Source: Ferroplasma acidarmanus Fer1 (lineage in GTDB: Archaea; Thermoplasmatota; Thermoplasmata; Thermoplasmatales; Thermoplasmataceae). Taken from it: a stretch of 64,000 nt of DNA. The DNA lies in contig NC_021592.1 in NCBI RefSeq assembly GCF_000152265.2, positions 372,001 through 436,000 of the forward strand, written 5' to 3'. This document shows positions 1-64,000 of the stretch, piece by piece. Position 1 is the first letter of the stretch, and each line of letters begins with the position of its first letter. The notes below the pieces were generated by a model, which was not told the origin of the DNA, did no database searches, and was given only the letters and a program-made list of their open reading frames with translations. A program made the position numbers and the translations under genes.

Positions 1-41
1 TTGCGGCATATATTTTTATATTAAATTGCATATCAAATTTA

Positions 42-1142
42 ATGATTGCCATAACATTTGTGATACCTTCCAGCCTGGATTACAATGGCGGGATAGAGAA
101 AACTATAGCCCGCTATAATTCTTATAATACAGAAGATTTCAAAAAAATAGTGCTTCAGGGTGTACCTGGAGGTAACAATAAAGATGTCTATGGCATTAAT
201 TCTGTCTATTCAAAACTTATCATATCCACATCAGGTAAGTTAAATTTTTTTGTGAGGGCAATGGCGCCTTTTATTTTAAAATTTGATAGGCTCTTAAACT
301 ACAGGATTATCAGGAACATTGAAAACAACTCACAGGTAATTTACCTTACAAACGATGATTATTATTATTTATTCGCCCATGGGAAATTTTTTGTCTGGAG
401 TGAGCATGGCAACATACCATCAAATTATACAGGAATTAAAGCGCTGAATAATGCAATATATGCATTGATTAAGAATAAGCTCATATTCAGGAAAATAAAA
501 GCAATGCACCTCATAAACTGTTATAATATGAATCTGGCACCATTCAAGAATACCTTCTGTGTCCCCAATGGAGTCGACACTTCACGTTTCTTTCCATCCG
601 AAAGGATGCGTAATTCAATTCGCCTTCTATTCGTAGGAAGGCTGGAGAAATCAAAGGGAATAGATAAAATTGTTAACGTATTTAAAAAGCATCTTCTAAA
701 TATTGAATTAACAGTTGTAGGGTCAGGTGAACTGGAATCACTTTTTTCAACGCCGGTTAAAAATGTAAATTATCTAAAAAATCCGGATAATGAAAAGCTT
801 GCAGAAATATACAGGAACTCGGATGCTTTTATTTTCCCCTCGATTCTGGAGAATTTTGGAAACGTCGTACTGGAAGCCTTATCATCAGGGCTTTATGTTA
901 TAGGGTCAGAATCGTTGAGGCCGCGCTTTGATGATATTGAAAAAATGAATTTTCTTGAATATATAGAGAGCACAGAAAGTGCAATACTGAAATCACTGGA
1001 AGATCTGAATAGGAAAATAGAATACACGGGAAAATATGAAAACAGGGTTAAAATGCACAATTATATTTCGGGCAAATATGGGTGGGATGTTGTGCTGCCA
1101 CAGTTTTATAATAAAATGAAGAACGCCTATTACAGTGAATGA
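42..1142 (+). CDS. GT4-family glycosyltransferase
   Basis: This is a 366-residue GT-B glycosyltransferase, expected to transfer a nucleotide-activated sugar to a glycan or lipid acceptor on the cytoplasmic face of the membrane. The C-terminal half carries the family signatures: VPNGVD near residues 174-179, FVGRLEKSKGID near 197-208 opening the donor-binding Rossmann domain, and an EX7E motif (E270 to E278) in a region ending LSSGLYVIGSE. No signal peptide or membrane segment is visible. A T-rich TATA-like stretch lies about 25 nt before the ATG, so the transcript may be leaderless. The neighbours give no pathway; cell-surface glycosylation is inferred. The acceptor and sugar are unknown. Confidence 0.85.
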   Translation: MIAITFVIPSSLDYNGGIEKTIARYNSYNTEDFKKIVLQGVPGGNNKDVYGINSVYSKLIISTSGKLNFFVRAMAPFILKFDRLLNYRIIRNIENNSQVIYLTNDDYYYLFAHGKFFVWSEHGNIPSNYTGIKALNNAIYALIKNKLIFRKIKAMHLINCYNMNLAPFKNTFCVPNGVDTSRFFPSERMRNSIRLLFVGRLEKSKGIDKIVNVFKKHLLNIELTVVGSGELESLFSTPVKNVNYLKNPDNEKLAEIYRNSDAFIFPSILENFGNVVLEALSSGLYVIGSESLRPRFDDIEKMNFLEYIESTESAILKSLEDLNRKIEYTGKYENRVKMHNYISGKYGWDVVLPQFYNKMKNAYYSE

Positions 1143-1225
1143 TATACACATGCATGGAATATTTTAGCTTTATTATGGAAATAAAAAAAACTAAAAATTT
1201 TATATTATATTGAAATAGAACCATT

Positions 1226-1900
1226 ATGGCGACAGAAATTATATGGCACGGACATGCTGGATTCTCAATAAAGAATGCTGTTAACGTACTTGTTGACCCG
1301 TTCTTCAGTGCAAACCCGCTTAGCAGTGAGGACGTTAATGGCATTAAAGCTGATCTGATACTAGTTACCCACGGTCATTTTGACCATGCAGGGGATGCTG
1401 TAACAATAGCTAAAAAAAATGGTTCCCCTATTGTATGTTCTTTTGAGCTTTCTGAAATTATTAAAAAGGAAAATGTTGAAACAATAGACATCAACCCGGG
1501 AGGCACAATAGAATATAATGGTGTGAAGGCAACTGCGGTTCCGGCAATACACTCATCAAGTTACAATGGCGCATATGCCGGTGAAGCAATGGGATTTATT
1601 ATCGATAATGGTGATCTAAAAATATACCATGCGGGCGATACCACATTTTTTAAAGATATGGAACTCATAGGAGAAATTTACCACCCAGATATTGCAATGC
1701 TTCCAATTGGCGGCCACTATACAATGGATGTGGATGGGGCAATAGAAGCGCTGAAACTTCTTAAAGTTAAAAATGCGATACCTATGCATTATAACACATT
1801 CCCTCCGATTAAGGCAGATGCCTCAGAATTTCAGAAGAAAGCGGAAAGGAGTGGTGTTAAGACAATAGTTCCTGATATCGCAAAGCCTTTCAAGCTATAA
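1226..1900 (+). CDS. UPF0173 metal-dependent hydrolase (metallo-beta-lactamase fold)
   Basis: The protein has 224 residues, full length for UPF0173. It shows the metal-binding motif THGHFDHAGD (H49, H51, D53, H54), further ligands H109 and D138 (in HAGDTTFF), and a C-terminal PMHYNTFP (H188). These define a binuclear-metal MBL-fold hydrolase in the cytoplasm. The physiological substrate of the family is not established. It stands alone between a glycosyltransferase and the convergent Ced-like cassette, with a TATA-like stretch (tttatattatat) about 26 nt before the ATG. Confidence 0.85.
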   Translation: MATEIIWHGHAGFSIKNAVNVLVDPFFSANPLSSEDVNGIKADLILVTHGHFDHAGDAVTIAKKNGSPIVCSFELSEIIKKENVETIDINPGGTIEYNGVKATAVPAIHSSSYNGAYAGEAMGFIIDNGDLKIYHAGDTTFFKDMELIGEIYHPDIAMLPIGGHYTMDVDGAIEALKLLKVKNAIPMHYNTFPPIKADASEFQKKAERSGVKTIVPDIAKPFKL

Positions 1901-1924
1901 AAATCCAATCAAACAGCAATATTT

Positions 1925-3967
1925 TTATTTCTTCTCAGATATTTTTACTTTTCTTATAAGCGATCCTGTTGAATAAAAGCATTCCGAATAGGTGGAATAA
2001 CTCCCGCCCGCAAGGCCCGATGGATCAATTTCATAGCCAAGGAACATACTGCTTTTAATCTTTCCGTGTTGCCTGAATATAAAATAGTTTATAGAATTCA
2101 TGAGTATAGATTCTGAATAATTGTTCATATAATAATCATTTATATTCTGTGTTACCGTTATGAGAGAAGTCCGGAAGTGCCTGGAATTTCTGGCAAGCAT
2201 ATCTATAATCTCAGCCTCCCGGGAGTTTCTCAGAAACAGATGGCTTTCATCCATAACAACCATTTTCTCTCCCTCCCCTTTTTCAACTGTAGAAATTATA
2301 TAGCTGAATACCAGATCGAAGAAGGCATCACGGATGTCTGCATTTTTATGCCCGAACCGGAATACTGTAAAATTTCCTTCAAGTCTTACAGGTGTTTTGA
2401 ATGGCATACTGTAAACGGTTCCATGTGTACTTTTATTTCCAGAATAGCCCAGCCTGATTTCAGAAATTAATTCATTGAACGTGGCAACACCGGATTTTGA
2501 CATTAATCCTGTTAAAATTCCGGTAATAGTGTTTTCGCCTATTCCTGTCAGTTTTGCTATGGCGGTTGATATAATATTTGCCATTTCCGGAGTTTCAATA
2601 AAAAAATCTACATACTCCCCAAGAGATAGGTCTATCACGTGCCCGTAAGAGTATTCTCCTAGCGGGTCAATGACATAAACCTTCGCATTTCCGTTCTGAT
2701 CCAGCAATTTTTTTGCAAAATAAGATTTTCCAGAACCTGTTTCGCCTGTTATGGCAATATTATATGAATTGCCCCTGAATGGCTGGAAGTAAAATGGCTT
2801 CCCGGTTATTGCATTGATTCCAAGTGGTTCCGCTGCCCGATCTGGAATAGGTGTAAATGAACATGGGAAGAGTTCTGATATTGAAGCAGAATCCAGCATA
2901 TATTTAATGCCCTGTCCCTGCAGTTCAAGGGGATTGAATGAATTTCTATTAAAATAATTGAAAGTTTTTAACCTGAATCCTGCAGATTCCATTGTTTTTT
3001 TGAATATTTCGGCATTAGAGCGGAGAATAGCCGGATGCCCTGATATTACAGAGAACCTCAACGAAGCATTATATAGCTTCTCTTGCCCTGACATATATTC
3101 CAGTGCAGAGATCTGTTTTCTTATAAGCCCGGCGTAATGCCCTGTTTTTGTATAAACTATTTCTGCTTTCCTGGACGCCAGAAGCCTTTTAACCTGCATC
3201 TCAGGGTTTTTAATCTGGTTGATTTCCATGTTAATTTCAACCATAAAACCCATTTTTTCAATAAGGGTTTGATAAAAGAAATCCTGTGAATAATCTGTAT
3301 CAAGCAGATCGAAATATGCCATGTAAAACCCGCCGGCATCTATATATCTTGACCCCGGTGTTACATTTTCTGGAAACATTGATTTAATTGTTTTTTCATC
3401 ATCAACAGCTTTTCCATGGAGCGCAGTGTTTGAAATGATAAGGGATATGTTTCTTTTCAATAAATCCATGGATGTTTCAATGCCGGATCCATGTGTTTTT
3501 AATATAACAAAGGTCCTGTAATAATTTTTGCCATTGTAAACTTCCGTTTTTGTTATGATATTTGCACTGCAATCCAGACTATCAATGATATTCATTATAG
3601 CCCTTATATGATTTTGTTTCCTGCTATCTGTATACAATTCCTGATTTTCTATTTCCACTGCTGAAAATATATCCTGCCCCAGGATGCAGAATAAAAACCC
3701 ATTGCGGACAAATTTTATATTATGCCCGGCGAGCCCGTGAAAATAGAGTTTTCTCAGTTTATAAATGTTTGAGAAGTCAAATTTAATGTATGCCATAAAC
3801 CCGAAATATATTGCAACGGCGGAAATCGTAACAGGCAACGATATGGTAAAAAGTATTGCCGCCATGGATATTCCGGAAAGTATGATAACAAATTTCTCCA
3901 CAGGCATTCCGTATATGTATGATTTAAAATTATAAACGTTTGAAGGAATTTTAATGTATACCACCAT
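1925..3967 (-). CDS. CedB-like VirB4/HerA-type ATPase of a DNA-transfer apparatus
   Basis: This is a P-loop ATPase of about 680 residues. Counting from the upstream in-frame codon at 4036, two hydrophobic segments lie near residues 44-82, followed by a long VirB4-like N-domain, Walker A GETGSGKS at 431-438 and a Walker B with glutamate (KMVVMDESH) at 591-599. The TVTQN motif is typical of VirB4/HerA motors. The ATG at 3967 is preferred over 4036, because the longer form would overlap the upstream gene by 86 nt instead of 17. It is the last gene of a three-gene overlapping set with a polytopic membrane protein and a two-TM small protein, the order and composition of CedA1-CedA-CedB in Sulfolobales, where the system imports DNA. 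The family call is solid. The role in DNA import is inferred from synteny. Confidence 0.75.
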   Translation of the reverse strand: MVVYIKIPSNVYNFKSYIYGMPVEKFVIILSGISMAAILFTISLPVTISAVAIYFGFMAYIKFDFSNIYKLRKLYFHGLAGHNIKFVRNGFLFCILGQDIFSAVEIENQELYTDSRKQNHIRAIMNIIDSLDCSANIITKTEVYNGKNYYRTFVILKTHGSGIETSMDLLKRNISLIISNTALHGKAVDDEKTIKSMFPENVTPGSRYIDAGGFYMAYFDLLDTDYSQDFFYQTLIEKMGFMVEINMEINQIKNPEMQVKRLLASRKAEIVYTKTGHYAGLIRKQISALEYMSGQEKLYNASLRFSVISGHPAILRSNAEIFKKTMESAGFRLKTFNYFNRNSFNPLELQGQGIKYMLDSASISELFPCSFTPIPDRAAEPLGINAITGKPFYFQPFRGNSYNIAITGETGSGKSYFAKKLLDQNGNAKVYVIDPLGEYSYGHVIDLSLGEYVDFFIETPEMANIISTAIAKLTGIGENTITGILTGLMSKSGVATFNELISEIRLGYSGNKSTHGTVYSMPFKTPVRLEGNFTVFRFGHKNADIRDAFFDLVFSYIISTVEKGEGEKMVVMDESHLFLRNSREAEIIDMLARNSRHFRTSLITVTQNINDYYMNNYSESILMNSINYFIFRQHGKIKSSMFLGYEIDPSGLAGGSYSTYSECFYSTGSLIRKVKISEKK

Positions 3968-4874
3968 TTTCGTCAATGATTCCGGGTATCCGGCTTTCTG
4001 ATGTGTCAGGATCAATACCGAAATTAATTCCTCCATTCAACACGGAAACAGGATTTATATCACCAATTCCAGAGGAGATTTCAGTTACAGCTGCGTCCGT
4101 GTTAAGAAAATTCATAGTTCCCTGAAAATACCTGTACATTTCGGTAACAAAGAACAACGGTGCAGTTGCAGCTACATAAATCAATCCAATTTCAAGAAAT
4201 GGATTATTGAATAGGCCGATAAGATAAAGAATAATTATGGTGAAAAAAGGGAAAAATGCAAGTTCAAAGAAAATCCGGTACAGTTTTAATATTTGCTTTT
4301 CGCTGCCGGGAATAATTAACAGTAAAGATGCTGCTGGCATAAACAAAATAAAGAACAGAAGTAAGGCCTGCCTGATTATGAGTACGCCGAAAAGGAGCAT
4401 AATTGCCATGACAAATGTTCCGGTAAATAGAATCGATATAAGGCTATTTGAGAAAGACAGCCCTGAAAATTCCAGTCCATACCAGCCTGTTTTTAGCGAA
4501 TATATATTATTATAAAATACCAGGGAAATACTGATAAATATCATGGATATTCTGTAGGATGCTTCAAAAAGTATGACGGCTGCAAATGTTTTTATTAAAA
4601 ATTTAGCGGGCGGATATGGCTTTATAAATGAGTTGTACACAAGCATAACTATGGCTGAAATTGTTATTATTCCAAGGATGGCATCGGAATAAACATTGTA
4701 AAAAAGGTAGTTATAGAAATTAATGAATGGAGAATTACCCTTTATAAACTGTTCATAGGAATATTCCGGGTTAAGCCCGTATTTTACCATCATATGCCAT
4801 AATAATATTATTGAAGGCCTTGATAGGTCTATTATAGCCTTTACAATTTCCTGGAAAATTGAGGTATATGTCAT
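3951..4874 (-). CDS. CedA-like polytopic membrane protein (VirB6-like channel candidate)
   Basis: This 307-residue integral membrane protein has about six or seven strongly hydrophobic helices. The first lies near residues 52-80, there is a pair near 92-120, two back to back near 141-187, and others near 198-221 and 224-245. The C-terminal tail of about 60 residues is soluble and glycine- and proline-containing. Its start overlaps the stop of the upstream small gene by 4 nt (ATGA), and its stop lies inside the start region of the ATPase gene, so the three are translationally coupled. In Ced and type IV secretion systems such a protein (CedA, VirB6/TrbL) forms the inner-membrane channel. Sequence similarity was not tested; the assignment rests on topology and order. 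Confidence 0.65.
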   Translation of the reverse strand: MTYTSIFQEIVKAIIDLSRPSIILLWHMMVKYGLNPEYSYEQFIKGNSPFINFYNYLFYNVYSDAILGIITISAIVMLVYNSFIKPYPPAKFLIKTFAAVILFEASYRISMIFISISLVFYNNIYSLKTGWYGLEFSGLSFSNSLISILFTGTFVMAIMLLFGVLIIRQALLLFFILFMPAASLLLIIPGSEKQILKLYRIFFELAFFPFFTIIILYLIGLFNNPFLEIGLIYVAATAPLFFVTEMYRYFQGTMNFLNTDAAVTEISSGIGDINPVSVLNGGINFGIDPDTSESRIPGIIDENGGIH

Positions 4875-5128
4875 ACTTTACCGGTAACCACATAGTTGAA
4901 AACAGTAAATAATATGCCGCTAATTGCCATGATAAATATTACTGTGCCTATAGCAGCATTCTTGAGCCGTTCCCTTGCCATTATCTTTTTGTTCTCATCG
5001 GTACTGAAGAAATTCAGTGCAATAGGTATCCACAGGAGAGTAATAAGAACTGCGGATACTGATATAACTATATCATCTATTCTTCCCATCATTGCATTGA
5101 TTGATGCAATGGCGTAGTCGATTAACAT
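4871..5128 (-). CDS. CedA1-like two-TM pilin-like small protein (VirB2 type)
   Basis: The protein has 85 residues with two membrane helices (about 20-41 and 57-80) joined by a short charged loop rich in D, E, K and R around residues 43-56. This is the hairpin architecture of VirB2-class pilins and of CedA1. It is the first gene of the tightly overlapping cassette. It begins 49 nt after the stop of the DUF72 gene on the same strand, so it may be co-transcribed with the methyltransferase and DUF72 genes. No cleavable signal peptide is obvious. A generic small membrane protein cannot be excluded from sequence alone; the neighbours make the pilin reading likely. Confidence 0.6.
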   Translation of the reverse strand: MLIDYAIASINAMMGRIDDIVISVSAVLITLLWIPIALNFFSTDENKKIMARERLKNAAIGTVIFIMAISGILFTVFNYVVTGKV

Positions 5129-5177
5129 TTTTGGTAATAATACGAAAATATAAAATAATAACGGTAAAAAACATAGA

Positions 5178-5963
5178 TCAGAAAAGCTTTTTTTGCCTGT
5201 CCATCAGCATATTGCCGGTTGTGGGCAACCCGAGTTCGTGCCTGATAAATTTTATGGTGTCCGGGGATAATCCCTCATAATGGTTGTTTGCATATATGAA
5301 AACCGTACCCTGGCCTGAATCCTGCTTTTTTATTTTTCCGACCCATTGTTCAATTTCTCCATGCCGATTTATTCTTATTTCGCCAAGGTCTTTCTTTTCA
5401 AGCGATTTGTTTCCTAGAAAGCGCACATAAAGGTTCTCAGTGGTTTTAATTTCAGGCGTTTTTATATAATCCAGGACTGACCATGCCATTGTTATTCCTG
5501 ATTTCCGGAGGATTCCATAGACTTCATCTATGAACCACGAAGGATGCCTGAATTCAATAGCATATTTGATATTGTTGGGAAGCAGCTCTATAAAGTTCTC
5601 CAGAACACCGGTATTAAATGGAAAGTCCGGAGGCAACTGGATAAGCACAGTGCCAAGCCTGTTATTTAATAATGATATGTTTTTCATGAAATACGCAAGA
5701 TCGTCCTCGCATCTCTCAAGGCGGAACTCATGTGTTATTTTACGTGGCATTTTAGGAGAAAACAGGAAGTTCTCAGGTACAGATGAAGCCCATTTTTCTA
5801 CTGTTTCCTGGCTCTGTGCAGCGTAGAATGTAGAATCTATTTCCACAGTGTCAAATATTCTCGCATAGTCCCTGAGATAGTTAGATGGGGATTCAGAGTA
5901 ATCATAAATTTTTCCTTTCCAGAAATCATAGCTCCAGCCCGAGCATCCTGTACGGTAAATCAT
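5178..5963 (-). CDS. DUF72 (YecE-like) family protein
   Basis: This 261-residue TIM-barrel-like DUF72 protein opens with the characteristic YRTGCSGWSYDFWKG. Internal family signatures are YARIFDTVEIDSTFY, PENFLFSPKMPRKITHE, LPPDFPF, AIEFRHPSWF and a C-terminal FIYANNHYEG. The length is that of the complete family. The biochemical function of DUF72 is not established, though it often lies next to DNA-repair or nuclease genes. Here it sits between an adenine DNA methyltransferase (49 nt upstream) and the Ced-like cassette (49 nt downstream), all on the minus strand. Confidence 0.85.
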   Translation of the reverse strand: MIYRTGCSGWSYDFWKGKIYDYSESPSNYLRDYARIFDTVEIDSTFYAAQSQETVEKWASSVPENFLFSPKMPRKITHEFRLERCEDDLAYFMKNISLLNNRLGTVLIQLPPDFPFNTGVLENFIELLPNNIKYAIEFRHPSWFIDEVYGILRKSGITMAWSVLDYIKTPEIKTTENLYVRFLGNKSLEKKDLGEIRINRHGEIEQWVGKIKKQDSGQGTVFIYANNHYEGLSPDTIKFIRHELGLPTTGNMLMDRQKKLF

Positions 5964-6012
5964 GTATAATGTAATTGAATAACAATAAATAATAATTCTT
6001 ATCTCAATGGCA

Positions 6013-6786
6013 TTATATTTTTACATTCATATTGGTATAAAATGATACTTTTCTTGCATTTGTTTCCCCCGGTTTACCATTCTCATTTGCATATTCCTTT
6101 ACAAACGAGGGTTTGCCGAATACTTTTACAGGGAGTTTATCCGTGGAATTAAAATTCATTAAATATTTGCCTTTAATGCTCCCCAGAGTATTCCTTAACT
6201 CCATGAAATCACTTTCAAGAAAATTGTGCACATACCAGTCCTTTCCGGGATATGGAGGATCGAGGTAAAAAAATGTGTCCGGGTCATTATATTTGTCTAT
6301 AACTTCGCGGAAGTCCATATTTTCTATTTTCATTTTTCTTATTTTTGATTCTGCCTTAAGAAGGTTGGATACATTCTTTCTATATGTGCCGAAAAGTGAT
6401 TTGTCTTTCTTTCCATAGCTATTGCCCATTCCCCCGAAACCGGTGTTAAAATTAAAAAAAATTGAAAAAGCCTTTTCAATGTCTGGATTTCCTGTATCCA
6501 TAACTATCCTGCCATCATAATAGTCAAAAAACATTTTTCTGTCCCGTGCCACGGCATCAGCTGCCCTGTAAAGCTGCGAAAAGTTATTTTTTAGTGAATT
6601 AAATAATATAAAAAGATCCCTGTTAAGGTCATTGTATACCTCAATCCCGGCTTGGATATTGATTATCACAGAACCTGAACCGGAAAACACGTCAACAAAC
6701 CTGGTGCATTGTGATATGTCAAACACTCTCTGTATTTCACCTACTATTGCAGTTTTCGATCCAGGATATTTCATTATTCTCAACAT
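6013..6786 (-). CDS. D12-class N6-adenine DNA methyltransferase (Dam-like)
   Basis: This Dam/DpnM-type enzyme transfers a methyl group from SAM to adenine N6 in DNA. Numbering from an upstream GTG at 6807, the motifs are MKYPGSK near 12-18 (family signature), FVDVFSGSGSV near 37-47 (SAM binding) and the catalytic DPPY at 183-186. The start could be the GTG at 6807 or the ATG at 6786; the ATG is chosen because a TATA-like AATTAAATA lies about 40 nt upstream. No restriction endonuclease gene is nearby, so it looks like an orphan methylase. It lies upstream of DUF72 and the Ced-like genes on the same strand, which could link methylation to handling of incoming DNA. The target sequence is unknown. 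Confidence 0.85.
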   Translation of the reverse strand: MLRIMKYPGSKTAIVGEIQRVFDISQCTRFVDVFSGSGSVIINIQAGIEVYNDLNRDLFILFNSLKNNFSQLYRAADAVARDRKMFFDYYDGRIVMDTGNPDIEKAFSIFFNFNTGFGGMGNSYGKKDKSLFGTYRKNVSNLLKAESKIRKMKIENMDFREVIDKYNDPDTFFYLDPPYPGKDWYVHNFLESDFMELRNTLGSIKGKYLMNFNSTDKLPVKVFGKPSFVKEYANENGKPGETNARKVSFYTNMNVKI

Positions 6787-6911
6787 ATGAGATTTAATGT
6801 TATGCACATCTGGTATTTAATTTATGGTAGTATTGGCATGCCAGCAGAAGTAAAATCCGGGAAAAAGAAGTAATAGCCACATCAATGGTTTTATATATAA
6901 ATTGAAGTTGT

Positions 6912-8564
6912 ATGAATATGGATGATACATATTCTTTTCTATCCAGTATATATGGAAAAAACCATTATGATATTGATAAGCCATTCCAGAAAATACTTGA
7001 CTTTTATATGGGCAAGCATCTAAATCTCAGCCCGCTGGGAGCATATGCCGGGAAAGACCTGTATGAAACTACCGATTATATAGATAAGGTTTCACAGCCA
7101 TTGCAGAAGATGTGGAGTATAGACGGAAAAAGGATAGATAGCATACTGATTAGCCCGATGGAAAAGCATGTCCTTGACAAATTGATACATGAGTATGGCA
7201 TAAGCAGGCCATATTTTCATGGGAAATCTATAATGGAGCACTACGCAATGGGGTATCTGGTAGCAGACCCCGGCATATACTGCATACTCACACTTACACA
7301 CCAGACAGCATATGCCATACATAAATATGCACCGGACTTCCAGAATGACTATGTGCCAGGGCTGATAGGTGATACTAAAGATACATTGCTCGGTGCAACA
7401 TGGTTTACAGAGATTCAGGGAGGCAGTGATCTCGGAGCAAATAAAACCAGGGCTGAATCAGGAAACGGCCTCTGGTATCTTACAGGTGATAAATATTTTG
7501 CAAGCAATGCAGGACTGGCAGATGTTGCACTTACATCTGCATTTCATGGTGATAATCACGGGGCAAAAGGATTATCATTATTTCTTATTCCAAGAAAGAA
7601 TAATGATGGCGAATTGAATTACCGGCTCAGGAGACTCAAAGAAAAAAGCGCTACTAAAAGTGTTCCCTCTGGCGAGGTTGAGCTTGATAGTTCCGAAGCG
7701 TATATGATAGGTGATGCTGGCAAAGCAATATACTATATAACTGAAGATTTAATGGTATCCAGATTAGATAACGCCGCGGCAGCATGCGGAATAGCTAGAA
7801 AGGCATACCTTGAAGCCTATTATTATACCGGGAAAAGAAAGACTTTTGGCAAACTGCTTATTGAACATCCGGGAATAGTAAAGGATTTGCTGGATATGGA
7901 GGTGCTGCTTGAAGGGTCTATAGCACTTACGTTTAAATCCATTGAACTATTCAACAATTCCATAAATTCAAAGCCGCCTTACGATGATGAATATAATTAT
8001 ACCAGGCTTATGACACATATAGTGAAAAACATTACAGCAGATTCCTCAGCAAGAATTACGCAGATGGCGACAGAACTACATGGTGGAATAGGATTCCTAT
8101 CTGAATTTCCAGTGGAAAGATGGCACAGGGAGGCACTTATAACACCCATATGGGAAGGTGCAAGCAATATTCAGGCACTTGATATGCTTGAAGCCATAAT
8201 GAGAAAGAAGGCGCACATAAAATTGCTCTCAGACTTTAAGAACATTCTATCTGAAATTAGAGAAGAGAAGGCTGCTGCAGAATCATGCTACAATTCATTG
8301 AAAAACAGTATAGATAATTTATTATCTATGGGAGTAGAAGAAGCACAATTCCATGCAAAATATAGCATGGAGGTTATGGGGCATTCCATGGCAGCTATTC
8401 TATTAATTCATATAGGTAATAAAACAGGGAACAATGATTTTGTAAAGGCAGGGTCATTGTATGCCAGAAGGTTTGTAAAGAAAGAGGACTATGAAAGCAA
8501 TGCTATCGGGCAAGCCGGTGGAATCATCCATGTAGATAGTGCGGAGAGGTCCTTGAAAAATTAG
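6912..8564 (+). CDS. Acyl-CoA dehydrogenase, AidB-like
   Basis: This 550-residue FAD-dependent acyl-CoA dehydrogenase resembles the AidB branch, which is longer than the usual 380 residues. The sequence ATWFTEIQGGSDLGANKT is the flavin- and substrate-binding signature, followed by YLTGDKYFASNAG. The C-terminal catalytic region reads TELHGGIGFLSEFPVERW and TPIWEGASNIQALD, followed by a helical extension. The gene begins near a TATA-like tttatatataa and is followed 8 nt later by an AMP-forming ligase, so the pair probably activates and oxidises an acyl substrate. Substrate chain length cannot be read from the sequence. Confidence 0.9.
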   Translation: MNMDDTYSFLSSIYGKNHYDIDKPFQKILDFYMGKHLNLSPLGAYAGKDLYETTDYIDKVSQPLQKMWSIDGKRIDSILISPMEKHVLDKLIHEYGISRPYFHGKSIMEHYAMGYLVADPGIYCILTLTHQTAYAIHKYAPDFQNDYVPGLIGDTKDTLLGATWFTEIQGGSDLGANKTRAESGNGLWYLTGDKYFASNAGLADVALTSAFHGDNHGAKGLSLFLIPRKNNDGELNYRLRRLKEKSATKSVPSGEVELDSSEAYMIGDAGKAIYYITEDLMVSRLDNAAAACGIARKAYLEAYYYTGKRKTFGKLLIEHPGIVKDLLDMEVLLEGSIALTFKSIELFNNSINSKPPYDDEYNYTRLMTHIVKNITADSSARITQMATELHGGIGFLSEFPVERWHREALITPIWEGASNIQALDMLEAIMRKKAHIKLLSDFKNILSEIREEKAAAESCYNSLKNSIDNLLSMGVEEAQFHAKYSMEVMGHSMAAILLIHIGNKTGNNDFVKAGSLYARRFVKKEDYESNAIGQAGGIIHVDSAERSLKN

Positions 8565-8572
8565 GTGGTAAA

Positions 8573-10084
8573 ATGGGCAATGGATTCACAGTTATAAATA
8601 TACTGAAGAGAGCTTCGTCCCTTTTTCCGGAAAAGAAAGTTATATCTGGCAGCAGAAGTATTACATACAGAGACCTGTTTGAAAAGGTTTTGAGCCTGTC
8701 AACGTCCATGAATAAAATGGGCATATCGAAAGGAACGGTGATTGCAGTTGCTGATTATAATTCAATAGAGTTTATGGAATTATTGTTTGCTTCCAGCCTT
8801 ACAGGTTCAATCATATATCCTGTAAATATAAAACTTCCATGGAATATGGCAATGGAAACAGTAAAAGAATCAGGGGCAGAATATGTATTTGCATCAAAAG
8901 AGTTTATGAATGCAGGCATATACAAAGGATTCCGCGACGACCATATAGTATCGCTGTCTGAAAATGGAGATTATATTAAATTCCATGATATGCTTACAAG
9001 TGATTTGCACAGGGAGGAGAAAACAACCGGAAACGATAATTATTCCATATTATTTACTTCTGGAACAACGGGAAAACCCAAGGAAGTGCTGTATACAAAC
9101 GAAAAATCTGTAAACGGTGCATTAAGTATTCTCTACCAGCTTGGATTGTTTAATACACCCGCCAAATTAACTTCCAGTGATACTATATTGTCTCTTATCC
9201 CATTTTACCACATATGGTCATGGGGGTCTGCTTTCCATGCTGCGTATCTGGGTGCAGATTATATAATCACCGGAAAATATAATCCGGAGAATGTGCTGAA
9301 TGCAATAAAAGAGAATAAGGCAACGTGGATAAATGCTGTACCCACAATGGTTTATGACCTCTTATCCCATGATAGGGAAAACAGGCTGAATGGAATAAAA
9401 ATGTTAATAGGCGGTTCCCCTATAAGCAAAAACCTGGCGGAAAAGTTAAATGCAAAGGGGATTAAATTTTCAACAATATATGGCGGAACAGATATGCTTG
9501 CCACATCTATTTCCCTTGGGAGGCCGGATCAACACGAATCTTTACGGTCTGTAACATACCCTGTTCCTATGGTAAGTGCTACAGTCAGGGATAATAACGG
9601 GAATATACTGGAAAACGGAACAATAGGAGAATTATGGATTAATGCCCCATGGCTTCCGGAAAAATACCTCAATAGGCCAGAAAACCATGACTATGAAAAC
9701 GGGTGGTTCAAGACGGGTGATGTGGGTGAAATGACACCTGATGGTGGAATAAAAATCCTGGATCGTGTAAAGGATGTGGTTAAAAGTGGTGGCGAATGGA
9801 TCCCAACGTCGATTATAGAATCCCTGATATCTGAGTTTCCAGGAATAGAAATAGCGGCTGTTACCGGTATAGCTGATGAGAAATGGGGAGAAAGGCCAGT
9901 TGCATGGGTCAAAGCTTCGGAAGATATTGAAATTAAAGAAATCAGGCAATTTATGGAAACCCACGCATCAAACGGGAATATTAACAAATGGTGGATTCCA
10001 GTTGAGTTTATTATCATAGAAGAAATGCCTATGACCAGTGTTGGAAAAATAGACAAAGCAAAGCTCAGGGAAATGAAAAAATAA
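8573..10084 (+). CDS. AMP-forming acyl-CoA synthetase
   Basis: This is a 503-residue member of the ANL superfamily, which adenylates a carboxylate and forms its CoA thioester. The P-loop-like motif SILFTSGTTGKPKEV lies near residues 158-172. The hinge region WFKTGDVGEMTPDGG with ILDRVKDVVKSGGEWI comes near 380-410, and the C-terminal lysine sits in SVGKIDKAKL. The gene starts 8 nt after the acyl-CoA dehydrogenase stop and forms an operon with it. Its stop is only 2 nt from the stop of the convergent MFS gene. The substrate is probably a fatty or branched acid and is not determined. Confidence 0.88.
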   Translation: MGNGFTVINILKRASSLFPEKKVISGSRSITYRDLFEKVLSLSTSMNKMGISKGTVIAVADYNSIEFMELLFASSLTGSIIYPVNIKLPWNMAMETVKESGAEYVFASKEFMNAGIYKGFRDDHIVSLSENGDYIKFHDMLTSDLHREEKTTGNDNYSILFTSGTTGKPKEVLYTNEKSVNGALSILYQLGLFNTPAKLTSSDTILSLIPFYHIWSWGSAFHAAYLGADYIITGKYNPENVLNAIKENKATWINAVPTMVYDLLSHDRENRLNGIKMLIGGSPISKNLAEKLNAKGIKFSTIYGGTDMLATSISLGRPDQHESLRSVTYPVPMVSATVRDNNGNILENGTIGELWINAPWLPEKYLNRPENHDYENGWFKTGDVGEMTPDGGIKILDRVKDVVKSGGEWIPTSIIESLISEFPGIEIAAVTGIADEKWGERPVAWVKASEDIEIKEIRQFMETHASNGNINKWWIPVEFIIIEEMPMTSVGKIDKAKLREMKK

Positions 10085-10086
10085 TT

Positions 10087-11250
10087 TCAAAATGTTAATT
10101 TTATAAAGGGGATTATGAGTGTAATAATTGAAATTGCGCCAACAACTGTGAATGCCAGAGCAAAATTTCCATATATTGAGAACATGAATCCCATAAGGAG
10201 CGGGGAAACCGTACCGCCTACCTGTGAACTGAAATTCAGTATGCTGCTGGATGAGGCAAGGTTGGCATCACTCCCGCTAAAGTCAGATGCCATTCCCATT
10301 GAAGGGCCTGCATAGAGACCATAAAACATTCCTGTAAGAAATGATATAAGAAAAATTACGGCAACAGGAGCGTAGTTTATATAAATTATTGTAACTGCAA
10401 GGGCGACTACAGGCAATACCGATACTATGGATTTTCCATGCTTCATTCTTCTTGATATCATCCCGCCCAGTGGAGATGTAATAATTCCACCTGCAGCAGG
10501 AATCCATGCATATAAGTATGCGCTGGAATATGGCACAATGTGGTCGAATACAATAAAAGTAGTAAATAAGGTTATAAATCCTATATATAAAAACCCTGCA
10601 GAAAATCTAATCATGGCTACATAAATTATTTTTCTATCAATTTTTCCATGCTTTGCCAGTTTATTATGTTCCGGCTCCCTTAAAAATACAATGTTCAGTA
10701 TTGTTGCAATAATAAGTATTGACAGAATAACAATGAATGCAAAACGGAAACCTATAGAAAGTGTGCGGAGGATAAGGTATTCTCCCAGTGACGCCCCTAT
10801 AAAAAATCCTGTCTGGTATATTCCTACAAAGGTTGCCCTGCTGGATTGTGGAAGCCATTTCTGTATCACTGATGTGTCAGAAAGGTATACTGTTGCAGAG
10901 AAGCTTCCAAGTAATATCTGTATAATGAAAATGCCTGTATATGAATCCATAAAAAAGTAGAATAATGAAAATGACAGAACCATCAAAATAAATGATATTT
11001 TAGCGACTTTTGATACGCCCACACGGTCCGATATCATTCCGGCAGGGATCTGAAATACCGTGTAACCAAGCCAGTATGCAGTTATCAATAGGGAACCAAG
11101 ATATACAGATATGTTCAGGGATGATACCAGCAGGGGTATAAGTACAGGAATAAAAAATCGCAATGTTGAATTCATTGAAAATGACATTATTGAAGAACCC
11201 AGAATTCCGGTGTAATGCCTGTTATTTCCATCTGTGTTGTTAAATGCCAT
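10087..11250 (-). CDS. MFS transporter (12 TM)
   Basis: This is a 387-residue major facilitator with about twelve hydrophobic helices. The A-like signature after TM2 reads FQIPAGMISDRVGVSKVAK near residues 67-85, and the related loop in the second half reads SPLGGMISRRMKHGK. No substrate-specific motif is recognised. It converges on the acyl-CoA synthetase gene and is divergent from the MBL-fold gene, with a 141-nt intergenic region between. A role in export or uptake of a small organic acid is possible but unsupported. Confidence 0.85.
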   Translation of the reverse strand: MAFNNTDGNNRHYTGILGSSIMSFSMNSTLRFFIPVLIPLLVSSLNISVYLGSLLITAYWLGYTVFQIPAGMISDRVGVSKVAKISFILMVLSFSLFYFFMDSYTGIFIIQILLGSFSATVYLSDTSVIQKWLPQSSRATFVGIYQTGFFIGASLGEYLILRTLSIGFRFAFIVILSILIIATILNIVFLREPEHNKLAKHGKIDRKIIYVAMIRFSAGFLYIGFITLFTTFIVFDHIVPYSSAYLYAWIPAAGGIITSPLGGMISRRMKHGKSIVSVLPVVALAVTIIYINYAPVAVIFLISFLTGMFYGLYAGPSMGMASDFSGSDANLASSSSILNFSSQVGGTVSPLLMGFMFSIYGNFALAFTVVGAISIITLIIPFIKLTF

Positions 11251-11391
11251 CTCGTTTGTAATTTATAAACACTAATTAATATTTTACCAGTAAACGGGAA
11301 TCATAACTCAACTGCTGGCAAGAGAATATGCCCATAACAGGTTTTATGTTCCACTGGGAATTATTAATTAGATAGTTTATAATGAGCTATA

Positions 11392-12360
11392 ATGAATTCC
11401 ATTCAGAAAATAGAGGTCCCTATAGAAATCAGGGCACTGAAAACTGCAAATGTTTACAATATTAATGGGGATTATAACTACATTGTTGATACTGGCATGT
11501 CCGAAAATGGATACAGGCAGATTGCTAATACTATTGACCTTTCACGCATAGATATGTGTATAATTACACATCTGCACATTGACCATATAGGCGGAGCACT
11601 TTATCTGGAAAAAAATAATAAAATACCCGTATATATATCAAAAAATGACTATGATATAATTAAAACTATGGTAGACAACAGGCAGGAGTATTTCAGTGAA
11701 TACAGAAATTTAATGATGTCCAATGGTGTGCCAGAAGAGTTATTCAGGAATATAACAGAAGGAAATCCAGTCATGAAATTTATGGACTATTATGCATCAT
11801 TGAACCTGAACATAATAGGCAATATGGCTATGAAAGATACAGATATCATAGATGTCCCCGGGCACTCGCCCGGTTCTGTTGCTATATACCTGAAAGATAT
11901 CCATGCAATGGTTACAGGAGACCATGTACTTAAAAATATATCTCCAAATATTAGTGTTTACAGAAATAATGTAGACTACCTTGGCATGTATATTGAAAGC
12001 CTCAAAAAAATTCAAAATTATGATATTGAAATTGCATATCCGGGGCATAGGGAGACTTTTACTAATTTTACAGAAAGAATTGACCAGATCATTCAGCATC
12101 ACGAAAAGAGGATGTATAACATGTCCCTAGAATTAAACACCTGGAGAAGTGCCTTTGACATAGCATCCTCCATAGCATGGAGCAGGGGGCGCAAAATGGA
12201 GGATATGAACAACATGGAGAAAAATTTTGCTATACTGGAAACTGTTGCACATCTGGTACATATGGAGAGAACAGGCAAAATAGATTCAAAATACTCCGGA
12301 GAAACGGTTCTATACCATTCTATTGTCGGGCAATTTCCTCAGAACCAGCAGGTAGATTAG
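11392..12360 (+). CDS. MBL-fold metallo-hydrolase (glyoxalase II / lactonase-like)
   Basis: This 322-residue metallo-beta-lactamase-fold enzyme carries THLHIDHIGG near residues 61-70 (HxHxDH zinc motif), DVPGHSPGSVAIYL near 155-168, a metal-bridging aspartate in VTGDHVL and the last histidine in AYPGHRETF. The C-terminal 80 residues form a helical extension with H and W residues, as in the RNase-unrelated MBL hydrolases that act on thioesters or lactones. It is monocistronic and divergent from the MFS gene. The exact substrate is unknown. Confidence 0.82.
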   Translation: MNSIQKIEVPIEIRALKTANVYNINGDYNYIVDTGMSENGYRQIANTIDLSRIDMCIITHLHIDHIGGALYLEKNNKIPVYISKNDYDIIKTMVDNRQEYFSEYRNLMMSNGVPEELFRNITEGNPVMKFMDYYASLNLNIIGNMAMKDTDIIDVPGHSPGSVAIYLKDIHAMVTGDHVLKNISPNISVYRNNVDYLGMYIESLKKIQNYDIEIAYPGHRETFTNFTERIDQIIQHHEKRMYNMSLELNTWRSAFDIASSIAWSRGRKMEDMNNMEKNFAILETVAHLVHMERTGKIDSKYSGETVLYHSIVGQFPQNQQVD

Positions 12361-12383
12361 CAGCCCTATAGTTTAATCCTTAT

Positions 12384-12427
12384 ATATGCTAGGAATCGCC
12401 ATAATTCTAAGATGGAGGGTAGCATAT
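12384..12427 (+). promoter_or_regulatory. Inverted repeat over a ribosome-binding site and a 25-codon mini-ORF start
   Basis: ATATGCTA (12384-12391) and its perfect complement TAGCATAT (12420-12427) are separated by 28 nt. A strong Shine-Dalgarno-like GGAGGG lies at 12414-12419. The ATG at 12426 opens a 25-codon frame (to 12503) that begins inside the 3' strand of the repeat. As RNA the hairpin would hide that start codon. The rest of the gap to 12599 is AT-rich and looks like the promoter of the next gene. This may be a regulated micro-ORF, a structured leader or chance. Confidence 0.3.
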
Positions 12428-12599
12428 GATCATTAAGTACCTTCGCAATTCAGAAAAGATGAATTATACAGTTAAGTTTTATTTGCTATATCAAGCACAT
12501 TAGCAGGTTATCTCTATAATTTTAAAATATATTTCGTAAATTTCATATTTATGAATTATATGTAACAAAAAATTTTTTATGTTTTAAAGTTATTATAAA

Positions 12600-12965
12600 A
12601 TGATAAAAATGGAAGATATAGTGACAATTGCAAAAATGGATAGCGAAAAGAGAAAGGAAACAATGATGAAATTATTCGGGAATATGTTTAAAGAGGACGA
12701 TGCCAAAAAGGTGGAAATGATGAAAAATTTGATCACGGCTATGAACAAAACAGATGATGCCACATATATAGGTCTTTGCACCACAAATCTTGGCATTGCA
12801 TCAGGCATGGGAGATGATGAGCTGAAAGCATTTGTGGCTTTAAGAATGAAAGCAAATTCAGAACTCCCGGCTGATATTAGAACAAGAGATATGAATATGA
12901 TACAATCTGCAATGGGCAAGGTACCCTCATCTGTTTCCCAAAGAATTGCCAAATTTATGGCATAA
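12600..12965 (+). CDS. Small helical hypothetical protein, lysine- and methionine-rich
   Basis: This 121-residue soluble protein is predicted mostly helical, with many K, M and D residues (for example KMDSEKRKETMMKLFGNMF) and no cysteine cluster or membrane segment. I do not recognise the family. The minus strand is also open over the same interval, but that reading is a hydrophobic shadow of the lysine-rich helices. The upstream sequence ttttaaagttattataaa gives a TATA-like box close to the start, suggesting a short or absent leader; M1 at 12600 or M4 at 12609 could initiate. Confidence 0.6.
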   Translation: MIKMEDIVTIAKMDSEKRKETMMKLFGNMFKEDDAKKVEMMKNLITAMNKTDDATYIGLCTTNLGIASGMGDDELKAFVALRMKANSELPADIRTRDMNMIQSAMGKVPSSVSQRIAKFMA

Positions 12966-13284
12966 TAAGCCGGTAATTTTTTTATATATTTGCTATTATT
13001 TTATAATATGGCATGAGACTTATTATATCACACAGAAATTACATCGCTTTTTATAAATAATATTGATTATCGTTATCCTGCCAGCTGGTCTCCATACATT
13101 TATCCTTATAAATTGCTGCATAAGAATTACATTTCTGCCGCACCAGTAATTTTAAAGGTTGAATGGAATATAAAATAATTATTTTCCAAACTTAATATAA
13201 TTGTAACAGTAATTTCCAAAACATTTAAAAGCAGTAATTAATAGAGATATGTCTTATAAATAAGTATATACGATTTATGAATAT

Positions 13285-13450
13285 ATATGACGACGTAAGA
13301 CTATAGGCAACCCGGCCTTTAATGGGCTCCGGATATAGCATATTGCGTGTCACATTGCAATGACCATCCGATCAGGGGCTGGGCTTCGAATTCCCCGTGG
13401 GTCAGGAAATTATGAAACGTGATTAATATCCGTTAAACCGGGGAAAAGTT
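13285..13450 (+). ncRNA. Unassigned structured RNA with a long-range closing helix
   Basis: A GC-rich island sits inside 520 nt of AT-rich intergenic DNA (12966-13486). It folds by inspection. CCCGG at 13311-13315 pairs with CCGGG at 13438-13442. CGGATAT at 13330-13336 pairs with ATATCCG at 13426-13432. An inner hairpin forms from ATTGC 13342-13346 and GCAAT 13357-13361. A second arm has GACC 13362-13365 with GGTC 13400-13403, plus GGGG 13375-13378 with CCCC 13393-13396, and a loop containing TTCGAA. The result is a three-way junction. A TATA-like cttataaata lies about 25-35 nt upstream on the plus strand, and a T-rich stretch follows. It is not a tRNA, 5S, SRP or recognisable RNase P RNA. 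The ends are approximate. Confidence 0.55.
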
Positions 13451-13486
13451 TTAAATTGTTTTAAGAATTAAAAAAAGGTTGCTGGA

Positions 13487-13864
13487 TTAAATTACCTGCT
13501 CAACTATTTGCTTATATAACATTTTCAGTTTTTCAATTGCATCCGTGGATTCACGTATTGCATATACTTTCAAAAATTCTTCCGGGTCTTTGTACAGGAT
13601 ATAAACATCGCTATTTGTTGAATAGATTAATAATTTTGATGGCAGTTCGATGCCGATTTCAGGGTTTTCTTTCATCAATAATGTGCCTACCACCGGAGAA
13701 CCAAACAATATTAAAGTTTCATTTTGCATTTCCAATCCTGCGTTGTCAGCATTTTTCCTGTGGTCTATTATAGAGAATACAGTTATGCCCTTTGATTTAA
13801 TGAAATCAGTGGCTAGTTTCACAGTCTCTTCGAATGTGTGTACACTTTTGTATTTTAGAAACAT
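13487..13864 (-). CDS. DUF302 family protein
   Basis: This 125-residue DUF302 protein shows the family core: VFSIIDHRKNADNAGLEM, then LILFGSPVVGTLLMKENPEIGIELP, then the YILYKDPEEF strand. It is a small soluble alpha/beta fold, probably dimeric. The function of the family is unknown. The gene is monocistronic, its 3' end facing the structured RNA at 13285-13450, with a TATA-rich region upstream of the ATG. Confidence 0.8.
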   Translation of the reverse strand: MFLKYKSVHTFEETVKLATDFIKSKGITVFSIIDHRKNADNAGLEMQNETLILFGSPVVGTLLMKENPEIGIELPSKLLIYSTNSDVYILYKDPEEFLKVYAIRESTDAIEKLKMLYKQIVEQVI

Positions 13865-13979
13865 GGATTATTATTATTAATTGGTATAAATATTTATTTG
13901 AATTATTGCACAGAATGCATATTTTTATTCTTGCTATAGAAGCCGTAAAAATATAAATTATATTAATGCATATTGAACT

Positions 13980-14315
13980 ATGACATGGAGAAAAATATTG
14001 GGAATAAAAGCTCTGGAAAACTCAGGCAACCATGTGTCAATTAATCTTGGAGATGGTAAAGTAGTTTTCATAACAAAGCAAAATGGAAAGCTGTACGGTA
14101 TCAATGGAATATGTTCCCACCTTAAATGTATACTCGGCAATGTGTCTGAAGATGGCAAACATGTTATATGCCCATGCCACAATGCAAAGTTTGAACTTGA
14201 CACCGGAAAAATGGTTGAGCCCCCGTTTATAGCACCCCAGACTCCAATGGAAAAATACACACTGGAAACATACAATCTGAGGGAAGAGGGCAACTTTATT
14301 GAAATTGAAGAGTAA
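13980..14315 (+). CDS. Rieske-type [2Fe-2S] protein
   Basis: This 111-residue stand-alone Rieske domain has both ligand boxes: CSHLKC near residues 42-47 (C-x-H) and CPCHNAKFEL near 62-71 (C-x2-H). The arrangement is that of soluble Rieske ferredoxins that pass electrons to oxygenases or respiratory partners. There is no transmembrane anchor, so it is cytoplasmic. No oxygenase or bc1 gene is adjacent. A TATA-like box (atataaattatatt) lies about 25 nt upstream, consistent with a leaderless transcript. Confidence 0.85.
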   Translation: MTWRKILGIKALENSGNHVSINLGDGKVVFITKQNGKLYGINGICSHLKCILGNVSEDGKHVICPCHNAKFELDTGKMVEPPFIAPQTPMEKYTLETYNLREEGNFIEIEE

Positions 14316-14357
14316 CCATATAGCAGAAAAGTATTAGATAAACCATGAAAATTAAAA

Positions 14358-15107
14358 TTATTTTTCTTTCTTTTTTATAAAATTATTTATCCTGTCTTTC
14401 GTATCCTGCCCGGAAAATAAAATCCCGAACAATGCAGCCTCATAATCCAGGTTAGTTTTAATATGTGACGATGAAGTATTGTTTACCGCACGTTTTGCCA
14501 GTTTTACAGTATTCTCAGGTTTAGTATTGATTACTTGCCCTATTCTTGTAGCTTCTTCCAGTGCATTGCCTGCCAGGATGTCTACAAGCCCGAACTCGTA
14601 TGCAGTCTGGGCATTTAGCCTTGCACCGGTCAGTATCATGTAGAGTGCCCGATTTCTTCCAACCACATGTGGAAGTATTACATTGCCACCTGCACCTGCG
14701 TTTATGCCTAGCCCGATTTCTGGCTGGCTCAACTGTGCATCTCTGCTGCACACCCTTATATCAGTAGAAAGCGAAAGTTCAAGTCCGCCCCCAAAGACAT
14801 ATCCATTTAAAAAAGATATTACCGGCCATGTATATTCCCGGAAATAAAGTGCAAGTTCATTTAATTTCCTGTGAAATTCATAGGCTTCTGATGGATTCAG
14901 CTCCGGAAATTGCAATACGTCCGCTCCGGCGGAGAAATTCTTTTTTCCACCAATTACAATTGACCTGCATGTGCTTTCCATATCAGATAATGCACTGGAT
15001 ATCTCATTTATCATTTCAACTGTAATGGTATTCAGGCGGTCTTCCCTATCAAAATAAATGAAACCCGTGCCATTTTCCTCTGCTGTTTTTATGGTTTTAT
15101 ATGGCAT
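14358..15107 (-). CDS. Enoyl-CoA hydratase / isomerase family protein
   Basis: This 249-residue crotonase-fold protein carries the first oxyanion-hole segment FSAGADVLQFPE near residues 58-69 and the second, GYVFGGGLELSLSTDIRV, near 101-118. IGLGINAGAGGNV occupies the place where hydratases usually carry the first catalytic glutamate, so isomerase, hydrolase or another crotonase chemistry is as likely as hydration. It is divergent from the MFS gene at 15175 and not in an obvious operon. Confidence 0.82.
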   Translation of the reverse strand: MPYKTIKTAEENGTGFIYFDREDRLNTITVEMINEISSALSDMESTCRSIVIGGKKNFSAGADVLQFPELNPSEAYEFHRKLNELALYFREYTWPVISFLNGYVFGGGLELSLSTDIRVCSRDAQLSQPEIGLGINAGAGGNVILPHVVGRNRALYMILTGARLNAQTAYEFGLVDILAGNALEEATRIGQVINTKPENTVKLAKRAVNNTSSSHIKTNLDYEAALFGILFSGQDTKDRINNFIKKKEK

Positions 15108-15174
15108 AGTTATATAACATAGCCATTTAAATAAATATTTTGAAGTGCCGGTAATATATTTATACTAGTTAGAC

Positions 15175-16641
15175 ATGTCTAATAAGACATATATGGAGAA
15201 TATTGAAAAGGGTGATATTGCAAGAATAGTGGCCCTGATGGCGTTTGCAGGGACGTTAATTGTTTATGTGGAAACAATGATTGTTCCTGCCATCCCTGTA
15301 TTTATCACTTTTTTTAATACAACATATAATAATGTCTCATGGATTCTCACTGCTTACCTTATTACAGGTACAGTAGCTGCCGGAATATTCGGAAAACTTG
15401 GCGATGTGTTTGGCAAAAGAAAAGTGTTTTTAATTCTTTCATTAATTTATGCAATTTCCGTTTCAATGGGTGGATTTGCCACAAGCCTTGATGAGTTAAT
15501 AGTAATAAGGATAATTCAGGGCATTGGATTTGGCATGTACCCTCTAGCTTACGCAATAATCAATGATGTTGTCCCGAGGTCGAGACTTGCTCTTGCACAG
15601 GGATTGATGAGTGCAACCTTTGCTGTAGGTGCCGGCATGGCTCTGGTTATCGGAGCATATATTACAGAAGCCTATAGCTGGCAGTGGTCTTATCACGCAA
15701 TTGCCCCTGTTGCCTTTGCATTATTCATATTATCTTATTTCTTCCTGAAAGACAACACTGCGCCTGCAAAGGAAAAAATAGATTTTGCCGGGGTCGCAAT
15801 AATGGCATCAGGGCTGGTAATGCTCATATTCGGGTTGTCTGAAGGAAATACCTATGGATGGCTCTCCCCGCTCATATTATTTTCGTTCGTATTTTCAATT
15901 GCTGCATTTTACGCATTTATAAAATATGAACTTGCAAGCAGGTATGCATTCATAGATATGCATTTATTAAAAAGCAGGAATATATTGATAGCGAATTTTG
16001 TCGGGCTACTCACCATGGCAGGCATGTATTTCCTATTTTTTACTGTCCCGACACTGCTTCAGGACCCTGCCCCCTCCGGATTTGGAAAATCTATTTTCAC
16101 ATCGGGCCTGATTATGCTTCCTGCAACTATCCTCGCAATGGTATTTGCGCCTGTTGCCGCCAGGGTCACCGATGCCCGTGGCCCTAAAATTTCAATCTTA
16201 ATCGGCCTTTCAGTCAGTTTTATAGCTTTTATACTTTTGATCCTGGACAGATCAACTATCCTGGATATTATAGAAGCCGCAACAGTCCTGGGTACCGGTT
16301 TTTCCTTTGTCCTGGTGGGCATCATTAATCTTCTATTGATATCAACACCGAAATCAAAATCTGGAGAAGCAACAGGCATGAACACAGTATTCAGGGAACT
16401 TGGAATGACAATAGCGCCTGCATTGGGCGGAACATATGAAACAATGTATTCAGTCAGGGTAATAATAGGATTAATACCCTACAGATTCAATGGATTGCCG
16501 TTTATTCCAATTACCTATGGATTCCCATCCGCTACAGCCTATAATTTTACCTACATCACAGGTATAATATTCCTCCTGTTTGCAGTGCTGCTAACAACCC
16601 TTATAGTGGAGAAAAAAGGTGATAATAATGAAAACATATAA
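15175..16641 (+). CDS. MFS exporter, DHA2-like (14 TM)
   Basis: This 488-residue drug:H+ antiporter-type MFS protein has about fourteen helices. The TM1-TM2 region reads VSWILTAYLITGTVAAGIFGKL and is followed by the loop GDVFGKRK. A second exporter signature lies in RIIQGIGFGMYPLAYAI. The reading frame ends 14 nt inside the next gene, which encodes an exported COG1361-like protein, and a PadR-like regulator follows. The three look like an efflux module. The substrate is unknown. Confidence 0.87.
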   Translation: MSNKTYMENIEKGDIARIVALMAFAGTLIVYVETMIVPAIPVFITFFNTTYNNVSWILTAYLITGTVAAGIFGKLGDVFGKRKVFLILSLIYAISVSMGGFATSLDELIVIRIIQGIGFGMYPLAYAIINDVVPRSRLALAQGLMSATFAVGAGMALVIGAYITEAYSWQWSYHAIAPVAFALFILSYFFLKDNTAPAKEKIDFAGVAIMASGLVMLIFGLSEGNTYGWLSPLILFSFVFSIAAFYAFIKYELASRYAFIDMHLLKSRNILIANFVGLLTMAGMYFLFFTVPTLLQDPAPSGFGKSIFTSGLIMLPATILAMVFAPVAARVTDARGPKISILIGLSVSFIAFILLILDRSTILDIIEAATVLGTGFSFVLVGIINLLLISTPKSKSGEATGMNTVFRELGMTIAPALGGTYETMYSVRVIIGLIPYRFNGLPFIPITYGFPSATAYNFTYITGIIFLLFAVLLTTLIVEKKGDNNENI

Positions 16642-17986
16642 AAAATTAATAACTGGATTTATAGTTTTATCTATGGTAATGCTTGCTATCGGTGCATCTG
16701 GCTTAATGCCTTCAGGAGATGCAAACCACAGTAAAATGGCACCGGCAACGGTTGCAAACAATGAGCTTACAGTAACTTCTGTGTCATGGTTTGCTCCTAA
16801 TTCAACTGAATTGCCATCACCTGGAAGCAATGGCATACCACTTTATGTCACATTTGAATCCTACACAGATATTGCAAATGCTAATGTGTCCATGAATCTG
16901 TCCGCCTATAAATCACCATTTACATATGCTTACATAAACGGCCCTGACAAAAACGTGCGCACATACAATCAGATTCCTGAAATTCAGGCAGGGCACTCAT
17001 ATACAATAATGCAGCTGGTCAATATAAGTAAAACCGCCAGTGGATCTTTCTATGATGAAAACATAAGCTATGATAATACCACAATGTCAGGGAACACAGT
17101 GTTCACAATTCCTGTTGGGAAACCGGATATAAGTGTGATATCATATACTACCGACCCACCGGTAATATATCAGAACGAGAAATTCATTAAATTAACAATT
17201 TATACAGAAAATACAGGCACATCGGCAATGAAGAATGTAAATTTCAATATAACATCCATGGATTATAATGTCGTGTCACCGGCAAATTATTCAATTGCAT
17301 ACTATCCTGCCGGAACGTTGATGAATTTTACATTTTATATAAATGCTAGAAATGTTACAGGGACAATTCCTGTATATTTCCATATTGATAATGCAGTTTA
17401 TACTATGGATACATATATACATGGAAATGAAAAGAATAATTTGACAGTGGCTATTAAAAATAAGGACATGATCTCAGATACAAAAAAACAGCTTCTGACA
17501 TTTTATCTGAATAATACAGGAAATAAAGTATATAGAGACCTTGAAATACATATGCTTTCTCCCAGTGTTTTATCTATACACGTATCATCATCAAATCCAC
17601 TTGGTGCGCTTACTGCAAATAATGTAACATTTGCACAGCTCCAACCAGGGCAGAGCATTAAGGTAACTTACATAATAGATACCTCTACTTCCGCTGCCGG
17701 TACTTACCCTGTGCAGTTGCTTGTAGAATATCATTTCAATAATACTGCAGAAACTTTCAATAAAGTGTACACCTACAACCAGAAAATTGTTCCTACAACA
17801 ACACAGCAAATAAGCAACACATTGACCGAACCGCTATATGCGGGCATGGCAGCACTTATAATTATCATTCTTGGTGCAATAGGGGCAGCAGTGCTGCACA
17901 CAAGAAAGAAAAACAGAAAATCAAGGCATGCAGGAAGTGAAAAACATGAAGAAAAAAATAATAATGGTTCCGGGAAGAAACCATAA
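16628..17986 (+). CDS. Exported, C-terminally anchored beta-domain protein (COG1361-like)
   Basis: This is a protein of about 452 residues with an N-terminal signal or anchor helix (about residues 5-24), a long extracytoplasmic part rich in N, T, S and Y, a C-terminal membrane helix (about 400-423) and a basic tail full of K and R. Two repeated beta-sandwich segments are visible, each with a PPVIYQNEKFIKLTIYTENTG-type or LTFYLNNTGNKVYRDLEI-type strand pattern, as in CARDB/COG1361 S-layer-like proteins. The ATG at 16628 is chosen because AGGTGAT directly precedes it. It overlaps the MFS gene by 14 nt and is probably an extracytoplasmic partner of that transporter. Confidence 0.75.
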   Translation: MKTYKKLITGFIVLSMVMLAIGASGLMPSGDANHSKMAPATVANNELTVTSVSWFAPNSTELPSPGSNGIPLYVTFESYTDIANANVSMNLSAYKSPFTYAYINGPDKNVRTYNQIPEIQAGHSYTIMQLVNISKTASGSFYDENISYDNTTMSGNTVFTIPVGKPDISVISYTTDPPVIYQNEKFIKLTIYTENTGTSAMKNVNFNITSMDYNVVSPANYSIAYYPAGTLMNFTFYINARNVTGTIPVYFHIDNAVYTMDTYIHGNEKNNLTVAIKNKDMISDTKKQLLTFYLNNTGNKVYRDLEIHMLSPSVLSIHVSSSNPLGALTANNVTFAQLQPGQSIKVTYIIDTSTSAAGTYPVQLLVEYHFNNTAETFNKVYTYNQKIVPTTTQQISNTLTEPLYAGMAALIIIILGAIGAAVLHTRKKNRKSRHAGSEKHEEKNNNGSGKKP

Positions 17987-18015
17987 ATATTTAAATATCC
18001 TGGAAATTGGTTAAT

Positions 18016-18513
18016 ATGAACGATTATTCCCTTAGAATACTTTACATTCTCAACCTTGAAGATATGACAGGGTACGGCCTTTCCAGGAAACTCTATAATT
18101 CTGCAACGGGAAAAAATATCTCAAACGGAGCACTGATTCCGGTCTTAAACAGGTTATTATCTGACAATTTCATAGATTTTTCTGTAAGAAATGGGAAGAA
18201 ATATTATCATTTAACAGAAAAAGGGAAAAAATTTGTGGGAAATGTTCTAGACCTCAATGAGGAAGTACGGGACCAGGCAATTTTTGATGCCATTGACCGT
18301 GAATTCCCATATATAAACGTGTTTACAGATGTTGAGGATTATACATTATTAAAAAATATTATAAAGGATATAGGGCACCCGATTATAGAGATAATCCGCC
18401 AGGCGTTCTACCTGGGAAAGAAGAAAGATGAGGAAGGAATAGAGCTAATAAAAACTATGATGGATGAATTGCTTGAACGTGCCAAAGAAAGAAATTTGCG
18501 CAACAATAAATAA
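18016..18513 (+). CDS. PadR-like winged-helix regulator
   Basis: The protein has 165 residues. Its N-terminal winged helix shows the PadR pattern: LRILYILNLEDMTGYGLSRKL, then GALIPVLNRLLSDNFID, then the wing GKKYYHLTEKGKKF. The C-terminal part is helical and probably dimerising. It lies 29 nt after the exported protein gene and follows the MFS exporter, so it may control this run. The ATG at 18016 fits better than the one three codons upstream because of spacing to the weak TATA/RBS region. Confidence 0.75.
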   Translation: MNDYSLRILYILNLEDMTGYGLSRKLYNSATGKNISNGALIPVLNRLLSDNFIDFSVRNGKKYYHLTEKGKKFVGNVLDLNEEVRDQAIFDAIDREFPYINVFTDVEDYTLLKNIIKDIGHPIIEIIRQAFYLGKKKDEEGIELIKTMMDELLERAKERNLRNNK

Positions 18514-18729
18514 TATGGTGTTTCTTGGTATCAGGAATTCTTAGGTGGTATAAATCTAAACAGATATGATTGGGAACCATAACATTCTGTTTAAAGGCAG
18601 GATAAAGTACATAACAACTACAGAGAAATAAAATTAGTTAGTCCCCATAAATTTAGCTGCTTAGATTAATCACCTGTGGAAAATTGCGGGTGCAGGCACC
18701 TATTAACAATTATTAAATATAATTTCAAT

Positions 18730-18930
18730 ATGGCAATCTATATGGACGAATACAGGACAACGAAGATATGCCCACAATGCGGATCACTCAGGATTAACTG
18801 GATTGCAGGAGGCATCGCAGGGCCGGTCTACAAATGCGAGGAATGCAATTATGTTGGTGTTTTCGTACTTGAAGTCAAGCTTAAAGACCTGGAAAAATTC
18901 CAGAAAGAAATAAGGGAAGGAAGGAAATAG
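18730..18930 (+). CDS. Zinc-ribbon small protein
   Basis: This 66-residue protein carries one zinc ribbon: CPQCGS near residues 15-20 and CEECNY near 37-42, followed by a charged helix (KLKDLEKFQKEIREGRK). The start at 18730 is chosen over 18676 because the extra upstream residues do not look coding. It sits 8 nt before cobK and is probably the first gene of the cobalamin run. Its role there is unknown. In the upstream gap (18514-18729) I see only AT-rich DNA and a GGTG-CAGG-CACC mini-hairpin near 18688. Confidence 0.65.
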   Translation: MAIYMDEYRTTKICPQCGSLRINWIAGGIAGPVYKCEECNYVGVFVLEVKLKDLEKFQKEIREGRK

Positions 18931-18938
18931 GGAAATAT

Positions 18939-19691
18939 ATGATTTTGCTTCTTGATGGAACTTCTGACTCAAGGAAACTGGGTTCAGAACTTATATCCTA
19001 TGGATATTCGATAATAGCTACCGCAACCACAGAGGAAGGTACAGAAAAGTTAGAAAAGGAAAATATTCAGGCAATTAAAGGAAAACTTGATCATGAAACC
19101 ATTATTTCAAAATGCAGGGAACTTTCTATAAATGCGATAATAGATGGGTCACACCCCTATGCAGATGCAATGCACGAAAATGCAATAAATGCATCCATAA
19201 AACTTGGCATTCCACTTATCAGATTTGAAAGGGAAATGGTGAAAATAAAAAGTGATAGGATCGTATACACAGACAATTATGAAAAAGCTGTTGCCCTCGC
19301 CGGAAAAATAGGCAAAAATATTTTTGTGACCACAGGGGTAAGAAATATAGAAAATTATAAAGGGCTTCTGGAAGAGCACAATGTATATTTCCGCGTTCTT
19401 CCTGACCCGGATGGAATAAAAGCATTAATTGATATGGGCGTAAGACGAGCCAGTATTATTGCCATGGAGGGAAACTTTACAGAAAGCCTGGACAGGGCAA
19501 TAATGGAATATTATGGAATTGACACAGTTATTACAAAGGATAGTGGCTTCAATGCTGAACCCAAAATTCTGGCAGCCCTTTCCCTTGGAATTAACATAAT
19601 AATTATTTCAAGGAAAAATTATAGCTGGGAGAATATAGGGCATACAACATTACAAATAACAAAGATTTTAAATCATTATAGAATAAAATAG
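18939..19691 (+). CDS. cobK: Precorrin-6A / cobalt-precorrin-6A reductase (CobK/CbiJ)
   Basis: The protein has 250 residues, full family length. It reduces the precorrin-6A macrocycle with NAD(P)H in corrin-ring synthesis. It begins ILLLDGTSDSRKLGSEL, the CobK N-terminal signature. Other family features are DGSHPYADAMHENA near residues 70-83, FVTTGVRNIENYK near 129-141, and VITKDSG near the C-terminus. It is followed 3 nt later by cbiC and then cbiD. Confidence 0.88.
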   Translation: MILLLDGTSDSRKLGSELISYGYSIIATATTEEGTEKLEKENIQAIKGKLDHETIISKCRELSINAIIDGSHPYADAMHENAINASIKLGIPLIRFEREMVKIKSDRIVYTDNYEKAVALAGKIGKNIFVTTGVRNIENYKGLLEEHNVYFRVLPDPDGIKALIDMGVRRASIIAMEGNFTESLDRAIMEYYGIDTVITKDSGFNAEPKILAALSLGINIIIISRKNYSWENIGHTTLQITKILNHYRIK

Positions 19692-19694
19692 GAT

Positions 19695-20294
19695 ATGACC
19701 AGTACTCTTAGCCCGGCAGAGATTTACAGAAGGAGCTTTACCTTTATACAGGAAAAGATGGGGCTTGACAACTCCCTTAAGTCCAGTATAATTACGCGTG
19801 TTGTGCATGCCACTGCAGATTTTGAAATTGGAAAGTCAATGGTATTCTCATCATCATTTGAGGATTCTTTATCTGCAATTGAGGAGGGATCAATAGCTAT
19901 TGCAGATATAAATATGGTTATGTCCGGAATTTCAAGGTATAACAATAAAAAATGCTACATTGGCGACAATGATATCATCCGGGAAGCAAAACGTACCGGA
20001 ATTTCAAGGTCATACTTATCTATGTCCAGAGCATGCAGGGATAACCCTGAAGCAATATATGTTATAGGCGATGCCCCCACTGCACTGGAAGCATTGATTG
20101 ATTCCATTGATGCCGGCATATGCTTTCCCAGGCTTGTTATCGGTGTTCCGGTAGGCTTTGTCTCTGCCCTTGAAATGAAATCCAGATTGCTAGCATTTCA
20201 GGGGAACTTTATTACAAATATAAGCAATAAGGGAGGGTCTGCAGTAGCAGCGTCTATATTTAATGCAATGGTCGCGTATTTACATGTATATTGA
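19695..20294 (+). CDS. cbiC: Precorrin-8X / cobalt-precorrin-8 methylmutase (CbiC)
   Basis: This 199-residue enzyme migrates the C11 methyl to C12, giving hydrogenobyrinate or cobyrinate. The family signatures are TRVVHATADFEIGKSM with its catalytic histidine near residue 36, IADINMVMSGI near 75-85, VIGDAPTALEAL, and the C-terminal PVGFVSALEMK followed by NKGGSAVAAS. The stop overlaps the start of cbiD by 11 nt, so the two are probably translationally coupled. Confidence 0.9.
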   Translation: MTSTLSPAEIYRRSFTFIQEKMGLDNSLKSSIITRVVHATADFEIGKSMVFSSSFEDSLSAIEEGSIAIADINMVMSGISRYNNKKCYIGDNDIIREAKRTGISRSYLSMSRACRDNPEAIYVIGDAPTALEALIDSIDAGICFPRLVIGVPVGFVSALEMKSRLLAFQGNFITNISNKGGSAVAASIFNAMVAYLHVY

Positions 20295-21348
20295 AAATCC
20301 TGACAGGACAAACTTGAGGTACGGTTATACCACCGGAGCCTGTGCAACGGCTGCTACCAGGGCAGCATTGATCATGATGGTTACAGGGAAAACTGTTGAT
20401 TATGTTGAGATTAACCTGCCGGCTAAAAAAACTGCCCGTTTTTTAATTGAAAATTCCAAAATATACGAAAATTATTGCATAGCATCGGTAAAGAAAGATG
20501 GAGGGGATGACCCGGACGTTACTACAGGCCTGTATATTTATTCCCGGGTTGAATATTCAGAAAAATCTGGTATAGAAATTACCGGAGGTGAGGGTGTTGG
20601 AGTTGTAACTAAGGAGGGACTGCCAATAAAGCCCGGAAATCCAGCAATAAATCCGGTTCCGCTTAAAATGCTCCGTGCTGCAGCTACAGAAGTACTGGAT
20701 TCCTATGAGGTTCACCGTGGGCTGAAAATCACAATATCTGTGCCCGGAGGTGCTGAAGTAGCAACGAAAACATGCAACCCTAAACTTGGAATCATTGGTG
20801 GAATATCGATACTGGGCACCAGAGGCATAGTGATACCGTTCTCTGATTCTTCGTGGAAAGCCTCAATAGTGCTTGGAATCAGGGTTGCTTCACGCATGGA
20901 TATGGATACTCTGGTTTTCAGCACAGGTGGAAGAAGTGATACTGCAGTGCATAAAATTTTCCCGGATTTTAAAGAAGAACAGTTCATAGAAATCGGTGAT
21001 TTTCTTGGATTTTCTGTAAAACGGGCGGTGGACACAGGAATCAGGAATCTTGTAATTGCAGGAATGCCCGGAAAAATATCAAAACTGGCAGATAACAATA
21101 TGGACCTTCATTCTTCAAAGAGTTCCGTCAATTTTGATTTTCTGGCATCTATCGGGAAAAAAATAGGATACCCGGATGAAATTATTTCCAGAATCCGCCA
21201 TGCCAATACTGTATTGAATGTAATGGAAATAATAAACTATGATAGTATATTCCTGGATACTCTTAAGGAAAGATCCATAGAAAACATCAATAAAATTACA
21301 GGAAATAAAATTAAAGTAGATATAGAAATTATAAAAAATGAATATTGA
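20284..21348 (+). CDS. cbiD: Cobalt-precorrin-5B C1-methyltransferase (CbiD)
   Basis: This CbiD protein of about 354 residues performs C1 methylation and ring contraction in the anaerobic (early-cobalt) cobalamin route. The diagnostic N-terminus is LRYGYTTGACATAATRAA. Later segments VKKDGGDDPDVTTG, GGEGVGVVTKEGL and GGISILGTRGIV match the family. The ATG at 20284 is preferred over 20263 because TNLRYGYTTG then lies close to the N-terminus. CbiD marks an anaerobic-type pathway. The remaining cbi genes are not in this window except the distant CobY-like gene at 48433. Confidence 0.9.
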   Translation: MYIENPDRTNLRYGYTTGACATAATRAALIMMVTGKTVDYVEINLPAKKTARFLIENSKIYENYCIASVKKDGGDDPDVTTGLYIYSRVEYSEKSGIEITGGEGVGVVTKEGLPIKPGNPAINPVPLKMLRAAATEVLDSYEVHRGLKITISVPGGAEVATKTCNPKLGIIGGISILGTRGIVIPFSDSSWKASIVLGIRVASRMDMDTLVFSTGGRSDTAVHKIFPDFKEEQFIEIGDFLGFSVKRAVDTGIRNLVIAGMPGKISKLADNNMDLHSSKSSVNFDFLASIGKKIGYPDEIISRIRHANTVLNVMEIINYDSIFLDTLKERSIENINKITGNKIKVDIEIIKNEY

Positions 21349-21370
21349 TAATTTAAAATTTAAAAAAATA

Positions 21371-23065
21371 TTAGTATTCGCCCTCAACATCCACTTCTTT
21401 TGTGGTGTCAAGCAACGAATCGGCAGATATTAAAGCCTCTTTCGGTGCACTCATTAATCCTATCACGAAGAATATTGCAGCATATATTGCAAGAACAACG
21501 TAATCAAATGGATATGCTATAATGTTCAACCCCCCGGTTGGTGTTCCGCCTACATAGGAAAGAATTATCATTCCTGCTATGTATACGGGTATCCATACGG
21601 AGTTGCGAAGATTCAGCCCCATGAAATGCTTTCTGCTGGCCTGGTATATGAATACAACCGAACCTGCAAGCACTGCACCAAGTGCGTAAAGTGTTGTTGG
21701 GAATGTTGCCCAGTAGATTAAGAAAGTTGCAACTTCAAATGAGACAAAAGCCCATGCCATTGGGTGCGGGATTTTAAATGGCCTTTCCACATTTGGATAC
21801 AATCTTCTCAGTACAGGAAGTGAAATTGATGCCACCGCAAAGTTTGCCACTGCTGCGACTACCACGAAATCAACGAGTGCATACCATGAGGGCAACGGAA
21901 GAAGGAATATAATTGCTAGGACCAGTGCGAGTATCAATGCAAAGTAAGGTGCACCGTGTTTTGTTGTTTTTCTAAATCCTTTAGGCAGTGCATCCTCTTC
22001 TGAATACCCAAATATAATTCTGCTTGCTCCGGTCAGGTATACTCCAAGGGTGCCTCCGGGCGAAAATATGGCAAATAAGAAGAATACAATTACCATTCCA
22101 CCAAGGAGGTCTGCTTCAGCTACAGTCATTCCTGGAATTATATTAGCATGTATAATAGAGGAAAGTGGAGATCCCAGGGCTGCTACAAAGCTCCAGTCTC
22201 CGGTTTGTATTCCAAATCCAGCCCAGCTGACTGTCCCTACTATTACCACTGCCATTGCAATATATAAAAGTGATTGTACTGCCAGTACTGTTCCTATAAT
22301 TTTAGGCATTGTCTTGCCCGGGTTTTTCACTTCCCCTGCCATATCAGCTACCTGCCTGTAACCGCCGAAGGAAAATAATATTCCAGAGGCAGGGATTGCG
22401 ATGAATAAACCGCCAACTGATGGCATGAATCCAGCAAATCCTCCTGCACTGCTTGCTCCTACGAGGCCAGATGTGAAATTGCCCCAGTGCCATATAAACA
22501 ATGGAAGTATTACAATAAATGCAACAACTACCCCAATCTTTACCCATGTTAGAACTTTATTGAATTTTCCAAATCTGGCAATGCCCACCATATTCAATGC
22601 AAAGAATCCTAGCAGAAGCAGAATTGCCAGCAGTATTCCATAACCTGTAAGGACTCCTGTTGTGGAATCATACAGGAATGGGAAATATAAGGATGCATAT
22701 GTTGACACCGCAACAGCTTCGATAGCAGGTATTGTTGCAGCCCAGATAAGCAGTCCCCAACCTGACATAAATCCACCATATGAACCGTATGAGTAATACG
22801 CCACCCTTGCACTTATACCCGATCTCGGAAACATTGCTGCATATTCAGCAAATGGGAGGGTTACAAGGATGATAAAAATCGCGGCAATAATCCATGACAC
22901 TATAATTGCAGGGCCGGCATATCCTGTTCCGCCTGCAGCTGCGAATAGTATACCAGAACCTACTGCTCCGCCCACTCCAAACATAATGGCTTCATGTGTG
23001 CTCATTCCCCGTCTCATTCCAGTTTTGGTACGCTTTCCCAAAACTTTATTATCTACGTCTTGCAT
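21371..23065 (-). CDS. APC-superfamily amino-acid permease
   Basis: The protein has about 564 residues after trimming, with twelve or more hydrophobic helices. The TM1 motif MFGVGGAVGSGILFAAAGGTG is the APC signature, and the TM6 region reads FSFGGYRQVADMAGEVKNPGK. The ATG at 23065 (MQDVDNKVLG) is chosen. An in-frame upstream extension to 23158 is rich in I, K and F and lies in TATA-like promoter DNA. The C-terminus is longer than in typical APC proteins. It is an importer of amino acids or peptide-derived substrates by family; specificity is unknown. Confidence 0.87.
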   Translation of the reverse strand: MQDVDNKVLGKRTKTGMRRGMSTHEAIMFGVGGAVGSGILFAAAGGTGYAGPAIIVSWIIAAIFIILVTLPFAEYAAMFPRSGISARVAYYSYGSYGGFMSGWGLLIWAATIPAIEAVAVSTYASLYFPFLYDSTTGVLTGYGILLAILLLLGFFALNMVGIARFGKFNKVLTWVKIGVVVAFIVILPLFIWHWGNFTSGLVGASSAGGFAGFMPSVGGLFIAIPASGILFSFGGYRQVADMAGEVKNPGKTMPKIIGTVLAVQSLLYIAMAVVIVGTVSWAGFGIQTGDWSFVAALGSPLSSIIHANIIPGMTVAEADLLGGMVIVFFLFAIFSPGGTLGVYLTGASRIIFGYSEEDALPKGFRKTTKHGAPYFALILALVLAIIFLLPLPSWYALVDFVVVAAVANFAVASISLPVLRRLYPNVERPFKIPHPMAWAFVSFEVATFLIYWATFPTTLYALGAVLAGSVVFIYQASRKHFMGLNLRNSVWIPVYIAGMIILSYVGGTPTGGLNIIAYPFDYVVLAIYAAIFFVIGLMSAPKEALISADSLLDTTKEVDVEGEY

Positions 23066-23314
23066 AGCAATAGATACAGGGAGCTTATTTAATACTTTCG
23101 TCAAAATTATGAATTTCGTTATTTTTTTTATAAAAATGAAATTAATTTCGACATACATAAAATTATTGATAAATACTCAAAGATTTTTTCATATAAAATT
23201 TACATATTTATACATTGTATCATAGTATAGAGATAAATTTATTCTGCAAATAATTCGAAAGCCCATAATAGATATGAGTAATATTATTTATATAGTGTAA
23301 AAATATAAGTTGTA

Positions 23315-23557
23315 ATGACCGTATTAAGCCAGGCTGATTATGAGCGGTTTACGTGGAAACATCGAAAAGTATTATTTTCCTATGGGGTAACGGTGATTAT
23401 AATAAAGATCGCTACAGGATATTTGAATCTGAAAATTGGCATAGGCTTAAATGATACTTTAACGGTACTTGCTATAGCCGGATTCCTGTTCCTGGTTGAA
23501 TTGGTCTTACTTTATAATTATAAAAAATCTGTAGAAAAAATGAATAGGGAATTATAA
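23315..23557 (+). CDS. Small two-TM membrane protein, unknown
   Basis: This 80-residue protein has a basic amphipathic N-terminus (YERFTWKHRK), one membrane segment near residues 21-39, a short loop, a second segment near 46-66 and a charged tail. I do not recognise the family. It stands between a permease gene and the convergent isocitrate dehydrogenase gene, its stop 7 nt from the icd stop. A TATA-like ttatttatatag lies 25-30 nt before the ATG. Confidence 0.6.
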   Translation: MTVLSQADYERFTWKHRKVLFSYGVTVIIIKIATGYLNLKIGIGLNDTLTVLAIAGFLFLVELVLLYNYKKSVEKMNREL

Positions 23558-23564
23558 ATATGGC

Positions 23565-24743
23565 TTATAGCCCATCTATAATTTTCACAAGCGAGTCACC
23601 AAATTCCTTTGTCCCCATTGCCGGAACATCAAAGAATTTAGCAAGGTCCTTTGTGACTTTCTTTGTCTCTATAGCTTCCCCTATAGCTTTTTCTATCACA
23701 TCAAATGCTTCGTGCCAGTTCAGGTATTTAATCATAAGCTGCGCTCCTCTTATCAATCCCAGCGGGTCTGCTACATTCTGCCCTGCATATTTCGGTGCGG
23801 TTCCATGCACTGCTTCAAACATTCCTGCATCGTCTCCAACATTTGCGCCGCCTAGAGTCCCGATATTTCCTATTAATGCACCTGCTGCATCAGAAATATA
23901 ATCCCCATCTATATTTGGAGCTAATATCACTTCATAGTTTTCAGGCCTTGTTATTATCTGCTGGAACATATTATCGGCTATCATGTCGTTTACAAGTATT
24001 TTACTTGAATCATCGGTTGATGTATAATTACCGAATTCGTTTTTAAGTGTTTCATATGCCCATTCCCTGAAAGCGCCTTCCGTGTATTTCATTACATTTC
24101 CCTTATGCATTATAGTGATCTTCTTTTTGTTGTTTTCAATTGCAAATTTTGCAGCCGCTCTTGTGATTCTCTGGGTTTTATATTTGCTCATTGGCTTTAT
24201 TCCAATTCCAGAATCGTCGCTTATTTCAACATGTAATTTGTCTTTGAAAAATTTTCTAATTTCGGCAGCCTCTTTGCTGTCATACTTATACTCAATTCCG
24301 GTGTAAAGATCATCAGTATTTTCCCTGAATATGGTTAAATTTACATTTTCCGGGTGTTTGAGTGGGCTTTCTAAACCTTTCATAAAACTAACAGGCCTTA
24401 TATTTGAATAAAGGTCGAGCATAACTCTTATCCTTACATTGATTGACTTAAAACCAGTACCTATAGGTGTTCCAAGCGGCGATTTTAACAGTACACGGTA
24501 TTGTTTTATTGCCTCCTGTGATTCTTCCGGGAAACGATCATTTTTCTCTTTCAGTGCTTTGTCCCCTACAAGAATTTCTTTCCACTCTATTTTTTTATTT
24601 TTGTATGCCTTTTTAACTGCAGCATCCACAACTTTCCTCGTTACATCCATGATTTCTGGGCCTATGCCATCACCGTCTGTGTACAGAATTGTCGGATTAT
24701 CGGGCACTTTCCACTTTCCATTTTCAAATGTTATTTTTGCCAT
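23565..24743 (-). CDS. icd: Isocitrate dehydrogenase, NADP-type
   Basis: This 392-residue enzyme oxidatively decarboxylates isocitrate to 2-oxoglutarate in the citric-acid cycle. The family signatures are YTDGDGIGPEIMD near the N-terminus, the substrate-binding segment NVRIRVMLDLYSNIRPV, FRENTDDLYTGIEY, and the C-terminal NIDGDYISDAAGALIG with VGDDAGMFEAVHGTAPKYAG. These fit NADP-dependent type I IDH rather than isopropylmalate dehydrogenase. It is monocistronic between a small membrane protein and an APC permease. Confidence 0.93.
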   Translation of the reverse strand: MAKITFENGKWKVPDNPTILYTDGDGIGPEIMDVTRKVVDAAVKKAYKNKKIEWKEILVGDKALKEKNDRFPEESQEAIKQYRVLLKSPLGTPIGTGFKSINVRIRVMLDLYSNIRPVSFMKGLESPLKHPENVNLTIFRENTDDLYTGIEYKYDSKEAAEIRKFFKDKLHVEISDDSGIGIKPMSKYKTQRITRAAAKFAIENNKKKITIMHKGNVMKYTEGAFREWAYETLKNEFGNYTSTDDSSKILVNDMIADNMFQQIITRPENYEVILAPNIDGDYISDAAGALIGNIGTLGGANVGDDAGMFEAVHGTAPKYAGQNVADPLGLIRGAQLMIKYLNWHEAFDVIEKAIGEAIETKKVTKDLAKFFDVPAMGTKEFGDSLVKIIDGL

Positions 24744-24822
24744 AAAAACCTATGTATAATTATCATATGAATTATTAATATTTCTGTTATTACCAATCAA
24801 TTGAATTGCTTTAAACACATAC

Positions 24823-26187
24823 TCATTTTTTAATTTGTTGCCTGCTCCTGCCAAACAACCTTACTTTGCTATATCCTGGAATTATTTGTTTCGCTTTCCT
24901 GATATAGCCTCCGGATTCCATGACATGCTTTATGCCATAAATACCTGAAACCAGCGCCAGAACTGCAAGGCTTATTTCTATTGCATGAAGGCCAAGATAA
25001 CTGATCGTAATGAATATTGTAGCCATGCCTATCAGTGGTATGATAAAAAAATACTTCTGTTCCCTCATATGTTTGGGATTTTCTCTTTTTACCTTTCTCC
25101 AGAGCATTATTGCTGAAAAATCTATTATTGAATATGCTATGAGCACTGATACATTTGACGCTTCTATTATTGTTGCAAAGCCAACAAAATAAACGAATAA
25201 TAAGCTAATCGCCATAGAAAGCAATATGGAATAAAAAGGCGTCCCAAATTTATCTATCCTGCCGAAGGTACCTGGTATTTCCCTATCCCTTCCCATCGCG
25301 TAGAGCACCCTGCTGGTACCCAGTATACCTGTTAATACTACACCGGCAGTTGCAGTGATTCCCCCTATAGCTACAATTATAAGAATATAGGAATTGTGCA
25401 AAACTGCTATTGCGGCTGAGAGGGGCGCTGAAGCTGATGCAAGATTGGATGATGGGATTAATCCTATTGCCACTACAGCTACAATAGAATAAAGGGCAGA
25501 TGATATAATTATGGAAATGATAATGGCTTTCGGTATATTTTTTTCAGGATTCTTAACTTCATCTCCAATAGTTGTTATCCGGGAAAATCCCGTAAAAGCG
25601 AAAAATATCAGGGCAGAACCCTCCATTATTCCGGTAAATCCGTGAGGGTCGAAATTAGAAAAATCTGTTAATTTAAAATAAAATAAGCCGGAAACTACAA
25701 AAATAATCAGTATTGCGATATTTATCCCGACAAGAATAGATAAGGTCTTTGCAGAATTCTTTATGCCAAGCATATTCAGGATTGCAAACATTATGATTAT
25801 AGGAATGCCAAAAACTATGAGATCTATATGAAGATGAAAAAGGGAGTTAATGTAACTGCCAGTGCTCAATGATACTGCTGAAATGGCAATCATATTGGAG
25901 AATGTCCACATTGTTCCGCCTATAAATCCGGCCGATGGGGCAAATGATTCTTTTGCGTACTCATAAACGCCGCCTTCTTTGGATGTGTGCTGGGCTATTT
26001 CAGAAAAACTCAGCCCCGTAAATATAGCTATGATTGCTGAAACAAAGATAGAAATTATAATTGCGGGGCCGGCCTTCCCCGCAGCGATGCCTATAATTAC
26101 GAATATACCTGCGCCAATTATCGCCCCTAAATTAATAATTATGGCTGACCGCAATCCAAGAATCCTTTTTAGGCCATATGTTTCCAT
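24823..26187 (-). CDS. APC-superfamily amino-acid permease
   Basis: The protein has about 454 residues and twelve helices. It starts METYGLKRILGLRSAI, with the TM1 motif GAIIGAGIFVIIGIAAG. TM6 reads FFAFTGFSRITTIGDEVKNPEKN, the conserved APC segment. The ATG at 26187 is preferred over the in-frame 26217. Its relation to the other permease (21371) is at family level only. The substrate is unknown. Confidence 0.87.
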   Translation of the reverse strand: METYGLKRILGLRSAIIINLGAIIGAGIFVIIGIAAGKAGPAIIISIFVSAIIAIFTGLSFSEIAQHTSKEGGVYEYAKESFAPSAGFIGGTMWTFSNMIAISAVSLSTGSYINSLFHLHIDLIVFGIPIIIMFAILNMLGIKNSAKTLSILVGINIAILIIFVVSGLFYFKLTDFSNFDPHGFTGIMEGSALIFFAFTGFSRITTIGDEVKNPEKNIPKAIIISIIISSALYSIVAVVAIGLIPSSNLASASAPLSAAIAVLHNSYILIIVAIGGITATAGVVLTGILGTSRVLYAMGRDREIPGTFGRIDKFGTPFYSILLSMAISLLFVYFVGFATIIEASNVSVLIAYSIIDFSAIMLWRKVKRENPKHMREQKYFFIIPLIGMATIFITISYLGLHAIEISLAVLALVSGIYGIKHVMESGGYIRKAKQIIPGYSKVRLFGRSRQQIKK

Positions 26188-26293
26188 GTAACGCAATATT
26201 GCCCTTTCATAAATCAATATGTTGATTCTAAGAGGTATTGTAATAGGGGTATAAGAGAGAAAAAATTTAATAATAAAGTCTAATTAATAACAC

Positions 26294-26446
26294 ATGTGCG
26301 AAGATTGTATGGATGAAAGCTGCAAATGCGATAGCTGTTATAATTACAGGCATTATTCTGCGTGCCCTGTGTGCGGGCATACAGTATTCCTTGACTGCTG
26401 CCAGGGATTTATAAAGCACAAATATGATTTGGATTTTAAGCTCTAG
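26294..26446 (+). CDS. Cysteine-rich 50-residue putative zinc protein
   Basis: This short frame contains nine cysteines in 50 residues: CEDCMDESCKCDSC at the N-terminus, then CPVCGH and a DCC triplet (FLDCCQGF), ending KHKYDLDFKL. The CxxC pairs suggest two zinc sites. The stop overlaps the stop of the convergent SRPBCC gene by 4 nt. A TATA-like aatttaataataaag lies about 25 nt before the ATG. I do not recognise the family. The dense, spaced cysteine pattern argues strongly for a real gene. Confidence 0.6.
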   Translation: MCEDCMDESCKCDSCYNYRHYSACPVCGHTVFLDCCQGFIKHKYDLDFKL

Positions 26447-26841
26447 GATGATTCAAAATAATCCTTTATGCGCTTCAAAGCGTCCTCCGTCCCCTGTTCA
26501 AAATGCCCCTGTAATTTGTTTGAGAATGCCCTCAGCATCGGTGAAAGTTTTATATTCCATACAGACACTATTTTTACAGGATCATTACCGTAGAGCTGCG
26601 TTGTTTTTTCTCCAGTGAATGGCCCTTTTAAGTAATTCTCACTTAATATGAAATTATCTTCATCTTCTTTGAGCTGCATTTTCCCCTTTCCAGGAAAGGC
26701 AAACTGTACCATATAGTAATTTCCTTCTTTTTCAATGCTTCTGGTGCCATGCCAGAATTCAGGAATTCTTTTATAGTCCTTTATAAGTTCCCAGATATCC
26801 TCTCTGTCCGAGTTGACCTCTATTTCTTTTTTAAATTCCAT
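26443..26841 (-). CDS. SRPBCC / START-like ligand-binding protein
   Basis: This 132-residue protein fits the helix-grip fold. It begins with the strand MEFKKEIEVNSDREDIWELIKDY, continues with FWHGTRSIEKEGNYYMVQF, and ends in a long C-terminal helix LQGHFEQGTEDALKRIKDYF. Such proteins bind hydrophobic ligands or act as cyclases. No catalytic residue can be assigned, and the neighbours give no clue. Confidence 0.7.
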   Translation of the reverse strand: MEFKKEIEVNSDREDIWELIKDYKRIPEFWHGTRSIEKEGNYYMVQFAFPGKGKMQLKEDEDNFILSENYLKGPFTGEKTTQLYGNDPVKIVSVWNIKLSPMLRAFSNKLQGHFEQGTEDALKRIKDYFESS

Positions 26842-26938
26842 GTGATGGGATGTATATAATATATATCAATTTTTACCGCACATATGTTTCAATGCCAACG
26901 CTTATATATACATATAAGGTTATATTTTAGGTGATTTT

Positions 26939-28966
26939 TTGGAAAAAAGTGAAGAAAATGAAGATTTAATAACGATATATTCTACTATGATAAAGATCAG
27001 AAAATATGAAGAAAAATTGCGCGATATCTATCTCAGCGATAAAAAACCACTATTTAACATTGCAGCCGGGAAGATTCCCGGTGAAATGCATCTTTCGGCT
27101 GGCCAGGAACCGTCGGCTGCATGGATGTCGGTTTTGCTAAGGAATGATGATTTTGTTTACAGCACACACAGGCCACACCATACTGCCATAGCTAAGGGAG
27201 TAGACCTGAACAGGATGACTGCGGAGATAATGGGAAAGCATGGTGGGTTAAGCAAAGGAAAAGGTGGGCATATGCATATTTTTGATAAAAAGGTTAATTT
27301 CGCCTGTGCCGGAATTGTAGGTTCATCTTTTCCCTCTGCACTTGGAGCAGCCCTGGCATCGAAACTCGATGGTAAAGACAGCATTGCAGTGGCATTTGGA
27401 GGTGATGGTTCATTAAACCAGGGTATGTTCCTTGAATCATTAAATCTTGCATCATTATGGAAACTTCCCGTAATTTTTGTAATAGAAAACAATGATTGGG
27501 CAATATCTGTGGAAACAAAGGATTCTACGCCGCTTAAAAATGATGCTATAAGAGCCGATGGTTTTGGAATGCCCGGAGTTTACATAGAAAATAATGACCC
27601 TGTAAAAATGTATAAAGCGGCAGAAAAAGCTGTTAAGAGGGCAAGGAGCGGGGAAGGGCCTACCCTTATTGCTATCGATACGTACAGGTACTACGGGCAT
27701 TTTGAAGGTGATCCTGAAGTATACAGGCCTAAAGATCAGGTAAAGGAACTTCTTGCAAAAGACCCCATAAAGATAATGGAATCCGACCTGCTTAAGAAGG
27801 GCATTATCTCAAAGGACGAAGACGACAGGATAAATAATTCGGCTATGGAAGAAATAAGCCAGGCATTTGCATTTGCAGAAGACAGCCCTCTTCCGGTGGG
27901 AAGCGACTCCATGGATGACGTGTATGCTCCTGTAGACTATTCAATAGAACCCACAACAAAGGGCAGAAAACTTCCGGTTTACATGGCAATTTCAGAGGCA
28001 ATATCCCAGGAGATGGAGGGAAATAAAGATGTACTTTATATGGGTGAAGATGTGGGAAAATATGGCGGAATTTTTGGGGCAACAACCGGCCTGTTTAAAA
28101 AATTTGGGGCTGAACGTATAAGGGACACTCCAATAAGCGAATCAGCATTTATTGGCTCGGCTGCTGGACTCGCTGCTGCCGGGAAGCGACCTATAGTTGA
28201 GCTGATGTTTTCAGATTTTGTCGGCGTAACACTTGACCCCATAATGAACCAGATAGCAAAAAACCATTATATGTCTGGCGGCACTGTAAATATGCCTGTT
28301 GTCATTACCACCGCTGTTGGAGGCGGCTATGGTGATGCAGCACAGCATTCGCAAACGTTGTATTCACTCTTCGGGCATCTTCCCGGGCTTAAGGTAGTGG
28401 TACCTTCAAACAGCTATGATGCAAAAGGGTTGATGGTATCTGCAATAAAAGATAACAACCCGGTTGTCTATATGTTTCATAAGGGGCTTCTGGGATTGCC
28501 ATGGATGCCATATCCACAATCTACAGTGACCGAAGTACCTGAGGAAGAATATACTGTCCCAATAGGAAAAGCCAGAATTGCCAGGGAAGGAAAAGACATA
28601 ACAATAATCGGTATAGGCGCTACGGTGCATATGGCAATGGAAGCTGCAATGGAGCTTGAAGAGAATGGAATTAACGCTGAAGTAATTGACCTGAGAAGCA
28701 TAAAGCCGCTTGATACTGATACTGTTATAAGGTCTGTCGGGAAAACCGGATCACTGCTTGTGGCTGATGAAGATTATGCTGCATTCGGGCTTGCATCGGA
28801 AATTACATCGGCTGTAAGCCATGCCCTCTTCGGGAAACTTGATAAGGCTCCTGAAAGCATTGTATCCCCTGATGTGCCTGTGCCCTATAGCCAGCCAATG
28901 GAGAAATACTGGCTTCCGGACACACAGAAAATTGTAAACAGAGTTATGGAGATGTTCAAAAAGTGA
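26939..28966 (+). CDS. 2-oxoacid dehydrogenase E1, alpha-beta fusion
   Basis: The 675-residue protein fuses both thiamine-diphosphate subunits of an E1 component. The alpha part (about 1-330) has GKHGGLSKGKGGHMHIFD and the ThDP motif GGDGSLNQG ending VIENN. The beta part (about 340-675) has VLYMGEDVGKYGGIFGATTG, RIRDTPISESAFIGSAAGLA and a C-terminal LLVADEDYAAFGL. The start is TTG at 26939, preceded by AGGTGAT at 26929-26935. E1 decarboxylates pyruvate, acetoin or a branched oxoacid and transfers the acyl group to a lipoyl arm. The next gene supplies that arm, but no E2 acyltransferase or E3 gene is present in the window. Confidence 0.88.
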   Translation: MEKSEENEDLITIYSTMIKIRKYEEKLRDIYLSDKKPLFNIAAGKIPGEMHLSAGQEPSAAWMSVLLRNDDFVYSTHRPHHTAIAKGVDLNRMTAEIMGKHGGLSKGKGGHMHIFDKKVNFACAGIVGSSFPSALGAALASKLDGKDSIAVAFGGDGSLNQGMFLESLNLASLWKLPVIFVIENNDWAISVETKDSTPLKNDAIRADGFGMPGVYIENNDPVKMYKAAEKAVKRARSGEGPTLIAIDTYRYYGHFEGDPEVYRPKDQVKELLAKDPIKIMESDLLKKGIISKDEDDRINNSAMEEISQAFAFAEDSPLPVGSDSMDDVYAPVDYSIEPTTKGRKLPVYMAISEAISQEMEGNKDVLYMGEDVGKYGGIFGATTGLFKKFGAERIRDTPISESAFIGSAAGLAAAGKRPIVELMFSDFVGVTLDPIMNQIAKNHYMSGGTVNMPVVITTAVGGGYGDAAQHSQTLYSLFGHLPGLKVVVPSNSYDAKGLMVSAIKDNNPVVYMFHKGLLGLPWMPYPQSTVTEVPEEEYTVPIGKARIAREGKDITIIGIGATVHMAMEAAMELEENGINAEVIDLRSIKPLDTDTVIRSVGKTGSLLVADEDYAAFGLASEITSAVSHALFGKLDKAPESIVSPDVPVPYSQPMEKYWLPDTQKIVNRVMEMFKK

Positions 28967-29199
28967 TAATAAAAGTTCCGGAATTGTGGGATGTCCAGGG
29001 CCTTGGAAAAGCTATAATAACACAGTGGTATGTAAAAGTTGGGGATTCTATAAAGGAAGATACCCCGGTATGCCAGATTATGGCGGGCAAAGTAACCGTT
29101 GAAGTTGAAGGAAAGGCAAAAGGTAAAGTGACAAAAATTTTTAGGGATATCAACGCAGAGATAGTTCCCGGAGATGATCTGCTGGAAGTTGAAACATAA
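28963..29199 (+). CDS. Free-standing lipoyl-domain protein
   Basis: This 78-residue protein is a single lipoyl/biotinyl hammerhead domain with VGDSIKEDTPVCQIMAGKVTVEV. Lys43 in AGKV is the expected lipoylation site, and the second half KAKGKVTKIFRDINAEIVPGD matches the domain. The start is GTG at 28963, overlapping the E1 stop by 4 nt (GTGA), so it is coupled to the fused E1. It lacks the peripheral-subunit-binding and acyltransferase domains of a full E2. It is probably the acyl carrier for the E1, passing the acyl group to an E2 encoded elsewhere. Confidence 0.8.
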   Translation: MIIKVPELWDVQGLGKAIITQWYVKVGDSIKEDTPVCQIMAGKVTVEVEGKAKGKVTKIFRDINAEIVPGDDLLEVET

Positions 29200-29221
29200 A
29201 AATTATTTGATCAAAATATTA

Positions 29222-30766
29222 TTATTTTTTATTATGCTCTGACCTTATTGCGGCGATTGCAATTAGAGCAACAATTCCAATTATTACAATAGTTATAATT
29301 ATTTTATAATCCTGTATATAATTATACAATGTTACAGGGGAGGGATTCTGTACGAAGGTTATATTTATACTGTTATCTGCACCATTTACGGTAAAATTGC
29401 CTGAGCCACCTGTTATTGAATAACCGGCTACCGAAGGAATGGTATAATTATACGTGCCGTTGTACAGAACGAATGTAATGTTATTGCCAGTTGAATACAG
29501 TGCATTACCATTGACCTGCACGCCCCATTCAGTACCGGCAGCCAAACCCTTCTCTGTAAAGGTAACATTGTATGATGGGCCGGAGGTATAACTATAATAT
29601 CCTCCAGCCGATAAAGTATAATTCCTGCTATAAACTGGCTGCCCGTATTTGGAAAATAATGTAAAGTTATACGTTCCGGGATTTAGGGTTAAATTTAGAT
29701 ATTGCCCCGTAAAATTATATCTGCTTCCATTTAACTTTATATAAGTATTCTTAACAGTACTCTTAAAGTTAAATACCGCCACATTGCTTGAATTATACAA
29801 TTCGCCGGGAGTAGTGTTTCCGGTTTCTATGTGTGCCATGGGAATCATAGAAGCAGAATTATAGGATACCGATACATTACAAACGCCTTCTGCCGTATCG
29901 CTTCCGTGGTTGTAAGCGTTGGATACAACCTGGTAATTATGCCCGTTCCAGTATTCCAATCCCATTGTCAGATTTGCCTGTATAACTCTGGTATTGGTTG
30001 AGTTTCCCGGACCGCCCAGAATTAAACCCGCATCGGCATATGAATTATTGGGAAGAAGGTTTTGCCCGTTAACTATGAACCCGTAGTTGTGGGACACACT
30101 GGAAGCGAAGGTGAAATTTAAGGTATCATAGGTTTTCCATCCATTTCCATCATTATACTCCATGTATATGTGTGGATAACCACTGGCAGTATAGGATACG
30201 CTTCTCAGCTTGATATTGCTATAACTGAAAGACCTGAATGTGCCGTTATCGGATGCAAAATAGTAAAGGTGCGCGGAACTGCTGTTCATTAATGTCCCAT
30301 TGCCATGCATTGTACTGTTATGCATTTCTGCATTTGTAGATGTAAAATTCCAGACATTATCTATAAACACCACCTGCCGATTGGAAGTGTTCAGCACAGC
30401 CACATTTTGAACCCAGTAATAATAGGTAGAATTCCCGTTTTGAAAACTATAAATCAAATTTAACTGTATTCCCATATTATTCGGGCAACTGGAAATAGAC
30501 GCATTATAGGTTTTTAAATCCGTGATGTTGACAATACCTGTGAATGCTGTTGAATTGAAGGAACTGGGGGTTCCACCGGGCCCAATTCCATAATCAGCAA
30601 TGCCCATAGGAGCCGGTTCTTTTGTATAATATCCCTCTGGATATACCACTGCTGGAGAAACAGCAGAATTGTTTAAATGTGCATTAGTGCCATTATGGAC
30701 GTAAATTCCACCATATACAGAGAGAATCATAATAATTGAAATGAAAACAATAGCGAATTTGTTCAT
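29222..30766 (-). CDS. Thermopsin-like secreted protein with C-terminal membrane anchor
   Basis: The protein has 514 residues. Residues 1-30 form a signal peptide. The thermopsin-like domain has PAPMGIADYGIGPGG near 52-66, FTGIVNITDLKTYNAS, IQLNLIYSFQNGNSTYYYWVQ and VVFIDNVWNFTS. Two beta-sandwich modules follow, with YSRNYTLSAGGYYSY and EKGLAAGTEWGVQVNGNAL segments, then a C-terminal helix near 485-505 and a short basic tail. Thermopsins are acid proteases of peptidase family A05, and extracellular proteolysis at low pH is the likely role. The many N, S, T and Y residues and NxS/T sites fit a glycosylated surface protein. Catalytic residues of the family are not established, so activity is inferred. 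Confidence 0.8.
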   Translation of the reverse strand: MNKFAIVFISIIMILSVYGGIYVHNGTNAHLNNSAVSPAVVYPEGYYTKEPAPMGIADYGIGPGGTPSSFNSTAFTGIVNITDLKTYNASISSCPNNMGIQLNLIYSFQNGNSTYYYWVQNVAVLNTSNRQVVFIDNVWNFTSTNAEMHNSTMHGNGTLMNSSSAHLYYFASDNGTFRSFSYSNIKLRSVSYTASGYPHIYMEYNDGNGWKTYDTLNFTFASSVSHNYGFIVNGQNLLPNNSYADAGLILGGPGNSTNTRVIQANLTMGLEYWNGHNYQVVSNAYNHGSDTAEGVCNVSVSYNSASMIPMAHIETGNTTPGELYNSSNVAVFNFKSTVKNTYIKLNGSRYNFTGQYLNLTLNPGTYNFTLFSKYGQPVYSRNYTLSAGGYYSYTSGPSYNVTFTEKGLAAGTEWGVQVNGNALYSTGNNITFVLYNGTYNYTIPSVAGYSITGGSGNFTVNGADNSINITFVQNPSPVTLYNYIQDYKIIITIVIIGIVALIAIAAIRSEHNKK

Positions 30767-30861
30767 TAGTTTAATAATATAGCTGAATATAAAAAGATTT
30801 TTAAAACTCTATATTTTTCGAAATAGTTAAATTAATATTAAATTCTTTATGTTGAATATTT

Positions 30862-31629
30862 ATGGGTGAAATAAATATTAAAAAGCATGGGCATATAACT
30901 ATTATTTCCATAAACAGGTATAACGTTAGAAATGCGGTGGGTTATAAAACTTCAAAGATGCTTGGGAATGCGTTTCTTGATTTTAACATGGATGCTGAAC
31001 AGCACATAGCCATTATTACAGGAGAAAATGGCATATTTTCTGCAGGCGCTGACCTGAACGATGCAAAGGCAATGTCTCAGGAAGTTCTCGGGGAAAACGG
31101 GCCTATGGGCTTTACGAGAATGAAAATTGTAAAACCTGTAATAGCTGCAATATCAGGGTATTGCGTAGCCGGAGGGCTTGAAATGGCACTGGCAGCTGAT
31201 ATAAGGATTGCTGATTCTGATTCAATGATTGGATTTCTGGAAAGGCGCTTCGGGGTGCCATTGATAGATGGTGGGACTCAGAGGCTCCCATTGATAATAG
31301 GCATAGGGAGGGCACTGGACATGATTTTAACCGGCAAGCTTGTATCTGCTGATGAGGCAAAGTCTATAGGGCTTGTAAACTACGTAACAGAACATGGAAA
31401 AAGCCTTGATAAAGCCATGGAAATAGCAAAACTTATGGATTCGTATCCTGCCGTTACAATGCTGAACGATCGTTTAGCCCTGCTTGAAGGGTTATCTAGG
31501 CCTCTTTGCGAGGGATTGAGAATAGAAGCAGAATACGGGAAAAAAACTATAGATAGCGGAATAGTGGAAGATGGTGCGCAAAAGTTTATTGCCGGTAATG
31601 GAAGACATGGAAAAATAGATAAATTGTAA
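30862..31629 (+). CDS. Enoyl-CoA hydratase family protein
   Basis: This is a 255-residue crotonase-fold enzyme. The first oxyanion segment is FSAGADLNDAKAM near residues 56-68. GYCVAGGLEMALAADIRIAD near 100-119 is the second. FLERRFGVPLIDGGTQRLP near 127-145 carries an E where hydratases place a catalytic acid. It is divergent from the thermopsin-like gene and followed by the convergent 4HBD-like gene. Hydration of a trans-2-enoyl-CoA is the default call. Confidence 0.85.
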   Translation: MGEINIKKHGHITIISINRYNVRNAVGYKTSKMLGNAFLDFNMDAEQHIAIITGENGIFSAGADLNDAKAMSQEVLGENGPMGFTRMKIVKPVIAAISGYCVAGGLEMALAADIRIADSDSMIGFLERRFGVPLIDGGTQRLPLIIGIGRALDMILTGKLVSADEAKSIGLVNYVTEHGKSLDKAMEIAKLMDSYPAVTMLNDRLALLEGLSRPLCEGLRIEAEYGKKTIDSGIVEDGAQKFIAGNGRHGKIDKL

Positions 31630-31709
31630 AAAATGATATATTGATATAGCACTGGAAACCCGGGAAGTTCAGAATAGTATACGGGACATGGCGCTATAAA
31701 TAGCCGCAG

Positions 31710-33167
31710 TTACTTTTCCAGTTTATCATTGATCCCTGAGGCAAATTTCGCCAGATCGATACTTGAAGAGTAATCATATGACCTGCAGAGTTCCATAGTA
31801 CTTGCCTCAATGGAACCTTCTGCATGAATCATTCCTGCCAGATAGAGGCTCCCCAGAGACGATATAAATTCCCTTAGTGTCTGGAATAGCCTTACACGTT
31901 CCATTGTTTCTTCTTTCTTTCTTCCTGCAAGGTATTTCATCAGATAGGTTTTCTCATTGCTATTTTCAAAATCCTCGTAGGAAGGCATAGTAGCAACCAG
32001 CCCTCCGGCTATGTCAACTATATTCTTTACAACATCAGTATAATTCTCGTTTGCGAATAATTTTCCCACATTTGTAAAGATTATATCCGGTATTGCAAGA
32101 GAAGCCTGCTTATCATATGTACAGCTATATGAGGAAGCTATAGCTGTTGCCTTTAATGTCTCCTTATAGCTTATAAGCACTGCAAGGTTTCTCCTTATGT
32201 TTGATTTATCATCAACTCCATTATATGAAGCTAGCAGTTTACCTGTGCCAATGAGGAAATCTGCCATTGCAGCCCTGTAAGATATTGCAGTGAATCTGTG
32301 GAAAGTGGGGAACATCATGGCCAGGAGCCCTGCAAAATCATATTCACCATTCAAAAATACGCGCTCCATTGGAATGAATACGTTGTCGAATATTGTTATG
32401 GTTTCAACTTCTATATTTTCCCTGCCTATCACCGACAGGGAATCATTCATTGTTGTTTCAGTTTCTTTCAGGGGGCGGGCAATCATAGTAATTCCCTTGG
32501 TGTTTGCAGGTATGGCAAAAGCAACAGCGTAATCTTTATCAGCTTCTGTCATGTTTCTCGTAGGAATCACTATAATTTCATTTGATGCTATGGATTGGGT
32601 TGTATGTGCCTTCGCTCCTGAAACATAAATTCCATTTTTATCCCTTTTTACTATGTGTACGTACATGTCCGGGTCTTCCTGTTCCGATGGCCTTAATGAG
32701 CGATTCCCCTTCATGTCGGTCTGTGCCAGCGAAAGGCTCAGGTCTTTTTCAACTACATACCTGTAAAAGGCCATTACCCGGTTATAATAATCTGTTTTAT
32801 ATTTACTGTCTATCCTCCTGGAAACATACATAAGGGCAAAAAGGGCATCTGACCCGATGGCTTTTACTATGTTGAATTGCCCCCTGCCGAGTCTGGTAGT
32901 TTCATATATTAATTTATGCCGTGCAACAAGGTCTTCCGTATTCTGCGGTATTTTATAGAATATGCTTGCCTTTCCTGATTCTTTGTCTGTAAAACACATC
33001 ATATTTTCATATTTGCTGTCCTGCTGAAGCCGGTAAATTCCGGATGCATGACTGACAGGAACCCCAAGGGCAGGATGTGCAGCCACATTTTCCACCCTCT
33101 TTCCACGGTAATATACAACTCTTCCATCATTGAGGCTGTTCTTATAGCTTTCCACATTCATTAACAT
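31710..33167 (-). CDS. 4-hydroxybutyryl-CoA dehydratase / HpaB-family homologue lacking Fe-S cysteines
   Basis: This 485-residue flavoprotein aligns by eye along its whole length with 4-hydroxybutyryl-CoA dehydratase (MLMNVESYKNSL, DPDMYVHIVKR, GAKAHTTQSI, MTEADKDYAVAFAIPA, EYDFAG, DIAGGLVATMPS). The four [4Fe-4S] ligands of that enzyme (C99, C103, H292, C299 in the clostridial protein) correspond here to N99, A103, H290 and Y297, so three of the four are missing. It cannot hold the cluster in the usual way. It may be a vinylacetyl-CoA isomerase or an FADH2-dependent hydroxylase of the 4-hydroxyphenylacetate 3-monooxygenase type. It is divergent from the acyl-CoA ligase at 33332. Confidence 0.75.
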   Translation of the reverse strand: MLMNVESYKNSLNDGRVVYYRGKRVENVAAHPALGVPVSHASGIYRLQQDSKYENMMCFTDKESGKASIFYKIPQNTEDLVARHKLIYETTRLGRGQFNIVKAIGSDALFALMYVSRRIDSKYKTDYYNRVMAFYRYVVEKDLSLSLAQTDMKGNRSLRPSEQEDPDMYVHIVKRDKNGIYVSGAKAHTTQSIASNEIIVIPTRNMTEADKDYAVAFAIPANTKGITMIARPLKETETTMNDSLSVIGRENIEVETITIFDNVFIPMERVFLNGEYDFAGLLAMMFPTFHRFTAISYRAAMADFLIGTGKLLASYNGVDDKSNIRRNLAVLISYKETLKATAIASSYSCTYDKQASLAIPDIIFTNVGKLFANENYTDVVKNIVDIAGGLVATMPSYEDFENSNEKTYLMKYLAGRKKEETMERVRLFQTLREFISSLGSLYLAGMIHAEGSIEASTMELCRSYDYSSSIDLAKFASGINDKLEK

Positions 33168-33261
33168 AATAATTTATAATGATGCCTTATTTAATTTTAT
33201 CCGGGGAAACTATAGTCTATTAAAATGATATATATCTTATAATAATGTTTTTGCAGCCAGC

Positions 33262-33274
33262 AGGTATCATACCT
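33262..33274. promoter_or_regulatory. 13-bp perfect palindrome in a divergent promoter region
   Basis: AGGTAT and ATACCT flank a central C in the 164-nt region between the 4HBD-like gene (minus) and the acyl-CoA ligase (plus). The position, 58-70 nt before the ligase ATG and 95 nt or more from the other start, and the perfect dyad suggest an operator for a dimeric regulator. It may control both genes. Confidence 0.35.
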
Positions 33275-33331
33275 ATTTTTCATTTACAGGAAGAGCGTCA
33301 GATTTAAATATAGTTTAATTTTATAATAACC

Positions 33332-34969
33332 ATGGAAAAAAAGAAATGGTTTGATATCTGGCCCTACTATCTACCTTTTACAATAGATTATCCTGAAATG
33401 GACATATGGGAAATGCTGGAAAGCCCATCCGGATTATACGGGAATAAAAATGCATTGGTATATTATGGAAATAGAATAAAATACAGGGAGCTATGGCAGA
33501 ACGTAAAAAATCTTTCTACATATATAAAAATGATGGGGTTTGGAAAAGGAGATAGAATCGGAATAATGATGCAGAATTCCCCCCAGTTCATAATTTCATT
33601 TTTTGCCATATCAAGATCCGGAGCCACAATTGTTTTGATGAGCCCGGCACTGGATATGGAAACTGCAGAGTATATTGCAAGAGATACGAATTTAAAAATG
33701 GTAATTACCACGGCTGAACTTTTAAAGGTGCCATGGGACCTCCATGAAAAATTCAATATTCCTGTAATATGCGGCCTGCTCAAGGATTACATTAAAGAGC
33801 CCGATATCCCTGTTCCTGAATTTGTGCTCGCTGATCTGGATATAAAAGGCGTACCATGGAGCGAAGCGGTGGAAAATCGCCCTGATGCCGGGCATATTGA
33901 GTCGGGGGCTGACGCCGAGGCATTGATAGCATATACATCAGGCACAACAGGAATTCCTAAGGGATGTGTCCATACAAACAGATCGGTGATATCCAATGCA
34001 ATAGGAGCTTCCATATGGAGGAGGCTTACTTCGTCGGCAATTGAGCTGGGAGCAGCACCATTTTTCCATGTTACAGGGCTCTCATTTTCGATGCTGTCTC
34101 CAGTGTATTCCGGCGCAACAATTGCAATATTAACAAGATGGAATAGCGAGGCGGCAATAGAAGCAATTGAAAAATACAGGGTAACCCATTTTGTATCTGT
34201 AGCCCCGATGATAGTTGACCTGCTGAACCAGAAGAACCTTGAAAATAGAGATTTCTCCTCCATGCGTTTTATCGGTGGCGGGGGTGCAGCAATGCCAGAA
34301 ATCCTTGCAGAGAATATGGAAGATTTATTTCATATTCCTTTTGTAGAAGGCTATGGAATGACAGAAACCATGGGACAAACACACATAAATCCGCCGGAAC
34401 ACAGGAAATTGCAGTGCATCGGAATACCGCAATTTGGCTATGATGCAAAAATAATTTCCACAGAAACCGGAACCCCTGTAGAAGAAGGCACGGGCGAGAT
34501 TGTGGTCACTGGGCCAAGCCTGTTCACCGGATATTTAAATAAGCCACTTGATACCATGCAGGCTTTTGTAGATATCGATGGGCAAAAATATCTCAGAACC
34601 GGAGATATTGGATATATGGACAATGAAGGCTCATTTTTTGTTGTTGACAGGCTAAAAAGAATGATAAACCGTGCGGGTTTCAAGGTCTGGCCAGCCCAGG
34701 TGGATAGTTTAATGCTAAAACATTCGGATATACTGGAAGCCTGTGTGGTCGGCACGCCTGATCCAAGAAATGGAGAAGAGGTCAAGGCTTATGTTGTTCT
34801 TAGGGAGCCTGGAAGAAACAAGAAAATCTCTGAAATGGAAATAGTTGAATGGGCTAAAAAGGAAATAGGTGGTTATAAATATCCAAGAATAGTTGAATTC
34901 ATAGAATCGTTGCCGAAAACTGCAACGGGTAAAGTTGACTGGAGAAAACTCCAGGAGAGGGAAAAATAA
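33332..34969 (+). CDS. AMP-forming acyl-CoA synthetase (medium-chain/aromatic type)
   Basis: This 545-residue ANL-superfamily ligase has AYTSGTTGIPKGCVHTNRS near residues 201-219 as the phosphate-binding loop. YGMTETMGQTHINPP comes near 340-354, then YLRTGDIGYMDNEG and VVDRLKRMINRAGFKVWP near 425-445, and the catalytic lysine of the C-terminal lid lies in KTATGKVDWRKL. It forms CoA thioesters from a carboxylic acid. Its neighbours, a 4HBD-like protein, a hydratase and an exporter, suggest catabolism of a hydroxy- or unsaturated acid. The specific acid is unknown. Confidence 0.87.
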   Translation: MEKKKWFDIWPYYLPFTIDYPEMDIWEMLESPSGLYGNKNALVYYGNRIKYRELWQNVKNLSTYIKMMGFGKGDRIGIMMQNSPQFIISFFAISRSGATIVLMSPALDMETAEYIARDTNLKMVITTAELLKVPWDLHEKFNIPVICGLLKDYIKEPDIPVPEFVLADLDIKGVPWSEAVENRPDAGHIESGADAEALIAYTSGTTGIPKGCVHTNRSVISNAIGASIWRRLTSSAIELGAAPFFHVTGLSFSMLSPVYSGATIAILTRWNSEAAIEAIEKYRVTHFVSVAPMIVDLLNQKNLENRDFSSMRFIGGGGAAMPEILAENMEDLFHIPFVEGYGMTETMGQTHINPPEHRKLQCIGIPQFGYDAKIISTETGTPVEEGTGEIVVTGPSLFTGYLNKPLDTMQAFVDIDGQKYLRTGDIGYMDNEGSFFVVDRLKRMINRAGFKVWPAQVDSLMLKHSDILEACVVGTPDPRNGEEVKAYVVLREPGRNKKISEMEIVEWAKKEIGGYKYPRIVEFIESLPKTATGKVDWRKLQEREK

Positions 34970-34976
34970 ATTAAAA

Positions 34977-36425
34977 TTATTTACCTCCAGAGTTTGTTTC
35001 AACTGAAGCTGCCTTCTTCTTTCTTGCCACAGTCATATATGACATGAGGGCTCCCATAACCAGAACAATCATGGAAACAAGAAGGGCGTAATGCAACCCT
35101 ACTATGAACTTGCTGGATAACCCGCCCTGAAGTTTGTCAACGCCGAGGAAGACTTCGAATGTAACATACCGTGGAACTGTGGATGCAGCTACTGTAATGG
35201 CAATGACATAGCTCATCAATGTGCCTATATTTGTAAGCGTCCTCAACAACCCGGAAGAGGATCCATAAAGCTGTTTCGGCGAATTGGACATGACAGAGCT
35301 TGTGTTTGATGGCCAGAACATGGACCCGCCAAACCCGGTTATTATAGACCCTGCTATTACCACATATACCGGTGTCGATACGCCGAGGAACAGGTAAACA
35401 ACTATTCCTGCAGCCATTAATAATATGCCTGTTCCGGCAAGCATCCCTGGTGCAATCCTGTCTGAAAGCTTGCCCATCTTAGGTGACAGAAAACTGGATA
35501 GAAGATAGCCTGGAACCAGAACCAGGGAAGCGTAAAATGGTGTCAATCCCCTTACGCCCTGCAAATACATTATAAGAATAAAAATTACTGATAAAAAGCC
35601 TATTGCCTGGAGTGTAGCAGCAGCAAGGGACATGGATAATTTTCTGTTCTGGAAAACCCGTGTATCTATAACAGGGCTCTTTGAGCGTTTTTCAAGAATG
35701 GCAAAGGGAATTATTATTATAAGCCCTATTATTACCAGTGCAAGATTAAAATAATTTGCGCCAACTGAAGCCACCTCAATGGCACCATATGATATGAGCC
35801 CCAGCATGGCCACAATTAAAGCCGTTCCTGTATAATCAATCTTTGTACTGGATTTTTTATTATCTTTTATGTACTTTGATGCTATGTAAAACCCTATGAG
35901 GCCTATTGGCACATTTATATAAAATATATATCTCCATCCTATGAAAGTGGTTATAATTCCACCAAGGACAATTCCAAGGACCCCGCCGATGCTCCATCCC
36001 ATGCTGGTAATGCCAAATGCCCTACCCCTTTCACGGGCTGGAAAATAATCTGCAATTATGGCGTTGCTGTTAGCCTGAAGCAGTACTGCGCCGAATCCCT
36101 GTATTATACGTGAAAAAATGAGGAAGTCAATAGTAGGGGAGGCTCCTGACATTACTGACCCTATTATAAAAATGATAAACCCTACATTAAATATCCTGCC
36201 TCTTCCAAATATATCGCCTAGCTTGCCCATCTGTGTTGTCAATGTAGCCAGAACAAGAAGATACACCAGTATAACCCATATGGTATTAATAAAAGGGGCA
36301 TGGAGGTCAACTGTAAGTGTGGGCAATGCCAGTATAACTATTGTTGTATCTATTGCCGACATCAACATTCCTATTAAAACACTGACAAGAATATACGTAC
36401 GTTTTTTATCCTCTACTTTATCCAT
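34977..36425 (-). CDS. MFS exporter, DHA2 type (14 TM)
   Basis: This 482-residue protein has about fourteen helices. The N-terminus reads ILVSVLIGMLMSAIDTTIV, typical of DHA2 multidrug exporters, followed by LGDIFGRGRIF in the loop after TM2 and RIIQGFGAVLLQANSNAII in TM4. The C-terminus is cytoplasmic and basic. It converges on the acyl-CoA synthetase with 7 nt between stops. It is a possible efflux pump for organic acids or drugs. Confidence 0.88.
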   Translation of the reverse strand: MDKVEDKKRTYILVSVLIGMLMSAIDTTIVILALPTLTVDLHAPFINTIWVILVYLLVLATLTTQMGKLGDIFGRGRIFNVGFIIFIIGSVMSGASPTIDFLIFSRIIQGFGAVLLQANSNAIIADYFPARERGRAFGITSMGWSIGGVLGIVLGGIITTFIGWRYIFYINVPIGLIGFYIASKYIKDNKKSSTKIDYTGTALIVAMLGLISYGAIEVASVGANYFNLALVIIGLIIIIPFAILEKRSKSPVIDTRVFQNRKLSMSLAAATLQAIGFLSVIFILIMYLQGVRGLTPFYASLVLVPGYLLSSFLSPKMGKLSDRIAPGMLAGTGILLMAAGIVVYLFLGVSTPVYVVIAGSIITGFGGSMFWPSNTSSVMSNSPKQLYGSSSGLLRTLTNIGTLMSYVIAITVAASTVPRYVTFEVFLGVDKLQGGLSSKFIVGLHYALLVSMIVLVMGALMSYMTVARKKKAASVETNSGGK

Positions 36426-36521
36426 CTTATTATCACTTCGCGCAGTCGGGTCACTGCAGCGGGAGTGCCAATCCCTGTTTAAATAGGCTTATGAAACAGA
36501 ACGGTGATTTATAAATGAAAT

Positions 36522-37076
36522 TTAAGGGTTTTGTAAACTGTAATGAAAAACTAGATCGCTTAATTCTGCGTATGGATTTTTCGACTTTTCATTCCGCATG
36601 CCTGAAATATCAAGCTTGCCCATTGTATTCAGGATTTTCATTTTATTTGCCCTTAGAATTATATTCCTGCATACTGAATCATGCCCCCTTTGCATGTGCA
36701 CTCCTGCTGCACACAGTAGAATAATGTATTGATAGGTCAGTTTTTCTATTCCGGAGCTGTTCTTCCAGTTATTTTCCAGTACCTCATGTGCCTCCCAGTA
36801 GCGCTCACCTTCCATAAGGTATACTGCAAAATCGAATGACCTTATTTCCTGAAGATAATTTATATCAGAGGTAAAAAAATATTTTCCCATGGCATTTGTT
36901 GTATATTTATTGATATTCAGGAAATAAGAAAGTTCTACCATGCCATTCTCTACCCTTAAATCATACACGAATGGATCATTTTCTTTTAATTTCCTGAATA
37001 AGGAGTCTCTCTTAAGCCTGTCCATGCGCATATTATATATGTTAATATATCTTCCCGGATTCCAGTATTCCTGCAT
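36522..37076 (-). CDS. DUF309 family protein
   Basis: The core is a helical DUF309 domain with the signature RYWEAHEVLENNWK and the following LTYQYIILLCAAGVHMQRGHDS. The ATG at 37076 (MQEYWNPGRY) is preferred over 37115, because the longer frame would run 26 nt into dinB. The family function is unknown. The gene starts 13 nt after the dinB stop on the same strand, so the two are probably co-transcribed. Confidence 0.75.
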   Translation of the reverse strand: MQEYWNPGRYINIYNMRMDRLKRDSLFRKLKENDPFVYDLRVENGMVELSYFLNINKYTTNAMGKYFFTSDINYLQEIRSFDFAVYLMEGERYWEAHEVLENNWKNSSGIEKLTYQYIILLCAAGVHMQRGHDSVCRNIILRANKMKILNTMGKLDISGMRNEKSKNPYAELSDLVFHYSLQNP

Positions 37077-37089
37077 ATTACCTATCCCC

Positions 37090-38142
37090 TCAGAAGAAAT
37101 TATCAAGGCTTTCATTTGAGCTCATTTTTCCAATCCTTACGCCTATACGCCTTAATTTTCTGCTGTCTGCTTCCAGTATTTTTCCCATTAAGCCGGTGGC
37201 AATACCGTATGCGCTCTCCAGGCTTATCCTTCCGCCTGTATAAGAGCGGGAAACAATATTAAGGTCTTCCATTATCCCGATAGCAGATATCTCGCCCGGA
37301 AGCCCTGGCGCTTTGCTGAATGCGGAATCAACGGCTTTCCGGAGCAGTGGCATTATTATATTTGTGTCCCTTGTGTTTTCCGGGAGTGTTATATAACGCC
37401 CGTAATTTTTTCTTATTCTTTCTTCAACAGGGCTATTATAACGGTTCTCAGCGATTTCAACCAGATAATTATATCTGGCATTGCCAAGTATTTCTATCAT
37501 TGCCTGGCGGTTTGCACCAAGTATATCTTTCAAATATTTTATGCCAGCATCGTTTAATTTTTTTGACAGGATCGATCCGATGCCGGGTATTTTTTTTACC
37601 TCCAGGGTATTGAGAAATTCCTCAACCATTGATTCGTCGATATATTTTAACCCATCAGGTTTCGCCATGTCACCGAGAATCTTTGCTATGGCCTTATTAA
37701 TTGATATGCCTGCAGAAACTTTCATACCGTATTCTTTGAATATCTCTTCCTTTATTTCTTCTCCAAGTTTAACTGCATCCTGGAAAGTGCTGCACTCACC
37801 GGTTACATCCAGGTAAGCTTCGTCAATACTGGCTATTTCCATTTTATCTGAATAGGTTGATATTGTATTCATAACCCTGTCTGAAAATTCCTTGTAAAAA
37901 TCCTTCCTGATAGGTATGAATACAGCTTTATCCTTTCCTATATTCATTGCCTGTGGCAAAGGCATGCCAGATTTAATTCCAATGGACCTTGCAATATAAT
38001 TGGATGTGGCGACAGCTCCGCTATTTTCTGTTCTGCCGGAATAAACGCATACTACCACAGGCTTATCCTTTATAGACGGATCCATTATTTCCTCCACCTG
38101 TGCATAAAAATAATCAAAATCAATGAATATGATGAAGGGCAT
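37090..38142 (-). CDS. dinB: DNA polymerase IV (Y-family translesion polymerase)
   Basis: This 350-residue Y-family polymerase copies damaged templates with low fidelity. Catalytic carboxylates are D8 (IFIDFDYFY), D107 and E108 (ASIDEAYLD). The fingers region VATSNYIARSIGIKSGMPL, the thumb helix-hairpin-helix VKKIPGIGSILSKKL and the little finger are complete. The last residues NESLDNFF resemble a PCNA-interaction box, with N where Q is usual. It is co-directional with DUF309. Confidence 0.93.
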   Translation of the reverse strand: MPFIIFIDFDYFYAQVEEIMDPSIKDKPVVVCVYSGRTENSGAVATSNYIARSIGIKSGMPLPQAMNIGKDKAVFIPIRKDFYKEFSDRVMNTISTYSDKMEIASIDEAYLDVTGECSTFQDAVKLGEEIKEEIFKEYGMKVSAGISINKAIAKILGDMAKPDGLKYIDESMVEEFLNTLEVKKIPGIGSILSKKLNDAGIKYLKDILGANRQAMIEILGNARYNYLVEIAENRYNSPVEERIRKNYGRYITLPENTRDTNIIMPLLRKAVDSAFSKAPGLPGEISAIGIMEDLNIVSRSYTGGRISLESAYGIATGLMGKILEADSRKLRRIGVRIGKMSSNESLDNFF

Positions 38143-38187
38143 AAATATTATATGAATACTTTGAATTTAATTTTTGCCATTTAATAT

Positions 38188-39405
38188 TCAAAGTACAAGT
38201 GAATTCATCCCGGGTTCTCCAGAATCGCGTGTCATATCCTTTATCCTGTTGTATATCTCCAGGGAGATTGTAGCCTTGTCTGCGTTCTCTATTTCTTCTT
38301 TCCTGCCCTTTGAAATAATTGTGTAATCGTTTTTAGTATCCCCGAATGGCTTTTTATCAAAGCTGTTAAGCACCACCATATCTGGATCTGATTTCTCAAA
38401 TTTCTTGCTATTATAGGATTTTTCGCTTTCAAGATTAAACAGAACAAGCACTGCACCCGGAGCCATTTGCCTTATCCTGTCCCTGACTTTAGGGCGTGGT
38501 GTTAAAACCAGGTTCTGATCTGCCCCGCTATCAAGTTTTGTTTTGCTTTCCTTCATGTCAAAATCCATTAATGCCATGGGCATAATTATGTAATCATATT
38601 TATTCACGCTGATATATGTGTTTATTTCTACAATTATATCACGGAGATTGTATTTTTCCATATATGTTGCATAGCCGGGAATGTTATATTCGGAATTTCC
38701 TACATAGGTAATTATTGAGGCACCGAGCCTGAAAGCATTTCGGGCCAGCCAGTAGCCTGTATATCCCGATGACCTGTTTGTGATTACCCTTACAGGATCA
38801 ATTGCCAGCTCGCTCCTGCCTGAAATTATCAGAACATTCTTGCCATTCAGGGCATTGCCATAAATAGACCTGCAAACGTAATCAATTATCCGGTCATTGT
38901 CTGCTATCTTTGCCTTTGTTTCATCGAATTCCGGATCAACAACCAGAACGCCATGTTTTTTTAATTTCTCAATATTTTCCTTATTGACAGGATTTTCAAA
39001 CATATCCCTGTGCATTGCCGGCACAACAACTATTTTATTTCCGTGGCCCAGTGCATAGGAAAAAAATAGTGAAGGAATGCTATCAGATATGCCATTGGCC
39101 ATTTTTCCTATTGTATTATATGATGCAGGTGCCACAAGGAGTATTGTATTTTCATCAAACATTGATATGTGTTCTATATTCCCTGTTATCTGGGTAACCG
39201 CAGGGTTTCCGGTAGCCCATTCCATTATTGTTTGCCCTATCATGGAAACAGCCTGTTGGCTCATTGCAGATACAACAGAAGCACCCTCACGCTTGAGGTC
39301 TCTTATAAGATCAGGAATACGGTATATGGAAATGCTTGCAGAACTTGCTATTATTATTTTTTTGCCGGATAGCATATTCTCAAAATGTGATTCTATGTAA
39401 TTCAT
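38188..39405 (-). CDS. coaBC: Phosphopantothenoylcysteine synthetase/decarboxylase (CoaBC/Dfp)
   Basis: This is a 405-residue bifunctional coenzyme-A enzyme. The N-terminal flavin-dependent CoaC part has IIIASSASISIYRIPDLIRDL, SYNTIGKMANGISDS and the substrate clamp VVPAMHRDMFENP. The C-terminal CoaB part has LIISGRSELAIDPVRVITNRSSG and DMVVLNSFDKKPFGDTKNDY. It ligates cysteine to 4-phosphopantothenate and decarboxylates the product. It is monocistronic, with a 259-nt AT-rich region (39406-39664) separating it from the divergent TrmB-like gene; I see nothing else in that region. Confidence 0.92.
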   Translation of the reverse strand: MNYIESHFENMLSGKKIIIASSASISIYRIPDLIRDLKREGASVVSAMSQQAVSMIGQTIMEWATGNPAVTQITGNIEHISMFDENTILLVAPASYNTIGKMANGISDSIPSLFFSYALGHGNKIVVVPAMHRDMFENPVNKENIEKLKKHGVLVVDPEFDETKAKIADNDRIIDYVCRSIYGNALNGKNVLIISGRSELAIDPVRVITNRSSGYTGYWLARNAFRLGASIITYVGNSEYNIPGYATYMEKYNLRDIIVEINTYISVNKYDYIIMPMALMDFDMKESKTKLDSGADQNLVLTPRPKVRDRIRQMAPGAVLVLFNLESEKSYNSKKFEKSDPDMVVLNSFDKKPFGDTKNDYTIISKGRKEEIENADKATISLEIYNRIKDMTRDSGEPGMNSLVL

Positions 39406-39664
39406 ATTTTTAATAGTATTTCATGTTTTATATCTTTTATCTATTCATATTATTGATTTTATCACGGAATATTACTGAAATCAAAGGATTTTATTGTGTA
39501 TATACCTTTGACATAATTATGCTTAAATTATCCCGGTGTATCGTTAAAATATTGCCATTAAATGGCCTATTCATATTCTAAAGAATTAATTTTTCCGGAT
39601 TAAATATTGCTGTTATTTAGTGGTAAAAGGAAAATGTTTTAAATTAATAAAGCATTAATTAGTT

Positions 39665-40378
39665 ATGGAAGCTAATCCAGAACATATTATGAAAACTGCA
39701 AATATGCTTAAAATCCTTGGGCTGTCGTCCTATGAAGCACAGGCCTTTGCCTCATTAGTATATCATGGTGTGGCAAACGCTGATACTATTGCGGATACGG
39801 CCGGGATTCCCAGAACTTCTGCATATAAAGTAATGGAATCGCTTGTTTCACGGGGGTTTGCCAGGGAAACAGAGGGGCGCCCCAGAATGTTTAAACCTGA
39901 AGATATGGGGAAAATCAGGGAAAACTTCATAAACAGCGTCAACAAACTGTTTGATGATTTGAGGGAACTGCAGGACGTGCTTCCATCCAAGGGAGACCCG
40001 CAACTTGTTTTCACAATTTATGGAAGGTCAAAGGTAATGAATAAAATGGCCGAGATGTTCGATTTGACAGAGCGTGAAATTCTTATTGCAACACCGAGAA
40101 TAAGGGAAATAAGGAGTGAGTTAAAGAAAAATATCGATAATGCCCTTAAAAGGGGTGTAAAAGTGGTTTTTATTACACCGCCGAATAAGAGGGTTCCGCA
40201 CAACACAGAGGTGCATAGAAAAGAAGGGCTCATAGCAACAGATGTTGCAAGCGACGATTCACGTGCAATGCTGGCAGGAGCGGATCTGGATGCCTGCGGT
40301 TACACCGATAACCCTATACTCTCCCTGCACGTACTGCAATTTATTAACATGATGATGAATGATGAAGTCAAAATGTGA
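39665..40378 (+). CDS. TrmB-family transcriptional regulator
   Basis: This is a 237-residue TrmB-like regulator. The N-terminal winged helix reads MLKILGLSSYEAQAFASLV, then DTAGIPRTSAYKVMESLVSRGF, followed by a short coiled coil and a C-terminal phospholipase-D-like ligand domain (FTIYGRSKVMNKMAEMFDLT, REILIATPRIREI). Such proteins sense sugars or other metabolites. It overlaps the endonuclease IV gene by 20 nt, so the regulator may be co-expressed with DNA repair. The ligand is unknown. Confidence 0.82.
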   Translation: MEANPEHIMKTANMLKILGLSSYEAQAFASLVYHGVANADTIADTAGIPRTSAYKVMESLVSRGFARETEGRPRMFKPEDMGKIRENFINSVNKLFDDLRELQDVLPSKGDPQLVFTIYGRSKVMNKMAEMFDLTEREILIATPRIREIRSELKKNIDNALKRGVKVVFITPPNKRVPHNTEVHRKEGLIATDVASDDSRAMLAGADLDACGYTDNPILSLHVLQFINMMMNDEVKM

Positions 40379-41210
40379 TTTTGGTGATTTTGATAAATTA
40401 GTTGGAGGGCATGTATCAATAGCAGGAAGTATCGGGCTTTCACCGGAGAGGGCTGCTGCCTTTGGGTTCAATACATTCCAGATATTTGTTAAAAGCAACC
40501 TCCAGTGGAAATATAAGCCTGTTACTGAAGAAGAGGTGGAAAATTTCAGGGATGGAGTAAAGAAATTCCATATGGCAAAACCGGTTGTACACGCCACATA
40601 TCTTTTAAACCTCGGTTCAGAAAACCGCGAACTGGTTGAGAAGTCTATGGATGACATAAAATATGAGATAGAGGTATGCAATAGAATTGGAGTTGACAGG
40701 CTGGTACTGCACCCAGGTTCCAATAGCAACAGGGAGATTGCATTAAATTCGATTATGGAATTGTTAAATTCACTGGAAACAGGAAATGTGACAATGCTTA
40801 TAGAAAATTCATCCGGCAAAGGAAACACGGTTCCAGCAACATCGGAAGAGATGGGAAAAATGCTGGATTTATCAAAAAATAAGATAGGCATATGCCTGGA
40901 TACATGCCATTTCTTTGCTGGGGGTTATGATTTGAAAAATGGCTACAAAGAATCTATTGATTCACTGAGATCCAATGGTATTACAGGCCATATAGGCGCA
41001 TTGCATATCAATGATTCAATGTTTGATATTGGCTCCAAAAAGGACAGGCATGAAAATATTGGAAATGGATACATAGGAGATGCTGGATTTTCAAACATAA
41101 TAAATGACAGGACATTCAATAATATACCTATGATTATGGAAACTCCAGGTGGAGATGAACATTATTCAGGAAATATGGAAAAATTGAAGAGCTTGCTGGT
41201 GGTGCAATGA
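40359..41210 (+). CDS. nfo: Endonuclease IV (AP endonuclease)
   Basis: This 283-residue TIM-barrel AP endonuclease cuts abasic sites in base-excision repair. The signatures are GGHVSIAGSIGLSPERAAA near residues 16-34, HATYLLNLGS with a metal histidine near 77, HPGSNSN near 117, MLIENSSGKGNTV near 146, DTCHFFAGGYDL near 180, and DRHENIGNGYIGD near 228, followed by METPGGDE. The start codon overlaps the TrmB-like gene, and the stop overlaps DUF1015 by 4 nt. Confidence 0.93.
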   Translation: MMKSKCDFGDFDKLVGGHVSIAGSIGLSPERAAAFGFNTFQIFVKSNLQWKYKPVTEEEVENFRDGVKKFHMAKPVVHATYLLNLGSENRELVEKSMDDIKYEIEVCNRIGVDRLVLHPGSNSNREIALNSIMELLNSLETGNVTMLIENSSGKGNTVPATSEEMGKMLDLSKNKIGICLDTCHFFAGGYDLKNGYKESIDSLRSNGITGHIGALHINDSMFDIGSKKDRHENIGNGYIGDAGFSNIINDRTFNNIPMIMETPGGDEHYSGNMEKLKSLLVVQ

Positions 41211-42367
41211 ATATTAAAGAATTCAAACCGTATATATTCTCAGGAAACATAGTAGATTCAGTATCGCCTCCATTCGACACAATAACAATTGAACAGGAAA
41301 AAAAGCTCCGGGCTGCAAAGTATAACATTACAGCATTAAGCCTTCCGGAGTATGGAAATTCCAGTTTAACACCGGAAAAACTCATCAAAAAATGGATTGG
41401 CGATAATGTTATCTACCCTTACGGGAAAGATATTATAATAATATTGAAACAGGTATTTTACATTAATAAGGAAATTATTACAAGGTACGGCATCATATCG
41501 CTTGCGGAAATAGATAGTAGCCTGAAAGCACATGAAAGTACATTTGAAAAACAGGTTCTGGAAAGAAAAAATGTAATGATCTCACTGAACGGGGAGCCGG
41601 AGCCAATTTTCATTGTTGTGCCAGATAATGGGTTTGATAAAATGGTCAGGAGATTTGCCAGCAACCTTGAGGAAAAATTCAAATTTGAGGAGCCGAGTGG
41701 AGTGGAAAATTATGTTTATTTTCTGGAAGACCAGGAAAAAATAGAAAAACTGAAAGATTCCATAAAGAATGACCAGGGGATAGTTGCAGATGGGCACCAC
41801 CGTACACAGGCAATAAAGGATTTAAAAAAGGAAACAGGAGACAGTTTCTGGAATTATGCCATGGCATATATAACTTCAATATATGACAATGGATTAATGA
41901 TTGGTGGAGTAGACAGGCTTGTCTACAGGACCAACTTTGAGGAGAATATCCCTAAAATAGAAAATTTATTTGACGTAACTGTTGAACGTACAATAGTGGA
42001 AGATAATAATATTCGTGTTTATAGCAGGGGGCTTTTCTATAAGCTTGTACCTAAAAAATATGCAATTGACCAGGTAATGGATAGCAAGTATGAAGTATCC
42101 ACTGAAATAGTAAATAAGATATTATTCGGGGAAGTGCTGGGAATTAACAAAAGTAACATGCAAACAAAAATAGGGTATATATATAATACCACAGATGCCA
42201 TAAATGCGGTGGATATGCATGAATGCGACTTTGCCATTATAATACCGCCATGGCAGAAGGATGTTTTCCTGAAAATGGCTCTGGATGGCGTAATATTCCC
42301 GCAGAAATCAACATATTTTTATCCAAAAATCCCATCAGGAATTGCTATTTACCTCAAGCCATCGTAG
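41207..42367 (+). CDS. DUF1015 family protein
   Basis: The protein has 386 residues. The DUF1015 hallmark GIVADGHHRTQAIKDLKKE lies near residues 190-208, followed by YAMAYITSIYDNGLMIGGVDR and a C-terminal PQKSTYFYPKIPSGIAIY. The function is unknown, although the DGHHR motif suggests a nucleotide or metal site. The stop codon is at 42365-42367, inside the first ten nucleotides of tRNA-Thr, so the CDS and tRNA overlap by 10 nt. Confidence 0.85.
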   Translation: MNIKEFKPYIFSGNIVDSVSPPFDTITIEQEKKLRAAKYNITALSLPEYGNSSLTPEKLIKKWIGDNVIYPYGKDIIIILKQVFYINKEIITRYGIISLAEIDSSLKAHESTFEKQVLERKNVMISLNGEPEPIFIVVPDNGFDKMVRRFASNLEEKFKFEEPSGVENYVYFLEDQEKIEKLKDSIKNDQGIVADGHHRTQAIKDLKKETGDSFWNYAMAYITSIYDNGLMIGGVDRLVYRTNFEENIPKIENLFDVTVERTIVEDNNIRVYSRGLFYKLVPKKYAIDQVMDSKYEVSTEIVNKILFGEVLGINKSNMQTKIGYIYNTTDAINAVDMHECDFAIIIPPWQKDVFLKMALDGVIFPQKSTYFYPKIPSGIAIYLKPS

Positions 42368-42430
42368 CTCAGCAGGAAGAGTGGCTGATTCGTAATCAGC
42401 AGGTCGCGAGTTCAAATCTCGCCGATGGCT
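42358..42430 (+). tRNA. tRNA-Thr (CGT anticodon)
   Basis: The 73-nt cloverleaf is complete. The acceptor GCCATCG pairs with CGATGGC, the D stem is GCTC/GAGT, the anticodon stem GCTGA/TCAGC encloses loop TTCGTAA (anticodon CGT), and the T stem GCGAG/CTCGC has loop TTCAAAT. The discriminator is T and CCA is not encoded. The first ten bases overlap the end of the DUF1015 gene, and a TATA-like atatttttat lies inside that coding region about 40 nt upstream. The DNA beyond the 3' end has the look of an accessory region. Confidence 0.95.
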
Positions 42431-42838
42431 AACCAACAAAAGGTTAAATCCTTCTGTATCCATAGGGTAGTAATGGCAATATATGGAGTAGAACGAGCTA
42501 TAAAATCAGAGCGTGTAAGATTAACACAGAAGCCAGGGATGGTGAGAAATAAAAACCAATAATAAAGCTAATTAGGTGTTTCCTTTATAAGCATTTTGAA
42601 AAGCTTGTCGATGGAAAATCCAAGGAAAATAGCAGATATTATAAAAATAATAATAGAATACCACAGACCAAGTATAGCGGTTATAATAGATAGCACAAAA
42701 AGAAAAAAATTAAGGATAAATAATTATGATATGCTGTTAGCCTTACTTTACGTGTATCATTATTCAAAAATATATCTGAAATTATGAAGTATATTGTTAA
42801 TATTAATGCTGATGATTCGGCAAGGGCGGAATAGTAAA
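42431..42838. other. Low-information AT-rich stretch behind tRNA-Thr
   Basis: No convincing gene is visible in these 408 bases. A 29-codon frame (42473-42562, ending VRNKNQ) and a 63-codon frame (42596-42787, very rich in I, K and Y) are open on the plus strand but match nothing I recognise and could be decayed remnants. A TATA-like cctttataagc at about 42580 would suit the second. I did not find a second copy of the tRNA-Thr 3' end that would mark an attachment site. Confidence 0.4.
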
Positions 42839-43003
42839 TCATGCTATTTTCAGGATTTCATATATTGCTTTTCTAACGCCTGGATCCATGTTCATTTTTT
42901 CTATTTTTTCTTTATCCTTATCTGTAAGACCATACTGTTTTATTATTGCATAAGCCAAGCTGTAATCAACATAAAACATTTCCTTGAATTTTAAAGAAAT
43001 CAT
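42839..43003 (-). CDS. Small helical hypothetical protein (54 aa)
   Basis: This 54-residue frame has balanced, protein-like composition: MISLKFKEMFYVDYSLAY, then AIIKQYGLTDKDKEKIEKMN, then DPGVRKAIYEILKIA. It would form two or three amphipathic helices. It is shorter than most gene-finder limits. I do not recognise a family. It lies in the accessory stretch after tRNA-Thr on the same strand as the archaeocin-like genes. It may be intact or the tail of a longer decayed gene. Confidence 0.45.
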   Translation of the reverse strand: MISLKFKEMFYVDYSLAYAIIKQYGLTDKDKEKIEKMNMDPGVRKAIYEILKIA

Positions 43004-43477
43004 AAAAATATATCCAATTATTGTATATAAGCGTTTATGGACTTTTGGAGACGAATTTTTTAAGGCTCTATTCAGATAGATTATATTGGAAAAAAGCCAG
43101 TGCGATGCAGAAATAAAATAATCGTAAATCTCCTGGAAAAAATTTTACAAGATCAGAACCTGCTAAAGAAATTTAAGGATAAAAATTGTGAGAAAAATTA
43201 ATTATATTTATATGCGCGCATATACGATATATCTTTATGATGCCAAAACAATAGAGCTTACCCTATATAATATCAAAGTATTTTGTTGAAAAAACAATTT
43301 AGCTCTGGGATAAATAAATAAATTAGATTATCCAAACACATAAGAACGAATCATTTTGTTGCTAATCCTGTTGATCCAAACAGGCGCTCGAGGGATAACT
43401 TTTGATCTACTGTAAAGAGTTGAGCCTTCCCGCTTACTGTAATAATATAGATAAAGAGCTAATCAATGAATAAGGTA
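43004..43477. other. Probable gene remnants, no intact gene
   Basis: These 474 bases hold several short overlapping frames that read like protein but lack starts or are interrupted. On the plus strand one near 43120-43200 ends with the helix-like LLEKILQDQNLLKKF. On the minus strand two overlapping frames near 43350-43450 are open (one containing LSLERLFGSTGLATK). The pattern suggests decay of an inserted element. No inverted terminal repeats were found. Confidence 0.35.
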
Positions 43478-43714
43478 TTAGGGTTTATTGCTATTACGCA
43501 TATTTTTCTTTATACTGTATTCCGCAAAGAAAAACGAGCATATTCCCAATACCATTGCATTTATACCGGCAATTATCATGTATTCAAATGGTAATTTGCC
43601 AGTATATATCATAAAAATTGTCAATAAATTCGCAAATGCATCGGTAAGTAGAATATAGCCAATAATTCTAAGTTTTAATGGAAAATTTTTAAAAGTTTCT
43701 ATATGCATATTCAT
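43478..43714 (-). CDS. Two-TM small protein, putative immunity partner (copy 1)
   Basis: This 78-residue protein has two membrane helices (about 16-38 and 44-66). Its N-terminus follows the pattern MNxHxExFKNxPLxxRIIxYxLL shared with the protein at 50979-51194, so the two are paralogues. The start is 9 nt after the stop of the putative toxin gene, the same layout as in copy 2. In bacteriocin loci a small membrane protein directly after the toxin gene is usually the immunity protein. That role is inferred from layout only. Confidence 0.6.
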   Translation of the reverse strand: MNMHIETFKNFPLKLRIIGYILLTDAFANLLTIFMIYTGKLPFEYMIIAGINAMVLGICSFFFAEYSIKKNMRNSNKP

Positions 43715-43723
43715 ATTTTTGCC

Positions 43724-44074
43724 TCAGAAACCCCATGGAACCGGATTACAACCAAATTCTGGAGAACCAAACCATGTTGTCCCAATATTGCCTCCATTAC
43801 CGCACTCATATGCAAGAATGCCTATTGCTACACTCCCTACCCCCATAATTGCAGCTGCGACAGCTGGTATAGCTGCTAATCGAATACCCACTATTGTTCC
43901 TGTGGTAAAAAATGCAATTACGCCTGCCACGGTCGCTCCACTACCTAATGCTATGGATAGCAACTCGAGTTCGGAAGGCGAAAAACTTGCCGTCCAACCA
44001 AAGAATCCTGTACTGTACTTTGCGTCTCCCGGTGTATAAGTAGCAGCTATGCTTGTCTGTGTATGGTTAGTCAT
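43724..44074 (-). CDS. Archaeocin-like peptide, signal-less paralogue (copy 1)
   Basis: This 116-residue protein matches the C-terminal half of the precursor at 51205-51936. Shared features are AATYxPGDAKYS, a GW doublet, SFSxSEL, a long hydrophobic glycine/alanine-rich core with AAIPxVA and IMGxG, CGNG, and the ending GCNPVP plus aromatic-G-aromatic. Two cysteines are conserved and could form a disulfide. The N-terminal signal and pro-region of copy 2 are absent. Upstream codons are in frame back to a TAG near 44155 without a start codon, so this copy is 5'-truncated or leaderless. A toxin role is inferred. Confidence 0.6.
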   Translation of the reverse strand: MTNHTQTSIAATYTPGDAKYSTGFFGWTASFSPSELELLSIALGSGATVAGVIAFFTTGTIVGIRLAAIPAVAAAIMGVGSVAIGILAYECGNGGNIGTTWFGSPEFGCNPVPWGF

Positions 44075-44107
44075 ATTGCTGGTATTTACAGATAAAGCAA
44101 TTCTATT

Positions 44108-44159
44108 GTAGGAGATTTTATATATACTCCTACGATTTAATCTGAAACTTTGCTCCTAC
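44108..44159. promoter_or_regulatory. GTAGGAG repeat array over the copy-1 TATA box
   Basis: GTAGGAG at 44108-44114 and CTCCTAC at 44127-44133 form a perfect 7-bp inverted repeat around a TATA-like ttttatatata. A second CTCCTAC at 44153-44159 repeats the site with 26-nt spacing. On the minus strand the TATA box would place transcription near 44098, about 24 nt before the ATG of the archaeocin-like gene at 44074. The arrangement looks like an operator blocking TBP access. The copy-2 promoter has a different palindrome. Confidence 0.5.
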
Positions 44160-44177
44160 TGTGGTTAAGAAATTCTA

Positions 44178-44390
44178 TTATATAAATTCTTTAACAAATA
44201 TTATTTTATCCTTATTGAAAACTATTGCAATTTCATAGCTCCTGTCAATGTCGTTGAAACTTGTGTGGGAAGTCCAGTTTCCTGTATATTTATCAAATTT
44301 CATTTCCCTTATCCTTATATTTTCAACGCCCCCATAATTATGGTATATGTATTCCCTGATAAATGCAGCAGCTGTGTTGCGGTCTTCCAT
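44178..44390 (-). CDS. Small hypothetical protein, divergent paralogue of the 44482 gene
   Basis: This 70-residue protein has an N-terminal helix (MEDRNTAAAFIREYIYHNYG) and then a strand-rich half with VENIRIREMKFDKYTGNW and YEIAIVFNKD. The spacing of VEN-I, the single W, F and Y-x-x-A residues resembles the protein at 44482-44730, which is transcribed divergently from a shared 91-nt region. I do not recognise the family. Confidence 0.55.
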   Translation of the reverse strand: MEDRNTAAAFIREYIYHNYGGVENIRIREMKFDKYTGNWTSHTSFNDIDRSYEIAIVFNKDKIIFVKEFI

Positions 44391-44481
44391 TGGAATGCAT
44401 ATATAAAAAATATAAAATACTTGCTTATATTGTTACTTAAAAATTGAAAAACCCTTATAATAATAGAATGTATTATTGATT

Positions 44482-44730
44482 ATGGAGTTTAAATTAACCA
44501 TAGATCGTATGGAAGATTTAAAGAGTACTATAGTCGAACAGATAACAAAAATGGAGAATATTCCAGCTGAAAATGTTGAAATTTTAGATGTATTTTATTA
44601 TTCCGGGCTAAAGAAATGGACTGCCAGTGTGGCTTTCAATGTGAATGGAAAGCATTATGTGGCGAGCATGGATATACTGGAGAATGGGCTGGTGGCCAGA
44701 TACCAGCAGAGGGAGAAAAATGAAAACTGA
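44482..44730 (+). CDS. Small hypothetical protein paired with an HxlR regulator
   Basis: This 82-residue protein has an N-terminal helix (MEDLKSTIVEQITKMENI) followed by AENVEILDVFYYSGLKKW and HYVASMDILENG strands, similar in pattern to the divergent gene at 44178-44390. The ATG at 44482 is used instead of an in-frame TTG at 44476. Its stop overlaps the HxlR-like gene by 11 nt, so the two are coupled. The function is unknown. Confidence 0.6.
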   Translation: MEFKLTIDRMEDLKSTIVEQITKMENIPAENVEILDVFYYSGLKKWTASVAFNVNGKHYVASMDILENGLVARYQQREKNEN

Positions 44731-45028
44731 TGATTGCCCGCTGAGCATTGCTTTAAGGCCGCTCAGGGGAAAATGGGAGCCCCTTATAATAAAATATTTA
44801 TCAATTAACGGGAGTTCAGGATATAGCGAAATATCAAATTCTATGGAAAATATTACACCAAAGGCATTGACTGAGGCATTAGGGAAGCTTTCCACTGAGG
44901 GTATAATAGGGAAAAACATTATTTCATCTAAGCCGGTACGTGTGATGTACTACCTTACCGATAAGGGGAAAGCAATGATAGACCCGCTTGATACTATTGA
45001 ATCCCTCAATAAGAATAGGAAAAACTAA
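44720..45028 (+). CDS. HxlR-family winged-helix regulator
   Basis: This 102-residue protein matches HxlR/DUF24 regulators: CPLSIALRPLRGKWEPLIIKYL at the N-terminus with the family cysteine, the recognition region EISNSMENITPKALTEAL, and the wing KPVRVMYYLTDKGKAM. The ATG at 44720 follows a gggag-type ribosome site and overlaps the previous gene by 11 nt. HxlR proteins often sense redox or electrophile stress through the N-terminal cysteine. The target is unknown. Confidence 0.82.
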   Translation: MKTDDCPLSIALRPLRGKWEPLIIKYLSINGSSGYSEISNSMENITPKALTEALGKLSTEGIIGKNIISSKPVRVMYYLTDKGKAMIDPLDTIESLNKNRKN

Positions 45029-45053
45029 ATATGCCTTTTTTGTTTAGCTTTAT

Positions 45054-45887
45054 ATGTCAGGTAATTCATATTATAACGAAAATTCAAGGGAGAGGCTAAA
45101 TAGCATATCAAGATTGCTTTTGCTCATATCAATTGGATTCTTTATAGCTGCTTCCCTGATAAACACAATATATACATTAACTACCCACCATAGTGGTTTG
45201 TTTAAAGTTGGTGACATTATTGTTATTATATTCGATATTTTCTATGCGGCTATAATACTCAGCATTTATAGTTCAGGCAAGTTTGATATTACGGATAGGT
45301 TCATATTTATGTCACTGATTTTATTTTCGTTGATTTTCATTTCTGAACTTCTATTGTCAATTAGCATAGGGAGCACAATAATTCCAGCTATTCTGGGGTT
45401 TGTTTCACTTGCTTTCGGGTATCTATATTATTTCTTTAAGGATGACGAATTAATTTCGAGGATAATGATTATAATCGCGGCAATGCTTGCATATATTGGA
45501 TTGATCGGTTACCCGCTTGCACCATATATTTTTGTATTCGGCACATCCTACCTGAATTCAGCCCTGTGGGCACAGGCTTTTATAGTGATGGAAATTCTTC
45601 TCATCCTTGGATTTATCTTCAAACCCTCTGCAATGATATCGGATTTTCTTACCAGTTCTGCAAAACCACTCGCAATATTTATCTTTGGCATAGGATTAAT
45701 TATTACAGGCGCGTCCATGGTTTCTTACAATGTTGTGGCACTCCCTGCAGCACTTGGCGATTCTATTTCTGGAGTGCTCATAATTGCGGGAATCCTGGCA
45801 TTAATTACAGGAATATTATTCGTTATCCAGTCTATAATGAAATTTTATGATTCTGTAATAAAACCAAGAATACATTTTATGAGATAA
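45054..45887 (+). CDS. Polytopic membrane protein (about 8 TM), unknown
   Basis: This 277-residue protein has a short basic N-terminus and about eight hydrophobic helices. The clearest are near residues 16-39, 50-70, 80-100 and 105-125, and in the last third GIGLIITGASMVSYNVVAL and GVLIIAGILALITGILFVI. No transporter signature is recognised. It starts 25 nt after the HxlR-like gene and precedes ubiD by 30 nt on the same strand. Confidence 0.65.
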   Translation: MSGNSYYNENSRERLNSISRLLLLISIGFFIAASLINTIYTLTTHHSGLFKVGDIIVIIFDIFYAAIILSIYSSGKFDITDRFIFMSLILFSLIFISELLLSISIGSTIIPAILGFVSLAFGYLYYFFKDDELISRIMIIIAAMLAYIGLIGYPLAPYIFVFGTSYLNSALWAQAFIVMEILLILGFIFKPSAMISDFLTSSAKPLAIFIFGIGLIITGASMVSYNVVALPAALGDSISGVLIIAGILALITGILFVIQSIMKFYDSVIKPRIHFMR

Positions 45888-45917
45888 AAATTATATTTAA
45901 TCAGGGCATCAGTAACT

Positions 45918-47363
45918 ATGACATTTGATGACCTGAAAGAATTTATAAAATATCAGGAAAGTAACGGCGACCTGGTAAGGGTAAACGAAGAAGTCGATCC
46001 TGAACTGGAACTTACATATATACTGAGCGAGGAGGAACGCATAGGCAAGAAGAGAACCATGCTATTCAACAATGTTAAGGGGTCAAAGATGCCCGTAATA
46101 GGAAATATATTTTCATCAGATAAGAAAATAGAGGCTATACTGGGTGATACGCCGTATAATATCGGCCTCAAACTAAAGAATCTGGTGAGAATACCTGATG
46201 ATACCGAGTCCATGATATCACGCGGGCTTGAAATGCTGAAGGAAATGAGTGGAATAAAGCCCAAGGTTTATAACAGGAAAAATTCTGAATTTGAAGTTGT
46301 AGAGCCGCATTTATCCGATTATCCAATAACAAAGAACTGGCCGGGAGATGGCGGCCGCTATATAACAATGCCTGTTGTCATGACCAAGGATCCGGATACA
46401 GGAACGAGAAATGTTGGAACTTACAGGATGCAGGTATACGATGATGAAACTGTTGGCATGCACTGGCACATACATAAAGGCGGTGCAGAGCATATGGACA
46501 AATACAGAAACGAGGGTAAAATAATGGACGTTGCTGTTGCAATAGGCGTTGACCCTCTTACATTCTTCTCTTCAATAGCTCCACTACCCAATGGAATTGA
46601 TGAATTTTCTTTCAGGGGAATACTTGCAAAGAAACACCTTGAGCTTATAAAAGGCGAAACAGTTAACATGGAATATCCAAGAAGTTCTCAGATTGTGCTT
46701 GAAGGTTATATAGACCCTTCTGAAACCAGGATCGAGGGGCCATTTGGGGACCATACAGGCTATTATTCACTTGAAGAAGCTTTCCCCGTATTCCATGTAA
46801 AGAAAGTTGTACAGAAATTAGAACCTGTTTATTCCACCACAATAGTTGGAAAACTATGGCATGAGGATGTAAGGATTGGAAAAGCAATAGAAAAGATGTT
46901 TCTACCGTTAATTCAGATACAGATACCTGAAATTGTTGATATGAACATACCTGAAGAAACTGTAGTAAGCAACATGATAGTTGTATCAATTAAAAAAAGG
47001 TATCCCGGACAGGCTAAGAAGGTTATGTTTGCCATATGGGGCACCGGGCAGATGATGTTCACAAAAATTGTTGTTGTAGTTGATGATGATGTGGACGTAC
47101 ATGACATGAAACAGGTTATGTGGGCAATGACTACACGTATTGACCCGGTTAACGATGTTTTTATGGTTCCAAATACCCCGACAGATTCACTTGACCACCC
47201 GGCAAGGCTATTTAACCTGGGTTCAAAGATGGGCATAGACGCAACCAAAAAGTCACCAGCTGAAAATTATAACAGGCCGTGGCCAGACACATTATCAATG
47301 ACACCGGAAATAGAAAGAAAGGCAGATGAATTGCTCAAAAAGCTTGAACAGCCACATAGCTGA
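45918..47363 (+). CDS. ubiD: UbiD-family prenylated-FMN decarboxylase
   Basis: This 481-residue enzyme has the UbiD plan: N-terminal MTFDDLKEFIKYQESNGDLVRV, YRMQVYDDETVGMHWHIHKGG near residues 170-190, AIGVDPLTFFSS near 200-215, and the catalytic E-x-R-E-like region IEGPFGDHTGYYS near 270-285. UbiD enzymes decarboxylate or carboxylate unsaturated and aromatic acids with prenyl-FMN. No UbiX prenyltransferase is nearby. The archaeal role may be in the modified mevalonate or quinone pathway, but the substrate cannot be read here. Confidence 0.88.
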   Translation: MTFDDLKEFIKYQESNGDLVRVNEEVDPELELTYILSEEERIGKKRTMLFNNVKGSKMPVIGNIFSSDKKIEAILGDTPYNIGLKLKNLVRIPDDTESMISRGLEMLKEMSGIKPKVYNRKNSEFEVVEPHLSDYPITKNWPGDGGRYITMPVVMTKDPDTGTRNVGTYRMQVYDDETVGMHWHIHKGGAEHMDKYRNEGKIMDVAVAIGVDPLTFFSSIAPLPNGIDEFSFRGILAKKHLELIKGETVNMEYPRSSQIVLEGYIDPSETRIEGPFGDHTGYYSLEEAFPVFHVKKVVQKLEPVYSTTIVGKLWHEDVRIGKAIEKMFLPLIQIQIPEIVDMNIPEETVVSNMIVVSIKKRYPGQAKKVMFAIWGTGQMMFTKIVVVVDDDVDVHDMKQVMWAMTTRIDPVNDVFMVPNTPTDSLDHPARLFNLGSKMGIDATKKSPAENYNRPWPDTLSMTPEIERKADELLKKLEQPHS

Positions 47364-47954
47364 TCAGGAAACTTTTTTGAATTTAAGTGAGATAAACTCT
47401 CCAGAAGTATTTATTTCACGCTCATACCCATCGAAGTTCAATGATTCTGCGTATTTCTTTGAAATAGAATGTTTTCCGTGCAGTGACATGGGAGATTTGT
47501 AATAATCCTGCATAAATTCTATTATTAAAAATGTTCCATTATCGGCTAATTTTGAAAGTATGTACTTGATATTGCTATCCCTATCCTGCCAGTGGTGGAA
47601 TGACAGTGTTGTATATATAAGGTCAAATTTGTTGTCAAATGGAATATCCCTGCTGCTCCCGGGCTTGCATGATGCCTTTATGCCGGCTTTTTCAAAATTC
47701 TTCTGCTCCGCCTTTACCATATTTAACGATGGGTCTATGGCAAAAAACTTTGCATGGGGAAATTTTTGTGATACCATTAATGACAGTTTGCCCGGGCCTG
47801 CACCGATATCCAGTATAGACGACGGTTCCATATCCTTCATTTCATCCAGGGCAAAGCCATATAATTTTTTTAAAAGCCTCCAGGCAACACGATTGTAAAA
47901 CGATGTTGTGAAAAATCCGAACTTTTCTTCACCTTCCAGATAATAATCTTTCAT
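47364..47954 (-). CDS. Class I SAM-dependent methyltransferase
   Basis: The protein has 196 residues. The SAM motif I SSILDIGAGPGKLSLMVSQ lies near residues 44-62 and FFAIDPSLNMVKAEQ near 74-88. DLIYTTLSFHHWQD near 115-128 is motif post-III, followed by FLIIEFMQDYY. No substrate signature is visible; small-molecule or quinone methylation is possible given UbiD next to it. The genes converge with adjacent stops. Confidence 0.82.
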   Translation of the reverse strand: MKDYYLEGEEKFGFFTTSFYNRVAWRLLKKLYGFALDEMKDMEPSSILDIGAGPGKLSLMVSQKFPHAKFFAIDPSLNMVKAEQKNFEKAGIKASCKPGSSRDIPFDNKFDLIYTTLSFHHWQDRDSNIKYILSKLADNGTFLIIEFMQDYYKSPMSLHGKHSISKKYAESLNFDGYEREINTSGEFISLKFKKVS

Positions 47955-48040
47955 ATTATGGTATTGTGAACAGGAATTATAAATTTTCTTATTATTGTTA
48001 ATATATTATTATATATATTTTCTGAATAATTGTGGTTTTG

Positions 48041-48241
48041 TTATTTTGGTGTGCCATCGATTTCTACGTATTTGCATTTATCGCACAGCCACCCTACTGC
48101 TCTATAGGATACTGCACCTTCCACTATATCCTGAACGTATAACCGTTCCATAGGATAGTTTTCCTGTGTGCTGGACCTTCTTATCAATCCCTTTTTAACC
48201 TGTATATGAGCCTCTGAGGGGCAGAACTTTACGTCAGCCAT
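48041..48241 (-). CDS. Small hypothetical protein with a CxxC site
   Basis: This 66-residue protein has one cysteine near the N-terminus (KFCPSEAHIQVKKG) and a CDKC pair near the C-terminus (GWLCDKCKYVEI), enough for a partial zinc site. The middle (ENYPMERLYVQDIVEGAVSY) is unremarkable. I do not recognise the family. It is monocistronic, with a TATA-rich stretch upstream. Confidence 0.6.
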   Translation of the reverse strand: MADVKFCPSEAHIQVKKGLIRRSSTQENYPMERLYVQDIVEGAVSYRAVGWLCDKCKYVEIDGTPK

Positions 48242-48432
48242 ATATATTCAATTATATATATTTGTATATTATATAAATTATTCCACGAAGCTTTAATTCA
48301 CTGCTAGCAATTCCAGGTATCTGAACAGGGCAAAGTGATAATATTAGAATGGTTTGATGCTTTATTTCAAAAAATTTGCAGATGAAATTGGATAATAATG
48401 TTAAATAAAAGATATTCAGGCAAAATTAAATT

Positions 48433-48957
48433 ATGGATAGGCAATATACACAGGTGGACGCAGTTATAATGGCTGGTGGGAAAGGTAGCAGGATGGGCAC
48501 AGCGGAAAAAATGCTCCTGAAAATAAATGGAGAGAAAGTTATTGATGCTATTATTAAAATCCTGCAAAATCTAAATTTTAACATAAGCCTTTGCATAAGT
48601 GAAAACACCAGATTTCTTGATGGGTATCATTCTTTAAGAACAATAATGGGGCAGGGCGATTATGCGCTTGACCTCAATTATGCCATAAAAACGTGCTCGT
48701 TGCCTGTATTAATTGTTCCATCTGATGTTATAATCACGCCTGATATGATACACGATTTCGTTACAAGCGCATCTTCCCTGGACACTGCAATTGCAACACT
48801 AATTGTTAATAATCAATTATCCGGAATTTCTATGTTTTTTAAAAAACCGGAAACAGGAAATCTCCCATATAAAAATATAGAGATATTAAGGGATGATTTT
48901 TTTAACCTTAATTATCCTGATGACTACAAAGAAGCTTTACAGAGGTTTGGAAAATAG
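48433..48957 (+). CDS. cobY: CobY/MobA-like nucleotidyltransferase
   Basis: This 174-residue protein has the NTP-transferase signature VIMAGGKGSRMG near residues 12-23, then EKMLLKINGEKVIDAI. LIVPSDVIITPDMI near 95-108 is the second motif. Length and pattern fit archaeal GTP:adenosylcobinamide-phosphate guanylyltransferase (CobY), which would agree with the cobalamin genes at 18.9-21.3 kb. MobA (molybdopterin guanylyltransferase) is the main alternative. Confidence 0.65.
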   Translation: MDRQYTQVDAVIMAGGKGSRMGTAEKMLLKINGEKVIDAIIKILQNLNFNISLCISENTRFLDGYHSLRTIMGQGDYALDLNYAIKTCSLPVLIVPSDVIITPDMIHDFVTSASSLDTAIATLIVNNQLSGISMFFKKPETGNLPYKNIEILRDDFFNLNYPDDYKEALQRFGK

Positions 48958-48989
48958 CAAAATTTTTTTAACATGTACACATTCGAGTA

Positions 48990-49295
48990 TTACTGGACTA
49001 GACCGGGGAGCTAGGCACTCCCTGTGACCCGTGCCGAAATGCGGGGGCGACTGTCTGGTGAGGGCAACCAGGCCTTTGGCAGTCTTCATGAAATCGTAGA
49101 GTCTCTGTCCTTTTGGATCGGGGGTTTGCATATGCAACTTCAAAGGATGATGCATATACAATCTGTCGGGAAAACCCCGCCAGGCCCGGAAGGGAACACC
49201 GGTATTCCGAACCATCGATGCTGAGAGGGTGCGGGGAGGAGAGGAAGTGGAGGACGCTACCAAAACACCTGGTCTGAACCAGATGTGTCCAGTAT
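48990..49295 (+). ncRNA. Archaeal 7S signal recognition particle RNA
   Basis: The GC-rich transcript is about 305 nt. The SRP54-binding helix 8 is visible at about 49178-49200 with CCAGGCCCGGAAGGGAACA. The 5' CTGGAC (48993-48998) pairs with GTCCAG (49287-49292), and neighbouring AGACC with GGTCT, forming the terminal helix of archaeal SRP RNA. A T-rich promoter element (aatttttttaac) lies 25-30 nt before the 5' end. It guides membrane-protein translation together with SRP54 and SRP19. The ends are approximate. The HD-domain gene starts about 12 nt after it. Confidence 0.95.
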
Positions 49296-49306
49296 TATGG
49301 TTATTT

Positions 49307-50440
49307 ATGTATAAAATTATTCAGGACCCTGTAAATGGACCGGTAAAGATTGAGGGGCTCTTTAGCGAAATTGTGGATTCCCGCTACTTCCAGAGACTAA
49401 GATATATAAAACAACTTGGACTCTGCAACCTCGTATTCCCTGGCGCAAACCATACACGGTTTGAACACTCTGTCGGTGCAATGTTTATGGCCCATGAGCT
49501 TTCAGAGAGCCTTGGAGTGAAAGATGAGATACCGGCAATTGCAGCCCTGCTGCACGATATAGGCCACATGCCGTTTAGCCATGGGTTGGAAAATGAATTT
49601 TACGGGCTTTACGGAAAAGTGCATGAGGATATGACAAAGGATGTTATTCTGGGAAAGGGGCCATACGGTGATAGCACCATTCCTGATATTCTTGAAAAAT
49701 ATGGTTACAACCCAGGGGAAATAGCGGAAGTGGCAACAGGTTCTTCTAAAAAATATCCTTTATATTCAACAATGGTTAGCGGGCCAATAGATGTGGATGA
49801 GATAGATTACCTCAGGAGGGATGCTTTATTCTGCGGGGTAACAATGGGACAGATCGATTATAAAAGGCTTTTCAATACATTAATTGTGGAAGGAACAGAC
49901 CTGGTTGGAGTGGAAAAATCAATTCCGACGATAGAATCCATAATAATAACCAGGATATTGATGTTCAATACAGTTTATTTCCACAAAACCTGTAGAATTG
50001 CACAGAAAATGCTTGGATATGCATATCTTGAAAATAATGAAAAGAACAGTGATGACATGAAAATGACAGATTACCAGTTTATTAATAAGCTGGAACATGG
50101 AAATTCTTCAGAACTAGTTAGAAGCATAATGAACCGCAATCTGTTCAAGGTTGCTTACAGGGGAGCCTATACAGAGGAATCTACGTCAAATATAAACTCA
50201 CTGCTACAGGATTTCCAGGAACACGAATATATTGTTGATATTATTCCACCACTGTATTTTGCTGGCAGCAGCAGGATAAAAAATTATGCGAAAGTGCATT
50301 ACAGGGGCAAAATGGAAAACATAAACAACGTGTCATCTATGGCAATGGCCCTGTCAGGGGAGATGGAAAATAAACAGTTAATAGTATCTGCTTCAGAAAA
50401 GTCATATGATAAAATAAGGAAATTATTAAATGGCATATGA
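49307..50440 (+). CDS. HD-domain phosphohydrolase (dGTPase/SAMHD1-like)
   Basis: The protein has 377 residues. Metal-binding HD motifs are TRFEHSVGAMFMAHEL near residues 51-66 and AALLHDIGHMPFSHG near 79-93, with a later D in DVDEIDYLRRDAL. The upstream frame to 49229 lies inside the SRP RNA, so the ATG at 49307 is the right start. The family hydrolyses nucleoside triphosphates or related phosphates. The gene directly follows the SRP RNA, and the two may share a transcript. Confidence 0.88.
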   Translation: MYKIIQDPVNGPVKIEGLFSEIVDSRYFQRLRYIKQLGLCNLVFPGANHTRFEHSVGAMFMAHELSESLGVKDEIPAIAALLHDIGHMPFSHGLENEFYGLYGKVHEDMTKDVILGKGPYGDSTIPDILEKYGYNPGEIAEVATGSSKKYPLYSTMVSGPIDVDEIDYLRRDALFCGVTMGQIDYKRLFNTLIVEGTDLVGVEKSIPTIESIIITRILMFNTVYFHKTCRIAQKMLGYAYLENNEKNSDDMKMTDYQFINKLEHGNSSELVRSIMNRNLFKVAYRGAYTEESTSNINSLLQDFQEHEYIVDIIPPLYFAGSSRIKNYAKVHYRGKMENINNVSSMAMALSGEMENKQLIVSASEKSYDKIRKLLNGI

Positions 50441-50628
50441 TTTTCACAAAAAAACTACATCTTTAGACCTTTTAAAATATTCATGCCTAATGTTTTATGA
50501 AATACGGTTCTTATAACCGTGCCATACGTTTTCTTCAGGTATGAAGAAGCGCAGTTAGTCTAAATACAATCTTTATAGCTTTAAAAAAACACCGGAAAAT
50601 TAATTCCATGCAAAAACCCTTATAATTA

Positions 50629-50713
50629 TGCAGAGGACGGGATTTGAACCCGCGAACTCCTTCGAGACTAGACCCTTAATCTAGCGCCTTTGTCCTAACT
50701 CGGTAACCTCTGC
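50629..50713 (-). tRNA. tRNA-Leu with AAG anticodon (variant)
   Basis: This 85-nt leucine tRNA has a long variable arm. The acceptor GCAGAGG/CCTCTGC, discriminator A, T stem GCGGG/CCCGT with TTCAAAT, and variable arm CTC-GAAG-GAG are normal. The anticodon stem CTAGA/TCTAG is perfect, which leaves loop TTAAGGG and anticodon AAG. Archaeal tRNA-Leu decoding CUY usually has GAG. Position 10 is A (G is usual), mispaired with C25. Both deviations are G-to-A. The gene may be functional, altered or decaying. Confidence 0.85.
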
Positions 50714-50978
50714 CCTTGGGTATTATTTTTAGATATATTAACTTTAATCAAATTTCCAGCGAAAAACCAGAATCAGTATATCCAGAATTGAGTTCCTATC
50801 TATACACTATAATAAAGGATAGTACGTTTCACAATTAATATGTATGTGCCACTACCGTATAATTTTGTAATTAACAACTTTATGAATTAGTCAATATATA
50901 CTGTATTCAGATTTATTCCAATTATACAGGCACAGCGGGAATAAATTTAAACAATTTAGGTTGAAAATGTAGTTTAAA
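50714..50978. other. AT-rich spacer between the copy-2 cassette and tRNA-Leu
   Basis: No gene is visible on either strand. The segment contains the TATA-like ttaatatatc (minus strand) that suits the tRNA-Leu promoter. It ends with a perfect 14-bp palindrome at the stop of the small membrane protein gene. Confidence 0.4.
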
Positions 50979-50982
50979 CTAC
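50969..50982 (-). terminator. 14-bp perfect palindrome at the end of the copy-2 cassette
   Basis: GTAGTTTAAACTAC is a perfect dyad that includes the stop codon of the small membrane protein at 50979-50981. On the minus strand it is followed by ATTTTC. It may form a weak terminator hairpin or bind a protein. No such element was seen after copy 1. Confidence 0.3.
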
Positions 50983-51194
50983 TTTCTCATTATACGGTAT
51001 AACACAGCCAGTGCCACGCTAATTGTCAATATCCACCGATTTATAGTAAGAATTGATACATATTTGCCAGAGTCTCCGATATAAATCAAATAAAAATATA
51101 CAAAGAGGAATATAAATCCATAAATAAGTAGAACATAATAAATAATTCTAATGCTTAACGGTAAATTTTTAAATGGTTCTAAATGTCTATTCAT
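50979..51194 (-). CDS. Two-TM small protein, putative immunity partner (copy 2)
   Basis: This 71-residue protein has an N-terminus (MNRHLEPFKNLPLSIRIIYY) paralogous to the protein at 43478-43714. Membrane helices run from about 17-37 and 45-65. The ATG at 51194 lies 10 nt after the stop of the archaeocin-like precursor and follows an aaggta ribosome site. A longer frame to 51296 would overlap that gene and is not preferred. Its role as an immunity protein is inferred from layout and size. Confidence 0.6.
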   Translation of the reverse strand: MNRHLEPFKNLPLSIRIIYYVLLIYGFIFLFVYFYLIYIGDSGKYVSILTINRWILTISVALAVLYRIMRK

Positions 51195-51204
51195 ATTATT
51201 TACC

Positions 51205-51936
51205 TTAATAACCGTACGGGACGGGATTACAACCAACTTCTGGATGGACAAAAATATTTGTCCCCATCCAAGCTCCATTACCGCATTTATGTGCAAGGTC
51301 GGATAATCCTATAGCTCCTAACCCCATAATTATTGATGCGACAGTAGGTATTGCGGCTATTGCAGCACCTATCCCACTGAATCCAGTAATAAGTGCGATT
51401 ATAGATGATACAGCATTTCCCGCATTTAATGCTGTCACTATTTCACAAAGTTCGGAGTGCGAAAAGCTTATAGCCCAGCCATCCCACCCGATACTGTACT
51501 TTGCATCTCCCGGTGAATAGGTAGCAGCTATACTTGCCTTTGTATGGTTAGTCATGTTGCTGGTATTCACTGCACCTGTTGTATTGTTTTCATTAACATT
51601 GTGTGAGTAATGTGAGAAATTTCCATCACTGAATGCCATTATATTCACTCTTCCAGCCTGAATATTGTTCTGATAAATAACCCAGGATGATAATGAACCG
51701 TTTATGAAAGTTAAGATCATAAACCCATCGCGTAATTTTACTGTGTTTATTGTTATATTTGGATGATTTAAAAGAAAATGTGGAGTAGCCTGATTATTCA
51801 ATTGATATGCTTTACCCTGCTGTGGTATTGCTGTACTGCTTTGAGCTGTATGCATATTATCTGCCGCAGGAATAAATGCGAGCATTATAAATATTGCTGC
51901 CATTAACACACCTATTATTACCTTCTTTTTATTCAC
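51205..51936 (-). CDS. Secreted archaeocin-like precursor (copy 2)
   Basis: The protein has 243 residues. Residues 1-28 are a signal peptide (KKKVIIGVLMAAIFIMLAFI). A pro-region of about 100 residues is rich in N, S and T. A C-terminal core follows with AATYSPGDAKYS, GWDGWAISFSHSEL, a hydrophobic helical stretch with GFSGIGAAIAAIPTVASIIMG, then CGNG and the end GCNPVPYGY. The core matches the shorter protein at 43724-44074. The hydrophobic glycine-rich core with a probable disulfide loop recalls pore-forming bacteriocins and the SDP toxin. The start is GTG at 51934-51936. I know no named family. A toxin role is inferred. Confidence 0.6.
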   Translation of the reverse strand: MNKKKVIIGVLMAAIFIMLAFIPAADNMHTAQSSTAIPQQGKAYQLNNQATPHFLLNHPNITINTVKLRDGFMILTFINGSLSSWVIYQNNIQAGRVNIMAFSDGNFSHYSHNVNENNTTGAVNTSNMTNHTKASIAATYSPGDAKYSIGWDGWAISFSHSELCEIVTALNAGNAVSSIIALITGFSGIGAAIAAIPTVASIIMGLGAIGLSDLAHKCGNGAWMGTNIFVHPEVGCNPVPYGY

Positions 51937-52249
51937 AATGATATTAATACATAAATATATATATATTACTATGATAGTATTAGTAAATAATTTATTAATA
52001 AATTAAATTTATATATTACTTATTTGAAATTAATGAAAAAACATTGAAATGGTTATCTAAAAATATAATATTGACCATATTGTAATATAAATTCTTTAAT
52101 TGTTTAAAATGTATTGCATAATTCACTTTGCCAGAATTTCAATTCAATGTAAATCTTCTGTAAAGTGAAATACAGGGATTAATTAGCTTTTATTACACCG
52201 GCATACCACTACCTTATAGTTTATTAGACACAAAACAATTATATTAACA
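51937..52249. other. AT-rich divergent promoter region of archaeocin copy 2 and the helicase
   Basis: These 313 bases hold no gene. On the minus strand a run of atatatatatat centred near 51955-51962 fits a TATA box for a leaderless start at 51936. On the plus strand a TATA-like aattatatt is only about 14 nt before the helicase ATG, so its promoter may lie further upstream. Confidence 0.45.
51967..51979. promoter_or_regulatory. 13-bp palindrome upstream of archaeocin copy 2
   Basis: TACTATGATAGTA is a perfect dyad directly upstream of the TATA-like run for the gene starting at 51936. Its position 31-43 nt before the start codon suits a regulator that controls TBP/TFB access. It differs from the GTAGGAG array of copy 1. 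Confidence 0.4.
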
Positions 52250-54922
52250 ATGATCAATAGAGATACTTTAGTAATATCTAATCCAGGAACAGGAAAAACA
52301 ACCATGATTTCCAATGAAGTTATTAATCTGATTAAAGAAGGGGTAAAACCGGAAAAAATACTCTGCATCACATTTACAAACAATGCAGTGGGAGAACTCC
52401 AGAAAAGCATTGACAAATTGCTAATTGACAATAAAATTAAGAATGTAACTGCATATGATGTAAACATTTACACATTCCATGCACTGGCATTCCAGGAACT
52501 TTTCCAATCAAAGGCGGAAAAAAATATAGTCTCATATAATATTGCAAGGTACCTTATATATAAGAAACTCAGGGACCTTGAGGCATTCAATTATGGAAGG
52601 GAGTATGTTATAGAAGATATTGTCCCTAAACTGGAAAATGCAATCAGATACATAAAAAGCTTCGGAATTATGCCGGTGGATATAGCAAAAAACAGGGATA
52701 TTATAATGGAATCGCTGAGAAAAAAATACAACTCCGGAATTGTAAGAAATATTGGCCTTGAGGAGGAAGAGTACCTGTTTGATTATTTCTACCAGGCATT
52801 TAATTATTATGAGGAAAATAAAGAAAATCCGGATTTCAATGATTTATTGTTTCAATTCCAGAAACTGGAAGATAAAAAAACATACGAATATGTTTTTGTT
52901 GATGAATTGCAGGATGTTAACGATATAGAATCCAGAATTGCAATGTCTACAGGAAATGTGAAATTTCTGGTGGGCGATAGGAAACAGTCCATATTCGGAT
53001 TTCAGGGGGGCGCATTATCAGTATTTAACTCATTGATTGGAAACAGCGGAATAGAGAAGAAAGACCTGAAGATTAACTACAGAAGCACTGAAACCATACT
53101 GGCTTACTCGAAACAATACTATTTAAAATTCGAAAATGATGTACCGGAACTTGAAAATTTCAGGGGAACGAATAAAAATGGGAATAAAGTAAAAATTGTT
53201 GAAGTAGATTCTCCAGAAGAATCTGTCATGGAAATTATAAATAGCATTCCAGTGTCCAGTGGCAACATAGGAATCATAGCAAGGACAAATTCACAGATAG
53301 ATACTATATCTTCACTTCTGGATAGATATAGTATTGATTATTCAAGTGATTCAAATGTACACACAATAAACCAGGCAAAAAAAGATATAACCGCATTTTT
53401 AAAGGGTATTCTATATGATCGCCCGGATGATATAATTAATGCCATGGTAACACCATTTTCTGGCATATCGCTGAAAGAGGCTTTCAAAATTGCTGAATCA
53501 CTTAGAAGTGAAGAAAACACAATTGATTTATTTGACAGTTCAAATCCATTTTTCTCATTGAGAAATAAAGAACTATCCAGGGAAAATATAATGGACCTCT
53601 TCGAAAGCAGAATATTCCCTATTGCATCGTCAATAAGCAGGGAATATTTCCTTACAGCTGCTACCGTAAAATCATCAATAGGTGAATTTTTTGATGCGGA
53701 ACGTGATTACACACGGAAAAATTTCTTCGATTTTCTGGATTTATCGTATTCTGAAAATTCTAGCAAATCTGGCAATTCAAGGATAATCCTTACCACAGTG
53801 CACAAGGCCAAAGGTCGCGAATTTGACAATGTAATATATCTACCAAAAAAGCCGAGAAAATCAGATACATACATAGATATTATTGTATCTTCTATAATAG
53901 AGGAAATAAAACGGATCAACGTTGATGATGAACTTAAAAACGAGAGCGTCAGAATAGACTTTGTGGCTTTTACAAGGGCAAAAGAGGAGCTCTGGGTGTG
54001 TACAAATCGCAGGGAAGCACCGAATTACCTTATACCTGAATATTCTGAAATGGTTGCCTATGAGAATATTCCCGAGAAACAGGAAGTTACGGTACCGGGA
54101 AAATACAATGAAGCATATTTACAGTTCGTATCAGGTGATTATAATGGCGCTAAGGAGACCCTTTCCAGCAAGGAAAACTGGCTAAAGAATATAATCTACG
54201 AATTTTTCCAGAATAAGAATGTCCTCTCATTTTCTCTTATAAGCATTGAAAACCCGTTTTTCATGCTAAAGAACAATATATTGAAGCTCAATGAAAAAAC
54301 AGATGCTCTGTATTACGGATTAAATGCCCATGAAATGGCGGAATCACTTTATAAAAATGAAATAAAAAATGAACTTCTTGGCAATGTGGATAAACAGATA
54401 CTCTCAAACATAGAATCTGTTGTAAACCAGATAAAATCAGGTTTTAATATGGAGCAGATTGAGGCAGAAGTTTCAGCAATAGCCAGGATAAACCAGATGT
54501 TTGAGGAGTTTTCTGGTCAACCTGATAATATTATGTTTTTCGGCAAAATTGATGCCGTTTTCAGTGACGGAAAGAAATATGTTATCCTGGATTACAAGAC
54601 GGATAAAACCATAGAAAAAGCATCGCACCACAGAGTACAGTTATTAGCATATAAAATCCTCTATTCTATAAAAAATAATATCAACCCTGAAAATATAGAT
54701 ACTGCCATAGGGTATATTAGCATGAGAGGAAAAATAAACACACATGAGAATACATCAGGCCTAATTTATAAACAACCGGACAAGCGTTCTGAAGATTCAT
54801 TGAAAAAATATATATCAAAATTCCTTGAGTATAAAAGCAATCCGGATAAATTTATTGAGGACTATCTTAAGCAACCCAGTGAAGATACATTATATGAAAG
54901 ATTAGCAGAACTTCTAAAATAA
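52250..54922 (+). CDS. UvrD/AddA-like helicase fused to a RecB-type nuclease
   Basis: This is an 890-residue SF1 helicase. Walker A NPGTGKTT lies near residues 11-18, TFTNNAVGELQ near 41-51, VDELQD at 217-222, DRKQSIFGFQGG near 243-254 and TTVHKAKGREFDNV near 516-529, followed by VAFTRAKEELWV. The C-terminal PD-(D/E)XK nuclease has a histidine in NAHEMAESLY near 691, D767 in GKIDAVFSDG, DYKTD near 781-785 and the QLLAYKILY helix. All RecB-family nuclease residues are present. It looks like a stand-alone double-strand-end processing enzyme or defence nuclease, with no AddB or RecC partner nearby. It is divergent from archaeocin copy 2. Confidence 0.85.
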   Translation: MINRDTLVISNPGTGKTTMISNEVINLIKEGVKPEKILCITFTNNAVGELQKSIDKLLIDNKIKNVTAYDVNIYTFHALAFQELFQSKAEKNIVSYNIARYLIYKKLRDLEAFNYGREYVIEDIVPKLENAIRYIKSFGIMPVDIAKNRDIIMESLRKKYNSGIVRNIGLEEEEYLFDYFYQAFNYYEENKENPDFNDLLFQFQKLEDKKTYEYVFVDELQDVNDIESRIAMSTGNVKFLVGDRKQSIFGFQGGALSVFNSLIGNSGIEKKDLKINYRSTETILAYSKQYYLKFENDVPELENFRGTNKNGNKVKIVEVDSPEESVMEIINSIPVSSGNIGIIARTNSQIDTISSLLDRYSIDYSSDSNVHTINQAKKDITAFLKGILYDRPDDIINAMVTPFSGISLKEAFKIAESLRSEENTIDLFDSSNPFFSLRNKELSRENIMDLFESRIFPIASSISREYFLTAATVKSSIGEFFDAERDYTRKNFFDFLDLSYSENSSKSGNSRIILTTVHKAKGREFDNVIYLPKKPRKSDTYIDIIVSSIIEEIKRINVDDELKNESVRIDFVAFTRAKEELWVCTNRREAPNYLIPEYSEMVAYENIPEKQEVTVPGKYNEAYLQFVSGDYNGAKETLSSKENWLKNIIYEFFQNKNVLSFSLISIENPFFMLKNNILKLNEKTDALYYGLNAHEMAESLYKNEIKNELLGNVDKQILSNIESVVNQIKSGFNMEQIEAEVSAIARINQMFEEFSGQPDNIMFFGKIDAVFSDGKKYVILDYKTDKTIEKASHHRVQLLAYKILYSIKNNINPENIDTAIGYISMRGKINTHENTSGLIYKQPDKRSEDSLKKYISKFLEYKSNPDKFIEDYLKQPSEDTLYERLAELLK

Positions 54923-55181
54923 CTGCTATTTCTATCTATTCATAATGTGCATAGATTTTGTAGCTATTTCCTCACTACTTTTATGATGGCAGTATTGAGA
55001 TAAATATTGTATGCATTAAGAAATTTTTTTGTTCCTTATAGTTTCAATATTTTTCCCCTGATTAAATCTGAATTTTGCGGACCATACTCAATTTCACATG
55101 GGGTTTATTGCAATATCCTCAAACTGCTTAACTCCTACAATAAAAGAAAAGTATTATTACTGCAAATATATAGTATTAAAA

Positions 55182-56096
55182 ATGGATATTGTAAATCCCG
55201 ACAACAATTCATTAACTTCAGGAATCCAGGAAGCAATAGATTCCAGTAAATCTGGTTATATATTTCTCTCACCTGGAGAATATCATATAAAAACCCAGCT
55301 AATTATAAAGAGTGGAACAATGTTAATTTCCAATAATAAGTCAATCCTGGTTAATGATATGAAAAATAAATATATCCCTTTTATCGTGGTGGAACAATAC
55401 TCAGATATAAAATATCTCATTCTGAATTCGAATAACAAATCCGGAATATCCATAGGGAAAGACAATGCAAATAATTCCATAAATATAGATTATATTAAAA
55501 TATACAATACAGGGAATGGCCCTGATAATAGAATTATTAAAGCAATAGAAATAAATGGCTTCAATATTATCATCAACAATATAGATATCTACCTGGGCAA
55601 TATAGGCTTAAGCCTCGAAAATGCATCAGATATAAGAATAAAAGAGTTGCAGGTAGTTAACTGTTCGACGGGGATAAGGATGTTTAATGCGAATAATATA
55701 AGCATCAATAATTTTTCTATTGATTCTTGCCAGTACACAGGAATGCAGATAGACTCGACACAGAATTCATATTTTCAAGGAACCGTATGGAATAACGATA
55801 AGGCTTATATTAATAATAATGAGTATGGTATTTTAATTGGAAAATATAGCAGAGATATGAATAATATATTAAAAATTGATGTGCGGATAAGGGACACGGG
55901 AAAAACAGCATTGCATATATCAAATTCAATGAATATAAACATCGATGCAATAATAAGCAATAGTGAATACCACAAAATTGAAAAAGGTATATACTACGGC
56001 GAAAATATTAAAAACATAAATATAAACGGAATAATTGATAACGTCCCTGCGCCAACTCTTGGGAAATTAAATGGAAAGAGCAATATAGTAATGTAA
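55182..56096 (+). CDS. Parallel beta-helix protein without signal peptide
   Basis: The protein has about 304 residues. The N-terminus DIVNPDNNSLTSGIQEAIDS and LSPGEYHIKTQLIIKSGTML match the start of pectate-lyase-like beta-helix proteins. Repeating N- and I-rich coils follow, with N-stack patterns such as ISINNFSIDSCQYTGMQID, and a final coil GIIDNVPAPTLG. No signal peptide precedes the ATG at 55182. An in-frame upstream extension to 55098 looks non-coding. The catalytic residues are not clear; it may act on a polysaccharide or be a phage-tail-like or surface protein. No other phage gene is nearby. Confidence 0.65.
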   Translation: MDIVNPDNNSLTSGIQEAIDSSKSGYIFLSPGEYHIKTQLIIKSGTMLISNNKSILVNDMKNKYIPFIVVEQYSDIKYLILNSNNKSGISIGKDNANNSINIDYIKIYNTGNGPDNRIIKAIEINGFNIIINNIDIYLGNIGLSLENASDIRIKELQVVNCSTGIRMFNANNISINNFSIDSCQYTGMQIDSTQNSYFQGTVWNNDKAYINNNEYGILIGKYSRDMNNILKIDVRIRDTGKTALHISNSMNINIDAIISNSEYHKIEKGIYYGENIKNININGIIDNVPAPTLGKLNGKSNIVM

Positions 56097-56466
56097 TACA
56101 ATGAAAATACATTCATTCTGTATAAATTATTAACAATAAAACTTATAGCTCAACACAGAAATATCAATTTGTCGGATATGCCATAAGTGGATGTAACCCA
56201 TGAACTTTATTCTGAATACGTAGGCAAGAAAGACTTCATGTAATAGACGTTAACATTAGAGTGAAACAAAGGCAAACATTCACTTCCTCAGAAAGGGGTT
56301 TGAGAAATTTTAAAAATGGAACCAAAAATGGAAATGAAGGACAAATTAAATATGACCGCAGTACATTTTGAATATTATATATTTTAATGCAGGAAATAAT
56401 GTTATATTAATTGAATGAAATAAAGCGGCACATTTTGAATTTATATCTATCTTTTCTAACTATAAA
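56097..56466. other. Intergenic stretch with short decayed frames
   Basis: No intact gene is visible. One open plus-strand frame between about 56220 and 56365 reads RVKQRQTFTSSERGLRNF in the middle and has no start. A second, near 56190-56240, reads VDVTHELYSEYVGKKDFM before a stop. They look like remnants of an inserted element. The repeat acattttgaat occurs twice (near 56365 and 56430). Confidence 0.35.
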
Positions 56467-56539
56467 TGGGCCCGACCGGATTTGAACCGGTGATCACCGC
56501 CTTGTAAGGGCGGTATCATAACCACTAGACTACGAGCCC
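56467..56539 (-). tRNA. tRNA-Val (TAC anticodon)
   Basis: This 73-nt tRNA on the minus strand has acceptor GGGCTCG/CGGGCCC with one T-G pair. The anticodon stem CCGCC/GGCGG encloses loop CTTACAA (anticodon TAC), the T stem ACCGG/CCGGT has loop TTCAAAT, and the discriminator is A. The GC-rich sequence stands out in the AT-rich flank. It is isolated from other RNA genes. Confidence 0.97.
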
Positions 56540-56656
56540 GTAGAGGATAAGTCTATAATGATATAATAATTTTTATGTCTGTCCTTTAAAATATATATTT
56601 TATTTATTTTATATTATAATGAAGCTATTAAATATGAATATAATATTTTGAATATA

Positions 56657-57049
56657 ATGCCGGGCAAGATAATGGTATCTGGGGAGGTATTCCTGGATGG
56701 TGTTAAATCTGATGATGCGATAATTTTCATTCATGTAAAGGGATATGGCCGCGCAAGGGTTACACATATCGATATAGAAAGCATGACATTTAAAAAGATA
56801 TTATTGCCAAGGCATAGCGATTATCCTGAAATTAACTGGAATTCAGAGAAAGTCAATATACCTGTAAAAGGACATGAACTCATACTCATAAGCACCACAC
56901 TTGGGAAACTCATGAAATTTCATGGAAATTTATATGTGCGCGGCAAGGGAAAAGGGATATTTTTTGGTCTTCATAGAGAGCAGATAAAAACTATTGAGGA
57001 ATATGCCTCTAAGCTTGGCATTCCCCCAAAAATAACTAAAAAGATTTAG
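56657..57049 (+). CDS. Conserved-looking hypothetical protein (130 aa)
   Basis: The protein has 130 residues and is strand-rich: MPGKIMVSGEVFLDG, FIHVKGYGRARVTHIDIES, NIPVKGHELILISTTLGKL, NLYVRGKGKGIFFGL, then a C-terminal helix EEYASKLGIPPKITKKI. An in-frame TTG at 56648 is a less likely start. I do not recognise the family. The gene overlaps the convergent small gene by 4 nt. Confidence 0.6.
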   Translation: MPGKIMVSGEVFLDGVKSDDAIIFIHVKGYGRARVTHIDIESMTFKKILLPRHSDYPEINWNSEKVNIPVKGHELILISTTLGKLMKFHGNLYVRGKGKGIFFGLHREQIKTIEEYASKLGIPPKITKKI

Positions 57050-57321
57050 AAAAGTCCTTTTTTAAATTTCTGTGTTACTTCTGTTGCCTGTATGTCCCAT
57101 GTTGGTTTCATTGATTTTGCTGTTTCCATCAAATGGTCGAGTGTATCAACATCCCATCTGCATACTGCCTGGTTTTCCTTATCTGCCAAGAAAAGCTCTT
57201 CAAGTTTTAATCCTGCAGGCAATTTCTTTGATTTTGCCATATCCATTATGGTTGTTGCAAACTTCATAACCTGATCTTTCTGTTCATCCTTCCATTTATG
57301 CACTACTATTACTTCTGTCAT
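57046..57321 (-). CDS. Small alpha/beta-barrel-like hypothetical protein
   Basis: This 91-residue protein reads EVIVVHKWKDEQKDQVMKFA, then LFLADKENQAVCRWDVDTLDHLMETAK, then PTWDIQATEVTQKFKKGLF. The beta-alpha-beta pattern suits the dimeric ferredoxin-like fold seen in DUF3303-type and stress-response proteins. The function is unknown. It is monocistronic, with a TATA-like tatttaaatg-type stretch upstream. Confidence 0.6.
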   Translation of the reverse strand: MTEVIVVHKWKDEQKDQVMKFATTIMDMAKSKKLPAGLKLEELFLADKENQAVCRWDVDTLDHLMETAKSMKPTWDIQATEVTQKFKKGLF

Positions 57322-57463
57322 ATATCTATATCACAACGTAAATATTTAAATGTTCCTATAATTTAAGTTAATTACAGAAATCGCCATAAATTTTATGTGC
57401 CGCTGTTTTCACCATACATCTTAAAAATCTTTATTTAGTATTGTTAATTATTAGTAGATTACT

Positions 57464-59740
57464 TTGGTACTCAATTTAATTATAGCAGAAAAAATGGATG
57501 CCGGAAGGCGTATATCGTACATTCTCTCGGATAAAACATCGAAGCAGAAAAAAACTAAGAACATCAGTTATATAGAATTTGAAAGGAACAATGAGCAGAA
57601 TATCATGGTCTCATTAAGTGGGCATATACTAGGAGCTGATTTTCCAGAAGAGTTCAAAGATTGGGTTAAATCTGACCTTGATAAGCTTATAGACTCCAAT
57701 ATTATCTATAAAGTTACCAACCAGAGGGCATATTCTGCATTGAAATCATTTTCAGGCATTGATAATATCATTATAGCTACTGACTATGACCGTGAAGGAG
57801 AACTTATAGGAGTCGAGGCATTAAAATTTATAGAGCCGGGTTATACAAACATCAGGCGTGCCAAATTCAGTGCATTGACATCACAGGAGGTAAAGGATGC
57901 CTTTGACAATCTTCTTGATGTAAATTACGGGCTTGCAGACTCGGCCAAGGCAAGGGAAGAGATAGACCTGCTCTGGGGTGCTGTCCTCACAAGGTTCTTT
58001 TCTGTAACAAGCAACCGGCTCTGGAAAGATTTTATCTCTGTGGGAAGGGTACAGACGCCAACACTGGCATTGATAGTTGAAAGGGAAGAAGAAATAAAAA
58101 GCTTTGTGCCGGAAAAATATTTTGTCATAAATGTTACATTCAATAAGGGAATAGATTTCCAGGGCGTATATGAAAAAAATATAAAAGACGAAGATGAAGC
58201 AAATAAAATTTTTAATGCAATAAATGGGAATGATGGAATAGTAAAATCATATAAAAATGAGAAAAAAGAGGTATATAAGCCCCCACCATTCAGCACAACA
58301 GATTTCCTGAGGGAAGCATCCAGAATAGGGGTTACACCCTCAAATGCTATGAAAATAGCCGAAAAGCTCTATATGAGCGGGCTTATAAGCTATCCAAGAA
58401 CTGACAATACAGTTTACCAGCGGTCCATACCACTTAAAAGCATAGCCCAAAAATTTGAAGGGACTGAATTTGATACTGAAGCAAAGATGGTACTGGGGCA
58501 GGAAAAGATTTATCCATCCAGGGGCAAGGTTGAGACTACAGACCACCCACCAATATACCCTGTTTCATATCCGAAAAAGGCCCTTACAGGTGCATATAAA
58601 AATATCTATGAATTGATAGTAAGAAGATTTTTAGCCACATTGTATAAAAATGCAGTTATAGAAAAATCTGATGCGGATATTGACATAAAAGGTTACAATT
58701 TTAAAGTGTCGGGCGAAAAAATAATAGACAACGGATGGTTTGATATTTACAAATACAGAAAATTAAGAGAGTCCAAACTCCCGGAACTGGTAATAGGGGA
58801 AACAGTAAAAGGAAAAAAATGGGATATGGAAGAAAAGTATACAGAGCCTCCAAAGAGATACGATGTGGCATCCCTGCTTAAACTCATGGAATCATTGAAT
58901 CTCGGAACAAAAAGCACAAGGCATGACATTATACAGAAGCTCAATGACAGGAACTTTGCAACAGGCAATCCCTTAAGGCCAACGCCACTGGGTATAGGGT
59001 TCATAAAATCTATAACAACTATCGATTCAGATATTGCAAAGCCTGATATGACTGCCGAGCTGGAAAAAGAGATGGATAAAATAGCAGAAAACCAGAAAAA
59101 ATTAGATGATGTTGTCAATGACTCAAGAAATATGCTTCACAGTGCGTTAAAAGGTTTCAGGGGAAATAAGGAAGAAATTAAAGAAACAATTACATCATAT
59201 GCTAACAAGGGCGATTCTATAGGGACATGCCCGCTGGATGGAGGAGAAATATCACTGGTTAAATTCAGGAATTTTTCAAAAATAAAGTGCTCAACCGAAG
59301 GCTGCAAAATCAATTTTAACCTTAACGCCACCGGGCTCGTACAGATGACGGATAAAAGATGTGATGTATGTTCCCTGCCAATTATAAAGATTATCAGGAA
59401 AGGGCAATCCCCCGAATATAGATGTGTCGATCCGAATTGCGAATATAACAGAAAAAAGCTTTCTGTTGGAAAATGCCCCTCTGATGATGGTGACCTCATA
59501 ATCAGGCAATCCAGGTATGGAAAGCGGTTTCTGGGATGCTCCAACTATCCTAAATGCACCGTAACATATCCACTTCCCCAGAAAGGTGTGATAATGCCAA
59601 CAGGAGAAATATGCCGGTACTGTGGCGCACCATTGCTTATAATGGTTAATGGAAAGAGAAAATGGAAATTTTGCCCGAATATGAAATGTGAATACAACAG
59701 GAAGGATAAAGTTGAAAAAAGCGAATCAGAGAATAAATAG
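57464..59740 (+). CDS. topA: DNA topoisomerase I, archaeal type IA
   Basis: This 758-residue type IA topoisomerase relaxes negative supercoils. The N-terminal toprim reads LNLIIAEKMDAGRRISYIL, with ATDYDREGELIGVEAL near residues 104-119. The active-site tyrosine is near 309 in LISYPRTDNTVY. KSTRHDIIQKLNDRNF lies near 485, and the C-terminus holds several CxxC zinc fingers (CPLDGGEI, CDVCSLP, LGCSNYPKC, CRYCGAP). The start is TTG at 57464, because the conserved toprim begins at once and no ATG precedes it. It overlaps the next gene by 29 nt. Confidence 0.93.
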   Translation: MVLNLIIAEKMDAGRRISYILSDKTSKQKKTKNISYIEFERNNEQNIMVSLSGHILGADFPEEFKDWVKSDLDKLIDSNIIYKVTNQRAYSALKSFSGIDNIIIATDYDREGELIGVEALKFIEPGYTNIRRAKFSALTSQEVKDAFDNLLDVNYGLADSAKAREEIDLLWGAVLTRFFSVTSNRLWKDFISVGRVQTPTLALIVEREEEIKSFVPEKYFVINVTFNKGIDFQGVYEKNIKDEDEANKIFNAINGNDGIVKSYKNEKKEVYKPPPFSTTDFLREASRIGVTPSNAMKIAEKLYMSGLISYPRTDNTVYQRSIPLKSIAQKFEGTEFDTEAKMVLGQEKIYPSRGKVETTDHPPIYPVSYPKKALTGAYKNIYELIVRRFLATLYKNAVIEKSDADIDIKGYNFKVSGEKIIDNGWFDIYKYRKLRESKLPELVIGETVKGKKWDMEEKYTEPPKRYDVASLLKLMESLNLGTKSTRHDIIQKLNDRNFATGNPLRPTPLGIGFIKSITTIDSDIAKPDMTAELEKEMDKIAENQKKLDDVVNDSRNMLHSALKGFRGNKEEIKETITSYANKGDSIGTCPLDGGEISLVKFRNFSKIKCSTEGCKINFNLNATGLVQMTDKRCDVCSLPIIKIIRKGQSPEYRCVDPNCEYNRKKLSVGKCPSDDGDLIIRQSRYGKRFLGCSNYPKCTVTYPLPQKGVIMPTGEICRYCGAPLLIMVNGKRKWKFCPNMKCEYNRKDKVEKSESENK

Positions 59741-60581
59741 TGAGCTGTTCGGCATTCTGCTCTTCATAGTTTCAACAGCATTTGCACTGTACCTGGCATT
59801 TAACCTTGACCAGATTTCCGGCATAGCTGCAGAGTCAAATGGCATATCATTTATCTTTGTTATATACTATATAGTTTTCATTGTCATTTTTACTGCTGCG
59901 GCACTTTACATAATTAAAAAACATGCAAAGATAATGAAAGCAATATTTATTGTACTTGTACTATACATGATTTTCCTGGTGTCATCCATAGTTGCAGGAA
60001 TAGTTGCTGTGAATCTTCCTGAATATTATGCAATAATTGCTATAGTAACAGGTTTCTTTGCATACATGTTGATATTCCGGAATGAATGGTATATCACAGA
60101 TGCTGCAGGGCTTATTATGATATCCGGGGCAGCGGCTATACTGGGCATACTTCTCAGGCCTTATATTGCAATAACTTTGCTGGTAGTTTTCGCTGTGTAT
60201 GATTATATATCAGTTTATAAAACGAAGCATATGGTAACACTTGCTAAGGCGGCGATTGACAATCAGTTTCCACTTATGTTCACCCTTCCATCTCAAGGTG
60301 GAATCAAAATTAAAGACCTTACATTCGATAATCGCGGCACACATTCTGTAATAATGCTGGGGTTTGGAGATATGGCAATTCCTGAACTATTAATTATCTC
60401 CTCTGCAATATACAATCCACTCCATATTGCATTGTTTATTGCACTTACCCTGGCAGGGGCACTCTCTGCCCTTGGATTTCTTTTCTTTTTTAACCATGGA
60501 AAACCTGCGCCAGGGCTTCCTTATATCAATACTGGAGTTATAATTGGCTTCCTCATTGCATTTGCAGTTGTAGCGATTTAA
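59712..60581 (+). CDS. Presenilin-like A22-family intramembrane protease
   Basis: This is an intramembrane aspartyl protease of about 290 residues and nine helices. Catalytic aspartates lie in YDYISVYKTKHM (near residue 163) and LGFGDMAIPEL (near residue 219), the YD and GxGD motifs of presenilin and signal-peptide peptidase. The PALPY-like site reads PAPGLPY. The start is probably TTG at 59712 with GGAAGG upstream, rather than ATG at 59688; either overlaps topA. The archaeal substrates are unknown. Confidence 0.85.
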   Translation: MKKANQRINSELFGILLFIVSTAFALYLAFNLDQISGIAAESNGISFIFVIYYIVFIVIFTAAALYIIKKHAKIMKAIFIVLVLYMIFLVSSIVAGIVAVNLPEYYAIIAIVTGFFAYMLIFRNEWYITDAAGLIMISGAAAILGILLRPYIAITLLVVFAVYDYISVYKTKHMVTLAKAAIDNQFPLMFTLPSQGGIKIKDLTFDNRGTHSVIMLGFGDMAIPELLIISSAIYNPLHIALFIALTLAGALSALGFLFFFNHGKPAPGLPYINTGVIIGFLIAFAVVAI

Positions 60582-62080
60582 TGAAGGAAAACCCGCTTTC
60601 CGGTAAAGTATAATGGTATTTTATATTCATTGCACCTTTTTATTACATCATCATCCCTTATGGACCCACCAGGCTGTATGATAGCGTCTATTCCATTCTT
60701 ATAGCATTCAATGACCGAGTCGTCAAATGGAATGAATGCGTCAGAAGCCAGCACTGAACCCTTTACATTGCTATTGCCCCTTTCTATAGCTATTTTTAAT
60801 GATTCTATCCTGGATGTTTGCCCTGCACCAATTCCAACGGTTGTCCTGTTCTTTGCAAGTACCATAGCATTGCTCTTTGCATGTGCAACTACCTTCCACG
60901 CAAATTCCAGGTCTGCAAGTTTTTCCTTTCCTGCTTCTGCCGTTGATTTCAATTCCAGATTGTCATACCTGTAGTCCAGCCTTGACTGCACAAGTACACC
61001 TCCAGATACCGAATAAATTGCTTTTTCAGGGTCATGATCCATGGAACATTTCAGTATTCTCATATTCTTTTTCTTTTTTAACAGGTTCAATGCATCTGTA
61101 TCATATTCAGGGGCTATAAGTACCTCAATGAATTTTTTTTGCATTTCCTTTGCTGTATCCATATCAAGCTTCCTGTTCAGGGCAACTACAAATCCATAAG
61201 CTGATTCAGGGTCTGCATTGTATGAATTGATAAAGGCTTCTTTCAATGTGCCTGCACTGGATACGCCTGATGGAGTCCTGTGCTTTACTATTACGGATGT
61301 AATATCCTGAAAATCCTGTACTGTTTCCAGTGCTGCATTGGCATCCAGTATATTATTATATGATAATTCTTTGCCGTTTAACTGTATGGAATTCGGTATG
61401 CCATATTTTTCATTTACCTTAAACATATATGCTTCCTGGTCTGGATTTTCCCCATATCTCAGATCTGTCCTATCGTAGCCATGTATAAATAATTCCTCGG
61501 GCTGCCTATCATTTAATTTTCTGTACAGCTTGTTGTATATCTGGATATCATAATCTGCAGATCTTGAGAATGCCCTTAACCCCAGTATTTCTCTGGTTTT
61601 CATATCAATTTTCCCATTCTTTTGAAGAACATCTTTTACCATGCTGTAATCATCCGGATGTGAAAGTACTGCAACATTTTTGTAATTCTTTGCAGCTGCC
61701 CTTATAAGCGACAAGCCACCTATGTCTATATTTTCTATCATTTTCTCAAGATCATCTGTTTTAGACGCCTCAACGAATGGATATAAATTGCATATTACCA
61801 TGTCAAAATCTTTATAATGATATTTTTCCAGCTGCATATTGCTTTCACTGTCACGTTTTGAAAGTATTCCTGAAAAGATTGCGGGATGCAGTGTTTTTAC
61901 ACGCCCGCCAAGAAGATCGTCGAACCCCGTAAGATTTGATGAATTATTTGCTGCAATATTATTATCTTTGAGGTATTTTACTGTGCCTTCTGTCCCATAT
62001 ATCTCATCAATATGGTCCTTTATTGAACTTAAAAAATTAACCAGGCCTGTCTTGTCATAGACGCTTATGAGAATTCTCAT
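60578..62080 (-). CDS. purH: Bifunctional AICAR transformylase / IMP cyclohydrolase (PurH)
   Basis: This 500-residue bacterial-type PurH catalyses the last two steps of IMP synthesis. The N-terminal cyclohydrolase has ILISVYDKTGLVNFL, GTEGTVKYLKDNNI, GRVKTLHPAIFSGIL and VICNLYPF near residue 98. The transformylase half has DLRYGENPDQEAY, then KHRTPSGVSSAGTL, GAGQTSRIESLKIA and ASDAFIPFDDSVIE. Bacterial-type PurH is found in only part of the archaea and in Thermoplasmatales is probably of bacterial origin. It overlaps the convergent presenilin-like gene by 4 nt. Confidence 0.93.
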   Translation of the reverse strand: MRILISVYDKTGLVNFLSSIKDHIDEIYGTEGTVKYLKDNNIAANNSSNLTGFDDLLGGRVKTLHPAIFSGILSKRDSESNMQLEKYHYKDFDMVICNLYPFVEASKTDDLEKMIENIDIGGLSLIRAAAKNYKNVAVLSHPDDYSMVKDVLQKNGKIDMKTREILGLRAFSRSADYDIQIYNKLYRKLNDRQPEELFIHGYDRTDLRYGENPDQEAYMFKVNEKYGIPNSIQLNGKELSYNNILDANAALETVQDFQDITSVIVKHRTPSGVSSAGTLKEAFINSYNADPESAYGFVVALNRKLDMDTAKEMQKKFIEVLIAPEYDTDALNLLKKKKNMRILKCSMDHDPEKAIYSVSGGVLVQSRLDYRYDNLELKSTAEAGKEKLADLEFAWKVVAHAKSNAMVLAKNRTTVGIGAGQTSRIESLKIAIERGNSNVKGSVLASDAFIPFDDSVIECYKNGIDAIIQPGGSIRDDDVIKRCNEYKIPLYFTGKRVFLH

Positions 62081-62231
62081 ATTACCCTATTAAAAAATGT
62101 TTTAAATATTTATTGCAGAGGTTATCATATTTATCTCCGGGTTACAATAATTATTTCAGGGGATTGACCAGAACAAATGCATATTTAATTTTATTCCATA
62201 GATTTATAATTAAGGGCAATATGTATTTAAT

Positions 62232-63950
62232 ATGTCAAACTCGGAAATAGCTGGGATTTTTGAAAATTTATACAATATTTTAAGCATTGATGAAAAAACA
62301 AAATTTGAAGCCCTGGCATACCAGAGGGTGGCAAGGGAATTGCAATCAATGCCGGATGATGTTTCTGATCTCTATGATAAATATGGCATTGATGGATTAA
62401 TGAAAATTCCCGGTGTTGGCAAGGGAATCACACAGCATATAATAGAATACCTGAAAACCGGAAAAATAGAAAAATATGAAAAAATTAAAAGTGAATACCC
62501 TATTGATTTTGGAGATTTATTCCGGATAGAAGGATTAGGGCCTAAAAAAGCAATATTACTGTATAAAAAGCTCGGCATAAAAAATTTAAATGATTTAAAA
62601 AAAGCTGCAGAAGAACATAAAATAGCAGATATCCCCGGCTTTGGGAAAAAAAGCGAAGAATTAATATTAAAGAATATTTCAATGCTGGCTTCGTTGCACG
62701 GTAGAATTTTGCTTGCCCAGGGATTAAATGAGGCAAGAAAAATCATTTCATATTTAACAAAAAGTGATTTTATAGACAGATGCTTTATCGCCGGGTCAAC
62801 AAGAAGAATGAAAGAGACTCTGGGGGACATTGATATACTGGCAACATCGAAAGATAGCAAAAAAACTATGGATTTATTTATAAATTTTGAGGATGCAAGG
62901 TCAGTAGTGGTAAAAGGTGAGACAAAAACAACAATTCTATTAAGCACCGGTGTTACCTGCGACCTGCGTGTTATCAACGATGTAAGCTCTGGTGCTGCAT
63001 TGCAATATTTTACTGGCAGCAAAGACCACAATATAAAGATAAGAAAAATAGCAATAGGCAATAATTATAAGTTGAATGAATACGGCCTCTTTTATAATGA
63101 TAGCAATATAGCAGCCGGTAAGGATGAAAAATTCATATACAACAGGCTAAATATGGATTATATACCTCCAGAAATGCGTGAAGACCGTGGTGAGATAGAA
63201 CTGGCATTGCAACACAGGGTACCGGAATTAATAAGTTTAAATGACATAAAGGGAGATTTGCATTTGCATACAAAGGAAAGCGATGGCCTGAACACAACGG
63301 AAGAGATGGTTAATGCTGCACTGGAAAAGCGTTATGAATATATTGCAATGACAAACCACACAAAAAATCTAAAAATAGCCCATGGAATGGGAGATCAGGA
63401 TTTTATCAAATATTTTGATACAGTAGATAAATTAAATCAGAAATATAAGATAAAAATATTGAAAGGCGCAGAAGTTGATATCTTAAAGGATGGCTCACTG
63501 GATTTAAAGGATGAAACACTGGGACAGATGGATTGCGTAATTGCTTCTGTCCATATGAATACCTCAATGGGAAAGGAAGATATGACACAGAGAGTAATAA
63601 ACGCAATAAAAACTGGTAAGGTAAATATCCTGGGGCACCCAACCGGAAGGTTGATTAATAAAAGACCGCCATATGAAATAGATTTAGATGAGGTCTCAAA
63701 ATACTGTGAAAAATATAAAACTGCACTGGAAATTAATTCCTCTCCGGAGAGATTAGATTTAAACGATGAAAACATTCTAAAAACCTCGAAGTACAATGTT
63801 TATTATTCAATAAACACGGATTCGCATAACATTTACGGGTATGATTTTATGGAATTGGGCGTTGGAACCGCAAGAAGGGGATGGCTCGGAAAGGAAAAAG
63901 TAATAAATACAATGGATTTAAATGGCCTGATGAAGTTTTTAAAAAAATAA
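62232..63950 (+). CDS. polX: DNA polymerase X family protein with PHP domain
   Basis: The protein has 572 residues and the bacterial-type PolX plan. The N-terminal 8-kDa-like and helix-hairpin-helix domains include MKIPGVGKGITQHIIEYLKT and FRIEGLGPKKAILLYKKL. Catalytic aspartates lie in TLGDIDILATSKD near residues 197-209 and in TGVTCDLRVI. The C-terminal PHP exonuclease has KGDLHLHTKESDGLNTTEE near 338-356, MTNHTKNLKIAHGM and GHPTGRL. It fills gaps in base-excision repair and may trim 3' ends. It is isolated, with 151 nt between its start and the divergent purH. Confidence 0.92.
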   Translation: MSNSEIAGIFENLYNILSIDEKTKFEALAYQRVARELQSMPDDVSDLYDKYGIDGLMKIPGVGKGITQHIIEYLKTGKIEKYEKIKSEYPIDFGDLFRIEGLGPKKAILLYKKLGIKNLNDLKKAAEEHKIADIPGFGKKSEELILKNISMLASLHGRILLAQGLNEARKIISYLTKSDFIDRCFIAGSTRRMKETLGDIDILATSKDSKKTMDLFINFEDARSVVVKGETKTTILLSTGVTCDLRVINDVSSGAALQYFTGSKDHNIKIRKIAIGNNYKLNEYGLFYNDSNIAAGKDEKFIYNRLNMDYIPPEMREDRGEIELALQHRVPELISLNDIKGDLHLHTKESDGLNTTEEMVNAALEKRYEYIAMTNHTKNLKIAHGMGDQDFIKYFDTVDKLNQKYKIKILKGAEVDILKDGSLDLKDETLGQMDCVIASVHMNTSMGKEDMTQRVINAIKTGKVNILGHPTGRLINKRPPYEIDLDEVSKYCEKYKTALEINSSPERLDLNDENILKTSKYNVYYSINTDSHNIYGYDFMELGVGTARRGWLGKEKVINTMDLNGLMKFLKK

Positions 63951-64000
63951 TTATTTAATAAACTGCATCTTAATTGTTTATTTTAATAACCATGAATATT

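Follow-up and report, generated by a model that had tools for sequence, protein, structure and literature searches.

Fixation of a tRNA-Leu(AAG) gene in place of tRNA-Leu(GAG) in Ferroplasma and Acidiplasma, archaea that may read CUU and CUC with an unmodified A34

Every sampled member of Ferroplasma and Acidiplasma carries a tRNA-Leu gene with the anticodon AAG, which in Ferroplasma acidarmanus Fer1 lies in the stretch of 64,000 nucleotides analysed here (the window; contig NC_021592.1, positions 372,001 to 436,000). We propose, with a probability of roughly 0.6, that a functional Leu-AAG replaced Leu-GAG in these archaea as the sole dedicated reader of the CUY codons, its A34 probably being unmodified and reading U better than C. 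The broader proposition, that a whole free-living archaeal clade reads CUU and CUC with a single A34 tRNA, either unmodified or carrying I34 made by an enzyme unrelated to TadA/ADAT, appears very likely to us. To our knowledge, archaea have been described as possessing neither A34 tRNAs nor an A34 deaminase, and either outcome, if true, would breach the general archaeal decoding rule. Two possibilities are at stake: that archaea are capable of producing I34, or that a tRNA with plain A34 suffices for two codons in a free-living organism whose leucine tRNAs are complete in all other respects. A changed decoding strategy was one of three options offered by the initial annotation of this gene, next to an unusual modification and a decaying gene, and it is supported here.

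The core of the finding, the AAG gene and the missing GAG gene, has been known since 2018, when AAG was reported as present and GAG as absent in F. acidarmanus fer1, and AAG was derived from tRNA-Leu-GAG through a G-to-A change at the first anticodon position (Front Microbiol, PMC6000648). The gene described there is of the same kind and from the same genus, and its gain was termed "species-specific". Here, by contrast, it is found fixed across two genera, with a co-fixed A10, compensatory changes, full exclusion of GAG (13/13) and a single origin beside the GAG-bearing genome G063; the absence of a clade-specific deaminase of the known families and the first test of codon usage are likewise new.

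The gene was called by ARAGORN as tRNA-Leu(aag) on the minus strand, and the Rfam tRNA model RF00005 scored the identical interval at 39.7 bits (cut-off 29), the lowest value among the 44 tRNAs of the genome (Table 1). On the minus strand its sequence begins GCAGAGG TT ACCG AGTTAGGACAA AGGC G CTAGA TTAAGGG TCTAG and continues TCTCGAAGGAGTTC GCGGG TTCAAAT CCCGT CCTCTGC, followed by A73. It folds into the cloverleaf of a class II elongator tRNA-Leu, with a long variable arm, A73, and intact acceptor (GCAGAGG/CCTCTGC), anticodon and T (GCGGG/CCCGT) stems; the sole mismatch of the D stem (ACCG...AGGC) is A10·C25. The anticodon stem CTAGA/TCTAG and the loop TTAAGGG agree with the initial reading of the anticodon as AAG with A34, and the broken D-stem pair claimed at the same time is also seen in the folded sequence. 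That mismatch is real, while A10 itself is less odd than had been claimed, as it also occurs in the Leu-UAA and Leu-CAA tRNAs of the same genome, paired there with U25. An A at this position precludes m2G10. An A10-U25 pair is likewise present in the Leu-AAG of one Acidiplasma-genus genome (L076). In a genome from another family of the order (G039), the tRNA at 1502-1586 of locus L050 is a Leu-GAG that carries A10 paired to T25, and thus A10 exists without A34.

Table 1. Features of the tRNA-Leu(AAG) locus, in window coordinates
Feature	Position	Strand	Evidence and remarks
tRNA-Leu(AAG) gene	50629..50713	-	85 nt, intron-free by ARAGORN; Rfam RF00005; sequence; nine species-level genomes
Anticodon A34-A35-G36 (gene nucleotides 37-39, loop TTAAGGG)	50675..50677	-	ARAGORN, sequence; AAG in 13/13 AAG-clade genomes
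A10 opposite C25 (50686), A·C mismatch in D stem	50704..50704	-	Relatives: G063 G10-C25, L076 A10-U25
TATA-like putative promoter element TTAATATAT, 20-28 bases upstream of the tRNA gene	50733..50741	-	Conserved spacing; function inferred
890-aa neighbour gene, P-loop GKTT motif, helicase-like by eye	52250..54922	+	tblastn; transcribed away from the tRNA; synteny marker in the genus

About 1.3 kb from the tRNA, at window positions 48991-49294 (+), lies an archaeal signal recognition particle RNA (RF01857, 175 bits).

The complete genome (G000; a single contig of 1,935,211 bases) was searched with the Rfam tRNA model, blastn and ARAGORN. Each of the 44 tRNA genes matched by the Rfam model was identified; five are leucine tRNAs (UAG, CAG, UAA, CAA and AAG) and none is Leu-GAG. 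A blastn search with Leu-AAG as the query hit the five genes themselves and a piece of one other tRNA, and nothing further. Leu-UAG and Leu-CAG have been kept, i.e. the other isoacceptors of the box were not lost. Trp-CCA and Pro-GGG are also absent from the 44 Rfam matches, probably because their genes contain introns and were therefore missed.

Within its own genus the gene was found by blastn and ARAGORN in every member sampled (G000-G008). The same 85 nt, including A10 and A34, recur in these nine species-level genomes, although their flanks have diverged and the 890-aa protein encoded beside the tRNA retains just 67.5% identity to the G000 protein in G005 and 58.6% in G007 (tblastn). A sequencing error, raised initially as a possible source of A34, is excluded by this agreement among nine separate genomes, as is chance. 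A pattern search of 400 Thermoplasmata genomes confined AAG to this genus and one other genus in the family (G190, G203 and G240); a further match to the pattern, in G093, contains no tRNA. Scanning a named collection placed Acidiplasma aeolicum strain VT among the AAG genomes and gave an own-genus record, "Ferroplasmaceae archaeon UBA567". The sister genus, which includes A. aeolicum, likewise combines AAG with A10 and shows compensatory changes in the stems. The GAG pattern was found in 0 of the 13 AAG genomes, as against 27 of 28 relatives; the one that lacks it, G012, is a genome of 79% completeness. A second, intact tRNA-Leu(GAG) that could serve as a backup, also considered initially, is thus absent from F. 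acidarmanus and from all 13 AAG genomes.

A tree of 22 proteins of the ribosomal cluster, which was located with L14 as the anchor (4103 columns, LG+G4, seven AAG genomes included), united the AAG genomes in one clade (100% bootstrap), sister to the GAG genome G063 (100%). Leu-AAG is identical to the Leu-GAG of G063 at 73 of 84 positions, G10 and G34 being among the 11 that differ, and to its own paralogues at 64-67 of 85-86; by sequence it is the orthologue of the relatives' Leu-GAG. The two G-to-A changes suggested in the initial annotation are borne out by G063, the nearest GAG relative, which has G at both positions. Since the AAG clade stands beside a GAG genome, G34A happened once, alongside G10A, and the simplest history places both on the same stem branch. 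No synteny between the AAG locus and the GAG gene of G063 was found in the 20 kb compared. Origin from another leucine isoacceptor was considered on account of the variable and T arms, which resemble those of Leu-UAA, and is disfavoured because it is the Leu-GAG of G063 that Leu-AAG matches, in the acceptor, T and anticodon stems as well as in similarity over the whole gene. The Leu-UAA (L070) and Leu-AAG of F. acidarmanus share an identical variable arm, T arm and stretch of adjoining 3' bases (TCTCGAAGGAGTTCGCGGGTTCAAATCCCGTCC), a hint that one gene may have been partly converted by the other.

Our analysis also revealed that the gene is under purifying selection. In the sister genus, the anticodon-stem pair T31-A45 (gene numbering) is replaced by C31-G45, and this paired change, together with the A10-U25 pair mentioned above, shows selection on the folded RNA. 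The TATA-like element TTAATATAT lies at approximately the same distance upstream in nine members of the genus and in three genomes of the sister genus, in the midst of a diverging flank. A decaying or dispensable gene, or an artefact, might be suspected from the low covariance score and the A10·C25 mismatch. This explanation, of which decay had been put forward in the initial annotation, is contradicted by the agreement of nine genomes across a diverged genus, by the compensatory changes in the sister genus, by the conserved promoter-like element and by the missing GAG backup in the 13 genomes, and we regard it as extremely improbable; neither relaxed constraint nor redundancy with an intact copy, the marks of a pseudogene, was observed.

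According to the scenario that we favour, G34A (with G10A) would have turned Leu-GAG into Leu-AAG once, in the lineage from which both Ferroplasma and Acidiplasma descend. Judging from its sequence, Leu-AAG would be transcribed, charged with leucine and used, as the only tRNA dedicated to CUU and CUC. With less certainty, A34 would be left unmodified and pair normally with CUU, and the reading of CUC would depend on an A·C wobble of lesser strength, perhaps with some help from Leu-UAG, which has been kept. A low ancestral use of CUC, such as the GAG sister lineage G063 shows today, may be what made the change tolerable.

The alternative, which is possible but to our mind clearly less probable, is that AAG is matured to IAG by an archaeal deaminase unlike TadA, ADAT or ADAR, and that I34 reads CUU and CUC equally well. 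Searches with the deaminase profiles do not favour it. Proteins above the PF00383 cut-off number one or two per tested genome, in AAG and GAG genomes alike, and PF14437 recovers the same main protein. F. acidarmanus has a single PF00383/PF14437 protein of 172 aa, which scores best with ComEB, although its 116.8 bits fall short of the 219 set for that family, and only weakly with TadA (40 bits, cut-off 150); it is dCMP-deaminase-like and not confined to the AAG clade, the same family being present in GAG relatives. PF02137 (A_deamin), the family of ADAR and ADAT1, gave no match. Thus, no clade-specific TadA- or ADAR-type deaminase was found with PF00383/PF14437 and PF02137 among the genomes tested, and profile searches recognised no TadA/ADAT tRNA-A34 deaminase in F. 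acidarmanus. On the other hand, archaea make m1I57 in tRNA with a deaminase whose gene is still nameless, and by comparison with that enzyme an A34 deaminase may lie outside the known folds.

Codon usage bears on both readings. In genome-wide samples of about 155-265 kb each (100 kb in the case of G028), CTC amounts to about 4-11% of the leucine codons of AAG genomes, and its log odds relative to other NNY families are about -0.4 to -0.55, the same as in most GAG genera. This normal share of CTC indicates that A34 has not driven CUC out, which counts against an unmodified A34 and is explained at least as well by I34. The lowest CTC of all genomes sampled is that of the GAG sister G063 (log odds -1.3), where CTC makes up 0.15 of CTY, as against 0.40 for the other NNY families, despite the presence of Leu-GAG; this scarcity may predate G34A and have eased it. 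In the ribosomal cluster, CTC falls below expectation in AAG genomes (-0.31 [-0.64,-0.12]), compared with +0.10 [-0.06,0.25] in GAG genomes (both intervals from a bootstrap that ignores shared ancestry), and the shift in CUY is the largest difference between the clades among the 16 NNY families in ribosomal-protein genes. The drop is clear in G000 and G007 and absent in two of the five AAG genomes (G005 and G240), and when CTC use was regressed on a C-preference index gene by gene, AAG and GAG genomes were not clearly separated. As I34 would bring no preference for U, the mild avoidance of CTC in ribosomal-protein genes tilts the balance towards an A34 that prefers U to C.

A third way of reading CUC would leave CUU alone to Leu-AAG and assign CUC to Leu-UAG by four-way (super)wobble. 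Leu-UAG is indeed present, and superwobbling of U34 is known from Mollicutes and organelles (PMC3711424). Set against this, the observed share of CUC would be a heavy load for an inefficient mode of decoding, and all other leucine isoacceptors have been kept, unlike in superwobbling genomes. U34 is, moreover, usually modified in archaea. We consider this explanation unlikely.

Decoding by unmodified A34, as we propose it for Leu-AAG, has precedents in other organisms. In E. coli, U is the base read best by unmodified A34, and C is read to a modest extent (PMC11066159); the Salmonella tRNA-Pro with G34A reads its C-ending codon almost like the wild type, and the A34 tRNA-Thr of Mycoplasma reads ACC (PMC3711424). 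The tRNA-Arg(ACG) and tRNA-Thr(AGU) of Mollicutes and mitochondria are similar to the archaeal case in that A34 is encoded and TadA is absent or leaves that tRNA undeaminated (PMC3711424), just as Leu-AAG is accompanied by no recognisable A34 deaminase. They differ in belonging to reduced genomes with one or two tRNAs per four-codon box, whereas the archaea are free-living and have kept the full leucine set except GAG.

The natural parallel on the side of I34 is the Leu-IAG of Lactobacillales (PMC13249217, 2026), where AAG has also replaced GAG in a lineage-specific manner, no family holds both and Leu-UAG is retained. In these bacteria, A34 is deaminated by TadA, I34 equalises the reading of CUU and CUC, which proceeds at similar speed, and leucine usage moves from UUA to CUU/CUC. 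The archaeal switch apparently took place without TadA, and a consistent rise of CUU and CUC at the expense of UUA relative to GAG relatives is not seen, UUA making up 0.16-0.45 of leucine codons in AAG genomes. Some members of Ferroplasma and Acidiplasma can be cultivated, and the decoding of CUC by Leu-AAG is directly testable in them.

Outside this clade, tRNA-Leu(AAG) genes located beside tRNA-Arg(CCT) were observed in two metagenome-assembled genomes of DPANN archaea, a member of Nanohaloarchaeota (L147:2149-2231) and a member of Aenigmatarchaeota (L149:6814-6896); AAG has probably arisen in these archaea as well, as separate cases.
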